Below are positions 1 to 64,000 of a DNA stretch of 64,000 nucleotides, piece after piece. Below the pieces are notes generated by a model. It saw only the letters and a list, made by a program, of their open reading frames with translations, was not told the origin of the DNA and did not search any database. The position numbers were made by a program, and so were the translations under genes. Source of the stretch: Acidovorax sp. GTDB taxonomy: Bacteria; Pseudomonadota; Gammaproteobacteria; Burkholderiales; Burkholderiaceae_C. The stretch is taken from positions 47,428-111,427 of the forward strand of contig NZ_JADHVT010000002.1 of NCBI RefSeq assembly GCF_016783915.1. Direction: 5' to 3'. Each line of letters begins with the position of its first letter. Within the stretch, counting starts at the first letter, position 1.

Positions 1-957
1 GCGGGCGTTGTCGGCGTTTTGGCGCACGGTGGAGCCCAGTTCTTCCATCGATGCGGCAGTTTCTTCCAGTGCGCTGGCTTGTTGCTCTGTACGGGCACTC
101 AGGTCGTTGTTGCCCGATGCGATTTCGGCACTGGCAGTGGCCACACCTTCGGCGCTGTGGCGCACGTTGCCCACGATGGTGGCCAGGCGTGATTGCATGG
201 TGGACAGCGCCTGCAGCAACTGGCCGGTCTCGTCACTGCCACTGGCGGTGATGGGGTGAGTCAGGTCGCCATCTGCGATGCTCTCGGCAGCTTGCTGACC
301 CTGCTGCAGGGGGCGCACGATGGAGCGGGTAACCGTCAGGCCCATCAATGCACCGAGCGCAACGGCTACCAGCGTGCCCACGCCCAGCAGCACCTGGCTG
401 GCCTTGGCCAGGGTGGAGGTGTCGGCCTGGCTTTCGGCCAGCTGGGCGGCCATGGTCTTGCGCAGGTCGTCGAGGGATTGGAGGTATTTGTCTGCCAGCG
501 GGCGCAGGTCCTTGTCTACCAGGGAGGGCACATTGGGTTCGCCACCACGGTGCAGTTCGCGGATTTCGTTGAGCTTGTCGTTGTAGGCCTGCCGGGCCGT
601 CGCAATCGCTGCAAGAAGCCCCTTGGCCCGGTCACCTTGCACGAGGGCCTCAATGCGCTTGACCTTGGCTTCCATGTCCTTCGCCGTTGCCTGCGTGTCG
701 GCGGTGAGCTTGTCCATGTAGTCGCGGTCGATGGCCTTGAGGAAGGCCTCGGTGCGCACCCAGTTCAGGCGGATGTCCGACGCCCAGTCTTCCACCAGGG
801 TTTGCTGCTCGATCTCCTGGGTGGCTACGCGCTCACTGGCACTTTGAAGGCTGTCAATGCGCCACATCCCTGTGGCCGCAATGAGCGCCGTGATGAGAAG
901 AATGGCGCCGAAGGATGCGCCCAGGCGCAGGCCGACGGAAAGGTTGCTGAGTTTCAT
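1..957 (-). CDS. Methyl-accepting chemotaxis protein, N-terminal part (runs off left edge)
   Basis: Minus-strand reading frame starting MKLSNLSVGLRLGASFGAILLITALIAATG...; periplasmic sensor and HAMP-like region. Confidence 0.8.
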   Translation of the reverse strand, partial: MKLSNLSVGLRLGASFGAILLITALIAATGMWRIDSLQSASERVATQEIEQQTLVEDWASDIRLNWVRTEAFLKAIDRDYMDKLTADTQATAKDMEAKVKRIEALVQGDRAKGLLAAIATARQAYNDKLNEIRELHRGGEPNVPSLVDKDLRPLADKYLQSLDDLRKTMAAQLAESQADTSTLAKASQVLLGVGTLVAVALGALMGLTVTRSIVRPLQQGQQAAESIADGDLTHPITASGSDETGQLLQALSTMQSRLATIVGNVRHSAEGVATASAEIASGNNDLSARTEQQASALEETAASMEELGSTVRQNADNAR

Positions 958-1237
958 GATGGTGTCTGGCGCGAAAGGGGGCAGGGGGCAGAAGGGGCGT
1001 TACAGACGGCTCGTTGCGGGGCGCGGGTAGCGCACAAAGCTCGGTTCAGGCCGTGGCCTCGGGCGCTGCGGGTGCACGCAGCGGGAGGCCGGTTGTCGAG
1101 TTATCAAAAATAAGCTGGAAGGGTTGTGCAATGGCTGAAGCGAATACTGAGGCACAGGCTACTCCCGGGTAGGGGGCGCGTCTGTCGGGCGCGCGACAGC
1201 CTTTGCCGGGAGCGCGTGGGTGTTTGCCCTAGCACAA

Positions 1238-1837
1238 CTAGGACGAGGACTGGGCGGTCTTGCCTAGCAAGGCGTCCTTGAGCTTCCAGTCGGCAGGCGC
1301 ATTGCCCAGCCAGATACCCAGCAACGCGTTGAAGAACTCAGGCTCCTTGAACGGCTCTCCCTGCGGCTTGCCCTTGACGGTGATGATGGTGCCGGTACCC
1401 GGAATCCAGTCGATCTGGAACTGGTCTCCCGCCACCAGCTTCTTGTGGTCCGAGAAGATCTGGCTCATGCGGAGCACCCCAGGAATGAGCTTGGAGAATG
1501 CCGCGCGGTCCATGTTGTCCTCCATGCCGCGCGAGAACAGCTTGCCCAGCTCGGTGGAGTCGATGTCGCGCAGCATGGTGATGCTCATGCGCTTGGGGCC
1601 CTTCTGGGCCATGACATCGGCGGGCGTGCCGGCTTTCTTTTCAAGATAAAGCCCCGCCGTGTACACCTTGAACACTGCCTTGTAGCGCACCCCTGCGCCG
1701 TTGAGCTGCAGGTTGCTGCCGCTCAGGCTGGCGGTTTCTTCGTATTTCACGTCGGCCACGGTAATGGGCTGGGCAATGGCACTGGCTGCCAACAGGCAGG
1801 CTCCGGCCATCACAGCGCATCGCGTCAGGAATTTCAT
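1238..1837 (-). CDS. Chalcone isomerase-like family protein, secreted
   Basis: 199 aa, signal peptide, GVRYKAVFKVYTAGLYLEKKA motif. Confidence 0.8.
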   Translation of the reverse strand: MKFLTRCAVMAGACLLAASAIAQPITVADVKYEETASLSGSNLQLNGAGVRYKAVFKVYTAGLYLEKKAGTPADVMAQKGPKRMSITMLRDIDSTELGKLFSRGMEDNMDRAAFSKLIPGVLRMSQIFSDHKKLVAGDQFQIDWIPGTGTIITVKGKPQGEPFKEPEFFNALLGIWLGNAPADWKLKDALLGKTAQSSS

Positions 1838-1984
1838 GCGCAGTTCCTAAAAAAGAACGGTCGTTCGTTTCAAATTGTTGCAGCGCTCCTGTCGGGCCGC
1901 AACAGGGTTTTCGAGTGGTTGTGCGATCTCGCCTTGAGAGTCGTCAACTCAGGCCATGAAAAAAGCTTTGCTACACTTTGGCCC

Positions 1985-2068
1985 ATGTTCATTCACCACG
2001 TGTTCATCACAGGTTGCAGCGACCGGGGAGCCTGGCCCTGGCGTCAGCCTGTCGCTTTGAACGCCTGA
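1985..2068 (+). CDS. trpL: Candidate trp operon leader peptide (27 aa, MFIHHVFITGCSDRGAWPWRQPVALNA)
   Basis: Short ORF about 130 bp upstream of trpE with two near-adjacent Trp codons (W-P-W). Confidence 0.6.
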   Translation: MFIHHVFITGCSDRGAWPWRQPVALNA

Positions 2069-2102
2069 TGGCACCTGGGCAGCAGCCCCAGCGTGCACCC
2101 GT

Positions 2103-2155
2103 GGCCTCCACCCGCAGCGGTGGGGCCGATTGAATGGACCGCAGCGCCCCTTTTT
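2103..2155 (+). promoter_or_regulatory. Candidate trp attenuator (mutually exclusive hairpins)
   Basis: GGCC-T-CCACC (2103-2112) pairs with GGTGGGGCC (2119-2127); GGGGC (2122-2126) can instead pair with GCCCC (2146-2150), followed by TTTTT. Confidence 0.5.
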
Positions 2156-2198
2156 CATTGCACAGGGACACGCGCTGCGACAGCTGGGAGCCCTCCCC

Positions 2199-3698
2199 GT
2201 GATCACAGAACTTGAATTCAAAAGCCTGGCCAGCGAAGGCTACAACCGCATTCCGCTCATGGCCGAGGCCTTTGCGGACCTGGAAACTCCGCTCTCGCTC
2301 TATCTGAAGCTGGCGCACACCAAAGACGGCGGCAAGCACAGCTTCCTGCTCGAATCCGTGGTGGGCGGCGAGCGCTTCGGGCGCTACAGCTTCATTGGCC
2401 TGCCCGCCCGCACCCTGCTGCGCGCCAGCGGCTTTGGCGACCAAGCCAAGACCGAGGTGGTGACCGACGGTCAGGTGGTCGAGACCGCGCTAGGCAACCC
2501 GCTCGATTTCATCGAGGCCTACCAAAAGCGTTTCAAAGTGGCTTTGCGCCCCGGCCTGCCGCGTTTTTGTGGCGGCCTGGCCGGTTACTTCGGCTACGAC
2601 GCGGTGCGCTACATCGAAAAGAAGCTGGAGACCACCTGCCCACCCGACACCCTGGGCTGCCCCGACATCCTGCTGCTGCAGTGCGAGGAGCTGGCCGTCA
2701 TCGACAACCTCTCGGGCAAGCTGTACCTCATTGTCTACGCCGACCCGGCCCAGCCCGAGGCGTACGCCAAGGCCAAGAAGCGCCTGCGCGAGCTGAAAGA
2801 GCAGCTCAAGTATTCGGTGAGTGCCCCCGTGGTCAAGGCCACCGAAAGCCACCCCGCCCAGCGCGACTTTGCCAATGCCGACTACCTCGCCGCCGTGAAC
2901 CGTGCCAAGGACCTGATTGCCGCCGGTGACTTCATGCAGGTGCAGGTGGGCCAGCGCATCCACAAGCGCTACACCGAGTCGCCCCTGTCGCTGTACCGCG
3001 CGCTGCGTTCGCTGAACCCTTCGCCGTACATGTACTTCTACGACTTTGGCGATTTCCATGTGGTGGGCGCCAGCCCCGAGATCCTGGTGCGCCAGGAGAA
3101 GACCGACGAAGGCACCAAGGTCACCATCCGCCCCCTGGCCGGCACCCGCCCGCGCGGCGCCACGCCCGAGAAGGACAAGGCCACCGAGGTTGAACTCATC
3201 AACGACCCCAAGGAACGTGCCGAGCACGTGATGCTGATCGACCTGGCGCGCAACGACATCGGCCGCATCGCCAAAACCGGCACCGTGAAGGTGACCGAGG
3301 CCTTTGCCGTGGAGCGCTATAGCCACGTGATGCACATCGTGAGCAACGTGGAAGGGATCCTGCACGACGGCATGACCAGCATGGACGTGCTCAAGGCCAC
3401 CTTCCCCGCCGGCACACTCACCGGCGCGCCCAAGGTGCACGCCATGGAACTCATCGACCAGCTGGAACCCACCAAACGCGGCCTGTACGGCGGCGCCTGC
3501 GGCTACCTGAGCTACGCGGGCGATATGGACGTGGCGATTGCGATCCGAACCGGCATTATCAAGAACGGCACGCTGTACGTGCAGGCCGCCGCCGGTGTGG
3601 TGGCTGACTCGGTGCCCGAGCTGGAATGGAAAGAAACCGAACACAAGGCCCGTGCGCTGCTGCGTGCAGCAGAGCTGGTCGAGGAGGGGCTGGAATGA
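2199..3698 (+). CDS. trpE: Anthranilate synthase component I
   Basis: VITELEFKSLASEGYNRIPL... plus C-terminal chorismate-binding motifs; GTG start chosen over upstream ATG at 2130. Confidence 0.95.
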   Translation: MITELEFKSLASEGYNRIPLMAEAFADLETPLSLYLKLAHTKDGGKHSFLLESVVGGERFGRYSFIGLPARTLLRASGFGDQAKTEVVTDGQVVETALGNPLDFIEAYQKRFKVALRPGLPRFCGGLAGYFGYDAVRYIEKKLETTCPPDTLGCPDILLLQCEELAVIDNLSGKLYLIVYADPAQPEAYAKAKKRLRELKEQLKYSVSAPVVKATESHPAQRDFANADYLAAVNRAKDLIAAGDFMQVQVGQRIHKRYTESPLSLYRALRSLNPSPYMYFYDFGDFHVVGASPEILVRQEKTDEGTKVTIRPLAGTRPRGATPEKDKATEVELINDPKERAEHVMLIDLARNDIGRIAKTGTVKVTEAFAVERYSHVMHIVSNVEGILHDGMTSMDVLKATFPAGTLTGAPKVHAMELIDQLEPTKRGLYGGACGYLSYAGDMDVAIAIRTGIIKNGTLYVQAAAGVVADSVPELEWKETEHKARALLRAAELVEEGLE

Positions 3699-4030
3699 CC
3701 CTCGCTATCACCCGAGTCAAACCCTGCACCACGATGGAGGACGTGCGCCGCGAAGTGAACGCGCTGGACGACGTCCTGGTGCCCTTGCTGGTGGAGCGCG
3801 TGGGCTACATGACCCAGGCCGCCCGCATCAAGCAAGGTGTGGAACAGGTGCGCGATGAAGCGCGCATCGAGGCCATCGTGGCCCGCGTGCGCGAACGCGC
3901 TGGGGCCGAAGGCGGCGACGCCGACGTGATGGAAGCCATCTACCGCAGCCTCATGGAAGCCTGCATTGCCTATGAACACCGCGAGTTCGCCCGTCTGCGC
4001 GAGCCCGCCCTTGCCGGGAGCGCCGCATGA
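3695..4030 (+). CDS. Chorismate mutase (AroQ type)
   Basis: [33 protein letters not shown]; overlaps trpE stop (ATGA). Confidence 0.85.
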
Positions 4031-4611
4031 AACTCTTGATGGTCGATAACTACGACAGCTTCACCTACAACATCGTCCAGTACTTTGGTGAACTGGGTGC
4101 CGAGGTCGAGGTGTTCCGCAACGACGAGATCACCGTGGCCGAGATCGAGGCGCGCCTCAACGCGGGCCAGCTCGACCGCCTGGTGATTTCGCCCGGCCCC
4201 TGCTCCCCGGCTGAGGCGGGCATCTCCGTGGCCGCGATCAAGCACTTTGCCGGCAAGCTGCCCATCCTGGGCGTGTGCCTGGGCCACCAGAGCATTGGCG
4301 CGGCCTTCGGCGGCAACATCATCCGCGCGCAGGAGCTGATGCACGGCAAGACCAGCGTCATCACCACCACGCAAAAGGGCGTGTTTGCCGGGTTGCCCGA
4401 GCAGTTCACCGTCAACCGCTACCACTCGCTGGCCATTGAGCGCGCCACCTGCCCTGATGTGCTGGAGGTGACGGCGTGGACGGAAGACGGCGAGATCATG
4501 GGCGTGCGCCACAAGACGCTGGCGATCGAAGGCGTGCAGTTCCATCCCGAAAGCATCCTCACCGAACACGGCCACGCCATGCTCCAAAACTTTCTGGAGC
4601 AGCGCGCATGA
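4027..4611 (+). CDS. trpG: Anthranilate synthase component II (glutamine amidotransferase)
   Basis: [14 protein letters not shown]-type N-terminus, [16 protein letters not shown]. Confidence 0.96.
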
Positions 4612-5279
4612 GCTTCATCGACGCCCACCAACTGGTGATGTTCATCGCCGCAGGCTGGCTGCTCAACCTCACGCCGGGCCCCGATGTGCTTTACATCGTG
4701 ACCAATGCGCTCAAGTCCGGCACCCGCGCGGGCATCGTGGCGGGGCTGGGCATCACGGCCGGTTGCTTCGTGCACATCTTTGCGGCCGCCGTGGGCGTGG
4801 GTGCGCTGCTGGCCGCATCGGCCACGGCGTTCACCGTGCTCAAGTGGATCGGTGCGGCGTACCTGATGTGGATGGGTGTGCGCATGCTGTTGTCCAAGCC
4901 CGGTGCCGATGGGGGCAACAGCGCAGCGCTGGCGGCGGCGCAGGCGGCCCCTGCGCAGCACACACCGCTGCGCAAGGTGTTCCTCGGTGGCTTCTGGACC
5001 AATGTGCTCAACCCCAAGGTCGCCATCTTCTTCCTGGCCTTTGTGCCGCAGTTCATCGCGCCGGGCGCGGACAACAAGGCGCTGGCCTTTGTGCTGTTGG
5101 GCGTGCTGTTCAACCTCAACGCCATCCCCGTCAACGTGGGCTGGGCGCTGGCGGCATCGTGGATGGCACGGCGCGCCGGGGTGATCCAGCGCGGCATGCA
5201 CTGGCTGGACCGCGTGGCCGGGGCCATGTTCATCGGCTTCGGGCTCAAGCTGGCCTTCACGGACCAGCCCTCAGCATAA
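4608..5279 (+). CDS. LysE/RhtB family amino acid exporter
   Basis: [34 protein letters not shown] motif. Confidence 0.9.
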
Positions 5280-5296
5280 ATACCAGGAGACATTCC

Positions 5297-6334
5297 ATGC
5301 CCATTACCCCCCAGGAAGCGCTGCAGCGCACCATCGAGCACCGCGAAATCTTCCACGACGAGATGCTGCACCTGATGCGGCTCATCATGAACGGCGAACT
5401 CTCGCCCGTCATGACCGCGTCCATCATCACCGGCCTGCGCGTGAAGAAGGAAACCATCGGCGAGATCACCGCAGCCGCGCAGGTGATGCGCGAGTTCAGC
5501 ACCAAGGTGCACGTCAAGGATGCGACCCACATGGTGGACATCGTGGGCACGGGCGGCGACGGTGCCAACACCTTCAACATCTCCACCTGCTCGATGTTCG
5601 TGGCCGCCGCCTCAGGCGCCAAGGTCAGCAAACATGGCGGGCGCGGTGTGTCGAGCAAAAGCGGCAGCGCCGACGTGATGGAGGCCCTGGGCATCCACAT
5701 CAACCTGAAGCCCGAGCAGATCGCCCAGTGCATCGCTGAAGTGGGCATCGGCTTCATGTTTGCGCCCAACCACCACCCGGCCATGAAGAACGTGGCCCCG
5801 GTGCGCAAGGAACTGGGCGTGCGCACCATCTTCAACATCCTGGGCCCGCTGACCAACCCGGCGGGCGCGCCCAACATCTTGATGGGCGTGTTCCACCCCG
5901 ACCTCGTCGGTATCCAGGTGCGCGCGCTGCAGCGCCTGGGCGCCGAACACGCGCTGGTGGTGTACGGCCGTGATGGCATGGACGAAGTGAGCCTGGGCGC
6001 CGCCACGCTGGTGGGCGAGCTGAGAAACGGCCAGATCACCGAATACGAAATCCACCCCGAAGACTTCGGCCTGCCGATGGCGAGCAACCGCGCGCTCAAG
6101 GTCGAAACACCCGAGCAGTCGCGCGAGATGCTGATCGGCGTGCTCCAGGGTGAGCCCGGCGCTGCGCAGGACATCGTGTGCCTGAACGCCGGTGTTGCGC
6201 TGTACGCCGCCAATGTGGTCGATTCCATCCCAGGCGGCATTGCCAAGGCGCGTGCCGCGATTGCCTCCGGCGCTGCGCTGGCCAAGCTGGAGCAGGTGGT
6301 CACGCGCACGCACGCGCTGGCCACAGCGGTCTGA
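5297..6334 (+). CDS. trpD: Anthranilate phosphoribosyltransferase
   Basis: [40 protein letters not shown]. Confidence 0.97.
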
Positions 6335-6354
6335 TACTGCGGCCTGACCCAGCC

Positions 6355-6504
6355 ATGTGGCACGACCCGAGCACTTGGATCGCATTGGGCGTCTCTGCCC
6401 TGTTCATCGCGGCCGGGGTCGTGATGCACCGCGTGTTCACGCGCATTCTGAAACAGGGCTCCGCTGAGCCCACTGAAACCGACAAGGCAGCCAACCATGA
6501 GTAG
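6355..6504 (+). CDS. Small single-TM protein (49 aa) between trpD and trpC
   Basis: [49 protein letters not shown]; overlaps trpC start. Confidence 0.55.
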
Positions 6505-7300
6505 TGACATCCTCAACAAAATCGTGGCCGTCAAGCACGAAGAAGTGGCCGCCGCCAAAAAGCGCCTGCCGTTCGATGCCATGCGCGCCGATGCCGAGAG
6601 CCGCGTGCTCACGCGCGACTTTGAAGGCGCATTGCGCGCCAAGATCGCCAAGGGCCAGGCGGCGGTGATTGCCGAGGTCAAGAAAGCCAGCCCCAGCAAG
6701 GGCGTGCTGCGCGCTGACTTCGAGCCGGCCGACATTGCGCAAAGCTACATGGAAGGCGATGGCAAGGTCAGCGCGGCCTGCCTGTCGGTGCTGACTGACC
6801 GGCAGTTCTTTCAGGGCCAGCCCGACTACCTGAAGCAGGCCCGCGCCAGCACCCTGCTGCCCGTGCTGCGCAAGGACTTCATGGTGGATGCGTACCAGAT
6901 CTACGAATCCCGCGCCATGGGCGCCGACGCCATCCTGCTGATCGCCGCGAGCCTGGATGACGCCCAGATGGCTGACTTCGAGGCCATTGCCCGCAGCCTG
7001 GACATGGCCGTCCTGGTGGAGGTGCACGACCGCGCCGAACTGGAACGGGCGCTCCAACTCAAGACCCCGCTGGTCGGCATCAACAACCGCAACCTGCGCA
7101 CATTTGAGGTGACGCTGGACACCACGCTGGGCATGTTGAAGGACGTACCTGCTGACCGCCTGCTGGTCACCGAGTCCGGCATCCTCAAGCCCCAGGACGT
7201 GAAGACCATGCGCGACGCGGGTGTGCACGCCTTCCTGGTGGGCGAGGCCTTCATGCGGGCGGATGACCCCGGCCTGGCGCTGGCCAAGCTGTTCGCTTGA
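6497..7300 (+). CDS. trpC: Indole-3-glycerol-phosphate synthase
   Basis: [33 protein letters not shown]. Confidence 0.97.
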
Positions 7301-7310
7301 CTGTGATCAA

Positions 7311-7370
7311 TCACTATGTTTTTGATAGCTGCGGGAGCATATGTAACTAGCGCTACCAGCCCATTTCGCC
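7311..7370 (+). repeat. Dispersed ~60-bp repeat, copy A (abuts ung start codon)
   Basis: gatagctgcgggagcatatgtaactagcgctaccagcccattt. Confidence 0.75.
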
Positions 7371-8087
7371 ATGAATTCCTCTGAAATGCCCGCCACGCAA
7401 CTCCAGACGGCCCAACCCGCCGACTGGCCGGTGGCCCCTGGCTGGCAGCCCTTGGTGGACGCCTTTTTTGCAGGCGCGCGTGGGCAGGCGTTGCTCGCTC
7501 ACTTGCAGGCGCGGCTGCAGGCCGGGGCTGCGATCTTTCCGCCTCAGCCGTTGCGCGCGCTGGACCTGACGCCACCCGAAGACGTGCGCGTGGTCATCCT
7601 GGGGCAGGACCCGTACCACGGCCGGGGCCAGGCCGAGGGGCTGGCATTTTCGGTGGCGCCGGGCGTGCGGCTGCCGCCCTCGCTGCAGAACATCTTCAAG
7701 GAAATGCAGCGCGACCTGGGGGTGGCGTTTCCCCCGTTCCCGAACCCCGGCGGTAGCCTGGTCAAGTGGGCGAAGAATGGCGTGCTGCTGCTCAACACCT
7801 GCCTCACGGTGGAAGAGGGCCAGGCCGCCAGCCATGCAGGCAAGGGCTGGGAAGAGCTGACCGACACCGTCATCCGCCATGTGGCCGAAGGCCCGCGCCC
7901 GGTGGTGTTCATGCTCTGGGGCTCGCACGCCCAGTCCAAGCGCGCCTGGATTCCGGCAGACCGGGGGCACCTGGTGCTCACCTCCAACCACCCCTCGCCA
8001 CTGTCCGCGCTGCGTCCGCCCCTGCCCTTCATCGGCAACGGGCACTTTGGCAAGGCGCGAGATTTTCGCGCGCAGCACGGGTACTGA
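7371..8087 (+). CDS. ung: Uracil-DNA glycosylase
   Basis: [30 protein letters not shown]. Confidence 0.96.
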
Positions 8088-8099
8088 GCGGCCTTTGCC

Positions 8100-9011
8100 T
8101 CACCCGGGCCCCGGCAACCGCCCCCTGAGCAACTCCAGAAACGCCTGCGCCGCCACCGGCAGGCTGCGCCCGGCCAGGGTCTGGATCTCGACATCGCGCA
8201 GGTCCATGCCGGGGTCGCTGATGGGCAGGGCCACGATGGCGTGTTCTGCCACCAGGTGGCGCACGGCGATCTCGCTGGCTACAGACAATCCGCCCCCCTG
8301 CTGCACAAAGTTGACCACCGTCTTGACATGGTTGCTGATGAGCACAGCCTCCAGCTGCAGTCCCTGGCGGCTGCAGACGATGTCGATCATCTGGCGGACC
8401 GTGGTTTCGGCGGGAGGCAACGCCAAGGGGTATTCGGCCATCTGCGCCAGGGTCACGCTGCCTGCGCCGGCCAGGGGGTGGCCGGGGGGCAGCAGGGCCA
8501 GCACCGGGGCGCTCTGGCGGTAGGCCACGTCGATGTCCTTGTGCGGCGCGCGGCTGAAGCACAGTCCAATGTCGGCCGCGCCGCTTCGCACGGCGTCGGG
8601 CACCTGGGCGGTCGGCAACGCGATCACGCTGAACTGCACGCCCACATGGGTGCGCTGAAACTCCACACACAGGCGCGGCACCAGCTCGTTGGCAAAGGCG
8701 TCGGACGTGGCCAGGCGCACCCGGCCCGCACGAAGGCCCTGCAGGGCACCGATCTCGCCCAGCGCGCGTTCGGCGTCCAGCACCGTTCGGCGCGCGTGCA
8801 CAGCCAGAATCTCGCCAGCTGCCGTCAGCACCATGCCACGCGGGTGGCGTTCAAAGAGGGGCGTGCCCAGCTGGGTCTCCAGCCCCGCGATCTGGCGGCT
8901 CAACGCCGAGGCGGCCACATGCAGGCGGGCTGAAGCTTCGGTGAGCGATCCGCTCTGCGCCACTTCCAGAAAGTAGCGCAGTGTGGTGTCTTGCAGCAGG
9001 TGAGGGCGCAT
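8100..9011 (-). CDS. LysR family transcriptional regulator
   Basis: LRYFLEVAQSGSLTEASARLHVAASALSRQIAGLE HTH. Confidence 0.92.
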   Translation of the reverse strand: MRPHLLQDTTLRYFLEVAQSGSLTEASARLHVAASALSRQIAGLETQLGTPLFERHPRGMVLTAAGEILAVHARRTVLDAERALGEIGALQGLRAGRVRLATSDAFANELVPRLCVEFQRTHVGVQFSVIALPTAQVPDAVRSGAADIGLCFSRAPHKDIDVAYRQSAPVLALLPPGHPLAGAGSVTLAQMAEYPLALPPAETTVRQMIDIVCSRQGLQLEAVLISNHVKTVVNFVQQGGGLSVASEIAVRHLVAEHAIVALPISDPGMDLRDVEIQTLAGRSLPVAAQAFLELLRGRLPGPG

Positions 9012-9163
9012 GCGGGAGGGTTCTCAGGGGGAGGTGCCCAGTATGCGTCGGTTTGCCGTGATGGCAAAGCAGCTTGCTGAAATGCTGGTGGTCAAGCAAG
9101 GCACAGCTTCCTAAGATGAATGAGTCCATCCGTTGTTGTCCGTTTTTTGCTGGAGTGTTGTGT

Positions 9164-10147
9164 ATGCGTCTATTTTCCTGGGGCCGTGGTGTCTGGGGCC
9201 TGGCCGGCCTGCTGGTGCTGGCGTCTGCTGCGCAGGCGCAAGCCAACTGGCCAGACCGCCCTGTGCGGGTGATCGTGCCCTTCCCGGCCAGCGGCGCGAC
9301 CGACCTGGTGGCCCGCGTGGTCACGCAACGTGTAGCGGCAGACCTGGGCCAGCAACTGGTGGTGGACAACAAGCCCGGCGCGGGCGGCACCCTGGGCACG
9401 GCCGAGGCGGCCAAGGCCGCCCCCGACGGCTACACCCTGTTGCTGACCACGAGCAGCACGCACGCCATCTCGCCCCACCTTATGCCCAAGCTGGCCTATG
9501 ACCCGCGCAAGGACTTCACGCCGGTGGCCCATGTGGCCGACGCACCCAGTGTGCTGCTGGTCACCAACTCGCTGCCCGTGAAGACCGTGGGCGAGTTGAT
9601 TGCGTATGCCAAGGCCAACCCCGGCAAGCTCAACTACGCTACCAGCGGCAACGGCACCATCGTGCACCTGAACACTGCGGCCTTCAGCGCCCAGGCGGGT
9701 GTGGAGATGACCCACATTCCCTACAAGGGCACGGCGCTGGCCATCCCCGACCTGATTGCCGGGCAGACGCATGTGCTGTTCGACTCCCTGCCCACCGGCA
9801 TGCCGCACGCCAAGGCCGGGCGCCTGCGCGCCCTGGCCGTGACCAGCGAAAAGCGCAGCTCGCTGGCCCCCGAGCTGCCCACGCTGGCCGAGTCCGGCCT
9901 GCCCGGCTACTCGTCGGTGACCTGGTTCGGTGTGTACCTGCCTGCGGGCGCGCCACCCGCGCTGGTCGAGAAGGTGCACAAGGCCTTTGCCAAGGCCGTG
10001 CAGGCGCCCGACGTGGCCGAGAGCCTGGCCAAGCTGGGCGTGGAGCCCGCAGCGCCGCGCACGCCCGCGCAGTTCGCGGCGATGGTGCAGGCCGACAGCA
10101 ACCGCTGGGCCACGGTGATTCGCCAGCGCAAGATAACCTTAGAATGA
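9164..10147 (+). CDS. Tripartite tricarboxylate transporter (Bug family) substrate-binding protein
   Basis: WPDRPVRVIVPFPASGATDLVARVV; GGTLGTAEAAKAAPDGYTLL. Confidence 0.93.
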   Translation: MRLFSWGRGVWGLAGLLVLASAAQAQANWPDRPVRVIVPFPASGATDLVARVVTQRVAADLGQQLVVDNKPGAGGTLGTAEAAKAAPDGYTLLLTTSSTHAISPHLMPKLAYDPRKDFTPVAHVADAPSVLLVTNSLPVKTVGELIAYAKANPGKLNYATSGNGTIVHLNTAAFSAQAGVEMTHIPYKGTALAIPDLIAGQTHVLFDSLPTGMPHAKAGRLRALAVTSEKRSSLAPELPTLAESGLPGYSSVTWFGVYLPAGAPPALVEKVHKAFAKAVQAPDVAESLAKLGVEPAAPRTPAQFAAMVQADSNRWATVIRQRKITLE

Positions 10148-10262
10148 CATCCCCCTGAGCGGCTTCGCCGCTTACCCTTCTCTCGAATGGCGTTGCCATT
10201 CGGGACGGGGGACGACACCCTCGGTGCGGGGCGGCCCTTCCTCGGTGTCCCTCGCCGCCGGC
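10148..10262 (+). repeat. Structured multi-hairpin intergenic element
   Basis: AGCGGC-ttc-GCCGCT, CGAATGGC-gtt-GCCATTCG, CCCCC...GGGGG enclosing both, then ACACC...GGTGT. Confidence 0.6.
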
Positions 10263-10313
10263 CGTGCCAGTTTTAAACAGACCGCCCTACGCAGGCAACA
10301 GATTCGGAACCCT

Positions 10314-11915
10314 ATGAATACCGCATCCCTCGACTGGTCCCTTCCTTACGCATCCCATCGCAGCGCGGTCATGGGCCGCAACGTGGTTTCCACCTCGCAG
10401 CCGCTGGCGGCGCAGGCGGGTCTGCGCATGCTGCTGGCCGGGGGCAATGCGGTGGACGCCGCCATTGCCGCCGCCATGGCCCTCACGGTGGTCGAGCCCA
10501 CAGGCTGCGGCTTGGGCAGCGACGGGTTTGCCATCGTGTGGGACGGCAAGGAGCTGCACGGCCTCAACGCCTCGGGCCGCTCGCCTGCAGCGTGGACGCC
10601 GGCGTATTTTGAAAAGCTCGGCGGCATCCCCGAAACCGGCTGGAATGCCGTCACCGTGCCCGGTGCCGTGTCGGCCTGGGTGGCGCTGTCCGAGCGCCTG
10701 GGCAAGCTGCCGTTTGCGCAGCTGGCACAGCCTGCCATCGACTACGCCCGCAACGGCTTTCCCGTGTCGCCCACCATTGCGCGGCTGTGGGCGCTGGGTG
10801 CGGCCAAGCTGGGGGCCCAGCCCGGGTTTGCCGAGTGCTTCATGCCGAACGGTCGGGTGCCTCAGGCCGGCGAGGTCTTCCGCAGCGAGGCGCACGCCCG
10901 CACGCTGGAGCTGATTGCCGAAACCGAGGGCGAGGCCTTTTACCGTGGTGTGATCGCCGAGCGCATCGCGGCGCATTCGCAGGCCCACGGCGGCGCCATG
11001 ACGCTGGCCGACCTGGCCAGCCACCAGGCCGACTGGGTGGGCACCATCCAGCAGCGCTTCGGTGACTCCGTGATCCACGAGATCCCGCCCAACGGCCAGG
11101 GCATCGCCGCGCTGATGGCGCTGGGCATGCTTGATGCTCACGGCGTCGGCACGCACCCGCTGGACAGCGTGGAGACCGTGCACGCCTGCATTGAGGCCAT
11201 GAAGCTGGCGTTTGCCGACCTGCACCAGTACAACGCCGACATCGACGCCATGCCCGTGAAGCCCGATGCGCTGCTGAGCCCCGACTACCTGCGCAGCCGC
11301 GCCGCGCTGATCGACGCCACGCGCGCTGGCGACCCCGGCTACGGCGCGCCGCGCCCGGGCGGCACGGTGTACCTGGCGGCGGCAGATAGCCAGGGCATGA
11401 TGGTCTCGTTCATCCAGTCCAACTACATGGGCTTCGGCTCGGGCGTGGTGGTGCCAGGCACGGGCATCAGCCTGCAGAACCGGGGCCACGGCTTCAACCT
11501 CATCCCTGGCCACGCCAACCAGGTGGCGCCGCGCAAGCGCCCCTCGCACACCATCATCCCCGCGTTTGCCATGCATGCCGATGGCACGCCCCAGATGGCG
11601 TTTGGCGTGATGGGCGGCCCCATGCAGAGCCAGGGCCATACGCAGATGGCGCTGCGCGTGCTGCGCTACGGCCAGAACCCACAGGCGGCGGCCGATGCGC
11701 CCCGCTGGCGCGTGACGGGCGGCAAGGGCGTGGCCGTGGAGCCGGGCTTTGACCCGTCCGTGGTCGCCGCGCTGCGCGCGCTCGGCCATGAGGTGACCGT
11801 GGAAGAGGGCAACGGCGTGTTTGCCTTTGGCGGCGCCCAGCTGGTGCTCAAGAATGGCAACAGCTACATCGCAGGCTCCGACCCGCGCAAGGACGGGCAC
11901 GCGGCGGCGTTTTGA
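10314..11915 (+). CDS. Gamma-glutamyltransferase family protein
   Basis: LAAQAGLRMLLAGGNAVDAAIAAAMALTVVEPTGCGLGSDGF. Confidence 0.92.
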   Translation: MNTASLDWSLPYASHRSAVMGRNVVSTSQPLAAQAGLRMLLAGGNAVDAAIAAAMALTVVEPTGCGLGSDGFAIVWDGKELHGLNASGRSPAAWTPAYFEKLGGIPETGWNAVTVPGAVSAWVALSERLGKLPFAQLAQPAIDYARNGFPVSPTIARLWALGAAKLGAQPGFAECFMPNGRVPQAGEVFRSEAHARTLELIAETEGEAFYRGVIAERIAAHSQAHGGAMTLADLASHQADWVGTIQQRFGDSVIHEIPPNGQGIAALMALGMLDAHGVGTHPLDSVETVHACIEAMKLAFADLHQYNADIDAMPVKPDALLSPDYLRSRAALIDATRAGDPGYGAPRPGGTVYLAAADSQGMMVSFIQSNYMGFGSGVVVPGTGISLQNRGHGFNLIPGHANQVAPRKRPSHTIIPAFAMHADGTPQMAFGVMGGPMQSQGHTQMALRVLRYGQNPQAAADAPRWRVTGGKGVAVEPGFDPSVVAALRALGHEVTVEEGNGVFAFGGAQLVLKNGNSYIAGSDPRKDGHAAAF

Positions 11916-11945
11916 GCAGAGCCGGGCGCACGCCCGGTTTAGAGT

Positions 11946-12009
11946 GAATTGCTATTGAATAGATAGCTGCTTGGGCATGTTGCACTAGCGCTACCGGCCA
12001 ATTTGGCAC
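11946..12009 (+). repeat. Dispersed ~60-bp repeat, copy B
   Basis: gaattgctattgaatagatagctgcttgggcatgttgcactagcgctaccggccaatttggc. Confidence 0.8.
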
Positions 12010-12022
12010 TTCGAGCAGGCCC

Positions 12023-12934
12023 TTAGCGAGTCTCGCGCACGGTCAGCCACGCGCTGGCTGCGCCGCTGAACACGATGGCGGCAATGCCCGCCATCGACCA
12101 AGCGTCCGGCACATGGCGGTAGACCAGCCAGCCCGCCAGCATCGCAAAGCCGATCTGTGAATACAGAAACGGCGCAATCGTCACCGGCGTTGTGCGCGCA
12201 TAGGCGTTGAGCAGCAGCATGTGGCCCACTGCGCTGGACAGGCCCATGGTGAACATGCCGGCCCACATCCACGGGTCGGTGATGGACTGCCACACAAACG
12301 GCACCCCCAGCGACACCAGCGCCGTGGCGATCCAGCTGGTGTAGAGCTGGGTGGTAGCGGGGCTCTCGTGCCCGGCCATCTTGCTGCTGATGACCTGGTA
12401 ACCCGTGCCCGATGCCAGCAGGCACAGTGGCCACAGCAGGGCCCAGGTGAAGGCGTCGCTGCCCGGGCGGATGATGGCCAGCGTGCCCGTGAGGCCGATG
12501 GCCACCAGCAGCCAGCGCCAGGCGCTCACGCGCTGGTGCAGCCACAGCGCGGCCACCACCGTCACGCACAGCGGCGTGGTGGCCACCACCGCCGTGAACT
12601 CGGGCAGAGGCATGTGCATGATGCTGATGAAGCCAAACAGGCTGGTGGCCGTGAACAGCGCACCGCGCAGCGCCTGAAAACGCGGCTGTGTGGTGCGCAG
12701 CGCGGCCAGCCCCTCGCGGTGCAGCACAAAGGCCGTGGTTAGCAGCGACTGGAACAGGTAGCGCATCCACAGCGCCATCAGCAGCGGCACGCCCACGCTC
12801 ACCAGCTTGGTGGCGGTGTCCAGCAACGCGAAGCATGCGCAGGCCACCACCGTCAGCACAATGCCCACCAGGGCTGATCGCAGCCGGGTGCGGCGGGCGT
12901 GCAGGTCATCGGTGGCGGGATGCGTGGGACTCAC
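12023..12934 (-). CDS. EamA/DMT family transporter
   Basis: Multi-[29 protein letters not shown] start overlapping queA stop. Confidence 0.85.
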
Positions 12935-14094
12935 GGCGTGCTGCGTGCGCGCTCCAGCAGCATCGCGTCGCCGTAGCTGAAGAAGCGGTACTGCTGCGCG
13001 ATCGCGTGCCGATACAGGCCCATGATGTGGGCGTAGCCCGCAAACGCGCTCACCAGCATCATCAGCGTGCTCTTGGGCAGGTGGAAGTTGGTGATCAGCA
13101 CATCCACCACCTGGAACGCAAAGCCCGGCGTGATGAAGATGTTGGTGTCGCCCGTGGACAGGCCGGTCTTGGCCCAGGATTCGAGCGTGCGCACGGTGGT
13201 GGTTCCTACAGCCACCACGCGGCCGCCGCGCTGGCGGCAGCGCTCCAGCGCGGCCAGCGTGGCCAGCGGCACCTCGTACCACTCGCTGTGCATCTGGTGC
13301 TCGGCCAGGTTTTCTGTCTTGCAGGGCTGGAAGGTGCCCGCGCCCACATGCAGCGTGACGCTGGCACGCTCGATGCCGCGCGCGGCCAGGTCGGCCAGCA
13401 CCCCTTCGTCAAAGTGCAGCGCGGCAGTGGGCGCGGCCACGGCGCCAGGGTTGCGCGCAAACACGGTCTGGTAGCGCTGGCTGTCCTCGGCCTCGTCGGG
13501 ATCGTGGTCGGTGTTCTGGTGGCGCTCGATGTAGGGCGGCAGTGGCAGGTGGCCGTGGCGGTCCATCAGCTCCCAGGGCGACTCGCCTCTCGGGCCGTGC
13601 AGCGCAAAGCGGAACAGCGGGCCGTCCTCGGTGGGCCAGCGGCCCAGCAATTGCGCGTCAAAGCCGCCTGCCTTGCGGCCACCGGCCATGTGCACCACGC
13701 TGCCGGGCAGGGGTTTTTTGCTGACCTTCATGTGGGCCACGACTTCGTTGCCCTGGCCACCAGCCTCGGCGGGCAGCACGCGCTCGATCAGCAACTCCAG
13801 CTTGCCGCCGCTGGCCTTCTCGCCAAAGATGCGCGCCTTGACCACGCGCGTGTCGTTGAACACCAGCAGGTCGCCCGCGCGCAGCAGGCCGGGCAGCTCA
13901 CGAAAGATGCGGTCCACCGGCTGCATGGCGCGACCATCGAGCAGGCGCGAGGCGCTGCGCTCGGGTGCGGGGTGCTGGGCAATGAGTTCGGGGGGCAGCG
14001 AAAAGTCGAAGTCGCTGAGGGTGAACACGCGGGGCGTGAAAGGGCCGCCGGAGGCGAGGGGCGCACTGGTTGCGCCGCTGTAGAGATCAGTCAT
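12931..14094 (-). CDS. queA: S-adenosylmethionine:tRNA ribosyltransferase-isomerase
   Basis: [34 protein letters not shown]. Confidence 0.95.
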
Positions 14095-14180
14095 CGTGCT
14101 TGAGGGCCGAACGGGCCCGTGCCAAGGTAAAAATTGCGGAAGGCGCGATTGTCCCACGGGGCTGCGCGCCCTGCAGACTC

Positions 14181-15143
14181 TCAGTGTTGTGGCTGGGGCG
14201 TGAACGCCACGGGCGCGGGCACGTTGTGCACCAGCCGCTGCACATCGTCGGCCTGGGCCAGCGTGGTACCCGGGTGCAGCAAGGCAGCAGCACCAGCGGC
14301 CACACCCCAGCGCAGTGCCTCGGCGGGCGCGTCGCCCCTGTCCAGCGCCCAGACCAGCGCTGCCAAAAAGCAGTCCCCCGCGCCCGTTGTGCCGGTGGTG
14401 GCGGGCACGTTGAGGGCAGGCGCCTGCCACACGCCCTCGCGCGTGGCCAGCACTGCGCCTTGCTCGCCCACCGACAGGGCCACGGTGTCGGCGGCGCCGC
14501 TGTGCACCAGCGACTGGGCGGCAGCGCACCAGTCGGCCGCATGTTCCAGCGGCTGTTGCATCACATCGCGCAGCTCGCGCAGGCTGGGCTTGACCAGGGC
14601 CACACCAGCTTGCAGCGCGGCAGTCAGCGGTGGGCCCGAGGTGTCGATCACCACGCGCACTCCCCGGGTCGAGAGCAGTCGCGCCAGTTGTGCATAGAAG
14701 TCGTCAGGCGTACCCGGGGGCAGACTGCCACTGGCAATGAGCCAGCGCGGCGATGGGGCATGTGCCGTCAGCGCATCCAGGCAGGCCTGCCACTCGGTGG
14801 TTTGCAGCGTGGGGCCGGGCAGTACAAACCGAAACTCCTGGCCCGTGCTGGTCTCAACCACCGAGAAGTTTTCGCGCGTGTCGCCCGCAATGCGCTGCAG
14901 CCGCGTGGACACGCCCTCGTCGGCCAGCAGCTGCTGCACCTGTGCGCCCGCTGCGCCACCCGCCAGCGCCCAGGCCAGCACGTCGGCGCTCAGGCGGTGC
15001 AGCACCCGCGCTACATTGATGCCGCCGCCGCCCGCAAACCGCCGCACCGGGCCGCAGCGCAGCTTGTGTGTGGGGGCTACGTGGTTGGTGGTGGTCGCCA
15101 GGTCGAGCGCGGGGTTGAGCGTCAGGGTGATCAGCGCAGACAT
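14181..15143 (-). CDS. PfkB-family hexose kinase (1-phosphofructokinase-like)
   Basis: [47 protein letters not shown]. Confidence 0.88.
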
Positions 15144-15146
15144 GGG

Positions 15147-16427
15147 CTACCAGACCTTGTCGGGGAAGCCGGACCACAGCTCGTTCAGGTCGGGAAAGCG
15201 CCACTTCTCGGGGTCTTCCCGCGCCACGATCTTCTCGGTGCAACCCGGGGCGGACAGGTCCACCATTTCGGGCGGAATGCGCAGGTCGGATTTGGTCGAG
15301 AAAAATACCTTGACGATGGGGGTGGTCAGCGCGGTGGGCGATTGCTCCGTCACGATTCCGATGCGGCCCGATGCCAGCCGCACCAGCGAGCCCACGGGGT
15401 AGATGCCGATGCTTTTGACAAACGCCTGGAAGATGCGTGCGTCGAAATGGTCCTTGGTCCACTCGGCCATGCGGCGCAGCGACTCGGCCGGGTCCCAGCC
15501 GCGCTTGTAGGGCCGGTCGGAGGTGATGGCGTCGTACACATCGCAAATGGCCGTCATGCGTGCGATCACGCTGATGCCGTCGCCCTGCAGTTTGTCCGGG
15601 TAGCCCGAGCCATCGATTTTTTCGTGGTGGTGCAGGCAGGCGTCCAGCACCGCGTCGGGCACGTTGCCGCCCTCCTTGAGCATGTGGTAGCCCTCTACCG
15701 GGTGGCCGCGCACCACGGTGAACTCCTGGTCGGTGAGCTTGCCGGGCTTGTTGAGCACGGCCAGCGGGATGGCCGCCTTGCCCAGGTCGTGCAGCAGCCC
15801 CGCCATGCCAGCGAGCCGCTGCTGGTCTTCCTTGAGTTTGAGCTGCTTGGCCAGGGCCACCATGAGTGCGCACACCGCCACCGAATGCATGTAGGTGTAG
15901 TCGTCGGCCGTCTTCAGCCGCGCCAGGCTGATGAGTGCGCCGGGGTTGCGCGTGACGGAGTCCGAAATTTCCTCCACCAGGCTTTGCGCGCCTGCAGAGT
16001 CCACCGCCCGGCCCATGCGGGCCTCGTGGAACATGGACACCACGGCTTCCTTGGACTTGACGCAGATGGCGGCGGCCATCTTGAGCTCGCTTTGCATGTC
16101 CGCCGGTTTATGGTCCCGCCTGGGTGGCGGCGGTGGAGACGGCAGCGTCACTTTGATGGGAGGCAGGTCTTGCAGCTGGCTGAAGTCGGTCTCGATCTGC
16201 GCATCCACCTCCTCGCGGGACATGGATGCAGTGCCCTCCGCCACGTCCAGGCCCTTGTCGGTGTCGATCCAGATTTCCTGGATGGCCGTGGCCTGGATGC
16301 GGGCGAGGTCCTTGGGATCCTTGAGCAGGAACTTGGCCCGCCAGAAGGGGTGGTCCATCCACGAGCCGCAAAACTCGTGTAGGTACATGCCCAGGGTCAG
16401 GTGTTGGATTTGAATGCGCTTGAGCAT
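15147..16427 (-). CDS. HD-GYP domain protein with DUF3391-type N-terminus
   Basis: LHDLGKAAIP, HHEKIDGSGYPDKL, D-YDAITSDRPYK. Confidence 0.92.
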   Translation of the reverse strand: MLKRIQIQHLTLGMYLHEFCGSWMDHPFWRAKFLLKDPKDLARIQATAIQEIWIDTDKGLDVAEGTASMSREEVDAQIETDFSQLQDLPPIKVTLPSPPPPPRRDHKPADMQSELKMAAAICVKSKEAVVSMFHEARMGRAVDSAGAQSLVEEISDSVTRNPGALISLARLKTADDYTYMHSVAVCALMVALAKQLKLKEDQQRLAGMAGLLHDLGKAAIPLAVLNKPGKLTDQEFTVVRGHPVEGYHMLKEGGNVPDAVLDACLHHHEKIDGSGYPDKLQGDGISVIARMTAICDVYDAITSDRPYKRGWDPAESLRRMAEWTKDHFDARIFQAFVKSIGIYPVGSLVRLASGRIGIVTEQSPTALTTPIVKVFFSTKSDLRIPPEMVDLSAPGCTEKIVAREDPEKWRFPDLNELWSGFPDKVW

Positions 16428-16538
16428 GGCGGGGGCCCCGGACTCGAAAACACGCCGTTATCAGGCGTTAGCAATGGTAACCATGGTAGCCTTTTCGGGC
16501 TGCGATCTCCGCTCGTTTTCCCTAGCAATTTGCTCCAT

Positions 16539-18698
<2,160 letters not shown>

Positions 18699-18739
18699 GA
18701 CGCTCAGAACGACGCTGACGTGGCCCGCAGGAACACACC

Positions 18740-19705
18740 ATGACCCTCACCGAACTCAAGTACATCGTTGCGGTGGCCCGCGAGAAGCACTTTGGCCATG
18801 CGGCCGATGCCTGCTATGTGTCGCAACCCACGCTCTCGGTGGCCATCAAGAAGCTGGAAGAAGAGCTGGATGTGAAGCTTTTCGAGCGCAGCGCAGGCGA
18901 GGTGACGGTGACGCCGCTGGGCGAGGACATCGTGCGCCAGGCGCAAAGCGTGCTGGAGCAGGCGGCCGCCATCAAGGAAATCGCCAAGCGCGGCAAGGAC
19001 CCGCTGGCCGGGCCGCTGACGCTGGGGGTCATCTACACCATCGGGCCCTATTTGCTGCCCGAGCTGGTGCGCCAGTCCATCACGCGCACCCCGCAGATGC
19101 CGCTGATGCTGCAGGAGAACTTCACCGTCAAGCTGCTGGAGATGCTGCGCACGGGCGAGATCGACTGCGCCATCCTGGCCGAGCCTTTCCCCGACACCGG
19201 CCTGGCCATGGCGCCGCTGTATGACGAGCCCTTCATGGCGGCCGTGCCCAGCACGCACCCCTTGGCGGTTAAGAAGTCGGTCACGGCTGCCGAGCTGAAA
19301 AACGAGACCATGCTCCTGCTGGGGGCGGGCCATTGCTTCCGGGACCATGTGCTGGAGGTGTGCCCCGAGTTCGCGCGCTTTGCGAGCAACGCCGAGGGCA
19401 TCCGCAAGTCGTTTGAGGGCTCATCGCTGGAGACCATCAAGCACATGGTGGCCGCCGGCATGGGGGTGACGCTGGTGCCACGCCTGTCGGTGCCGCGCGA
19501 TGCGTTGCTCACGGTGTCGCGCCGCCGCAAGAGCGACGAGACCTACATCCGCTACCTGCCCATCCGTGAGGAAGACGGTGGCCCGCCGCCCGTGCGCCGC
19601 GTGGTGCTGGCGTGGCGCCGCAGCTTCACGCGCTACGAAGCCATTGCCGCCCTGCGCAACGCCATCTATGCGTGCGAGCTGCCAGGCGTGACGCGACTGT
19701 CCTGA
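18740..19705 (+). CDS. oxyR: LysR-type hydrogen-peroxide regulator OxyR
   Basis: MTLTELKYIVAVAREKHFGHAADACYVSQPTLSVAIKKLEEEL; LLGAGHCFRDHVLEVCP redox cysteines. Confidence 0.93.
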   Translation: MTLTELKYIVAVAREKHFGHAADACYVSQPTLSVAIKKLEEELDVKLFERSAGEVTVTPLGEDIVRQAQSVLEQAAAIKEIAKRGKDPLAGPLTLGVIYTIGPYLLPELVRQSITRTPQMPLMLQENFTVKLLEMLRTGEIDCAILAEPFPDTGLAMAPLYDEPFMAAVPSTHPLAVKKSVTAAELKNETMLLLGAGHCFRDHVLEVCPEFARFASNAEGIRKSFEGSSLETIKHMVAAGMGVTLVPRLSVPRDALLTVSRRRKSDETYIRYLPIREEDGGPPPVRRVVLAWRRSFTRYEAIAALRNAIYACELPGVTRLS

Positions 19706-19851
19706 ACGTCTGCTGGGCACTGATTCGCTTCCTGGAATCGGCGCTACACTCCCGCCGCCCCTGCGCAGGTCCACCCGGCCCGGGCAGGCCCTGCTCCACG
19801 GCGCCCTCTGCCCATCGGCGGTCGGTGCCTTTGCCCCCACAAGAGGTTCCT

Positions 19852-21585
19852 ATGAAGACGCTTTGGCTCACCGCCACGCTGGTTGCCGCCCTGACGGCTT
19901 GCTCCACCCCCACCCCCCCACCCGCAGCCCAGACGCTGAAGAAGCCTGCGCTCGACCGCATTGCGGCCGCGCCTGCCGCCGCTGCCGCAGCGGACTTCCG
20001 GCAGTTCCTGACGCTGGCTGCACCGATTCAGCCGCAGCTGCAGACCGCCGTGTCGGCTTATCTGGCCCACAAACCCCTGGCGGGAGATGACCTGGTCAAC
20101 ATCAGCCGCTTGCTGGGTCTGCACAACCGCTTGCGCAACCAGGCGGCTGTGATCGACGCCAAGGCGAAGATGGTGGCCATTCCCACGGTGCGGGCCGACA
20201 AGGTGCCGCCGCACGAAGACAAGCACATCATCGCGTTCGGTGCCTTGGTCGAAGGGATGGCCAAGGACTTTGGCCTGCAGTACCGCAATGTGGACAACCG
20301 CATCTTTGAAGTGAAGCTGCCCGGCAGTGGCCCCGAAGAATTCGGCATCCTCACCCATGCCGACGTGGTGCCCGTGGTGGCCGACGAATGGGTGCTGGAC
20401 GATGGCACGAAGCTTGACCCCTTCCAGCTGACCCGCGTGGGCGGCAACTTGTATGGCCGGGGCTCCATTGACGACAAGGGCTCCATCGCCACCGTGCTGT
20501 TTGCGATGAAGGCCGTCAAGGACAGCGGCCTGCCGCTGGCGCGCACCATCCGACTCATGATCGAAACCACCGAGGAAACCGGTGGCGATGCGATGAAGTA
20601 CTACCGCGCCAAGACCTCGCTGCCTGAGTACAACATCGTGCTCGATAGCAAATATCCTGCGGTGGTGGCCGAGAAGGGCTCGGGCGCGCTGCGCACCACC
20701 TTTGCCTTGGGCGCCGCTGCAGGCAACCAGCCCACCATCGTGGCCATGGCGGGCGCCGCATCGGCCAACGCCGTGCCCCAGACGGCCACGGCCCGCCTGC
20801 GTGGCGGCAACGCCGATGCCACCACCCGCCAGCTCAGCGCTGGCAAGGACGCCTTTATCGGCAAATACACCAGCCAGGGCGGCAAGTTCAGCATCGATGT
20901 GGCGCGTGAAGGCGCAGACGTCTTGGTCAAGGTCACGGGCGCATCGGCCCACGGCTCTCGCCCCGAAGAGGGCGTGAACCCGCTACCGCGCCTGGCGCTG
21001 TTCCTCAAGGAGTCGGGCCTTGTGCTGGCCCCCAACGGCTACGCGCAGGCCGTGCGTTACCTGACCGACCTGTATGGCACCGACTACCTGGGTCGTACGA
21101 TGGGGCTGGCCTACAGCGATGACTTCATGGGCCCGCTCACGATGTCTCCCAACCTCATCCGCGAAAAGGATGGCAAGGTCGATGTGCTGGTGAACGTGCG
21201 CATGCCCCGTGGCAACACGCCCGAAGCACTGGCCAAAGCCACCACCGAACGCATCAAGGCCTGGGGCACCCAGGCCGGCGTGGCGGTGGAGGTGGACCAC
21301 AGCCAGGGCAACTGGATGGCGCGCGACCCCCAGGGCGCCTGGCTGGCCACGCTACTCAACACTTTTGGCGACACCACAGGCCTCGAAGCCAAGCCCGTGC
21401 CCACCGCCGGCAGCACCACGGCCAAGCTGATGCCCAACGCCATCAACTTTGGCCCCGCCATGCCTGGCAAGAAGTACACGGCCCACAACGCCAAGGAGTT
21501 CAAGGAAGTGGCCGACCTGGATGCCGACATGCAGATGTTCACCGAGATGCTGGTGCGCATCGGCAACTTGCCGCAGATGCAATAA
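19852..21585 (+). CDS. M20 family metallo-dipeptidase, lipoprotein
   Basis: LTACS lipobox; HADVVPV, GSIDDKGS, ETTEETGG motifs. Confidence 0.9.
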   Translation: MKTLWLTATLVAALTACSTPTPPPAAQTLKKPALDRIAAAPAAAAAADFRQFLTLAAPIQPQLQTAVSAYLAHKPLAGDDLVNISRLLGLHNRLRNQAAVIDAKAKMVAIPTVRADKVPPHEDKHIIAFGALVEGMAKDFGLQYRNVDNRIFEVKLPGSGPEEFGILTHADVVPVVADEWVLDDGTKLDPFQLTRVGGNLYGRGSIDDKGSIATVLFAMKAVKDSGLPLARTIRLMIETTEETGGDAMKYYRAKTSLPEYNIVLDSKYPAVVAEKGSGALRTTFALGAAAGNQPTIVAMAGAASANAVPQTATARLRGGNADATTRQLSAGKDAFIGKYTSQGGKFSIDVAREGADVLVKVTGASAHGSRPEEGVNPLPRLALFLKESGLVLAPNGYAQAVRYLTDLYGTDYLGRTMGLAYSDDFMGPLTMSPNLIREKDGKVDVLVNVRMPRGNTPEALAKATTERIKAWGTQAGVAVEVDHSQGNWMARDPQGAWLATLLNTFGDTTGLEAKPVPTAGSTTAKLMPNAINFGPAMPGKKYTAHNAKEFKEVADLDADMQMFTEMLVRIGNLPQMQ

Positions 21586-21736
21586 GCCTGCGGTGCTTGC
21601 CCCCGCGTGTTTTCTTGACCCAGGTGCAGGGCATCGATGTTGGCTGACACTGTGGGGCTTTTGCTTGCGCTACAGTGTTTGAGGACCCCGCACCGCGCGG
21701 GGTGTTTCATGTTTTCCGCACGGAAGGAACCTCCCC

Positions 21737-22255
21737 ATGGCCAAAGCTCCTGGAAAAGCCGCACCTGGCAAGACCTCTGCCCCCAGCATCAACATCGGCA
21801 TCAGCGACAAGGACCGCGCTGCCATCGCCCAGGGCCTGTCGCGCCTGCTGGCCGACACCTACACCCTGTACCTCACCACCCACAACTTCCACTGGAACGT
21901 GACGGGCCCTATGTTCAACACGCTGCACACCATGTTCATGGCGCAGTACACCGAACTGTGGAACGCGGTGGACCCGATTGCCGAGCGCATCCGCTCGCTG
22001 GGCCATGTGGCGCCGGGTTCTTACGCCGAGTTCGGCAAGCTGGCGACGGTACCCGACGCGCCCGCCAAGCCGCCCAAGGCGTTGGACATGGTGCGCGTGC
22101 TGGTTGAAGGCCACGAGGCCGTGGCCCGCACGGCGCGCAGCCTGTTCCCTCTGGCCGACAAGGCCAGCGACGAGCCCACGGCCGACCTGCTGACCCAGCG
22201 CCTGACGGTGCACGAGCAGACGGCGTGGATGCTGCGCTCATTGCTCGAAGAGTAA
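21737..22255 (+). CDS. dps: Dps/ferritin-like DNA-protecting protein
   Basis: [46 protein letters not shown]. Confidence 0.93.
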
Positions 22256-22424
22256 AAGGGTTCGCAGCTTCCAAGCGCATGACCCGAGGGGCGCAGAACA
22301 GTGCAGCACAGCGAAGAAGAGCGCCTTGTCCTACATGGCGCATGTCCATCGCCTGCGCATGATGCGGGTTTTGGTCATGCCCCTTCTTCGCAGGGTGGCA
22401 TGGCGTATCAATCCCCTCTGATGT

Positions 22425-22793
22425 ATGCGAATCCTGTACGTTGAAGACAACCCGGAGCTGCGCGAGACCATCGGCATGCTCATGGAAGGTGAAGGCCGGA
22501 CGGTCACGCCCTGCGCCACTGCCGAGGAGGCGCTGGCGCTGGATGCTGGGGACGTCTTTGATGTGGTGGTGACCGATGTCAGCCTGCCAGGCCTCTCGGG
22601 CACGGAACTGGCCCGCCAGCTGCTGGCGGGTGATCCGCAGCGGTGGGTGGTGCTGTGCTCCGGCTACGAGCTCGGTAGCCACCCGCGCAGTTGGGGGCCC
22701 AACGTGCGCGCCTTGCTCAAACCTTTTGAGCTGGAAGAGCTGGAGCAGTTGCTCGAGTGCATCCATACAGCGCTGGCTTCAGCCGCCGGCTGA
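22425..22793 (+). CDS. Single-domain response regulator
   Basis: MRILYVEDNPELRETIGMLMEGEGRTV, receiver domain only. Confidence 0.88.
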   Translation: MRILYVEDNPELRETIGMLMEGEGRTVTPCATAEEALALDAGDVFDVVVTDVSLPGLSGTELARQLLAGDPQRWVVLCSGYELGSHPRSWGPNVRALLKPFELEELEQLLECIHTALASAAG

Positions 22794-22889
22794 GTCTTGC
22801 GAGCGCCGATCGCTCGCTGTTCATCCTTTATTCATCACGCCACCCCCCCGGTCGTGGCGATCTGCGCTGTTGTGCTGGGCTGCGCGCAG

Positions 22890-24014
22890 TCAATTGCGGG
22901 GGCTGCGTGCTGGCGAGTGGCGCGGCAGTCTCACACGAAAGGTCGTGACATCGTCCCGTGACTGGGCCTCGATGGTTCCACGGTGGGCCCGCACGATCTG
23001 GTGCGCAATGAAGAGGCCCAGCCCCAGCCCCTGGTGGCGGCCGGGCTCACGCTCTCTACCCCGGAACGGGTCGAACAGATGCGGCAGCAGCTCAGGGGGA
23101 ATGGTGCCGCCGTTGGACACTGTGATGCTCACCTCCTCAGGGCTGGTACCGTCCACTGCAATCTGCACAGGGTGGTCGACTCTGCCGTGGTGCAGAGCGT
23201 TGCCAACCAGGTTGGTGATTACCTGACACAGGCGTTCGGCATCCCAGGTGCCGGCCAGGTCGCCTTGCAGGGTGGACCCGATGTAGCGTTCCGGGTGGCT
23301 GGTGGCCACCTCATCCAGCGTGCGCTGCACCAGCGCCTGCATGTGGGTGGAGCCCAGCTGCAGCGCCAGCCCGCCCGCCTGGCGAATGCGGGTCACGTCC
23401 AGCAGGTCTTCGATCATGTGGCCCATGCGCTGGCTGGCGCTTAGAACCCGGTCGGCCATCAGCGCGGCCTTGTCGGGGGACGGCTGGCGCTTGAGCACCG
23501 TGGCTGCTGCGACGATGGACTGCAGGGGGGTGCGCAGGTCATGGCTCAGCACCGCCATGAACATTTCATTGATGCGCAACGCCTCGGTGCGCGCGCGCAG
23601 CTCATGCGCCAGCGCCTGATTGCGCCGGTGCAGTTCAAAGAACACGCTCGCCTTGTTGGTGAGCATGTGCGGGTCGATGGGTTTGTACAGAAAGTCCACC
23701 GCACCACTCTCGTACCCCCGGAACTGCCAGTTCTGCTCCCGCGAACCCGCCGTCATGAAGATGAGGGGAATGTGTCGGGTGCGTTCGCTGCCCCGGATCA
23801 GCTCCGCCAGCTCAAAGCCGTTCATCTCGGGCATTTGCACGTCCAGCAAGGCCAGTGCCACGTCGTCGTGGGCCAGCAGCAGCTCCAGGGCCTCGGGGCC
23901 AGACTGGGCCTTGAGGATATCCAGCCCGTCGCGTTGCAGCAGGGCCTCCAGGGCGATGAGGTTTTCCTCGACATCGTCAACGAGCAGGCATTTGGTGCGG
24001 TCGGTCTGGGGCAT
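22890..24014 (-). CDS. Receiver domain-histidine kinase hybrid protein
   Basis: KCLLVDDVEENLIALEALL receiver; LSHDLRTPLQS H-box; GLGLGLFIAHQIV G-box. Confidence 0.92.
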   Translation of the reverse strand: MPQTDRTKCLLVDDVEENLIALEALLQRDGLDILKAQSGPEALELLLAHDDVALALLDVQMPEMNGFELAELIRGSERTRHIPLIFMTAGSREQNWQFRGYESGAVDFLYKPIDPHMLTNKASVFFELHRRNQALAHELRARTEALRINEMFMAVLSHDLRTPLQSIVAAATVLKRQPSPDKAALMADRVLSASQRMGHMIEDLLDVTRIRQAGGLALQLGSTHMQALVQRTLDEVATSHPERYIGSTLQGDLAGTWDAERLCQVITNLVGNALHHGRVDHPVQIAVDGTSPEEVSITVSNGGTIPPELLPHLFDPFRGREREPGRHQGLGLGLFIAHQIVRAHRGTIEAQSRDDVTTFRVRLPRHSPARSPRN

Positions 24015-24066
24015 GGGCGGTGGGGAGGGTGGATGGGGTTCTCAAGGAAGGACGCATATGCCCGTA

Positions 24067-24690
24067 TCAAAGCTGCTGGCGCTGGTGCAGGTCCGCCAAC
24101 AGCCTGGCAATGCCTTCAGGGGGCAGGATGTGGTCAACCGCCAAGGCCGCGATGGCCGCCTGCGGCATGGTGGGCATGCTGGCGCTGGCGGGGTCTTGCA
24201 CGATCGTGAGGCCGCCCGCCGCCTGAATGGCTTGCAGGCCGTGCACACCGTCTTCGTTGGCGCCCGACAGCAGGATGCCCACCAGCCGGGGGCCGTAGTG
24301 GTCTGCCGCCGATTCGAACAGCACGTCGATGGAGGGGCGGGAAAAATGCAGAGGGGCGTCCAGCGACAGCCCCACATGCGGTCCCTGGGGCCCGGCATCG
24401 ACCAGCAGGTGGTAGTCCGGGGGCGCAAAGCTGACCGAGCCTGGCGTGATGGCGTCCTTGTCCTGCGCCTCTCGCAGCGCCAGGGCGCAGCGGGGCTGGA
24501 AGATATCCACCAGCAGGCTGCGCCGGTCCCGGGGCAGGTGCAGCACGACCAGAACCGCAGCCTGCAGTGTGGTGGGCAGCGCGGGCAGCAGCTGCAAGAG
24601 GGCATCAATACCGCCCGAAGAGCCACCCACCACGACGGCGTGGTAGCCCCCCGGTGGCGATGGCCTTGGCGCTAGGGCGGGGCTGGTCAT
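24067..24690 (-). CDS. cheB: CheB-type methylesterase, stand-alone catalytic domain
   Basis: VVVGGSSGGIDALLQLLPALP; VLHLPRDR; LLSGANEDG; no receiver domain. Confidence 0.85.
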   Translation of the reverse strand: MTSPALAPRPSPPGGYHAVVVGGSSGGIDALLQLLPALPTTLQAAVLVVLHLPRDRRSLLVDIFQPRCALALREAQDKDAITPGSVSFAPPDYHLLVDAGPQGPHVGLSLDAPLHFSRPSIDVLFESAADHYGPRLVGILLSGANEDGVHGLQAIQAAGGLTIVQDPASASMPTMPQAAIAALAVDHILPPEGIARLLADLHQRQQL

Positions 24691-25523
24691 CGTCCGGCCC
24701 TTTTTCGGTAGATGCGGTCCTCCAGCACGAAGTCCTCGAAGGCATCGGTGTGCGCAGAAAACCGCAATGACTCCTTGGAGCCCAGGCCCAGGAAGCCCCG
24801 GTGGCACAGCGACTCGCGGAACAACCCGAGTGCACGGTTCTGCAGGTCGCGCTCGAAGTAGATGAGCACATTGCGGCAGGACACCAGATGAACCTCGGCA
24901 AACACGCTGTCGGTGGCCAGGCTGTGGTCAGAGAACACCATGTGCTCGCGCAAGCCCTTGTCGAACACCACGCGGCCATAGCCGGCAGCGTAGTAGTCCG
25001 ACAACGAACTGCGTGCGCCGGATCGCGCATGGTTCTCGGTAAAAGCCGCCACCCGCGACACGTCGAACACTCCAGACTCTGCCGCGCGCAGCGCGTGCGG
25101 GTTGATGTCCGTGGCGTAGATCAGCGTGCGGTCCAGCAGGCCTTCTTCCTGCAGCAGGATGGCCAGCGAATAAACCTCTTCTCCCGCGCTGCACCCGGCC
25201 ACCCAGACCTTGAGCGACGGGTAGGTGCGCAGCAGCGGCACCACCTCCTGGCGCAGCGCCTGAAAGTAGCTGGGGTCGCGGAACATGTCGCTCACCTGCA
25301 CGGTGAGGTATTCGAGCAGCGCAGGGAACACGGCAGGCTCGTGCAAGACGCGGTCTTGCAGCTGCGACAGCGTCTTGCAGTCGAACTGGACCAGCGCCGA
25401 CGCCAGCCGCCGCTTGAGCGACGCCTGCGCGTAGCCCCGGAAGTCGTAGTGGTAGCGGTGGTAGATGGCATCGATCAGCAGGCGCTGCTCAATGTCTGCG
25501 GTGCGGGCCTTGCGATGGGGCAT
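24687..25523 (-). CDS. cheR: CheR-type protein-glutamate O-methyltransferase
   Basis: RGYAQASLKRRL; VWVAGCSAGEEVYSLAILL; ATDINPHAL. Confidence 0.92.
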   Translation of the reverse strand: MPHRKARTADIEQRLLIDAIYHRYHYDFRGYAQASLKRRLASALVQFDCKTLSQLQDRVLHEPAVFPALLEYLTVQVSDMFRDPSYFQALRQEVVPLLRTYPSLKVWVAGCSAGEEVYSLAILLQEEGLLDRTLIYATDINPHALRAAESGVFDVSRVAAFTENHARSGARSSLSDYYAAGYGRVVFDKGLREHMVFSDHSLATDSVFAEVHLVSCRNVLIYFERDLQNRALGLFRESLCHRGFLGLGSKESLRFSAHTDAFEDFVLEDRIYRKRAGR

Positions 25524-25531
25524 GGCGGGGC

Positions 25532-28500
25532 CTACTTGGGCATCCACACCCGCACCAGGGACAGCAGCTTCTCCACGTCCAGCGGTTTGGCGATGTAATC
25601 ATTGGCCCCGGCGGCCAGGCATTTTTCCTGGTCGTCCTTCATGGCCTTGGCGGTCAGCGCGATGATGGGCAGGCGGCGCCACTCGGGGCGGTTGCGGATC
25701 TCGCGCATGGCGGTGTAGCCGTCCATCTCCGGCATCATGATGTCCATCAGCACCAGGTCAATCGCAGGGTGGCCGCCGCTGCCGGCGCGCTCCAGCGCCT
25801 GCAGGGCCTCCAGGCCGTTGCGCGCAATCTCCACGCGGATGCCGGTGGGCTCCAGGATGCTGGAGAGCGCAAACACGTTGCGCACATCGTCTTCCACCAC
25901 CAGCACGTTGCGGCCTTCCAGGGCAGTCTCGCGGTTGCGGGCCACCTGCAGCATCTGGCGGTGCTCGGCCGACAGCTCCGACTCCACCTGGTGCAGGAAC
26001 AGCGTGACCTCGTCGAGCAGCCGCTCGGGGGAGCGGGCGTCCTTGATGATGATGGACTTGGAGAACCGGCGCAGCTGCTGCTCCTCGTCGCGCGACAGGG
26101 CGCGGCCTGTGTACACGATGACGGGCGGGAAGGAGACGCCGTCCTGCTCCGTCATCTGCTGCAGCAATTCGTAGCCGCTCAGGTCGGGCAGGTTCAGGTC
26201 CATCACCATGCAGTCAAAGGTGGAGCCGCGCAGGTGCGCCAGCGCCTCGGCTGCCGTGCCGGCGCCCACGATCTCCACGTCGTCGTTGGTGAGCAGGTGG
26301 CGCACGCTCTCGCGCTGGCGTTCGTCGTCTTCCACCACCAGCACGCGCCGCAGGTTCTGGGTGAACTTGGCTTCCAGCCGCTGCAGGGCATGCACCAGTT
26401 CGTCGCGCTTGACGGGCTTGAGGGCGTAGCCCACGGCGCCCCGACCCAAGGCTTCTTGCGAGTAGTCGGCCACCGAGACCACATGCACCGGGATGTGGCG
26501 CGTGTCCGGGTTGCGCTTGAGCTGGTCGAGCACGCCCAGGCCCGAGAAGTCGGGCAGGTTCACATCCAGCACGATGGCGCTGGGCAAGCTGTGCACCGCA
26601 TACGCCAGGCCGTCGGCGGCGTTGTGGGCCAGGTGGCAATCAAAGTCCATCTCGCCGGCCAGGTCGCTCAGGATCTGCGCAAAGCGCTCGTCGTCCTCAA
26701 TCACCAGAATGCTGCGGGCGCTCGCGCGGCGCGGGGCTGGCGACGCGAGAGGCGCCGCTGACGGTGGCAACGCAGGGGTAAAAGGAGCAGGGGCGACGAC
26801 CGGTGCAGGCGCGCGAGCAGGTACTGCGGCAGCCAGCGGCGCCGTAGGTTCTGCTTCCGGCGACGAAGGCACCAGCTTCTGGGGCAGCACCAGGGTGAAG
26901 ACGCTGCCCTCACCCGGCGTGCTGTGAACGTGGATGGACCCACCCAGCAGCTGCGCCAGGTCGCGCGAGATCGACAGGCCCAGACCCGTGCCGCCGTATT
27001 TGCGATGGGTGCTGCCATCGGCCTGGCGGAAGGCTTCGAAAATCAGCTCCTGCTGGTGCGCCGGGATGCCGATGCCCGTGTCCTTGACGGCAAACGACAG
27101 CGTGTCGTCCGGGTTGCGCGACACATGCAGCGCCACCGAGCCTTTCTCGGTGAACTTGAGCGCGTTGGACAGCAGGTTCTTGAGCACCTGCCCCAGGCGC
27201 TGCGGGTCGGTGTCCAGCGTGGCGGGTGCGTCGGGTGCGACGGTGGCCGTGAGTGTCAGGCCCTTCTCTTGCGCCAGCGGGCGCAGCGGGTCGATCAGGG
27301 TTTGCAGGGCCTTGGACAGCGTCACCGTTTCCACCGACACGGTGGCCTGGCCAGCCTCGATCTTGGACAGGTCGAGGATGTCGTTGATGAGTGCCAGCAG
27401 GTCGTTGCCCGCCGCGTAGATGGTCTGCGCGTACTTCACCTGGTCGGCGCTCAGGTTGCCCGGCTTGTTGTCTGCCAACAGCTTGGCCAGGATCAGGGTG
27501 GAGTTGAGCGGTGTGCGCAGCTCGTGGCTCATATTGGCCAGGAACTCGCTCTTGTACTGGCTGGCCAGCTCCAGTTCGCGCGCCTTGTCCGTCATGGCGC
27601 TTTGGGCGCGCAGCAGTTGCTCGCGCTGGTATTCCAGCTGCTGGGTCTGCGCCTCCAGGTGGGCGTTGGTCTGCTCCAGCTCGGTCTGCTGCACCTCCAT
27701 CTGGGCCTGCGACTCTTGCAAGATGCGGCTTTGCTGCTCCAGCTCCTCGTTGCTCACACGCAGCTCTTCTTGCTGGGTCTGCAGCTCCTCGGACTGGCGC
27801 TGGGTTTCTTCCAGCAAGGCTTCGAGCCGGTTGCGGTCGATGCCCGCGCGCACGGCCACTGCCAGCATCTGCGAGGCGCGTTCCATCAGGGTGCGCTCGG
27901 GCTCGGTCACCGGGCGATGAAAGCCCAGTTCGATCACGGCAAACACTTCGCCGTTCTCGATGGCGGGGGCCAGCAGCAGCTCGGTTGGCGCGGACTGGCC
28001 GGTGCTGGACGACACCATCAGGTGCCCGGCGGGCACATCGCGCACATGCAGCATCTGGCGCGAGCGCGCGACCTGGCCCACCAGGCCTTCGCCGGGCAGC
28101 AGGCGCTGCTCCAGCCGTTCGCGGGGCAGGGCGTAGCCACCAAACAGGGTGAGTGCGCCGTTGCAGTCGGCCACATAGCCTGCCCCCACAGCCGCGCGCA
28201 GGTATTGCGCCAGGTATTCAAGCGTGAGCTGGCCCAGGTCCTCCAGCCGGTGGTCGCCCTGGATGCGCTGGCTCAGCCCGTTGAGGCCGGCCGCCACCCA
28301 CGACTGCTGCGCCTTGAGGCGGTACTCCCGTGCATTGGCGGCAGCCGACAGGCAGATGAGCACCAGCAGCACGAACGAGCCGCCCCAGGAGTAGTAGGTG
28401 GACATCGAGGCGGCCTCTACCCACTGCTTGCGGTCACTTTCCAGCTGCTGGTTCAGCAGCGTGGACAGGTCCGATGCCAGGTCGCGGATGCGGTCCATCA

Positions 28501-28975
28501 GCACCCTGCCGGCATCACTGCGGGTTACGGCCACGGCGGCCTCCTGGCCCTTTGAACGGCGCAGTTCAATGGTCTCGCCCAGCTCGCGCAGTTTTTCGTG
28601 GCGCAGGTCATCGATCTGCAGCACCAGGCGGCGCTGCACGGCGCTGTCGTTCGTCAGCTCCTTGAGGCGCGCCATGTTGCGCTCCATGGCGCCCAGAGAC
28701 AGGTTGTAAGGCTGCAGATAGGTGTCGTCCCCCGTGAGCAGATAGCCGCGTTGCCCGGTCTCGGCGTCTTTCAGCGAGGACACGAACAGGTTGAGGTGGC
28801 GCATGGTCACCGTGGTTTCGTCCATGGCTTCCACCGCTTGCGCCCGCACCTGGGCGGTGCGGAAGTTCACCAGCGCGATCAGCACCGTGGCGAGGGCGGC
28901 AATCACAAATCCCACCAGCATTCCGCGGGGAACAGCAAAACGCTTGGCGGCCTGGGAGGTCGATGTATGGGGCAT
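25532..28975 (-). CDS. Large hybrid sensor kinase (CHASE3-like, GAF, HisKA, HATPase, three receiver domains)
   Basis: MSHELRTPLNSTLILAKLL; GTGLGLSISRDLAQLLGG; three receiver modules in C-terminal half. Confidence 0.93.
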   Translation of the reverse strand: MPHTSTSQAAKRFAVPRGMLVGFVIAALATVLIALVNFRTAQVRAQAVEAMDETTVTMRHLNLFVSSLKDAETGQRGYLLTGDDTYLQPYNLSLGAMERNMARLKELTNDSAVQRRLVLQIDDLRHEKLRELGETIELRRSKGQEAAVAVTRSDAGRVLMDRIRDLASDLSTLLNQQLESDRKQWVEAASMSTYYSWGGSFVLLVLICLSAAANAREYRLKAQQSWVAAGLNGLSQRIQGDHRLEDLGQLTLEYLAQYLRAAVGAGYVADCNGALTLFGGYALPRERLEQRLLPGEGLVGQVARSRQMLHVRDVPAGHLMVSSSTGQSAPTELLLAPAIENGEVFAVIELGFHRPVTEPERTLMERASQMLAVAVRAGIDRNRLEALLEETQRQSEELQTQQEELRVSNEELEQQSRILQESQAQMEVQQTELEQTNAHLEAQTQQLEYQREQLLRAQSAMTDKARELELASQYKSEFLANMSHELRTPLNSTLILAKLLADNKPGNLSADQVKYAQTIYAAGNDLLALINDILDLSKIEAGQATVSVETVTLSKALQTLIDPLRPLAQEKGLTLTATVAPDAPATLDTDPQRLGQVLKNLLSNALKFTEKGSVALHVSRNPDDTLSFAVKDTGIGIPAHQQELIFEAFRQADGSTHRKYGGTGLGLSISRDLAQLLGGSIHVHSTPGEGSVFTLVLPQKLVPSSPEAEPTAPLAAAVPARAPAPVVAPAPFTPALPPSAAPLASPAPRRASARSILVIEDDERFAQILSDLAGEMDFDCHLAHNAADGLAYAVHSLPSAIVLDVNLPDFSGLGVLDQLKRNPDTRHIPVHVVSVADYSQEALGRGAVGYALKPVKRDELVHALQRLEAKFTQNLRRVLVVEDDERQRESVRHLLTNDDVEIVGAGTAAEALAHLRGSTFDCMVMDLNLPDLSGYELLQQMTEQDGVSFPPVIVYTGRALSRDEEQQLRRFSKSIIIKDARSPERLLDEVTLFLHQVESELSAEHRQMLQVARNRETALEGRNVLVVEDDVRNVFALSSILEPTGIRVEIARNGLEALQALERAGSGGHPAIDLVLMDIMMPEMDGYTAMREIRNRPEWRRLPIIALTAKAMKDDQEKCLAAGANDYIAKPLDVEKLLSLVRVWMPK

Positions 28976-29180
28976 GCGTTGAGGCCCCAAAAGGGCGGGT
29001 GCGTTGGGGGAGGACCGAAGACTGTAACGGGTTTTACGCGCAAGTAGGGCGCTGTTGCTTTGCCTGGGCGTGGTGCGCGATGGTCGGCGGCGCTGCTGCT
29101 ACATTCGGTGCGCCCGTGGTCCCCCACCCGTAGCAGCGCACTGCTGCCGAGCCTCTTTTTTTGCTTTCGATCGCCCCACC

Positions 29181-30074
29181 ATGTCGCCGCACCCTGTCAC
29201 TGCTCGGAGTCGTTCTTCGCTCTACCTCGACCTGATCCGCTGGGACCGCCCTGCAGGCTGGCTGGTGTGCCTGTGGCCCACGCTGTCTGCGCTGTGGGTC
29301 GCAGCCGATGGATTTCCAGGTTGGCACTTGCTGGCCGTATTCGTGCTGGGCACTTTCTTTATGCGCAGCGCGGGCTGCTGTGTGAACGATGTGGCCGACC
29401 GCGACTTTGACAAACACGTCAAGCGCACGGCGCAGCGCCCGGTCACGACCGGAGCCGTGTCGGTGAAGGAGGCGCTGGGCCTGGGCGCCGTGCTGGCGCT
29501 GGTGTCGTTTGGCCTGGTGCTCACCACCAACACTGCCGCCATCCTCTGGTCTGTGCCCGCCGTGCTGGTGGCCATTGCCTACCCTTTCACCAAACGCATC
29601 ATTTCCATGCCCCAGGCAGTGCTGGGCATTGCGTTCAACTTCGGCATCGTCATCGCCTTTGCCGCCGTGCAAGGCAGCGTGCCTGCGGTGGCGTGGTGGA
29701 TGTGGCTGGGCAACATGTTCTGGGTGCTGGCCTACGACACCGAATACGCCATGGTGGACCGCGACGACGACCTCAAGATCGGCATCAAGACCTCGGCCAT
29801 CACCCTCGGGCGGCTGGATGTGGCCGCCATCGCGGTGTTTTATCTGCTTTTCTTGAGTATTTGGGCGGTAGCGCTACAACCGTATGCCTTGGGTGCTATT
29901 TTTTATGTAGCGGTTACAGTGGCGCTGGCCCAGGCCGTGTGGCACTTCACCCTGATCCGCACACGCACCCGCGAGGGCTGCTTCAAGGCGTTCCGCATCA
30001 ACCACTGGCTGGGTGCCACGGTGTTTGCGGGCATTGCGGGTAGCTATCTGGTGCGGGCGGTACTCACAAATTAA
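29181..30074 (+). CDS. ubiA: 4-hydroxybenzoate polyprenyltransferase
   Basis: [54 protein letters not shown]. Confidence 0.95.
29855..29912 (-). repeat. Dispersed repeat, copy C, inside ubiA
   Basis: Reverse complement reads aaaaaatagcacccaaggcatacggttgtagcgctaccgcccaaa. Confidence 0.6.
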
Positions 30075-30115
30075 TAGCAGTCAGCGCTTGATCGACTAGC
30101 GCTACTGCCCCAAAA
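30068..30115 (+). repeat. Dispersed repeat, copy D, between convergent ubiA and proC
   Basis: aaattaatagcagtcagcgcttgatcgactagcgctactgccccaaaac. Confidence 0.75.
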
Positions 30116-30117
30116 CA

Positions 30118-30954
30118 TCAAGATCCGAACTCGTTGCCGAGTTCGTTGGCACGCTTTTCGGCGGCGCGCATGGCAGCTTCGAACGCCTGCGACACGCCGC
30201 TGGCTTCCATCGACTGCAGCGCGGCATAGGTGGTGCCGCCCTTGGAGGTGACGCGTTCACGCAGCACGGCCGGGGGTTCATGGGAGCGGCGGGCCAGCTC
30301 CGAGGCGCCCACAAAGGTGCCCACGGCCAGCTGGTGCGCCTGCGCCTCGCTCAGGCCCATGCCCACACCAGCGCGCGTCATGGCTTCGAGGAAATAGAAC
30401 ACATAGGCCGGGCCCGAGCCCGAGAGGGCGGTGACAGCGTCGAGCTGCGTTTCGCTTTCCACCCAAAGGAACTCGCCGGTGGACGCCATGATGGCTTCCA
30501 CACTCTGGCGCTCGGCGTTGGTCACGGCGGGGCGCGCGTAGATCGCGCTCATGCCCTTGCCCACCAGCGCGGGCGTGTTGGGCATGGTGCGCACGATGCG
30601 CTCGGTGCCCAGCCACTGGGCGATGCTGTCCGAGCGGATGCCCGCCGCCACGCTCAGGTGCAGGGCCTGCTGGGTGTGTGCCTTGGCCTGCGCGGCGGCG
30701 TCCTTGAAGGTCTGGGGCTTGACGGCCCAGACCACGATGCTTGCGCGCTGCAGCGCTGGGCCCGCCTCGGGCTGAGCGGTGAGACCAAAGTTCTTGAGCA
30801 GCGCCTCGCGTGTAGGGGCGTAGGGCTCGACCACCTCGATCTGGCTGGCCGGGTGGCCCTGGTGGATCAGCCCGCCAATGATGGCGCTGGCCATGTTGCC
30901 GCCGCCAATGAAAGCGATGGTGGGAAGCGAGGGGGATGCGGCGGTTTGGCTCAT
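30118..30954 (-). CDS. proC: Pyrroline-5-carboxylate reductase
   Basis: IAFIGGGNMASAIIGGLI; ALSGSGPAYVFYFLEAM; TSKGGTT. Confidence 0.96.
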   Translation of the reverse strand: MSQTAASPSLPTIAFIGGGNMASAIIGGLIHQGHPASQIEVVEPYAPTREALLKNFGLTAQPEAGPALQRASIVVWAVKPQTFKDAAAQAKAHTQQALHLSVAAGIRSDSIAQWLGTERIVRTMPNTPALVGKGMSAIYARPAVTNAERQSVEAIMASTGEFLWVESETQLDAVTALSGSGPAYVFYFLEAMTRAGVGMGLSEAQAHQLAVGTFVGASELARRSHEPPAVLRERVTSKGGTTYAALQSMEASGVSQAFEAAMRAAEKRANELGNEFGS

Positions 30955-31027
30955 GGGAGGTGCAAGGTGGCAACAACAGGGGCCACGATGGTAGCGCCGC
31001 CGCGTTGCCACCCGGCGCGCGGCGGGT

Positions 31028-32521
31028 TCAATCGGCTGTCGTTTGGCGAACGGCGTGTTCCCAGTTCGCCATCAGCTCCTGCGCACGCGCGCTGCTGAGC
31101 GTGGGCACAAAGCGGCGGTCGGCGCGCCACAACCGCGAGAGTTCATCCGTGCTGCGGTACACGCCGCTTGACAGCCCTGCCAGGTAGGCGGCGCCCAGGG
31201 CGGTGGTCTCGATGACGGCCGGGCGCACCACCGGGATGCCCAGCAGGTCGGCTTGGAACTGCATCAGCAAGTCGTTGATGCAGGCGCCACCGTCCACGCG
31301 CAGTTCGCTCACGGGCGCACCGCCCGCAGCCACTGCGTCGCGGCTCATGGCCAGCAGCAGGGCAGCGCTCTGATAGGCAATGCTTTCGAGCGCTGCGCGC
31401 GCAATGTGGCCCAGTGTGGTGCCACGCGTGAGGCCCGTGATGGTGCCGCGTGCGTCAGGCTTCCAGTAGGGGGCGCCCAGGCCGGTGAAGGCGGGCACCA
31501 TCATCACGCCGCCCGAATCGGGCACGCTTTGGGCCAGTGACTCCACCTCGTTGCTGGTGGAGATGGCGCGCAGGCCGTCGCGCAGCCACTGCACCACTGC
31601 GCCGCCGACAAACACACTGCCTTCCATCGCAAATTCAGGTTGCGCCGTCGCCTGTGCCGCACTGGTGGTGAGCAGGCCGTTCTGCGATGTCTGGAACGTG
31701 CCGCCTGTGTGCATGAGCATGAAGCAGCCTGTGCCATAGGTGTTCTTGGCCATGCCCGCCGTGAAGCAGGCCTGGCCGAACAGCGCGCTTTGCTGGTCAC
31801 CTGCCACGCCGCCAATGCGGATGGCGTGGCCCAGCAGGTCGGCCGCGATGTCGCCAAAGTGGGCGCTGGACGGCAGCACCTCGGGCATCAGCGCCTTGGG
31901 AATACGCAGCAGCGCCAGCAGCTCGTCGTCCCACTGGTTGGTGTGCACATTGAACAGCATGGTGCGCGAGGCGTTGCTCACGTCCGTCACATGCACCTGG
32001 CCGTGGGTGAGCTTCCACATCAGCCAGCTGTCCACCGTGCCAAAGGCCAGCTCACCGCGCTCGGCCGCATCGCGTGCGCCCGGCACATGGTCCAGCAGCC
32101 ATTGCAGCTTGGTGCCCGAGAAGTAGGCGTCCACCAGCAGGCCGGTCTTGGCCTGGATGGTGGCGGCATGGCCTTGTTCGCGCAGCTGGGCGCAGGCGGG
32201 TTCGGCGCGCCGGTCCTGCCACACGATGGCGTGGTGCACGGGCTGCCCGGTTTGGCGGTTCCACAGCACGGTGGTTTCGCGCTGGTTGGTGATGCCGACA
32301 GCGCGTATGTCGCTGGCCGCAATGCCCGCCTTGGCCAGCGCATCGCGTGCGGTAGCGAGCTGGGTGCGCCAGATCTCCAGCGGGTCGTGCTCCACCCAGC
32401 CGGGCTGGGGGTAGATCTGCGGCAGCTCCAGCTGCGCCTGCGCCACGATGTGGCCGCCTTCGTCAAAAACGATGCTGCGGGAGCTGGAGGTGCCTTGGTC
32501 GAGAGCGAGCAGGTAGGTCAT
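31028..32521 (-). CDS. glpK: Glycerol kinase
   Basis: [42 protein letters not shown]. Confidence 0.97.
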
Positions 32522-32542
32522 GAGGGCAAAGGATAGGTGAAG

Positions 32543-33307
32543 CTACGCAGCTACCGTGCAGATGACTTCAGCATCTTGCAGAAGGGCCGGGAAGGGCTCG
32601 GGCGGCGGTGCGTCGGTGAACAGGCGGTCGATCTGCGCCAGCGTGGCCAGCTGCACCATGGCCGGGCGGTTGAACTTGCTGAAGTCGGCCGCCAGCCAGA
32701 CCTCGCGCGCGTGCTCGATGATGGTTTGCGCCACCTTCACTTCGCGGTAGTCGAAGTCGCGCAGCGACCCGTCGGGCTCGATACCCGAAATGCCGATGAG
32801 CGCAATGTCCACCTTGAACTGGCGGATGAAGTCCACGGCGGCTTCGCCCACGATGCCCCGGTCGCGGGCGCGCACCACACCGCCGGCCACGATCACCTCG
32901 CACTCGGGGTTGCCGCTCAGGATGGCCGCCACATTGAGGTTGTTGGTGATCACGCGCAGGCCCCGGTGGTGCAGCAGCGCCTTGGCAATGGCCTCGGTGG
33001 TGGTGCCGATGTTCAGGATCAGCGAGCAGTCGTTGGGCACCTGTTCGGCCACGGCGCGCGCAATGCGCGCCTTGCCTTCGGCATGCAGGTTTTCGCGCTG
33101 GGTGTGCGCCAGGTTCTCCACCGTGGAGCTGGGCACGCGCACGCCGCCATGAAAGCGCGTGAGCAGTCCCGACTCTGCCAGGCGCTGCACATCGCGGCGC
33201 ACCGTCTGCAGTGTGACCCCCAGCGTTTCGGCGAGCTGTTCCACCGTGGCGGACTTGCGCGCGCGCACTTCTTCGAGGAGTTGGAGTTGGCGGGGATTGG
33301 TGTTCAC
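32543..33307 (-). CDS. glpR: DeoR-family glycerol regulon repressor
   Basis: DeoR HTH KSATVEQLAETLGVTLQTVRRDVQRL; adjacent to glpK. Confidence 0.88.
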   Translation of the reverse strand: MNTNPRQLQLLEEVRARKSATVEQLAETLGVTLQTVRRDVQRLAESGLLTRFHGGVRVPSSTVENLAHTQRENLHAEGKARIARAVAEQVPNDCSLILNIGTTTEAIAKALLHHRGLRVITNNLNVAAILSGNPECEVIVAGGVVRARDRGIVGEAAVDFIRQFKVDIALIGISGIEPDGSLRDFDYREVKVAQTIIEHAREVWLAADFSKFNRPAMVQLATLAQIDRLFTDAPPPEPFPALLQDAEVICTVAA

Positions 33308-33347
33308 GGTGGGGTGTTGTGCGCAGTGTTATGTCACCGAATCGTAA

Positions 33348-33475
33348 CGAATCTGAAACATTCGCTTTGGTGGCTGGCGACACGCTAAAGACTGTAAATC
33401 GAACAAAAACGAATTGATTAAGGGTAAACCTTGATTCAATTCGAACAAAAAGGAACAAAAATGAAAAAGTTCGAA
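33348..33475. promoter_or_regulatory. Candidate GlpR operator region with nested inverted and direct repeats
   Basis: CGAAT-n7-ATTCG (33348-33364); TCGAACAAAAA (33399 and 33441); CGAATTGA...TCAATTCG (33410-33443) enclosing AAGGGTAAACCTT. Confidence 0.5.
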
Positions 33476-33542
33476 ATTTGAGGGCTGCCGCGAGTGTGTG
33501 CAGTCCTTTCACACAGGCCCAAGGGCCGGAAGAGGATGCTTC

Positions 33543-34634
33543 ATGCAGCTGGCGTTGGACAGCATCAGCAAAAAAGTCGGGGCGCAGACCTGGCTGTACG
33601 ACATGAATTTGTCGCTGCAGCCCAATGCCGTGACAGTGTTGCTGGGGGCGACCCAGGCGGGCAAGACCAGCCTGATGCGCATCATGGCGGGGCTGGATGT
33701 GCCCACCCATGGACGCGTGTTGGTTGATGGCCGGGACGTGACGGGCACCCCTGTGCGCGACCGCAATGTGGCCATGGTGTACCAACAGTTCATCAACTAC
33801 CCCTCGATGAAGGTGGCGGCCAACATTGCGTCGCCCCTGAAGCTGCGCGGCGAAAAGAACATCGACGCCCGGGTGCGTGAGATCGCAAGCCGCCTGCACA
33901 TCGACATGTTTCTGGACCGCTACCCGGCCGAGCTGTCGGGAGGGCAGCAGCAGCGCGTGGCACTGGCCCGCGCCCTCGCCAAGGGTGCGCCGCTGATGCT
34001 GCTGGACGAACCCCTGGTGAACCTGGACTACAAGCTGCGCGAAGAGCTGCGCGAGGAGCTGACCCAGCTGTTTGCTGCCGGCCAGTCCACTGTGGTTTAT
34101 GCCACTACCGAGCCGGGCGAGGCCCTGCTGCTGGGTGGCTACACCGCCGTACTCGACGAAGGTCAGTTGCTGCAGTACGGCCCGACGGCCGAGGTGTTCC
34201 ACGCGCCCAACTCGCTGCGTGTGGCGCGCGCTTTCAGTGACCCGCCGATGAACCTGATTGCTGCCTCGGCCGCCACTGCCGGTGTCCGCCTGCAGGGCGG
34301 GGTGGAGCTGGCCGTGCACCTGCCGCAAGGTGTGGCCACGGCGGCTGGGCTCACGGTGGGCGTGCGCGCGAGTGCGCTGCGCGTGGTGGCGCGCCAGGGC
34401 GACATCAGCGTGGGTGGGGTGGTGGAGCTGGCGGAAATCTCGGGGTCGGATACCTTTGTGCACGCGACCACACCCTGGGGCGACTTGGTGGCACAGCTGA
34501 CCGGTGTGCATTACTTTGAACTGGGCACGCCCATCACGCTGCACCTGGACCCAGCCCAGGTCTATGTGTTTGGCGCCGACGGCCGACTGGCGTGGGCGCC
34601 TGCGCGGCCTGTTACTGCACAAGGAGGGCGTTGA
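33543..34634 (+). CDS. glpS: Glycerol ABC transporter ATP-binding protein (GlpS-like)
   Basis: Walker A variant GATQAGKTS; intact LSGGQQQRVALARAL signature; in glp cluster. Confidence 0.8.
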   Translation: MQLALDSISKKVGAQTWLYDMNLSLQPNAVTVLLGATQAGKTSLMRIMAGLDVPTHGRVLVDGRDVTGTPVRDRNVAMVYQQFINYPSMKVAANIASPLKLRGEKNIDARVREIASRLHIDMFLDRYPAELSGGQQQRVALARALAKGAPLMLLDEPLVNLDYKLREELREELTQLFAAGQSTVVYATTEPGEALLLGGYTAVLDEGQLLQYGPTAEVFHAPNSLRVARAFSDPPMNLIAASAATAGVRLQGGVELAVHLPQGVATAAGLTVGVRASALRVVARQGDISVGGVVELAEISGSDTFVHATTPWGDLVAQLTGVHYFELGTPITLHLDPAQVYVFGADGRLAWAPARPVTAQGGR

Positions 34635-34635
34635 G

Positions 34636-35727
34636 ATGGCCCGCATCAGTCTGGATTTGGCGCATTCGTACAAGCCGAACCCGCAGCAGGACAGCGACTA
34701 CGCCCTGCTGCCTTTGAAGATGGAGTTCGAGGACGGTGGCGCTTACGCGCTGCTCGGTCCCTCGGGCTGTGGCAAGACCACCATGCTCAACATCATGTCG
34801 GGCTTGCTTGTGCCGTCACACGGCAAGGTGCTGTTTGATGACCGCGACGTGACGCGTGCCAGCCCGCAGGAGCGCAACATTGCGCAGGTGTTCCAGTTCC
34901 CGGTGATCTACGACACCATGACGGTGGCCGAGAACCTGGCGTTCCCGCTGCGCAACCGCAAGGTGCCCGAGGCGCAGATCAAGCAGCGTGTGGGCGTGAT
35001 CGCCGAGATGCTGGAGATGAGTGGCCAGCTCAACCAGCGTGCGGCAGGCCTTGCGGCCGATGCCAAGCAGAAGATTTCTCTGGGCCGTGGACTGGTGCGC
35101 GCCGATGTGGCGGCCGTGCTGTTCGATGAGCCGCTCACGGTGATCGACCCGCACCTCAAGTGGCAGCTGCGGCGCAAGCTCAAGCAGATTCACCACGAAC
35201 TCAAACTCACGCTGATCTACGTGACCCATGACCAGGTGGAGGCGCTGACCTTTGCGGACCAGGTGGTGGTGATGACGCGCGGCAAGGCCGTGCAGGTGGG
35301 GTCTGCCGACGCCTTGTTCGAGCGACCTGCGCATACTTTTGTGGGGCACTTCATTGGCTCGCCGGGCATGAACTTTTTGTCTGCGCACAGCGAGGGCGAC
35401 AGTATCGCTGTGGCCGGGCATCGCCTGGCCAGCCCCGTGGGCCGTACGCTGCCGAACGGTGCCCTGCAGGTCGGCATCCGGCCCGAATACCTGGCCCTGG
35501 CCCAGCCGCAGCAGCCGGGCGCATTACCTTGCATGGTGGTGCAAGTGCAGGACATTGGCACCTACCTGATGCTGACCGCCAAGGTGGGCGAGCACACCGT
35601 CAAGGCGCGTTTCACACCCGAGACGCGCCTGCCGTCGGCCGGTGACACGGCGTGGCTGCAGGTGCTGGGCAACCACACCTGCTTCTACCAGAACGAACAG
35701 TTGCTGACCGCGGAGGTCGCCCCATGA
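34636..35727 (+). CDS. glpT: Glycerol ABC transporter ATP-binding protein (GlpT-like)
   Basis: Walker A GPSGCGKTT; degenerate signature AADAKQKISLGRGL; VTHDQVEAL. Confidence 0.8.
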   Translation: MARISLDLAHSYKPNPQQDSDYALLPLKMEFEDGGAYALLGPSGCGKTTMLNIMSGLLVPSHGKVLFDDRDVTRASPQERNIAQVFQFPVIYDTMTVAENLAFPLRNRKVPEAQIKQRVGVIAEMLEMSGQLNQRAAGLAADAKQKISLGRGLVRADVAAVLFDEPLTVIDPHLKWQLRRKLKQIHHELKLTLIYVTHDQVEALTFADQVVVMTRGKAVQVGSADALFERPAHTFVGHFIGSPGMNFLSAHSEGDSIAVAGHRLASPVGRTLPNGALQVGIRPEYLALAQPQQPGALPCMVVQVQDIGTYLMLTAKVGEHTVKARFTPETRLPSAGDTAWLQVLGNHTCFYQNEQLLTAEVAP

Positions 35728-35785
35728 GCGCCGCCCGGCCGCCCGAAGGCGCTCAGCACCGCAGTGCGCAGCACGGAGGTTTCCA

Positions 35786-36674
<889 letters not shown>

Positions 36675-36682
<8 letters not shown>

Positions 36683-37487
36683 AAAGCGCTTCCAGAAGCG
36701 GTCGATCTTCCTTGTTGTCTACCTGCTGTTCGCCCTGTTGCCCATCTACTGGATGGTCAACATGAGCTTCAAGACCAATGAGGAGATCCTTTCGACCTTC
36801 ACGTTCTTTCCACAGCATTTCACCTGGGCCAACTACAAGACCATCTTCACGGATGAATCCTGGTATTCGGGCTACATCAACAGCCTGATCTATGTGGCTA
36901 TCAACACGGTGATCTCGCTCACCGTGGCGCTGCCCGCAGCCTATGCATTCAGCCGCTACCAGTTCCTTGGCGACAAGCATGTGTTCTTCTGGCTGCTGAC
37001 CAACCGCATGACGCCACCAGCCGTGTTTTTGCTGCCGTTCTTCCAGCTCTACACGACTGTGGGGCTCATGGACACGCACATCGCAGTGGCGCTGGCGCAC
37101 TTGCTGTTCAACGTGCCGCTGGCCGTGTGGATTCTGGAAGGTTTCATGAGCGGCATTCCGCGTGAGATCGACGAGACGGCCTACATCGACGGTTACAGCT
37201 TTCCGCGCTTTTTCATGACCATCTTCTTGCCGCTTATCAAGGCCGGCGTGGGCGTTGCAGCGTTTTTCTGCTTCATGTTCAGCTGGGTGGAGCTGCTGCT
37301 GGCCCGCACGCTGACCAGCGTGAATGCCAAGCCCATCGTGGCCACCATGACGCGCACGGTGAGCGCATCGGGCATGGACTGGGCGACGCTGGCGGCAGCG
37401 GGCGTGCTGACCATCGTGCCGGGTGCGATCGTGATCTGGTTTGTTCGCCACTACATCGCAAAAGGCTTTGCGATGGGGCGGGTTTGA
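36675..37487 (+). CDS. glpQ: Glycerol ABC transporter permease (GlpQ-like)
   Basis: EIDETAYIDGYSFPRFFMTIFLPLIKAG; overlaps previous gene. Confidence 0.82.
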
Positions 37488-37499
37488 GGAGGCAGCGAG

Positions 37500-37808
37500 A
37501 TGTTTGACTGGATGGCCTGGACGCTGCCCGTGGCGGTGTTCTTCATTTGCATCGTGCTGATGCTGATCGGCATGACGGTGTGGGAGATCAAGTCGCCCAC
37601 CACGATGCGCAAGGGCTTTTTGCCGCTGGAGACGACGCGCGGTGATCGGCTGTTTATTGGGCTGCTGTCAGCGGCTTACGTGAATCTTATTTTTGTGGGC
37701 ATCAGCGGCAAGCTGGCCCAGTGGTTCAGCCTGCAGGGCGATCCGTCGATCTGGATCAGCTTTGTGCTGTCGATGGCAGTGCTGCTGCTCATCCTGCGCA
37801 AGGGGTGA
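37500..37808 (+). CDS. DUF2160-type small membrane protein of glycerol transporter operon
   Basis: 102 aa, about three TM segments, located between permease and binding protein. Confidence 0.75.
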   Translation: MFDWMAWTLPVAVFFICIVLMLIGMTVWEIKSPTTMRKGFLPLETTRGDRLFIGLLSAAYVNLIFVGISGKLAQWFSLQGDPSIWISFVLSMAVLLLILRKG

Positions 37809-37921
37809 GGTGCCTGCAGGCAGCCTTGATTTCAATGGTTCCCGTCGCGCGGCTCAACCCTTCCCCGGAGCCGCGCGACCCTTGCATCCAAAGGGGAGAT
37901 GACTATGAGGAGACAGGCACT

Positions 37922-39652
<1,731 letters not shown>

Positions 39653-39689
39653 TCCTCAGATCAAGGTGTTGTTGTAATCACCATTGATC

Positions 39690-39727
39690 GGCAGCCAAGG
39701 CCCAAAAGGTCTCTGGCTGCCTTTTTT
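39690..39727 (+). terminator. Rho-independent terminator after glpV
   Basis: GGCAGCCA...TGGCTGCC followed by TTTTTT. Confidence 0.85.
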
Positions 39728-39794
39728 GCTCCATACCGCCCTCGGCCCCTGTGCGGCTGCGGGGCGGGTTTTCACCCCGGGAGTGTCAGGAATT

Positions 39795-39810
39795 CAAGGG
39801 TAAACCCTTG
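39795..39810. promoter_or_regulatory. Palindrome CAAGGGTAAACCCTTG upstream of glpD
   Basis: Perfect 6-bp arms around TAAA, 15 bp before the glpD start; core shared with 33420-33433. Confidence 0.5.
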
Positions 39811-39825
39811 GTTTTTACTCCGCCC

Positions 39826-41433
39826 ATGGACAATCACCCCATGACCATTGCCACCGCTCCCCTTCCCACACGGCGCGCCGACCTCCTGGCCCGCCTCGCC
39901 CAGCCGCACCACTATGACCTCGCCGTGATCGGCGGCGGCGCGACGGGTCTGGGGGTAGCTCTGGATGCTGCCGCGCGTGGTTTCAGCGTGGTCCTGGTGG
40001 ATTCGCACGACTTCGCCAAAGGGACTTCGTCCCGCGCCACCAAGCTGGTGCATGGCGGTGTTCGTTACTTGGCGCAGGGCAATATTGCGCTGGTGCGCGA
40101 GGCGCTGCATGAGCGCACAACGCTGCTGCACAACGCGCCCCATCTGGCGCAACCGCTGCCTTTTGTGATGCCGTCGTACCGTTTCTGGGAAACGCCGTTC
40201 TATGGCATCGGTCTCATGATGTACGACGCTCTTGCTGGCAAGGCCGGTCTGGGCGCTACCGAGTTTCTGGGGCGCGCTCGAACCCTGCAATGCCTTCCGA
40301 CAGCCCGTACCGAGGGTCTCAAGGGTGGTGTCAAGTATTGGGACGGCCAGTTTGATGACGCTCGCTTGGCCTTGGCTCTGGCGCGTACGGCTGCGAGCCT
40401 GGGGGCGTTGGTTGTCAATTACTGTCCCGCACGGTCGCTGGTCCACGAGGCGGGCAAGGTCGTGGGTTTTGTCTGCGAGGACACGGACAGTGGCCAGCAG
40501 TTCACGGTGCGCGCCCGGTCGGTGGTCAACGCCACGGGTGTGTGGGTGGACACGCTGCGCCAGATGGACGGTGAAGCCATCGGGCGGCCCGTCAAGCCCA
40601 TGGTGGCACCCAGCCAGGGGGTGCACATTGTGGTGGACCGGGAGTTCCTGCCGTCTGACCACGCGCTGATGGTGCCCAAGACTGCCGATGGCCGCGTGTT
40701 GTTTGCCGTGCCATGGCTCGGCAAACTCATTTTGGGGACCACCGACAGCCCGCGCCAGGACGTGGTGCGTGAACCTGAACCCTTCCAGGAGGAGGTGCGG
40801 TTCATTCTGGAGGAGTCTGCGCGCTATCTAACCCGTGCGCCCCGTGTCGAGGACATTCGCAGTATCTGGGTGGGCTTGCGTCCGCTGGTCAAGCCGCAGG
40901 ACGACGATGGTGACAACACCAAGAAGATCAGTCGGGAGCACACCGTACTGGCCAGCCGCAGTGGCCTGATCACCGTGACCGGTGGAAAATGGACCACTTA
41001 CCGGGCAATGGCGGAAGATGTGTTGCAAAAATGCTTCACCACGGGCCTGCTGCCGGAAAAGCCGGCCGGTGTGACCAACCATCTGCCCCTGGTGGGAACC
41101 CCCGGAGAGCCCGTGCAGCACCGCATCAGCGATGCCCAGGGCCTCCACTCTTACGGCAGTGAAGCGGCCGCAGTGTTGGGAATGCCGGGTGCGCAGGCCG
41201 ATCTGGGCGGCGGCTTGACGGAGGCTATGGTGCGCTTTGCGGCCCGCTATGAATATGCCTGCACGGTGGAAGATGTGCTGGCGCGGCGTTCGCGCCTGCT
41301 GTTCCTGGATGCCCGCAAAGCCATAGACCTGGCGCCGGTTGTCGCGGGCATCCTGCGCGAGGAACTGGGCGCCGACCCGCAATTGGAGGCCTTTCTGGCC
41401 CTGGCGCAACAATATCTGCATGTGCCTGCATAA
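39826..41433 (+). CDS. glpD: Glycerol-3-phosphate dehydrogenase
   Basis: YDLAVIGGGATGLGVALDAAARGFSVVLVDSHDFAKGTSSRATKLVHGGVRYL. Confidence 0.96.
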   Translation: MDNHPMTIATAPLPTRRADLLARLAQPHHYDLAVIGGGATGLGVALDAAARGFSVVLVDSHDFAKGTSSRATKLVHGGVRYLAQGNIALVREALHERTTLLHNAPHLAQPLPFVMPSYRFWETPFYGIGLMMYDALAGKAGLGATEFLGRARTLQCLPTARTEGLKGGVKYWDGQFDDARLALALARTAASLGALVVNYCPARSLVHEAGKVVGFVCEDTDSGQQFTVRARSVVNATGVWVDTLRQMDGEAIGRPVKPMVAPSQGVHIVVDREFLPSDHALMVPKTADGRVLFAVPWLGKLILGTTDSPRQDVVREPEPFQEEVRFILEESARYLTRAPRVEDIRSIWVGLRPLVKPQDDDGDNTKKISREHTVLASRSGLITVTGGKWTTYRAMAEDVLQKCFTTGLLPEKPAGVTNHLPLVGTPGEPVQHRISDAQGLHSYGSEAAAVLGMPGAQADLGGGLTEAMVRFAARYEYACTVEDVLARRSRLLFLDARKAIDLAPVVAGILREELGADPQLEAFLALAQQYLHVPA

Positions 41434-41440
41434 CACTCGC

Positions 41441-41469
41441 TTGACTTCCCAAAAGTCTTTTGCAATAAT
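41441..41469 (+). promoter_or_regulatory. Sigma70-like promoter for the spc operon
   Basis: TTGACT - 17 bp - AATAAT. Confidence 0.7.
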
Positions 41470-41627
41470 CGAGGGCTTCGCGTTTCCTACGTGAAGTTTC
41501 TGCCCAGCGGGAAGTGCTGCAAATGGTTTGCGGTGCGGACGACGGGCCCAAGACTGACTGGCTGATCTTCAGCCCTCGAGAAGTTCTCTGGGGCTGTTGT
41601 CTTCTGGTGCAAGTTGGGAATATTGAA

Positions 41628-41996
41628 ATGATCCAGACAGAATCTCGGTTAGAGGTTGCCGACAATACCGGCGCCAAGTCCGTCCTTTGCATCAAGGTGC
41701 TGGGTGGCTCGAAGCGTCGCTATGCAAGCGTTGGCGACATCATCAAGGTGAGCATCAAAGAAGCCGCTCCACGTGGCCGCGTCAAAAAAGGCGAGGTTTA
41801 CAGTGCAGTGGTGGTTCGCACGGCGAAGGGTATTCGTCGCGGCGATGGTTCGCTCGTCAAATTCGATGGCAACGCCGCAGTGTTGCTGAATGCAAAGTTG
41901 GAGCCTATCGGCACCCGCATCTTTGGACCCGTGACGCGTGAACTGCGTACCGAAAAGTTCATGAAGATCGTGTCCTTGGCTCCTGAAGTTCTCTAA
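41628..41996 (+). CDS. rplN: 50S ribosomal protein L14
   Basis: [28 protein letters not shown]. Confidence 0.98.
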
Positions 41997-42005
41997 GGAC
42001 GCGCC

Positions 42006-42326
42006 ATGAACAAGATTCGCAAGGGCGACGAAGTCATCGTGCTGACCGGCCGTGACAAGGGCAAGCGCGGCACTGTGTCGCTGCGCAAAGATGACTCCCA
42101 CCTCGTCATCGACGGTATCAATTTGGTCAAGAAGCATGCCAAGCCGAACCCGATGAAGGGTACGACCGGCGGCATCATCGAAAAGGCCATGCCGATTCAC
42201 CAGTCCAATGTGGCCATCTTCAATGCTGCTACCGGCAAGGCTGATCGCGTGGGCATCAAGGTGCAGGCTGACGGCACACGCGTTCGTGTGTTCAAGTCCA
42301 GCGGCGCTGAAATCAAGGCGGCCTAA
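42006..42326 (+). CDS. rplX: 50S ribosomal protein L24
   Basis: [24 protein letters not shown]. Confidence 0.98.
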
Positions 42327-42335
42327 GGGGTAAAC

Positions 42336-42875
42336 ATGGCACGACTCCAAGAAATTTACCGCGACAAGATCGCACCCGAGCTGACCAAGCAGTTCGGTTA
42401 CACCTCGCCGATGCAGGTTCCCCGTCTGACCAAGATCACCCTGAACATGGGCGTGAGCGAAGCAGTCTCGGACAAGAAGGTGATGGACAACGCCGTGGCC
42501 GACCTGACCAAGATTGCTGGTCAGAAGCCTGTGGTGACCAAGGCCAAGAAGGCTATCGCCGGTTTCAAGATCCGCGAAGGTCAAGCCATCGGTTGCATGG
42601 TCACGCTGCGTGGCGTGCAGATGTATGAGTTCCTGGATCGTTTCGTGACCGTGGCGCTGCCTCGCGTTCGTGACTTCCGTGGTATCTCCGGTCGCGCCTT
42701 CGATGGCCGTGGCAACTACAACATCGGCGTCAAAGAACAGATCATCTTCCCTGAAATTGAGTACGACAAGGTTGACGCCCTGCGCGGTCTCAATATCAGC
42801 ATCACCACGACGGCCAAGTCCGACGAAGAAGCCAAGGCGCTTCTCGCTGGTTTCCGTTTCCCGTTCAAGAACTGA
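42336..42875 (+). CDS. rplE: 50S ribosomal protein L5
   Basis: [22 protein letters not shown]. Confidence 0.98.
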
Positions 42876-42883
42876 GGCGAAGC

Positions 42884-43189
42884 ATGGCTAAAGTAGCTTT
42901 GATCCAGCGCGAACTGAAGCGCGAAAAACTGGCAGCCAAGTACGCAACCAAGTATGCGGAACTGAAGGCAATCGCTGGCGATGCCAAGCGCAGCGACGAA
43001 GAGCGTGATGCAGCCCGCCTGGGCCTGCAAAAGCTCCCGCGTAACGCCAACCCCACACGTCAGCGCAACCGTTGCGAAATCACCGGTCGTCCACGTGGCA
43101 CCTTCCGTCAATTCGGTCTGGCTCGCGCCAAGATCCGCGAACTGGCTTTCAATGGCGACATCCCTGGTGTCACCAAGGCCAGCTGGTAA
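42884..43189 (+). CDS. rpsN: 30S ribosomal protein S14
   Basis: [40 protein letters not shown]. Confidence 0.98.
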
Positions 43190-43209
43190 GCAGGCAGGAG
43201 AGATTAAAC

Positions 43210-43605
43210 ATGAGCATGAGTGATCCCATCGCTGACTTGCTGACCCGCATCCGTAATGCACAGATGGTCTCCAAGGCCACGGTTCAGGTGCCTTCTTCCA
43301 AAGTGAAGATTGCCATCGCCCAGGTGCTGAAGGACGAAGGTTACATCGACGGCTTCCAGGTCAAGACCGAAGCTGGCAAGTCCGAACTCGAAATTGCCCT
43401 GAAGTATTACGCAGGCCGTCCAGTGATTGAACGCATCGAGCGCGTCAGCCGCCCTGGTCTGCGTGTCTACAAAGGCCGTGATTCCATTCCACAAGTCATG
43501 AACGGTCTGGGTGTGGCAATTGTCACAACTCCCAAGGGTGTGATGACTGATCGCAAGGCGCGCGCTACCGGTGTCGGTGGCGAAGTGCTCTGCTACGTGG
43601 CCTAA
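43210..43605 (+). CDS. rpsH: 30S ribosomal protein S8
   Basis: [18 protein letters not shown]. Confidence 0.98.
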
Positions 43606-43630
43606 CCCGCGGCATTGAGGAGAAACTGAA

Positions 43631-44164
43631 ATGTCCCGAGTAGGAAAAATGCCCGTGACCATCCCCGCAGGTGTGGATGTGTCCGTGAAGAGTGACCAGA
43701 TCTCCGTGAAGGGCTCTGGCGGCACGCTGTCGCTGGCGCAAAACGCGCTGGTGAAGGTGTCGAGCAATGAAGGCAAGCTCAGCTTTGAGCCTGCCAATGA
43801 TTCCCGCGAAGCCAATGCCATGAGCGGCACGATTCGCCAGTTGGTCAACAACATGGTGGTCGGCGTCAGCAAGGGCTTCGAAAAGAAGCTGAGCTTGGTA
43901 GGCGTGGGTTACAAGGCTGCTGCAGCCGGTTCCAAGCTGAACCTGGCCGTCGGCTATTCGCACCCGGTCAACATCGAGATGCCCGCTGGTATCACGGTTG
44001 CCACCCCTACCCCCACTGAAGTGGTGATCAAGGGTGCTGATCGTCAACGCGTCGGTCAGATCGCCGCTGAGATCCGTGCTGTTCGTCCACCCGAGCCCTA
44101 CAAGGGCAAGGGCATCCGCTACGCGGACGAAAAGATCACGATCAAAGAGACCAAGAAGAAATAA
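43631..44164 (+). CDS. rplF: 50S ribosomal protein L6
   Basis: [28 protein letters not shown]. Confidence 0.98.
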
Positions 44165-44175
44165 GGAGCTGCAAC

Positions 44176-44541
44176 ATGTTGACCAAGAAAGAGCAGCGTC
44201 TTCGTCGTTCGCGCCAGACCCGCATCCGCATTGCACAGCAAGGCGTGGCTCGTCTCACCGTGAACCGTACGAACCTCCATATCTACGCCAGTGTGATTTC
44301 CGGCGACGGCAGCAAGGTGCTGGCAAGCGCTTCGACGGCAGAAGCCGATGTGCGCAAGTCGCTCGGCGGTTCGGGCAAGGGTGGCAATGCCGCTGCAGCC
44401 CAGATCATCGGCAAGCGTATCGCTGAGAAGGCGAAAGCTGCGGGTGTCGAGAAGGTTGCATTTGATCGCGCAGGCTTTGCCTACCACGGTCGCGTCAAGG
44501 CCCTGGCCGACGCAGCCCGTGAAGCCGGCCTGCAGTTCTAA
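44176..44541 (+). CDS. rplR: 50S ribosomal protein L18
   Basis: [23 protein letters not shown]. Confidence 0.98.
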
Positions 44542-44558
44542 GCGGAGCGGAATAAAAA

Positions 44559-45077
44559 ATGGCTAAATTTCAACCCAAAGTGCAAGACGAAGGTCGTGAC
44601 GACGGTCTGCGCGAAAAAATGATCGCGGTCAACCGCGTGACCAAAGTCGTGAAGGGTGGCCGTATCCTCGGTTTCGCCGCACTGACTGTGGTTGGCGACG
44701 GTGACGGCCGCGTGGGCATGGGTAAGGGCAAGTCCAAGGAAGTGCCTGCTGCCGTGCAGAAGGCGATGGAAGAAGCCCGCCGCAACATGGTCAAGGTGTC
44801 CCTGAAGAACGGCACCATTTATCACAACGTTACCGGCCACCATGGCGCGGCAGTAGTGATGATGGCTCCCGCTCCCAAGGGTACCGGTATCATCGCTGGC
44901 GGCCCAATGCGCGCTGTCTTTGAAGTGCTGGGTGTGACCGACATCGTGGCCAAGAGCCACGGCTCGTCGAATCCCTACAACATGGTCCGTGCTACCTTTG
45001 ACGCGCTCGTCAACTCGACGACTCCGTCGAACGTGGCAGCCAAGCGCGGCAAGACAGTCGAAGACATCTTCGCCTGA
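44559..45077 (+). CDS. rpsE: 30S ribosomal protein S5
   Basis: [26 protein letters not shown]. Confidence 0.98.
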
Positions 45078-45091
45078 ACCGGAGCCTGAAT

Positions 45092-45274
45092 ATGACAACG
45101 CAACAAACAGTCAAGATTCAACTGGTGCGCAGCCCGATTGGCACCAAGGAATCGCACCGCGCCACCGTTCGTGGCCTGGGTCTGCGCAAGCTGAACAGCG
45201 TCAGCGAATTGAAGGATTCGCCCGAAGTTCGCGGCATGATTAACAAGATCAGCTACCTGGTCAAAATCGTCTGA
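45092..45274 (+). CDS. rpmD: 50S ribosomal protein L30
   Basis: [28 protein letters not shown]. Confidence 0.97.
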
Positions 45275-45284
45275 GAGATAGATC

Positions 45285-45716
45285 ATGGAACTCAATAGCA
45301 TCAAGCCCGCAGACGGCGCCAAGCATGCCAAGCGCCGCGTAGGCCGTGGTATCGGCTCCGGTCTGGGCAAGACCGCTGGCCGTGGTCACAAGGGCCAAAA
45401 GTCCCGCTCTGGTGGCTACCACAAGGTGGGCTTCGAAGGCGGTCAAATGCCTCTGCAACGTCGCTTGCCCAAGCGCGGCTTCAAGTCGCACCTGCTCAAG
45501 TTCAATGCAGAAGTTACGCTGACGGCGCTGGACCAACTGGGCCTGGCCGAAGTGGATGTGCTGGCACTGAAGCAAGCTGGTCTGGTGGGCGAACTGGCCA
45601 AGGTGGTCAAGGTCATCAAGAGCGGTTCCCTGACCAAGGCAGTCAAGCTGTCTGGCGTGGGCGCTACGGCTGGTGCCAAGGCAGCCATCGAAGCTGCTGG
45701 CGGCAGCGTCGCCTGA
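45285..45716 (+). CDS. rplO: 50S ribosomal protein L15
   Basis: [41 protein letters not shown]. Confidence 0.98.
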
Positions 45717-45740
45717 GTGTGGCACTGAAGGAAGGCATCT

Positions 45741-47060
45741 GTGGCTACTAGCGCGGCTCAAATTGCAAAGACCGGAAAATTCGGCGACCTGCGTCGTCGT
45801 CTGGTTTTTCTGTTGTTAGCGCTGGTCGTATACCGCATCGGGGCTCATATCCCTGTGCCAGGTATCGATCCAGCCCAACTTCAGCAGCTGTTCAGTGGCC
45901 AGCAGGGCGGCATCCTGAACCTGTTCAACATGTTCTCGGGCGGTGCGCTGTCGCGTTTCACGGTGTTCGCTCTGGGGATCATGCCGTACATCTCTGCATC
46001 GATCATCATGCAGTTGATGACATACGTGCTGCCGGCCTTTGAGCAGTTGAAGAAGGAAGGCGAAGCAGGTCGCAGAAAGATCACGCAATACACCCGTTAC
46101 GGGACCTTGGGCCTGGCGCTGTTTCAGTCTCTGGGTATTGCTGTTGCTCTCGAAAGCTCTGCTGGCTTGGTTCTGAGCCCCGGCTTTGGCTTCCGCCTGA
46201 CTGCAGTGGTCAGTTTGACGGCAGGAACCATGTTTCTGATGTGGTTGGGTGAGCAGATCACTGAGCGTGGCCTGGGCAACGGGATTTCGATCCTGATCTT
46301 CGGTGGTATCGCTGCCGGGTTACCCAGTTCGATCGGTGGTCTTCTGGAGTTGGTTCGTACCGGCGCCATGAGCATCCTGGCAGCCATCTTCATCGTTATC
46401 GTGGTGGGTCTGGTGACTTACTTCGTGGTGTTCGTAGAGCGTGGTCAGCGCAAGATTCTGGTGAACTATGCACGGCGACAAGTCGGCAACAAGGTGTATG
46501 GCGGTCAATCGTCGCACTTGCCCTTGAAACTGAACATGGCCGGTGTGATTCCTCCGATCTTCGCGTCGTCGATCATCTTGCTGCCTGCGACGGTGGTGAA
46601 CTGGTTCAGTGCTGGTGAATCGATGCGTTGGCTCAAGGACATCTCGGGTGCACTGACTCCAGGTCAGCCAATCTACGTGATGTTCTATGCTGCTGCGATC
46701 ATTTTCTTCTGCTTTTTCTACACGGCGTTGGTGTTCAACAGTCGCGAGACAGCAGATAACCTGAAGAAGAGCGGTGCGTTCATCCCAGGCATTCGTCCCG
46801 GTGAACAAACGGCCCGCTACATCGACAAGATCTTGGTTCGCCTGACCTTGGCCGGTGCTGTGTACATCACTTTCGTGTGTCTGTTGCCGGAGTTTCTGAT
46901 CCTGAAGTACAACGTACCGTTTTACTTTGGTGGAACTTCGCTGCTGATTATTGTGGTGGTGACCATGGACTTCATGGCCCAGGTCCAGAACTACATGATG
47001 TCGCAACAGTACGAATCGCTGCTCAAGAAGGCTAACTTCAAAGGCAGTACAGGCGGTTGA
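45741..47060 (+). CDS. secY: Preprotein translocase subunit SecY
   Basis: [26 protein letters not shown] start. Confidence 0.98.
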
Positions 47061-47080
47061 CAGCACGAGGGTAGCGCCCA

Positions 47081-47161
47081 GCGCTGCCCACAAAGAGTTG
47101 GATATCGATTGAGTTGGCGCCCCACGATTTTTCGCGGGCACAAATTGTGTTCCGTGCGAAG
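47081..47161 (+). pseudogene. infA: infA (translation initiation factor IF-1) 3' remnant
   Basis: Frame 47081-47161 reads ALPTKSWISIELAPHDFSRAQIVFRAK, resembling the IF-1 C-terminus [25 protein letters not shown] (recalled); upstream in-frame TAG at 47072; no N-terminal half. Confidence 0.7.
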
Positions 47162-47197
47162 CAGCCGGGACGGATGGAAAAGTTTTAGGAGAATGCA

Positions 47198-47311
47198 ATG
47201 AGAGTTTCGGCTTCGGTCAAAAAAATCTGCCGCAACTGCAAGATCATCCGCCGCAAGGGTGTGGTGCGCGTGATCTGCACGGATCTGCGTCACAAGCAGC
47301 GCCAAGGTTGA
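47198..47311 (+). CDS. rpmJ: 50S ribosomal protein L36
   Basis: [37 protein letters not shown], 37 aa (too short for the ORF track). Confidence 0.97.
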
Positions 47312-47334
47312 TTGGAAAGTATTAGAGGACGCAT

Positions 47335-47700
47335 ATGGCACGTATCGCTGGCATTAACATTCCGCCGCACAAGCACGCGGAAATCGGTTTGACCGCCATT
47401 TTTGGCATTGGTCGCACCCGCGCTCGCAAGATCTGCGAAGCAACTGGTATCGCTTACTCCAAGAAGATCAAGGATCTGACGGACGGCGATCTAGAAAAAA
47501 TTCGCGAGCAAATCGAGCAGTTCACCATTGAAGGTGACCTGCGCCGCGAAACCACGATGAACATCAAGCGTTTGATGGACATCGGCTGCTATCGTGGCTT
47601 CCGCCATCGCCGCGGTCTGCCAATGCGTGGTCAGCGCACCCGTACCAATGCTCGCACTCGCAAGGGTCCGCGCAAGGGTGCAGCTGCACTGAAGAAATAA
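47335..47700 (+). CDS. rpsM: 30S ribosomal protein S13
   Basis: [30 protein letters not shown]. Confidence 0.98.
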
Positions 47701-47716
47701 AGATTGAAAGATCATC

Positions 47717-48121
47717 ATGGCTAAGTCTCCTGCCAATAACGCAGCTCAGCGCGTTCGCAAGAAGGTCCGGAAGAATGTTTCGGACGGCATTGCACACGTG
47801 CACGCCTCGTTCAACAACACCATCATCACGATCACCGACCGTCAGGGCAACGCCCTGTCGTGGGCTTCGTCCGGTGGCCAAGGTTTCAAGGGTTCGCGCA
47901 AGTCCACCCCATTCGCAGCCCAGGTGGCTTCGGAAGTGGCTGGTCGCGCTGCCATCGATCAAGGTATCAAGAACCTGGACGTCGAAATCAAGGGCCCAGG
48001 TCCTGGTCGTGAGTCTTCGGTGCGCGCATTGGGCGCACTGGGCATCCGTATCACATCGATCTCCGATGTGACCCCGGTGCCACACAACGGCTGCCGCCCT
48101 CAAAAGCGCCGTCGTATCTAA
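47717..48121 (+). CDS. rpsK: 30S ribosomal protein S11
   Basis: [31 protein letters not shown]. Confidence 0.98.
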
Positions 48122-48211
48122 TCTCTCTAAGCCCACCGCCGCCTGTGAACGCGCAAGCGCCTCAGGCGGCTCCCGCAATGGTTTGCGGTAGATGACACAA
48201 AGGAAGCTCAA

Positions 48212-48835
48212 GTGGCACGTTACCTCGGCCCCAAGGCCAAACTCTCCCGCCGTGAAGGCACCGACCTGTTCCTGAAGAGCGCACGTCGTTCGATTGCCGA
48301 CAAGTCCAAGTTCGACTCCAAGCCTGGTCAGCACGGCCGCACTTCGGGTGCCCGCACCTCTGACTACGGTCTGCAACTGCGTGAAAAGCAGAAGGTCAAG
48401 CGCATGTATGGCGTGCTGGAAAAGCAGTTCCGCCGTTACTTCGAAGCCGCCGACGGCAAGAAGGGTAACACTGGTGCCAACCTGCTGTTCCTGCTGGAAT
48501 CCCGTCTCGACAACGTCGTGTACCGTATGGGTTTCGGCTCCACTCGCGCTGAAGCGCGTCAGCTGGTGTCGCACAAGGCGATCACCGTGAACGGCAAGTC
48601 CGTGAATATCGCTTCGTACCTCGTGAAAACGGGTGATGTGGTGGCTGTGCGCGAAAAGTCCAAGAAGCAAAACCGCGTGGTGGAAGCCCTGCAACTGGCG
48701 GCCCAAGTGGGCATGCCCGCCTGGGTGGAAGTGAATGCCGAGAAGGCAGAAGGCATCTTCAAGAAGGTGCCGGACCGCGATGAATTTGGCGCCGACATCA
48801 ACGAATCGCTGATCGTTGAGTTGTACTCGCGCTAA
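48212..48835 (+). CDS. rpsD: 30S ribosomal protein S4
   Basis: [26 protein letters not shown] start. Confidence 0.98.
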
Positions 48836-48948
48836 TCGGTCGAGTACGTAATTCAAGAAAACCGTCCCTAAACCGCGAGGCATCGCGGTTTAGGCGCTTC
48901 ACCAGCCTTACCGGTGTAACGAGCTGGGGGTATTGAGAGGAAGTCTGA

Positions 48949-49941
48949 ATGCAAACCAATTTGCTGAAACCCAAGGCGATCAATGTCGAGCAGCTTGGCC
49001 ACAACCGTGCCAAGGTCGCACTGGAGCCGTTCGAGCGTGGGTACGGCCACACGCTGGGCAACGCCATTCGGCGCGTCCTGCTCTCGTCCATGGTGGGTTA
49101 CGCAGCGACGGAAGTCACGATTGCAGGAGTGCTGCACGAGTATTCGTCCATTGACGGCGTTCAAGAGGACGTGGTCAACATCCTGTTGAACCTCAAGGGT
49201 GTGGTGTTCAAGCTCCACAACCGTGACGAAGTGACGTTGAGTCTGCGCAAGGATGGCGAAGGTGTGGTCACTGCCCGTGACATCCAGACCCCTCACGACG
49301 TGGAAATCGTCAACCCTGATCACGTGATCGCCAACCTGTCTGCTGGCGGGAAGCTGGACATGCAGATCAAGGTCGAGAAGGGCCGTGGCTATGTGCCGGG
49401 CAATCTGCGTCGCTATGCTGACGAATCGACCAAGTCGATTGGGCGCATTGTGCTGGATGCATCGTTCTCGCCAGTGAAGCGCGTGAGCTACACGGTGGAA
49501 AGCGCTCGTGTCGAGCAGCGTACCGACCTGGACAAGTTGGTTGTCGAGATCGAGACCAACGGTGCGATCACTGCCGAAGATGCCGTGCGCGCATCGGCCA
49601 AGATCCTGGTGGAACAGCTGGCGGTATTCGCACAGCTGGAAGGCGGCGAACTGGCTGCTTTCGACGCACCCGCAGGCCCACGTGGCAATGCGACGTTCGA
49701 TCCGATCTTGCTGCGTCCTGTGGACGAGCTGGAACTGACCGTGCGTTCTGCCAACTGCCTGAAGGCGGAGAACATCTACTACATCGGTGATCTGATTCAG
49801 CGCACCGAGAACGAACTGCTCAAGACGCCTAACCTCGGTCGCAAGTCGCTCAACGAAATCAAGGAAGTGCTGGCATCGCGTGGTCTCACCTTGGGCATGA
49901 AGCTTGAGAACTGGCCGCCAGCAGGTCTGGACAAGCGTTAA
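48949..49941 (+). CDS. rpoA: RNA polymerase alpha subunit
   Basis: [31 protein letters not shown]. Confidence 0.98.
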
Positions 49942-49955
49942 GCCAAAGCTATAAT
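49928..49955 (+). promoter_or_regulatory. Candidate promoter for rplQ at 3' end of rpoA
   Basis: TGGACA - 16 bp - TATAAT. Confidence 0.6.
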
Positions 49956-49961
49956 CGAAGG

Positions 49962-50043
49962 CTGCCCGAAGTTTGGGCGCCCGGTTTGATGTCCCCCGCA
50001 AGGGGGACTTTTCGTTCCCTGCGGGGAACAGTGCCTCGGGCAG
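49962..50043 (+). ncRNA. Structured element between rpoA and rplQ
   Basis: Outer stem CTGCCCGA/TCGGGCAG encloses GTCCCCC-gcaa-GGGGGAC and GTTCCC-tgcg-GGGAAC. Confidence 0.5.
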
Positions 50044-50095
50044 TACCTGATACGGCTGCCTGATTTAATTACATAGACAGTAGAAAGAAAGCACC

Positions 50096-50488
50096 ATGCG
50101 CCACGGACACGGCCTTCGCAAACTCAACCGCACCAGCTCGCACCGCCTCGCGATGCTGCAGAACATGATGAACTCGCTCATCGAGCACGAAGTCATCAAG
50201 ACCACTGTTCCCAAGGCAAAGGAACTGCGCCGCGTGATCGAGCCCATGATCACCCTGGCCAAGGAAGATTCTCTCGCCAACCGTCGCTTGGCATTCAACC
50301 GTCTGCGTGACCGTGACAGCGTGACCAAGCTGTTCAACGACCTGGGCCCGCGTTTCAAGGTGCGTCCTGGCGGCTACACCCGTATTCTGAAGATGGGCTT
50401 CCGCGTGGGCGACAATGCGCCTATGGCCCTGGTCGAATTGGTCGATCGTGCTGCAGAAACTGAAAATAATTCGGCAGCAGCTGAATAA
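50096..50488 (+). CDS. rplQ: 50S ribosomal protein L17
   Basis: [29 protein letters not shown]. Confidence 0.98.
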
Positions 50489-50510
50489 TAGGGTATAATT
50501 TATTTCTTAT

Positions 50511-50587
<77 letters not shown>

Positions 50588-50612
50588 AAACATAGCAAAT
50601 ACTGCTAAAGCA

Positions 50613-50640
50613 AAACGCCCACTTTTTAGTGGGCGTTTTT
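50613..50640 (+). terminator. Rho-independent terminator after tRNA-fMet
   Basis: AAACGCCCACtttttaGTGGGCGTTTTT. Confidence 0.9.
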
Positions 50641-50737
50641 GTTTGTGCTCTTGGTCCACGGTCAGTGGGTGGACGAGCAGACCTGTCCGGCGACAATTGT
50701 TTTGTCCTGTGGAAGGTGGTGTCGGGCCTCGACAGGC

Positions 50738-51634
50738 TCACCGTCCAAACAGATCCGCCTTGGCGGCCTTGGTGATGGCCACCACACAAGGGTGTGTGAT
50801 GCGCCTTTCGATGGAGATCGCGAAAAACTCCTCCACCAAGTCTGAGGAGCGGCCAATAACCTCTACCCCAAACTGAGCAGTGGTCTCCTCATCCAGCACG
50901 GAGGGGGATGTGAAGATACCCCGGCCTTCCCGGCCAAAAGCATTCATCAGTGCGCTGTCGTCAAATTCACCGACCAGACGGGGTTGCAGGTGGTGCTTGT
51001 TCAGCCAGTGGTCGAGTTGCTGGCGTACGGACGACATAGGGCCCTGGATGAGCATGGGCGCACCGTGCAGGCATTCTGGGAAGGGCCCATCCAGCTGCGC
51101 CCGCAAAGCCGGGGCGCACAGAAAACTCATGCTGCTGGTGCCCAGGGGGTGGTTGAACGCTTTGACGCCGATTTTCTTGGACACTGGCTCGTCTGCCAGC
51201 ACCAAGTCCAGCTTGTGCAGGCTCAGCTGCGCAATCAATTCTGGAAACTTGCCTTCGTGGCAGGTCATGTGCACGCGCTGGGGCATACCCAGCGCAGGCT
51301 CCAGCAGGTGGTAGGCCACCGACTTGGCGATCGAGTCGGCCACGCCCACCCGGAACTCCAGTGGCTTCTCCTGTCCGCGCGACAGCCGGATCGATTTTTC
51401 CAGTTCGTCACCCAGCGCAAAGATCTGCTCGGCATACCCCAGGGCCACCCGTCCCTCGCTCGTCAGCTCCAGGCCGCGCCCCCTTTTGCGGAACAGGTCG
51501 TGGCCCAGCCATTCTTCCAACTGCTTGATCTGGCCGGACAGCGTTTGCGGGGTGGTGTTGAGCTGCTCACCGGCGCGCATCACACCGCCTGCCTTGGCCA
51601 CCGTCCAGAAATAGCGCAGGTGCTTGAAGTTCAT
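50738..51634 (-). CDS. nhaR: LysR-type transcriptional activator NhaR
   Basis: MNFKHLRYFWTVAKAGGVMRAGEQLNTTPQTLSGQIKQLEEWLG. Confidence 0.88.
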   Translation of the reverse strand: MNFKHLRYFWTVAKAGGVMRAGEQLNTTPQTLSGQIKQLEEWLGHDLFRKRGRGLELTSEGRVALGYAEQIFALGDELEKSIRLSRGQEKPLEFRVGVADSIAKSVAYHLLEPALGMPQRVHMTCHEGKFPELIAQLSLHKLDLVLADEPVSKKIGVKAFNHPLGTSSMSFLCAPALRAQLDGPFPECLHGAPMLIQGPMSSVRQQLDHWLNKHHLQPRLVGEFDDSALMNAFGREGRGIFTSPSVLDEETTAQFGVEVIGRSSDLVEEFFAISIERRITHPCVVAITKAAKADLFGR

Positions 51635-51784
51635 ACCGTCCCAACACTTCGTGTAATTCGAAGAATAAAACTCAATAAAACGAATATACGCGAAGTATAA
51701 AACTCTCTACATTGACGTTTGGCAGCTTCCGTGGCGATCTGCGCCGCGGTCTGGAGCTGCCTGTGTTCACAAGGAGTAGCAACG

Positions 51785-52333
51785 ATGCGTATCACGACCC
51801 GAGGACAGCTGGCGGTGTCCGCCATGACCGACCTGGCACTGCGCCAGAAGATGCGGCCGGTGCCCTTGTCCACCATCAGCACACGGCAGGGGATTTCTCT
51901 GTCTTACCTTGAGCAGCTGTTCAGCGCACTGCGCCGCGCCGGCTTGGTGGACAGCACCCGGGGGCCCGGTGGCGGCTACACGCTGGCGCGGCGCGCGGAG
52001 CAGGTATCGGTGGCTGAAATCATCTTGGCGGTGGAGAACCTCAAGACCGACGAGCTGCAGAACCTGGGGCCCAGCCAGGCCGCCCAGGTCAAATCCATGA
52101 CCGGTGAACTGTGGACCAGCTTCAATTCCCGGGTGATGGAATACCTGCAGTCGGTGACGCTGCAGGACCTGGTCACCCAGGCGCTGGAGCAGGGTGCTGT
52201 CGTGGAGGAGAAGACCCCCGCTGCGCGCACCAAGTTGCCCCTGGCGCACAAGCCCCGCCCGTTGATGGCGCGGGTCAACGTGCCCAACTCGGTGTTTGCT
52301 CTGGGGACCGTGCCGATCCTTCAGCGCCGCTGA
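51785..52333 (+). CDS. Rrf2/IscR-like transcriptional regulator lacking cysteines
   Basis: MRITTRGQLAVSAMTDLAL...SLSYLEQLFSALRRAGLVDSTRGPGGGYTLAR. Confidence 0.88.
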   Translation: MRITTRGQLAVSAMTDLALRQKMRPVPLSTISTRQGISLSYLEQLFSALRRAGLVDSTRGPGGGYTLARRAEQVSVAEIILAVENLKTDELQNLGPSQAAQVKSMTGELWTSFNSRVMEYLQSVTLQDLVTQALEQGAVVEEKTPAARTKLPLAHKPRPLMARVNVPNSVFALGTVPILQRR

Positions 52334-52417
52334 AGCGGATGTCGCGATATGGTGGTGCGGAGCGCTGTCAGCGGCGCCATGCACACGATCGCCCTGGCGC
52401 GGTGCCCCAGGCGGTGG

Positions 52418-53011
52418 CTACAGCTGGTGGGCCAGCTGCTTGATCCCCCGGATCAGCATCTCCACCGAGATAGCTACCAGGATCAGGCCCATCAGGCGCT
52501 CAAACGCCATCACCACGCGTTCGCCCACCAGGCGCTGGATGCGTTCGGCCAGTAGCAGCACCACGGCACACACGGCCATGGTGACGCACAGCGCGGCCAC
52601 CCATTCCCACCGGCGTTCCGGCGCCTGGGCCACCAACAGCATGACCGTGGCCAGTGCCGACGGGCCTGCCAGGGCAGGGATGGCGAGAGGAACGATCAAC
52701 GGCTCGCCTGGCAGCTCTGTTTGCGGTCCGTCCGCCGACGGAAAGATCATGCGCAGTGCGATCAGGAACAGCACCACCGCGCCCGCAATCTGCAGCGACA
52801 GATCGCTCAGGTTCATTACCCGCAGAAACTCAGCGCCAAAAAACAGGAACACCAGCAGCAGCGCAAACGCAATCAGCACCTCCCGCAGGATCACCCGCGC
52901 CCGGCGCTCGGGCGCCACGCCGCGCAGCGCGTTGGCAAAGATGGGGATGTTGCCCAGCGGATCGGTGATCAGCAGGAGCAGGATGGTGGCTGACGCGAAG
53001 GTGTAGCTCAC
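52418..53011 (-). CDS. MarC family membrane protein
   Basis: LLLITDPLGNIPIFANAL; GTG start overlapping the upstream gene stop. Confidence 0.88.
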   Translation of the reverse strand: MSYTFASATILLLLITDPLGNIPIFANALRGVAPERRARVILREVLIAFALLLVFLFFGAEFLRVMNLSDLSLQIAGAVVLFLIALRMIFPSADGPQTELPGEPLIVPLAIPALAGPSALATVMLLVAQAPERRWEWVAALCVTMAVCAVVLLLAERIQRLVGERVVMAFERLMGLILVAISVEMLIRGIKQLAHQL

Positions 53012-53421
53012 GCTGCGTACACCGCGTCCAGCGAGCGAAAGCCCTTGATCTCGATCGGGTTGCCGCTGGGGTCGTGGAAGAACATCGTCCACTGTTCGCC
53101 GGGCTGGCCCTCAAAACGCACCTGGGGTTCCAGCACAAAGGCGGTGCCGGCGGCCTTGAGCCGTGCGGCCAGTGCATGCCAGTCGGTCAGCTCCAGGATG
53201 GCGCCGAAGTGCGGCATGGGCACCAGATGGTCGCCCACATGCCCGGTGCGGGCGCTGGCAAACGGGATGCCCAGGTGCAACGAGATCTGGTGACCAAAAA
53301 AATCGAAGTCCACCCAGGTGTCGGTGCTGCGGCCCTCCTGGCATCCGAGCACACCGCCGTAAAAGCGTCGGGCGGCGTCCAGGTCGGTGACGTGAAAAGC
53401 GAGGTGAAAGAGGCTGCGCAT
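53008..53421 (-). CDS. VOC (glyoxalase) superfamily protein
   Basis: LFHLAFHVTDLDAARRFYGGVLGC; FFHDPSGNPIEIKGF. Confidence 0.9.
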   Translation of the reverse strand: MRSLFHLAFHVTDLDAARRFYGGVLGCQEGRSTDTWVDFDFFGHQISLHLGIPFASARTGHVGDHLVPMPHFGAILELTDWHALAARLKAAGTAFVLEPQVRFEGQPGEQWTMFFHDPSGNPIEIKGFRSLDAVYAA

Positions 53422-53472
53422 CCTGCAAAGGATAGCAGCCGGGGCTGTGTTCCGGTCGCAGCGCTGAACCTG

Positions 53473-53847
53473 TCAGGCGACAGACGGATCGGCGGCCATG
53501 TTGTCAAACTTCTTGAAATACTGGCGCGCCATGGCCACCAGCTGGGCGTCGGTCGGGTGGTCGGCGGCCACCGAGTCCACCACCACATCGGCCACTGCCG
53601 CATGGTGCTTGGTCGCCCAGTCGCGGAACTGGTTGCGCACCAGGCCTGGGCCTGCCAGCAGCACCTCGCGGGTGTGGGTGAGTGCCTGGGCCACATCGGC
53701 AAAAAACGGCGTGAGGTCGTCGGCCTTGCCCTGGTGCTTGTGGTGGCTGCGGGACTTGATGCGCTGGGCTTCGGCGTGTTCGCGGTCGAACATCACCACA
53801 TGGGCTTCGGACTGGTCCATCCAGACAACGGCGTGAAAAGTGCTCAT
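53473..53847 (-). CDS. baeRF-like (release-factor/Pelota-like) 'translational machinery' protein
   Basis: MSTFHAVVWMDQSEAHVVMFDREH...LLAGPGLVRNQFRDW. Confidence 0.65.
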   Translation of the reverse strand: MSTFHAVVWMDQSEAHVVMFDREHAEAQRIKSRSHHKHQGKADDLTPFFADVAQALTHTREVLLAGPGLVRNQFRDWATKHHAAVADVVVDSVAADHPTDAQLVAMARQYFKKFDNMAADPSVA

Positions 53848-53912
53848 GGGTCGGCTTTCTTGAAGTGGTGGCAAAAACGGGAAAGGAAATGGCCTGTATG
53901 CGCGAACTCTGC

Positions 53913-54284
53913 TCACGCAGCTCGGCGGTGTTGTTCGGCCTTTTCCTGGCAGTGCACGCAGCGTGCCGCCTCGGGCGTAGCGTGCAGGCGGGCGGCCGTG
54001 ATGTGGGTACCGCAGTCCGTGCACTCGCCATAGGTGCCTGCTTCAATGCGGGCCAGGGCAGCCTCGACAGCTGCCAGATGCGCGGTTTCGCGTTCGTCGA
54101 GGGCAAATTCCAGCTCGCGCTCGGTGGCGACCTGGGCGCGGGGGTCTTCGGGTTGTCCGAAATGGTCGGCAGCGGCCTCTGCGCGGCCGATGACACCGCC
54201 GCGCTGTGCGGCCAACTGGGCCAGCAGCTCGGATTGCTGGGCCAGCAATTGCTGGAGGAACGGTGCGGCTTGGGTCTTGTCCAT
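53913..54284 (-). CDS. TraR/DksA-type zinc finger protein
   Basis: YGECTDCGTHI...RCVHCQEKAE C4 finger. Confidence 0.9.
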   Translation of the reverse strand: MDKTQAAPFLQQLLAQQSELLAQLAAQRGGVIGRAEAAADHFGQPEDPRAQVATERELEFALDERETAHLAAVEAALARIEAGTYGECTDCGTHITAARLHATPEAARCVHCQEKAEQHRRAA

Positions 54285-54405
54285 GCGGGGTCTCCTCTGG
54301 GTGATCGGATACCTGCATGGTGCGCCTGTGCGCCATGCCCTGCGTTGACCAAGGTCAAGGGATGGCGCTCCGTGCCCGCCTCCCTGTTTTCACCGCTGGG
54401 CGGAC

Positions 54406-55053
54406 TCAGCGCTTGGGCGGCCGCGCCAGCATCTCGGCGGTGTTGGTCTTGCGGTCAGCGTTCACACGCTGCACGTGGGGGCGCTCGGCCATGCGGGCCA
54501 GGTATTCGCGCACCGGCAGGTCGGCCAGATAGTCGCGGCCATAGATGATTTTGGTGGCCGAGCTGACCAGCGGCAGGTGCACGATGGCAGCGCAGTCGGC
54601 CAGGGTGAAGGCGTCGCCGCCCACGTAGGGGCTGAACTTGGCCAGCTCGCCGAAGGCGGCAATGTTTTTCTCAAGCTGCGCTCCCACCTTCTCCTTGGTG
54701 GTGTCGCTCACGGTTCCGCCAAAGAAAGCCTGGGGATACAGGTTGCGTGCCACCAGCTCCAGATGCAACTCCAGAAAGGTGATCAGCTCGCGCACCTTGG
54801 CGGCCTGGTAGGGGTTGGCAGGGATCAGCGCTGGCTGCGGGTGGGCTGCCTCGATGTAGTCGGCCATCACGGCCGATTCGCACAGCGGCCCCTCGGGTGT
54901 GCGCAGGTAGGGCACCTTGCCCAGCGGGCTGGCGCTGCGGTCGGTCTCTCCCACCCAGGCCAGTTCTTCGGTGAAGGGCAGGCCCTTTTCGAGCAAGGCA
55001 AGCTTGACCTTGTTGTAGTAGTTGCTGGCCGAAAAGCCGCAGAGTGTGAGCAT
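54406..55053 (-). CDS. Glutathione S-transferase family protein
   Basis: MLTLCGFSASNYYNKVKLALLEKGLPF; GKVPYLRTPEGPLCESAVMADYIE. Confidence 0.92.
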   Translation of the reverse strand: MLTLCGFSASNYYNKVKLALLEKGLPFTEELAWVGETDRSASPLGKVPYLRTPEGPLCESAVMADYIEAAHPQPALIPANPYQAAKVRELITFLELHLELVARNLYPQAFFGGTVSDTTKEKVGAQLEKNIAAFGELAKFSPYVGGDAFTLADCAAIVHLPLVSSATKIIYGRDYLADLPVREYLARMAERPHVQRVNADRKTNTAEMLARPPKR

Positions 55054-55175
55054 GGTGTTGTCTCCGTTGTGGTGGTGAATGCAGCACGCATCCTAGGTGG
55101 GGGCGGGGGCGCAGTCCGTCGCGCAGATGACCCCGGTCAAGGACTGCCCACCCAGGCCCCCTACAATCCGCACCC

Positions 55176-55541
55176 ATGCCCTCCCTGCAAACCATTCGCA
55201 GCCTTCGCTGGCTCGCCCGCCTTGTGCTGGCGTGGTTTGTGTTGTCGATCGGCGTGGCGGTAGCGTCGCCGCTGGTCAATCCGCAGGCGATGGAGCTGAT
55301 CTGTTCGGGTTCGGGCGCCATCAAGGTACTGGTCAAGACGGACGACGGCGCCAAGGAAGTGTCCGGCCACACGCTGGACTGCCCGCTGTGCGCCCAGGTG
55401 GGCGCCCCCCCTCCCGCATCGCAGGCCCAGCTGCCTGTGGCGCACCCCCTTGCGCATGCCCTGCGCCCCATCCCCGCCGCGCACATTGCTGCGCGCACTG
55501 CCGCTCCGCTGCCGCCGCGCGGGCCTCCAGTTATCTCCTGA
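55176..55541 (+). CDS. DUF2946-like protein at head of copper cluster
   Basis: TM/signal region, LDCPLC motif, precedes TonB receptor. Confidence 0.65.
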   Translation: MPSLQTIRSLRWLARLVLAWFVLSIGVAVASPLVNPQAMELICSGSGAIKVLVKTDDGAKEVSGHTLDCPLCAQVGAPPPASQAQLPVAHPLAHALRPIPAAHIAARTAAPLPPRGPPVIS

Positions 55542-55605
55542 GATTGCTATTGATTCGATAGCTTCTGGCGCATGATTTATCTGCGCTGGCGGCCTATTTG
55601 GCTTG
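55541..55605 (+). repeat. Dispersed ~60-bp repeat, copy E (degenerate)
   Basis: agattgctattgattcgatagcttctggcgcatgatttatctgcgctggcggcctatttggc. Confidence 0.75.
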
Positions 55606-55621
55606 ATTTTCAGGAGTTTCC

Positions 55622-57952
55622 ATGCGCAAAAGCCGCATGGCGCTGGCCGTGGCCAGTGCCTTTCCCCTCGCCCTTACCTTCACGGTCATCTGGGCCGTGC
55701 CCGCATTCGCCCAGAGCGCTGACAGCACCGGTGTTGGCTCCAACGCCCCCGTCAAGGAACTGGGCGTGGTTACCATCACCGGCGGCCAGCCCACCTCGCT
55801 GCCCACGCAGATCCCCACTACCATCGAGGGCGTGACGCGTGAGCAGATCGAGCATGCGATCAACGCCACCGACAGCGAAGACGCGCTCAAGTACCTGCCC
55901 AGCCTGCTGGTGCGCAAGCGCTACATCGGCGACTACAACCACGCCGTGCTGTCCACCCGCGCCTCGGGCACGGGCAACCCGGCGCGGTCCATGGTGTTTG
56001 CCGATGGCATTTTGCTGAGCAACTACCTGGGCAACGGCCCCACCAACGCGCCGCGCTGGATGCTGGTCACGCCGGAAGAAATTGAGCGCGTGGACGTGCT
56101 CTACGGCCCGTTTTCGGCCGCCTACGCAGGCAACTCGGTGGGTGCGGTGGTGGATTACGTCACGCGCATGCCGACAAAGTTCGAGGCGCACGGGCAGGTC
56201 AGCTATCAGCACCAGCCCTTTGACCTTTACAACACCAGCGGTACCTACGGCGGCAAGCAGGTGAGCGCCTCCGTGGGCAACAAGAATGGCGACTGGTCCT
56301 GGTTCCTCAACTTCAACAAGACGGACAGCGAAGGCCAGCCGCTCACCTTCCCCACGCGCCTGGTGTCTGCAGGCACCGTGGGCAATGCAGGCACGCCGGT
56401 GACGGGCGCGGTGCTGGGCAACAACCGCAGCAACCAGCCCTGGTACCTGCTGGGCACCGCCACGCAGTACCACACGCAGCAAGACCACATCAAGGCCAAG
56501 ATCGCCTACGACTTTTCGCCCACCGTGCGCGCCGCCTACACCTTCGGCTGGTGGCACAACGAATCCGAGGGGCGCCCCGCCAGCTACCTGCGCGATGCCA
56601 ATGGCAATGCGGTCTACAGCGGCACGGTCAACATCAATGGCCGCTCATTTGCGCTCGCGCCCACGGACTTCAATGTGTCCAACGAAGACCTCACACATTT
56701 CATGCACGGTCTGTCGGTCAAGAGCCGCACGCAGGGCGTGTTTGATTGGGAGGTGGCCGCCAGCCTGTACGACTACCAGACCGACACCCTGCGCGCCGCT
56801 ACCGTGGCGCTGCCTGCCGCGCTGAACGGTGGGGCAGGGCGCATCGTCAACAGCAAGGGCACGGGCTGGAACACGCTGGCCGCCAAGGGCACCTGGCGGC
56901 CCGATGGGCTGCAGGGCACGCACATCGTGGACTTTGGCCTGCAGCGCGACAGCTACAGGTTGCGCACCATAGAGAACGCCACCAGCAACTGGATCAGCGG
57001 TGATGCAGGCGCCCGCAACCAGGCCTTCAACGGCGACACGCAGCTCATTGGCCTGTGGGCGCAAGACACCTGGAAGATCGCGCCACGGTGGAAAGCCGTG
57101 CTGGGCGCCCGCGCCGAGCGCTGGAGCGCCAGCAACGGCCAGACGGGCAACGCCACCAACACGCTGAGCCACCCCGAGCGCAACGAAACCTATCTGTCGC
57201 CCAAGGCTGCCGTGGCCTACCAGGCCAATGAGCTGTGGGTGCTCAAGGCCTCCACCGGCCGCGCCGTGCGCATGCCCACCGTGGCCGAGCTGTACCAGGG
57301 CGGCATCAGCGGCAGCGGCACACTCATCAACAACGACCCCAACCTGAGGCCCGAAAAGAGCTGGACCACCGAGCTGACGGCGGAGCGTGACTTGGGCAAC
57401 GGCTTGCTGCGTCTGACGGCTTTCTTTGAGCGCACCAAGGACGCGCTTTACTCGCAAACCAATGTGCTCGTCACGCCCAATGTGACCAATGTGCAGAACG
57501 TGGACGCCATCGCTACCCGTGGCATTGAGCTGTCGTACCAGGCCGCCAATGTGTTCGTACGCGGACTGGAGCTGGGCAGCAGCCTGACCTGGACGGACTC
57601 CAAGATCACCAAAAACGACAAGTTCCCCGCCAGTGTTGGGAAGTGGCAGCCCCGCATCCCCGAGTGGCGTGCCACTGCCGTGGCCACTTATCGGCCCGAT
57701 GACAAGTGGTCGTACACCCTGGGCGCGCGTTACAGCGGCAAGCAGTACAGCACGCTCGACAACAGTGACCCCAACGGTTTTGCCTACCAGGGCGCGAGCC
57801 GCTACTTCACCACCGATGTGCGCGTGCGCTACCAGATCACCAAAGCGGTCAGCGCCGCCGTGGGCATCGACAACCTCAACAACTACCAGTTCTGGAACTT
57901 CCACCCCTACCCGCAGCGCAGCTACATGGCCGAGCTGAAGGTAAGCCTCTGA
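55622..57952 (+). CDS. TonB-dependent outer membrane receptor
   Basis: Plug domain and C-terminal barrel; ends SYMAELKVSL. Confidence 0.92.
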   Translation: MRKSRMALAVASAFPLALTFTVIWAVPAFAQSADSTGVGSNAPVKELGVVTITGGQPTSLPTQIPTTIEGVTREQIEHAINATDSEDALKYLPSLLVRKRYIGDYNHAVLSTRASGTGNPARSMVFADGILLSNYLGNGPTNAPRWMLVTPEEIERVDVLYGPFSAAYAGNSVGAVVDYVTRMPTKFEAHGQVSYQHQPFDLYNTSGTYGGKQVSASVGNKNGDWSWFLNFNKTDSEGQPLTFPTRLVSAGTVGNAGTPVTGAVLGNNRSNQPWYLLGTATQYHTQQDHIKAKIAYDFSPTVRAAYTFGWWHNESEGRPASYLRDANGNAVYSGTVNINGRSFALAPTDFNVSNEDLTHFMHGLSVKSRTQGVFDWEVAASLYDYQTDTLRAATVALPAALNGGAGRIVNSKGTGWNTLAAKGTWRPDGLQGTHIVDFGLQRDSYRLRTIENATSNWISGDAGARNQAFNGDTQLIGLWAQDTWKIAPRWKAVLGARAERWSASNGQTGNATNTLSHPERNETYLSPKAAVAYQANELWVLKASTGRAVRMPTVAELYQGGISGSGTLINNDPNLRPEKSWTTELTAERDLGNGLLRLTAFFERTKDALYSQTNVLVTPNVTNVQNVDAIATRGIELSYQAANVFVRGLELGSSLTWTDSKITKNDKFPASVGKWQPRIPEWRATAVATYRPDDKWSYTLGARYSGKQYSTLDNSDPNGFAYQGASRYFTTDVRVRYQITKAVSAAVGIDNLNNYQFWNFHPYPQRSYMAELKVSL

Positions 57953-57966
57953 AAGGAAAATATCCC

Positions 57967-58527
57967 ATGTCTCTGAATACTATGAAAAAGATAGCTGCTG
58001 CCGCATGTTTGACTAGCGCTACAGCCTTGTTTGGCATTGCATCTGCCCATGTGGTGCTTGAATACCAAGTGGCCCCGGCCGGCGCCAGCTACAAGGCCGC
58101 GTTCAAGGTCGGCCACGGCTGCGGCGCGTCGCCCACGCGGCAGGTCGTGGTGGACATCCCCGCAGGCATGCGCGGTGCGCGCCCCATGCCCAAGCCGGGC
58201 TGGGCATTGGATGTGCAGCGCGACAAGCTGGCCCAGCCCTACAGCAGCCACGGCCGCAGCATCACCGAAGACGTGGTGCGCATCACCTGGACAGCCAAGA
58301 CGCCGGAGGACATGCTGCAGAGCGCTCACTACGACGAGTTTGTGCTGGTCGCCCAGGCGCCGGAGCAGGCCGGCACTGTGTACTGGCCGGTGCGCCAGGT
58401 CTGCACCGAGGGCCGCAACGACTGGACCGAGGTGCCCAAGGCGGGCCAGAAGCTGTCAGACCTGAAGTCCCCTGCGGCAGCGCTGGAGATTCTGCCCACC
58501 GGCGGCGCCACTGCCCACAATCATTGA
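57967..58527 (+). CDS. YcnI/DUF1775 family copper-related protein
   Basis: AHVVLEYQVAPAGASYKAAFKVGHGCGASPT. Confidence 0.9.
   Translation: MSLNTMKKIAAAACLTSATALFGIASAHVVLEYQVAPAGASYKAAFKVGHGCGASPTRQVVVDIPAGMRGARPMPKPGWALDVQRDKLAQPYSSHGRSITEDVVRITWTAKTPEDMLQSAHYDEFVLVAQAPEQAGTVYWPVRQVCTEGRNDWTEVPKAGQKLSDLKSPAAALEILPTGGATAHNH
57975..58035 (+). repeat. Dispersed ~60-bp repeat, copy F, encoding the YcnI signal peptide
   Basis: gaatactatgaaaaagatagctgctgccgcatgtttgactagcgctacagccttgtttggc. Confidence 0.75.
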
Positions 58528-58583
58528 CAGTCGGGCCCAGTCCCCCATCCCTTTTTCTTTGAGCCAACCGAAAGATAGTCACC

Positions 58584-59069
58584 ATGAAAACACTTCTTCA
58601 CACTGCAGCCGTCGTTGCCGTACTGCTCAGCACCCCTGCATGGGCGCAGACTGCCGCCGTCAAGGTCGAAGGCGCCTGGGCACGCGCCAGCGTGCAGGGC
58701 CAGAAGGCCACGGGCGCATTCATGCGCCTCACCGCCAAGGACGGCGCCCGCCTGGTGCGCGCCGAGTCGCCCGCTGCGGGACTCACCGAAGTGCACGAGA
58801 TGAAGATGGAAGGCGACATCATGAAGATGCGCGCCGTGCCTGCGCTGGACCTGCCCGCAGGCAAGACGGTGGAACTCAAGCCCGGCGGCTACCACGTCAT
58901 GCTGCTGGACCTGAAGGCGCCCCTGGCCAAGGACAGCTCGGTACCCATCACCCTGGTGTTCCAGGACGCCAAGGGCGTGGAAAGCAAGCTCAACCTCACA
59001 GTGCCCGTGGGCACGGCAGCCCCCGGAGGCGCTACGGCGGGCAGCATGATGGATGGGCATAAACACTGA
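58584..59069 (+). CDS. Periplasmic copper chaperone PCu(A)C
   Basis: GAFMRLTAKDGARLVRAESPAAGLTEVHEMKMEGDIMKMRAV. Confidence 0.93.
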   Translation: MKTLLHTAAVVAVLLSTPAWAQTAAVKVEGAWARASVQGQKATGAFMRLTAKDGARLVRAESPAAGLTEVHEMKMEGDIMKMRAVPALDLPAGKTVELKPGGYHVMLLDLKAPLAKDSSVPITLVFQDAKGVESKLNLTVPVGTAAPGGATAGSMMDGHKH

Positions 59070-59174
59070 GGTGACAGCCGCCGTAGCGCCTTCGCGGGCG
59101 CAACGCATTGGAGTAAGCTGTGACTCCTCAGAACCTTCAGCAGGTTCTCACGACCCATCTCTTGCGGAGCGGCC

Positions 59175-60044
59175 ATGAGCGACACATCCAACTTCGGTTT
59201 CGGCAAATTCGTCCCCGGTTTTGACTTTCTGCAAAGCCTTGCCAAGGGGGCGTCCAGCAGCATTCCGCAGTTGCCCAACCTCAGCAATTGGGTGGCGCCC
59301 ACCATCAGCGTCGAAGAGCTGGAAAAGCGCATCGACGAACTCAAGGCCGTGCAGTTCTGGCTGGAGCAGAACTCGCGTGCACTCTCTGCCACCATCCAGG
59401 CGCTGGAGGTGCAGAAGATGACCCTGGCCACCCTCAAGGGCATGAACTTCAGCATGGGCGATGTGGCCAACGCCTTCAAGCTCAAGACGGCCGACACTGT
59501 GATGAGTGGTGTGCAAAAGGCTGCCGATACCGTGAGTGGCGCCGCCGAGGCTATGGCTGGCGCTGCTGCCCGCGTGACGGGCCGCGCCAGTGCCGCCAAC
59601 GAGTCCGAGGAAGAGGCCGATGACGCTGAGCCCGCCGCTCCACCGGCCAAAGGCAAAGCCAAGGGCAACGCAACGGCTGCGGCCGAGCCTGCGGTGGTGG
59701 ACCCGATGCAGTGGTGGGGGGCGCTCACCAGCCAGTTCCAGCAGATCGCCACCAACGCCATGAAGGACGCGGCCAAGCAGACGGCCATCGACACCACCAA
59801 GAATATGGCCACAGGCCTGGCCAAGGAAGCGCTCAAAACGGCGACCGGCATGGCCAGCCAGTTCGCGGCCAAGGGCATGCAGACCATGCAGGGCGGTGCC
59901 AAGCGCGCTGCAGCATCATCAGCGGGCACTGCCAAAAAATCCGCTGCAGCCAAGAAGCCCGCAGCCCGCAAAACCACCACGAAACCCGCCGCCAAAAAGG
60001 CCAGCAGCACCCGCAGCCCGGCCGCCCGCAAGCGAGCGGGCTGA
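59175..60044 (+). CDS. phaM: PHA granule regulatory protein PhaM-like
   Basis: FGKFVPGFDFLQSLAKG...FWLEQNSRALSATIQALEVQKMTLATLKGMN; AAKK-rich tail. Confidence 0.85.
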   Translation: MSDTSNFGFGKFVPGFDFLQSLAKGASSSIPQLPNLSNWVAPTISVEELEKRIDELKAVQFWLEQNSRALSATIQALEVQKMTLATLKGMNFSMGDVANAFKLKTADTVMSGVQKAADTVSGAAEAMAGAAARVTGRASAANESEEEADDAEPAAPPAKGKAKGNATAAAEPAVVDPMQWWGALTSQFQQIATNAMKDAAKQTAIDTTKNMATGLAKEALKTATGMASQFAAKGMQTMQGGAKRAAASSAGTAKKSAAAKKPAARKTTTKPAAKKASSTRSPAARKRAG

Positions 60045-60124
60045 CGCCAAGGCGGGGGCGGGTGTGGCAACCCGCAGGTGGCGCAACACTGGCCCACCCC
60101 CGCCCCGGCATGGAGATCATCACC

Positions 60125-61459
60125 ATGAAACTATTCCCCACTGGTCATGCCACCCACCCGCAGTGGCGCATGGCCGCTGCGCTGGTGCTGGCGCAGTTGC
60201 GCGCCCAGATGGCGCTGCCCGACTACGCATCGGCGCCCACCCTGGGCCTGCTGTACATCACCGACCACTATGCCAACGAGGCCCAGGCGCTGCTCGACTA
60301 CTTGAGCAGTGAACTGCCCGAGGTGACCGACTGGAGCGGTACCGTGGGCGTTGGCGTGTCGGCCAACAACGCCGAATACTTTGACGAGCCCGCGCTGTCG
60401 GTCATGCTGCTGGATGTGCCCTCCGACCAGTACCGCGTGTTTTCTGGCGTGGCGCCGCTGCCCGCCCATGCGCCGCATGCCGGCGCAGGCTTTGTGGCCC
60501 ACACGGCGCTGGTGCATGCCGACGGCCACACGCCGGAACTGGCCGAACTGCTGACCGAGATGGCGGCGCGCACTGACACGGGCTACCTGTTTGGTGGCCT
60601 CAGCGCCAGCCGCACGGCCAGCGTGCAGTTTGCCGTGGGCGGCGACGGCAACATGGCTGGGCAGGGCGGTGCCAGCGGGGTGTTTGACGGCGGCCTCTCG
60701 GGCGTGGCGTTTGGCGCAGGTGTGTCGCTGGTGTCGAGGGTCACGCAGGGCTGCCAGCCCGTAGGCGCACTCCACACCATCACTGCCGCGCAGGACAACG
60801 TGGTGCTTGCGCTGGATGGCGAGCCTGCGCTGGATGTGCTGCTCGATACGCTGCAGGTCTCGCTCGACGGTGGCGACCCGCAGCCCGCGCTGCGCAAGGT
60901 GCGCGCCACGCTGGCGGGGCTGGTCAGTGCGGGTGAGCAGCCACAGGGCCAGCGTCGCACCGGCCACTTTGGCACCGACACGCGCGTGCGCCATATTCTG
61001 GGGTTGGACGGCTCCCGCCGGGGCGTGGCCCTGGCCGACCATGTGGAGCCCGGCATGCACCTGGCGTTCTGCCAGCGCAACGTGGCTGCCGCGCGGGCGG
61101 ACCTCATGCGCATCTGCGCCGAGATCCGCGAAGAGCTATCGCCCGAGGAGCTGGAGCCCGCGCCGATGGTGGCGTCCGGCGCGCCAGGAGAGCTGGCCGC
61201 AGCGCCGGGCGTTGCCGGACATGCTGGAGCGCAACCCCAGATGGGGCGGCGCATTTGCGGCGCGATCTATGTGAGCTGCTCGGGCCGGGGCGGGCCGCAT
61301 TTTGGTGGGCCCAGCGCCGAGCTGCAGATCGTGCGCCATGCGCTGGGCGATGTGCCACTGGCCGGTTTTTTTGCGGGCGGCGAGATCGCCCACCACCATC
61401 TGTACGGCTACACCGGCGTGTTGACCGTGTTTGTGGACGGCGAACCCTCACCGTCCTGA
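60125..61459 (+). CDS. FIST domain sensor protein
   Basis: FIST_N and FIST_C pattern; AGFFAGGEIAHHHLYGYTGVLTVF. Confidence 0.85.
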   Translation: MKLFPTGHATHPQWRMAAALVLAQLRAQMALPDYASAPTLGLLYITDHYANEAQALLDYLSSELPEVTDWSGTVGVGVSANNAEYFDEPALSVMLLDVPSDQYRVFSGVAPLPAHAPHAGAGFVAHTALVHADGHTPELAELLTEMAARTDTGYLFGGLSASRTASVQFAVGGDGNMAGQGGASGVFDGGLSGVAFGAGVSLVSRVTQGCQPVGALHTITAAQDNVVLALDGEPALDVLLDTLQVSLDGGDPQPALRKVRATLAGLVSAGEQPQGQRRTGHFGTDTRVRHILGLDGSRRGVALADHVEPGMHLAFCQRNVAAARADLMRICAEIREELSPEELEPAPMVASGAPGELAAAPGVAGHAGAQPQMGRRICGAIYVSCSGRGGPHFGGPSAELQIVRHALGDVPLAGFFAGGEIAHHHLYGYTGVLTVFVDGEPSPS

Positions 61460-61511
61460 TGTAGACGAGGGGGCTGGCTGGCGCAGCAGCCCCCGCCATC
61501 GTCAACGCCGG

Positions 61512-62837
61512 TCAGCCCGCGCCGTTCTCGTCGGACTCGGCTTTTTCTTCGGGCGTCAGCCGCGTGGCCAGGATCTTGTCGATGGTCTTGCCATCCATGT
61601 CCACCACCTCGAGCTTCCAGTCCTCCCACTGCACCGTGTCGGTCACCTTGGGCAGGCGACCGGTCAGCAGCATGATCATGCCGCTCAGCGTGTGGTAGCG
61701 GCCGCGCTCTTCCTCGGGCACGGTGTCCAGGTTCAGGCGGTCTTTCAGTTCGGGCACGGGGATGTGGCCGTCCAGCAGCCAGCTGCCGTCCTCGCGCTGC
61801 AGCGCCCACGAGGTCTCCGGGTCGCGCGGCTGGAACTCGCCCGTGATCGCCTCGATGAGGTCCTGCAGCGTCACGATGCCCTGCACCTCGCCGTATTCGT
61901 CGATGACAAAGGCCATGTGCACGTCGGACAGGCGGAAGTTGTCCAGCAGCTCCATGCCCGTGATGGTCTCGGGCACATACAGCGCTGTCTGCAGTGGCTG
62001 GTCGGCCAGGCTGCCACGCGCCTTGTCGCGCAAGGTGCGGGACAGCCACTGGCGCGCGTTGATCACGCCCAGAATGTTGTCCATGCCGCCGCGCACCACT
62101 GGAAAGCGTGCGTGGTCGGACTCTTCAATGCATTGGAGGTTGTCTTCAAACGGGGCATCGATGTCCAGACACACCACATCCCCGCGCGGCACCATCAGCG
62201 AGCCGATCTGGCGGTCGTCCAGGCGGAACACGTTGCGCACCATGGTGTGCTCGTGCGACTCGATCACGCCGGCGGTGGTGCCTTCGACCAGCATGGCGTG
62301 GATCTCTTCCTCAGTCACCGGGCTGCCGCTGGTTTCCTTCACGCCCATCAGGCGCAGCAGCGTGCGTGTGGACGTGGACAGCAGCAGCACAAAGGGCTTG
62401 GTGGCCAGCGCCAGAAAGTTGATGGGCCGCGCCACCAGGCGGGCGAAGGTCTCGGGGTACGACTGGCCGATGCGCTTGGGCACCAGTTCACCCACCACGA
62501 TGGAGAAGTACGTGATCAGCACCACCACCAGGCCGGTGGCTGCATAGCCACCGTAGGGCAATGGCACCCCCAGGCGTTCCAGCCATGAGGCCAGCGGCGC
62601 GGCCAGCGCGGCCTCGCCCACGATACCGTTCAGGACACCGATCGACGTGATGCCGATCTGGATCGTGGAAAGAAAACGCGTGGGGTCTTCTCCCAGCTTC
62701 ACGGCAGCGGCGGCGCCGCTATCGCCCTCATCAATCAGCTTTTGCAACCGCACCTTGCGGGCCGTGACCAGAGCGATCTCTGACATGGCAAACAGGCCGT
62801 TGAGACAGATGAGGGCGAACAGTATTGCTATTTCCAT
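61512..62837 (-). CDS. CNNM/CBS-domain (hemolysin C/CorC-like) membrane protein
   Basis: ICLNGLFAMSEIALVTARKVRL; CBS pair; transporter-associated C-terminal domain. Confidence 0.93.
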   Translation of the reverse strand: MEIAILFALICLNGLFAMSEIALVTARKVRLQKLIDEGDSGAAAAVKLGEDPTRFLSTIQIGITSIGVLNGIVGEAALAAPLASWLERLGVPLPYGGYAATGLVVVLITYFSIVVGELVPKRIGQSYPETFARLVARPINFLALATKPFVLLLSTSTRTLLRLMGVKETSGSPVTEEEIHAMLVEGTTAGVIESHEHTMVRNVFRLDDRQIGSLMVPRGDVVCLDIDAPFEDNLQCIEESDHARFPVVRGGMDNILGVINARQWLSRTLRDKARGSLADQPLQTALYVPETITGMELLDNFRLSDVHMAFVIDEYGEVQGIVTLQDLIEAITGEFQPRDPETSWALQREDGSWLLDGHIPVPELKDRLNLDTVPEEERGRYHTLSGMIMLLTGRLPKVTDTVQWEDWKLEVVDMDGKTIDKILATRLTPEEKAESDENGAG

Positions 62838-63011
62838 ACAAAGGGCGCCTTGCGCGCCCTTGGGAGTTGATCAACGGGACATTGTAAGAACCTGTGGCGA
62901 CAGCCCCCATTTTTGCCACCGGAAAGTGTGGTGCGGCCGCCGCGTTGCAGGCACTCCCGCTCGCTGCCCGGCGCGCAGAGTGCGCAGGTTGTGGAGGGGG
63001 TTGAGGTGATT

Positions 63012-63058
63012 TAGGGCTGTAGCGCTTGCTGCATAAGCGCTAGCAGCTATAAAAAACG
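63012..63058 (-). repeat. Dispersed repeat, copy G, between divergent genes
   Basis: Reverse complement gttttttatagctgctagcgcttatgcagcaagcgctacagccc. Confidence 0.8.
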
Positions 63059-63077
63059 GAGTATCGCAGTGGTGTGC

Positions 63078-64000
63078 TCAGCGCGCGCCTTGCGCACTGA
63101 GCAGTGCAGGTGCGTCGCCCCGTGCCAGCCCGGCAAAGTCAAAGTCCACCTCGGGCGCCAGGCCGCTCACGATGCGCGCGAGCGACTTGCCCGAGCCACA
63201 GGCATGTGTCCAGCCCAGCGTGCCGTGGCCAGTGTTGAGGAACAGGTTGGCTACTTTGGTCTTGCCGATCAGCGGCACGTTGCTGGGCGTGGCGGGGCGC
63301 AGGCCGGTCCAGAACTGCGCCTGGGTGGCATCGCCCGCGCCGGGGAAGAGCTGTTCCACGCGCCGCACGATGGCGTCGCAGCGCACCTGGTTCAGGTGGC
63401 GGTCATAGCCGTTGAGTTCTGCCGTTCCCGCAATGCGCAGGCGGTCACCTCGCTCGCTGGTGTAGCGCGAGAACACGAGCTTGAACTCGTCGTCCGTCAG
63501 GCTCACCTGGTGCGCCTTGCTCGCGTCCTTCACCGGCATGGTCACCGAGTAGCCCTTGGCGGGGTAGATGGGCAGGTGGATGCCCAGCGGCTGGGCCAGC
63601 AGCGGGCTGAATGAGCCCATGGCCAGCACAAACGCATCGCCGCGCACGCGCTCGAAGCGGCCTTCTGCATTGGTCACTTCCACATGGTCAATGCGCCCAG
63701 CCACCTCGCGCAGTGCGGTGACGTGGTGGCCCAGGCGGAACTGCACGCCGGCTGCTTCGCACAGCTTGGCAAGCTCGCGCGTGAACTGGTTGGCATCGCC
63801 CGACTCGTCTTCGGCCGTGAACGTGGCCCCCGCCAGCTGCGGGCGGATGTGGGCGAGGGCCGGCTCGATGCGCACGGCCTCATCGGCGCTGATGACCTGG
63901 CGCTCGCAGCCCAGGGCGCGCATCTGCTCGGCCGGGCCCAGGGCGCCGTCGAATTCCTTGGCGTTGGTATAGAAGTGCAGGATGCCCTGCGTGCGCTGGT
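63078..64000 (-). CDS. dadA: D-amino acid dehydrogenase (runs off right edge)
   Basis: YPAKGYSVTMPV; FWTGLRPATPSNVPLIG; NTGHGTLGWTHACGSGK. Confidence 0.92.
   Translation of the reverse strand, partial: QRTQGILHFYTNAKEFDGALGPAEQMRALGCERQVISADEAVRIEPALAHIRPQLAGATFTAEDESGDANQFTRELAKLCEAAGVQFRLGHHVTALREVAGRIDHVEVTNAEGRFERVRGDAFVLAMGSFSPLLAQPLGIHLPIYPAKGYSVTMPVKDASKAHQVSLTDDEFKLVFSRYTSERGDRLRIAGTAELNGYDRHLNQVRCDAIVRRVEQLFPGAGDATQAQFWTGLRPATPSNVPLIGKTKVANLFLNTGHGTLGWTHACGSGKSLARIVSGLAPEVDFDFAGLARGDAPALLSAQGAR

Follow-up and report, generated by a model that had tools for sequence, protein, structure and literature searches.

A dispersed repeat within the YcnI signal peptide of Acidovorax changes in step with the other members of its family

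The window, by which we mean the whole stretch of 64,000 nucleotides of Acidovorax DNA that was analysed, contains a ycnI-like gene that lies between a gene whose product we take, from general family knowledge, to be a TonB-dependent receptor and a gene that presumably, on the same kind of knowledge, encodes a PCuAC-type copper chaperone-like protein (Table 1). Membership of the DUF1775/YcnI family is indicated by a PF07987 match that begins at residue 28, a histidine placed directly after an Ala-Ser-Ala motif, and the mature N terminus reads HVVLEY in translation. The gene more likely starts at the ATG at 57967 (MSLNTMKK..., with AAAGGA upstream) than at an ATG internal to a repeat copy that occupies most of the signal peptide. 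This copy contributes the n- and h-regions of the signal peptide, and the Ala-Ser-Ala cleavage site and the mature histidine fall outside the conserved part of the repeat. In Bacillus subtilis YcnI, copper is bound by the N-terminal histidine (PMC8424229), and the precision of cleavage should therefore matter.

Table 1. Genes and repeat copies in the window, with the evidence for each.
Feature	Position	Strand	Evidence
ycnI-like gene, DUF1775 copper-binding protein, 186 aa	57967..58527	+	ORF; Pfam PF07987, E 2.1e-41, residues 28-175
Signal peptide coding region of ycnI, MSLNTMKKIAAAACLTSATALFGIASA	57967..58047	+	Translation; A-S-A before conserved DUF1775 His
Repeat copy within ycnI signal peptide, derived (D) dialect	57976..58035	+	nhmmer 41.6 bits; D minus O log-odds +13.9
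TonB-dependent receptor gene (presumed), upstream of ycnI	55622..57952	+	ORF and coding score; used in species tree
PCuAC-type copper chaperone-like gene (presumed), downstream of ycnI	58584..59069	+	ORF
Repeat copy E, intergenic, just upstream of TonB receptor gene	55542..55606	+	48.1 bits
Repeat copy B, intergenic	11948..12007	+	68.9 bits; six-species alignment
Repeat copy between TrpC-like gene and next gene	7310..7375	+	47.2 bits; ORF context
Repeat copy, intergenic	63001..63063	-	31.0 bits; context
Repeat copy, intergenic or at gene ends	30062..30117	+	28.7 bits; context

The original prediction held that 61 bp of this region align almost without gaps with copies B and E and are read in frame as the secretion signal of the DUF1775 protein. 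Positions 57975-58035 indeed agree with copy B at 45 of 61 nucleotides and with copy E at 41 of 61, with no gaps, and the best ungapped matches to this segment on both strands of the window are all repeat-family members or weak relatives. A profile search, using a model of 31 other copies from the same genome from which the signal-peptide copy had been excluded, gave 41.6 bits (E = 2e-11), and the repeat membership of 57976-58035 is confirmed at the DNA level. Signal peptides of the KKIAA type are common in general, and an AT-rich one might happen to look like the repeat by chance or convergence. Recoded 1000 times according to host codon usage, this 27-residue peptide never scored as high as observed (z 5.9), and 1000 further versions with uniform codons likewise fell short; the repeat match is therefore not a by-product of the peptide, and the likeness sits at the DNA level. 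Chance resemblance, which is also at odds with a window whose best matches are all repeats, is excluded in practice by this codon control and by the dialect tracking described below, and we give it a negligible probability.

The family to which the segment belongs is numerous in the study genome, with at least 150 matches among those listed and at least 172 distinct copies read from the stretches around repeat matches. The copies, about 14 of which are clearly coding, are similarly numerous on both strands, inside and outside genes. The element is about 50-65 bp long and has three conserved blocks (GCTAT-N7-ATAGC, GCGC-...-GCGC and GGCC-...-TTT) spread over about 49 bp, whose dyads are spaced by about two helical turns. 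One forward frame, the one used by YcnI, is free of stops and specifies small and hydrophobic residues, roughly A-I-x-x-I-A-A-S-A-x-x-x-S-A-x-G. An Rfam scan of the window returned tRNA only and no match for the repeat. Part of the element has been seen before: the motif pair GCTTAT(N)5AAGCG, reported in 2017 from A. ebreus in 114 copies (94% intergenic) as an unnamed statistical motif without function (PMC5217627), matches the central dyad in both halves and in spacing, but that report gives neither signal peptides nor dialects nor function. Like REP/RAYT systems and BRE, the beta-proteobacterial repeat element, the family consists of small repeats dispersed in betaproteobacteria. Identity with BRE, which is about 90 bp long with 69% GC in Bordetella and has 1-4 copies in two Acidovorax (PMC3110155), was rejected on its description, that is, on GC content and copy number.

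The segment also proved to be an old member of the family. In each of the 13 Acidovorax species the ycnI signal peptide has a repeat-like score (z 4.9 to 7.6). For the 19 family members from outside Acidovorax, a repeat-like signal peptide was found in 8 of the 9 genomes with at least 17 repeat matches and in 2 of the 10 with at most 5 (Mann-Whitney p 0.012), the counts, made with a model from Acidovorax copies among the matches listed, ranking genomes only roughly. In the ninth repeat-rich genome the element lies at the start of ycnI, partly outside the scored peptide. One of the repeat-poor exceptions resembles a relic, its genome having kept next to nothing of the family, and the other has a weak signal (p 0.065 with uniform codons). 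We did not find the same signal-peptide DNA in all orthologs, genomes free of the repeat included, and the predicted recruitment of a repeat as coding sequence stands. Because the copy occupies the same place in all 13 Acidovorax species compared and the signal-peptide DNA is repeat-like in other repeat-rich Comamonadaceae, the comparison supports an old recruitment, which would predate the diversification of Acidovorax.

The view of the repeat as mobile fared less well. In the 11 other complete Acidovorax loci, copy E and the ycnI signal-peptide copy keep their places; copy B, sometimes decayed, occurs in all six species that retain its flanking genes; and the copies in dapE, in a polysaccharide deacetylase gene and in a chalcone-isomerase-like gene are orthologous across species. 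The sites compared, few in number, were occupied wherever the flanks are conserved. Since copies thus keep fixed orthologous places, recent mobility is not supported. Aligned copies, inspected by eye, displayed neither the terminal inverted repeats nor the target-site duplication of a MITE. The single match to a Y1_Tnp (RAYT-type) gene has no repeat copies in the 3.3 kb read around it, on which ground membership of a REP/RAYT system was rejected.

The ycnI signal peptide is not the only coding sequence involved. In the study genome, in-frame copies lie inside PurL, MoeA, PepN, ArgF, DapE, an acyl-CoA carboxylase, an ABC ATPase, an FtsX-type permease and an SrkA-like kinase, as well as at the N terminus of CysN, and copies occur in the signal peptides of YcnI, the polysaccharide deacetylase, a SIMPL protein and a TctC receptor. 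Ten repeat-bearing proteins were named by Pfam (nine from the study genome and the chalcone-isomerase-like protein of A. facilis), and the rest were named from reading of the sequence. Signal peptides make up 4 of the 14 clear coding cases against a rough 2% of coding DNA expected (p ~1e-4), a figure that is indicative only, the 2% being our own estimate and the 14 cases hand-picked. In the region of the element, DapE has about 12 residues, MoeA about 35 and PurL 7 net that are extra relative to solved homologs.

In-frame copies that are extra in conserved proteins are a property of Rickettsia palindromic elements, which likewise have many intergenic copies and some in-frame ones within conserved protein genes. 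The family could accordingly be a selfish element of that kind, with ancient in-frame insertions, signal peptides included, that ordinary gene conversion has homogenised. The copies in PurL, MoeA, DapE, PepN, ArgF and at the CysN N terminus, with the extra residues in three of these proteins, speak for such an origin. We nevertheless consider it unlikely: recent movement is not in evidence at the compared sites, and conversion among dispersed 50-bp copies with 65-75% identity is hard to credit. Nor is the palindrome kept as a hairpin, since no RNA hairpin with covariation was found in the repeat copies and the derived dialect of the element breaks three outer pairs of the central dyad. The Rickettsia elements moreover differ in being confined to Rickettsia and, as far as known, in having an unrelated sequence, and the review PMC2229807 does not report coding copies of them that change dialect in concert.

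Two dialects of the element can be told apart. The form GCGCTTG...AAGCGCT (GCGCTTGATGGATAAGCGCTAG) is essentially the one shown by the other genera that have the strict pattern, and we call it ancestral (O). The form GCGCAT...CACTAGCGCT (D) is dominant only in the study genome and in A. delafieldii, as called in Acidovorax genomes by means of a pattern in which the diagnostic positions are free, and is taken to be derived because the other genera have the O form. We placed the genomes on a DNA tree (six gene pieces, the TonB receptor gene being used) from which distant outgroups were left out; this replaced a protein tree with distant outgroups that lacked resolution. In the DNA tree the study genome and A. 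delafieldii are sisters, with A. benzenivorans next (100/100).

The coding copies follow this division. The ycnI signal peptide has a D minus O log-odds of +13.9 in the study genome and +16.6 in A. delafieldii, and all 11 other ycnI signal peptides range from -9 to -19. The same two species reach +22.3 and +23.7 at the dapE loop, +25.8 and +26.7 at the deacetylase signal peptide, and +26.1 and +27.6 at the chalcone-isomerase-like signal peptide, which makes them the top two at each of the four coding loci. Intergenic copies E and B changed along with these four in the delafieldii lineage. Coding copies change together with non-coding members of the family, and a shared cause likely lies behind the switch at the four coding loci and at copies E and B. 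Since the two species are sisters, we are looking at one dialect switch on one lineage, seen at several loci. The A. benzenivorans genome is mixed, and its coding loci are as a mixed genome would suggest, D-like at dapE and the deacetylase and O-like at ycnI and the chalcone-isomerase-like gene. A fresh D-type copy that independently replaced the ycnI signal peptide in the delafieldii lineage would yield the same sequence at that one locus. Such a re-insertion is very improbable, given that the change is the same at six orthologous places with conserved flanks, four of them coding and two intergenic, and that A. benzenivorans shows half-changed states. We are fairly confident that the segment belongs to the family, that it is old and fixed in position, and that the copies at four coding loci track the family dialect on one lineage. 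The recruitment part of the original prediction is upheld and its mobile-type part is not, and the concerted change of the coding copies was invisible to it.

How might a signal peptide come to share the dialect of intergenic DNA? We propose that a Comamonadaceae repeat of about 50-65 bp came to occupy the 5' end of ycnI before Acidovorax diversified, where it would have been tolerated because a stop-free frame with small and hydrophobic residues suits the core of a signal peptide. Unlike ordinary coding sequence, the copy would then have been rewritten in concert with its family, and a lineage would come to have one dialect in its coding and non-coding copies alike. The cause would be a recognition process acting on DNA, most likely a preference for own-type DNA during uptake, with homologous recombination afterwards, in other words a molecular drive like that of uptake sequences, with the protein part as its passenger.

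The uptake-sequence-like driver, taken alone, is a tentative proposal that we think less likely than not. Natural transformation occurs in A. temperans and A. facilis, in the former only by DNA of its own species, and Verminephrobacter, a relative, has signs of selective DNA uptake via type IV pili (PMC4212676). Against the driver counts that A. delafieldii, a species with the D dialect, could not be transformed under the tested conditions (PMC4212676). An uptake-driven process fits the dialects, the fixed positions and the restriction of A. temperans to own-species DNA, and a coevolving DNA-binding protein would fit nearly as well. In that alternative the element serves as the site of a nucleoid factor or other protein with a specific DNA target, and when the specificity shifted in the delafieldii lineage, selection changed every site, those in coding sequence too. 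Fixed positions, a genome-wide change on one lineage and a structure of three conserved blocks, whose dyads lie roughly two helical turns from each other, would all suit a binding factor, but signal peptides and enzyme loops are odd spots for selected binding sites, and we find this explanation somewhat unlikely.

Uptake-like drive has a parallel in the DNA uptake sequences (DUS) of Neisseriaceae, which have genome-wide dialects, two of them in one genome in Simonsiella (Frye 2013, PMC3630211). Both systems have many copies within and outside genes, genome-wide dialects and mixed genomes (PMC3630211). The Acidovorax element has the copy number, the orientation and the lineage dialects expected of DUS/USS, and a short core of 9-12 bp was not found in it. 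DUS are 10-12 bp long, as against about 50 bp for the Acidovorax element, which is a candidate uptake sequence only, and a length of about 50 bp in three spaced blocks, compared with 9-12 bp in known uptake sequences, counts against a classical one. The element may possibly be a long, lineage-specific DNA uptake sequence, which would be the first in Comamonadaceae, whose dialects would help to explain the transformation of an Acidovorax species by its own DNA only and whose switching would have rewritten signal peptides and enzyme loops; we hold this view no more firmly than that of the driver itself. The transformation barrier between Acidovorax species could also come from sequence divergence alone.

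Repeat-encoded protein segments have been described in Rickettsia and Yersinia, and genome-wide dialects, as a separate matter, in the uptake sequences of Neisseria. The RU-2/YPO1552 fusion of Yersinia has a repeat-made signal peptide (Delihas 2007, PMC2759123), but it concerns one putative exported protein of Y. pestis/pseudotuberculosis, whereas in Acidovorax several conserved named families across the whole genus are involved. For the combination, dialect-following repeats in conserved signal peptides, we found no description in the literature searched, from which subscription papers largely fell outside. Conserved exported proteins and DapE change in step with non-coding repeats, so that a process at the level of DNA seems to decide which amino acids stand at these places. 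For the sequence specificity with which Acidovorax and Verminephrobacter are naturally transformed, the element offers a concrete candidate. It also carries a warning that divergence of signal peptides in these genera need be neither a clock nor a sign of selection on secretion.

Several smaller observations concern individual copies. The DapE loop is a reverse-oriented copy present in all Acidovorax compared, with the D dialect in the study genome and A. delafieldii and the ancestral one in several others, and the signal peptides of the polysaccharide deacetylase and of the chalcone-isomerase-like protein (PF16036) are copies that follow the dialect. Among species with few copies, A. kalamii, GW101 and HMWF029 have coding copies that seem to have decayed and do not match a dialect. 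TCGCGC-like cores are common to several copies in A. kalamii and GW101 (TCGCGCGCAGA in copies B and E), and a third dialect in these two is possible. The signal peptide of the TctC-type receptor apparently uses the complementary strand of the repeat, the element lying at about 1200-1270 locally, near the gene start. A weak repeat-like match (8.7 bits) lies just 3' of ycnI in two other loci, at local positions 4560-4608 and 2057-2105, and apparently belongs to the signal peptide encoded by the gene that follows.
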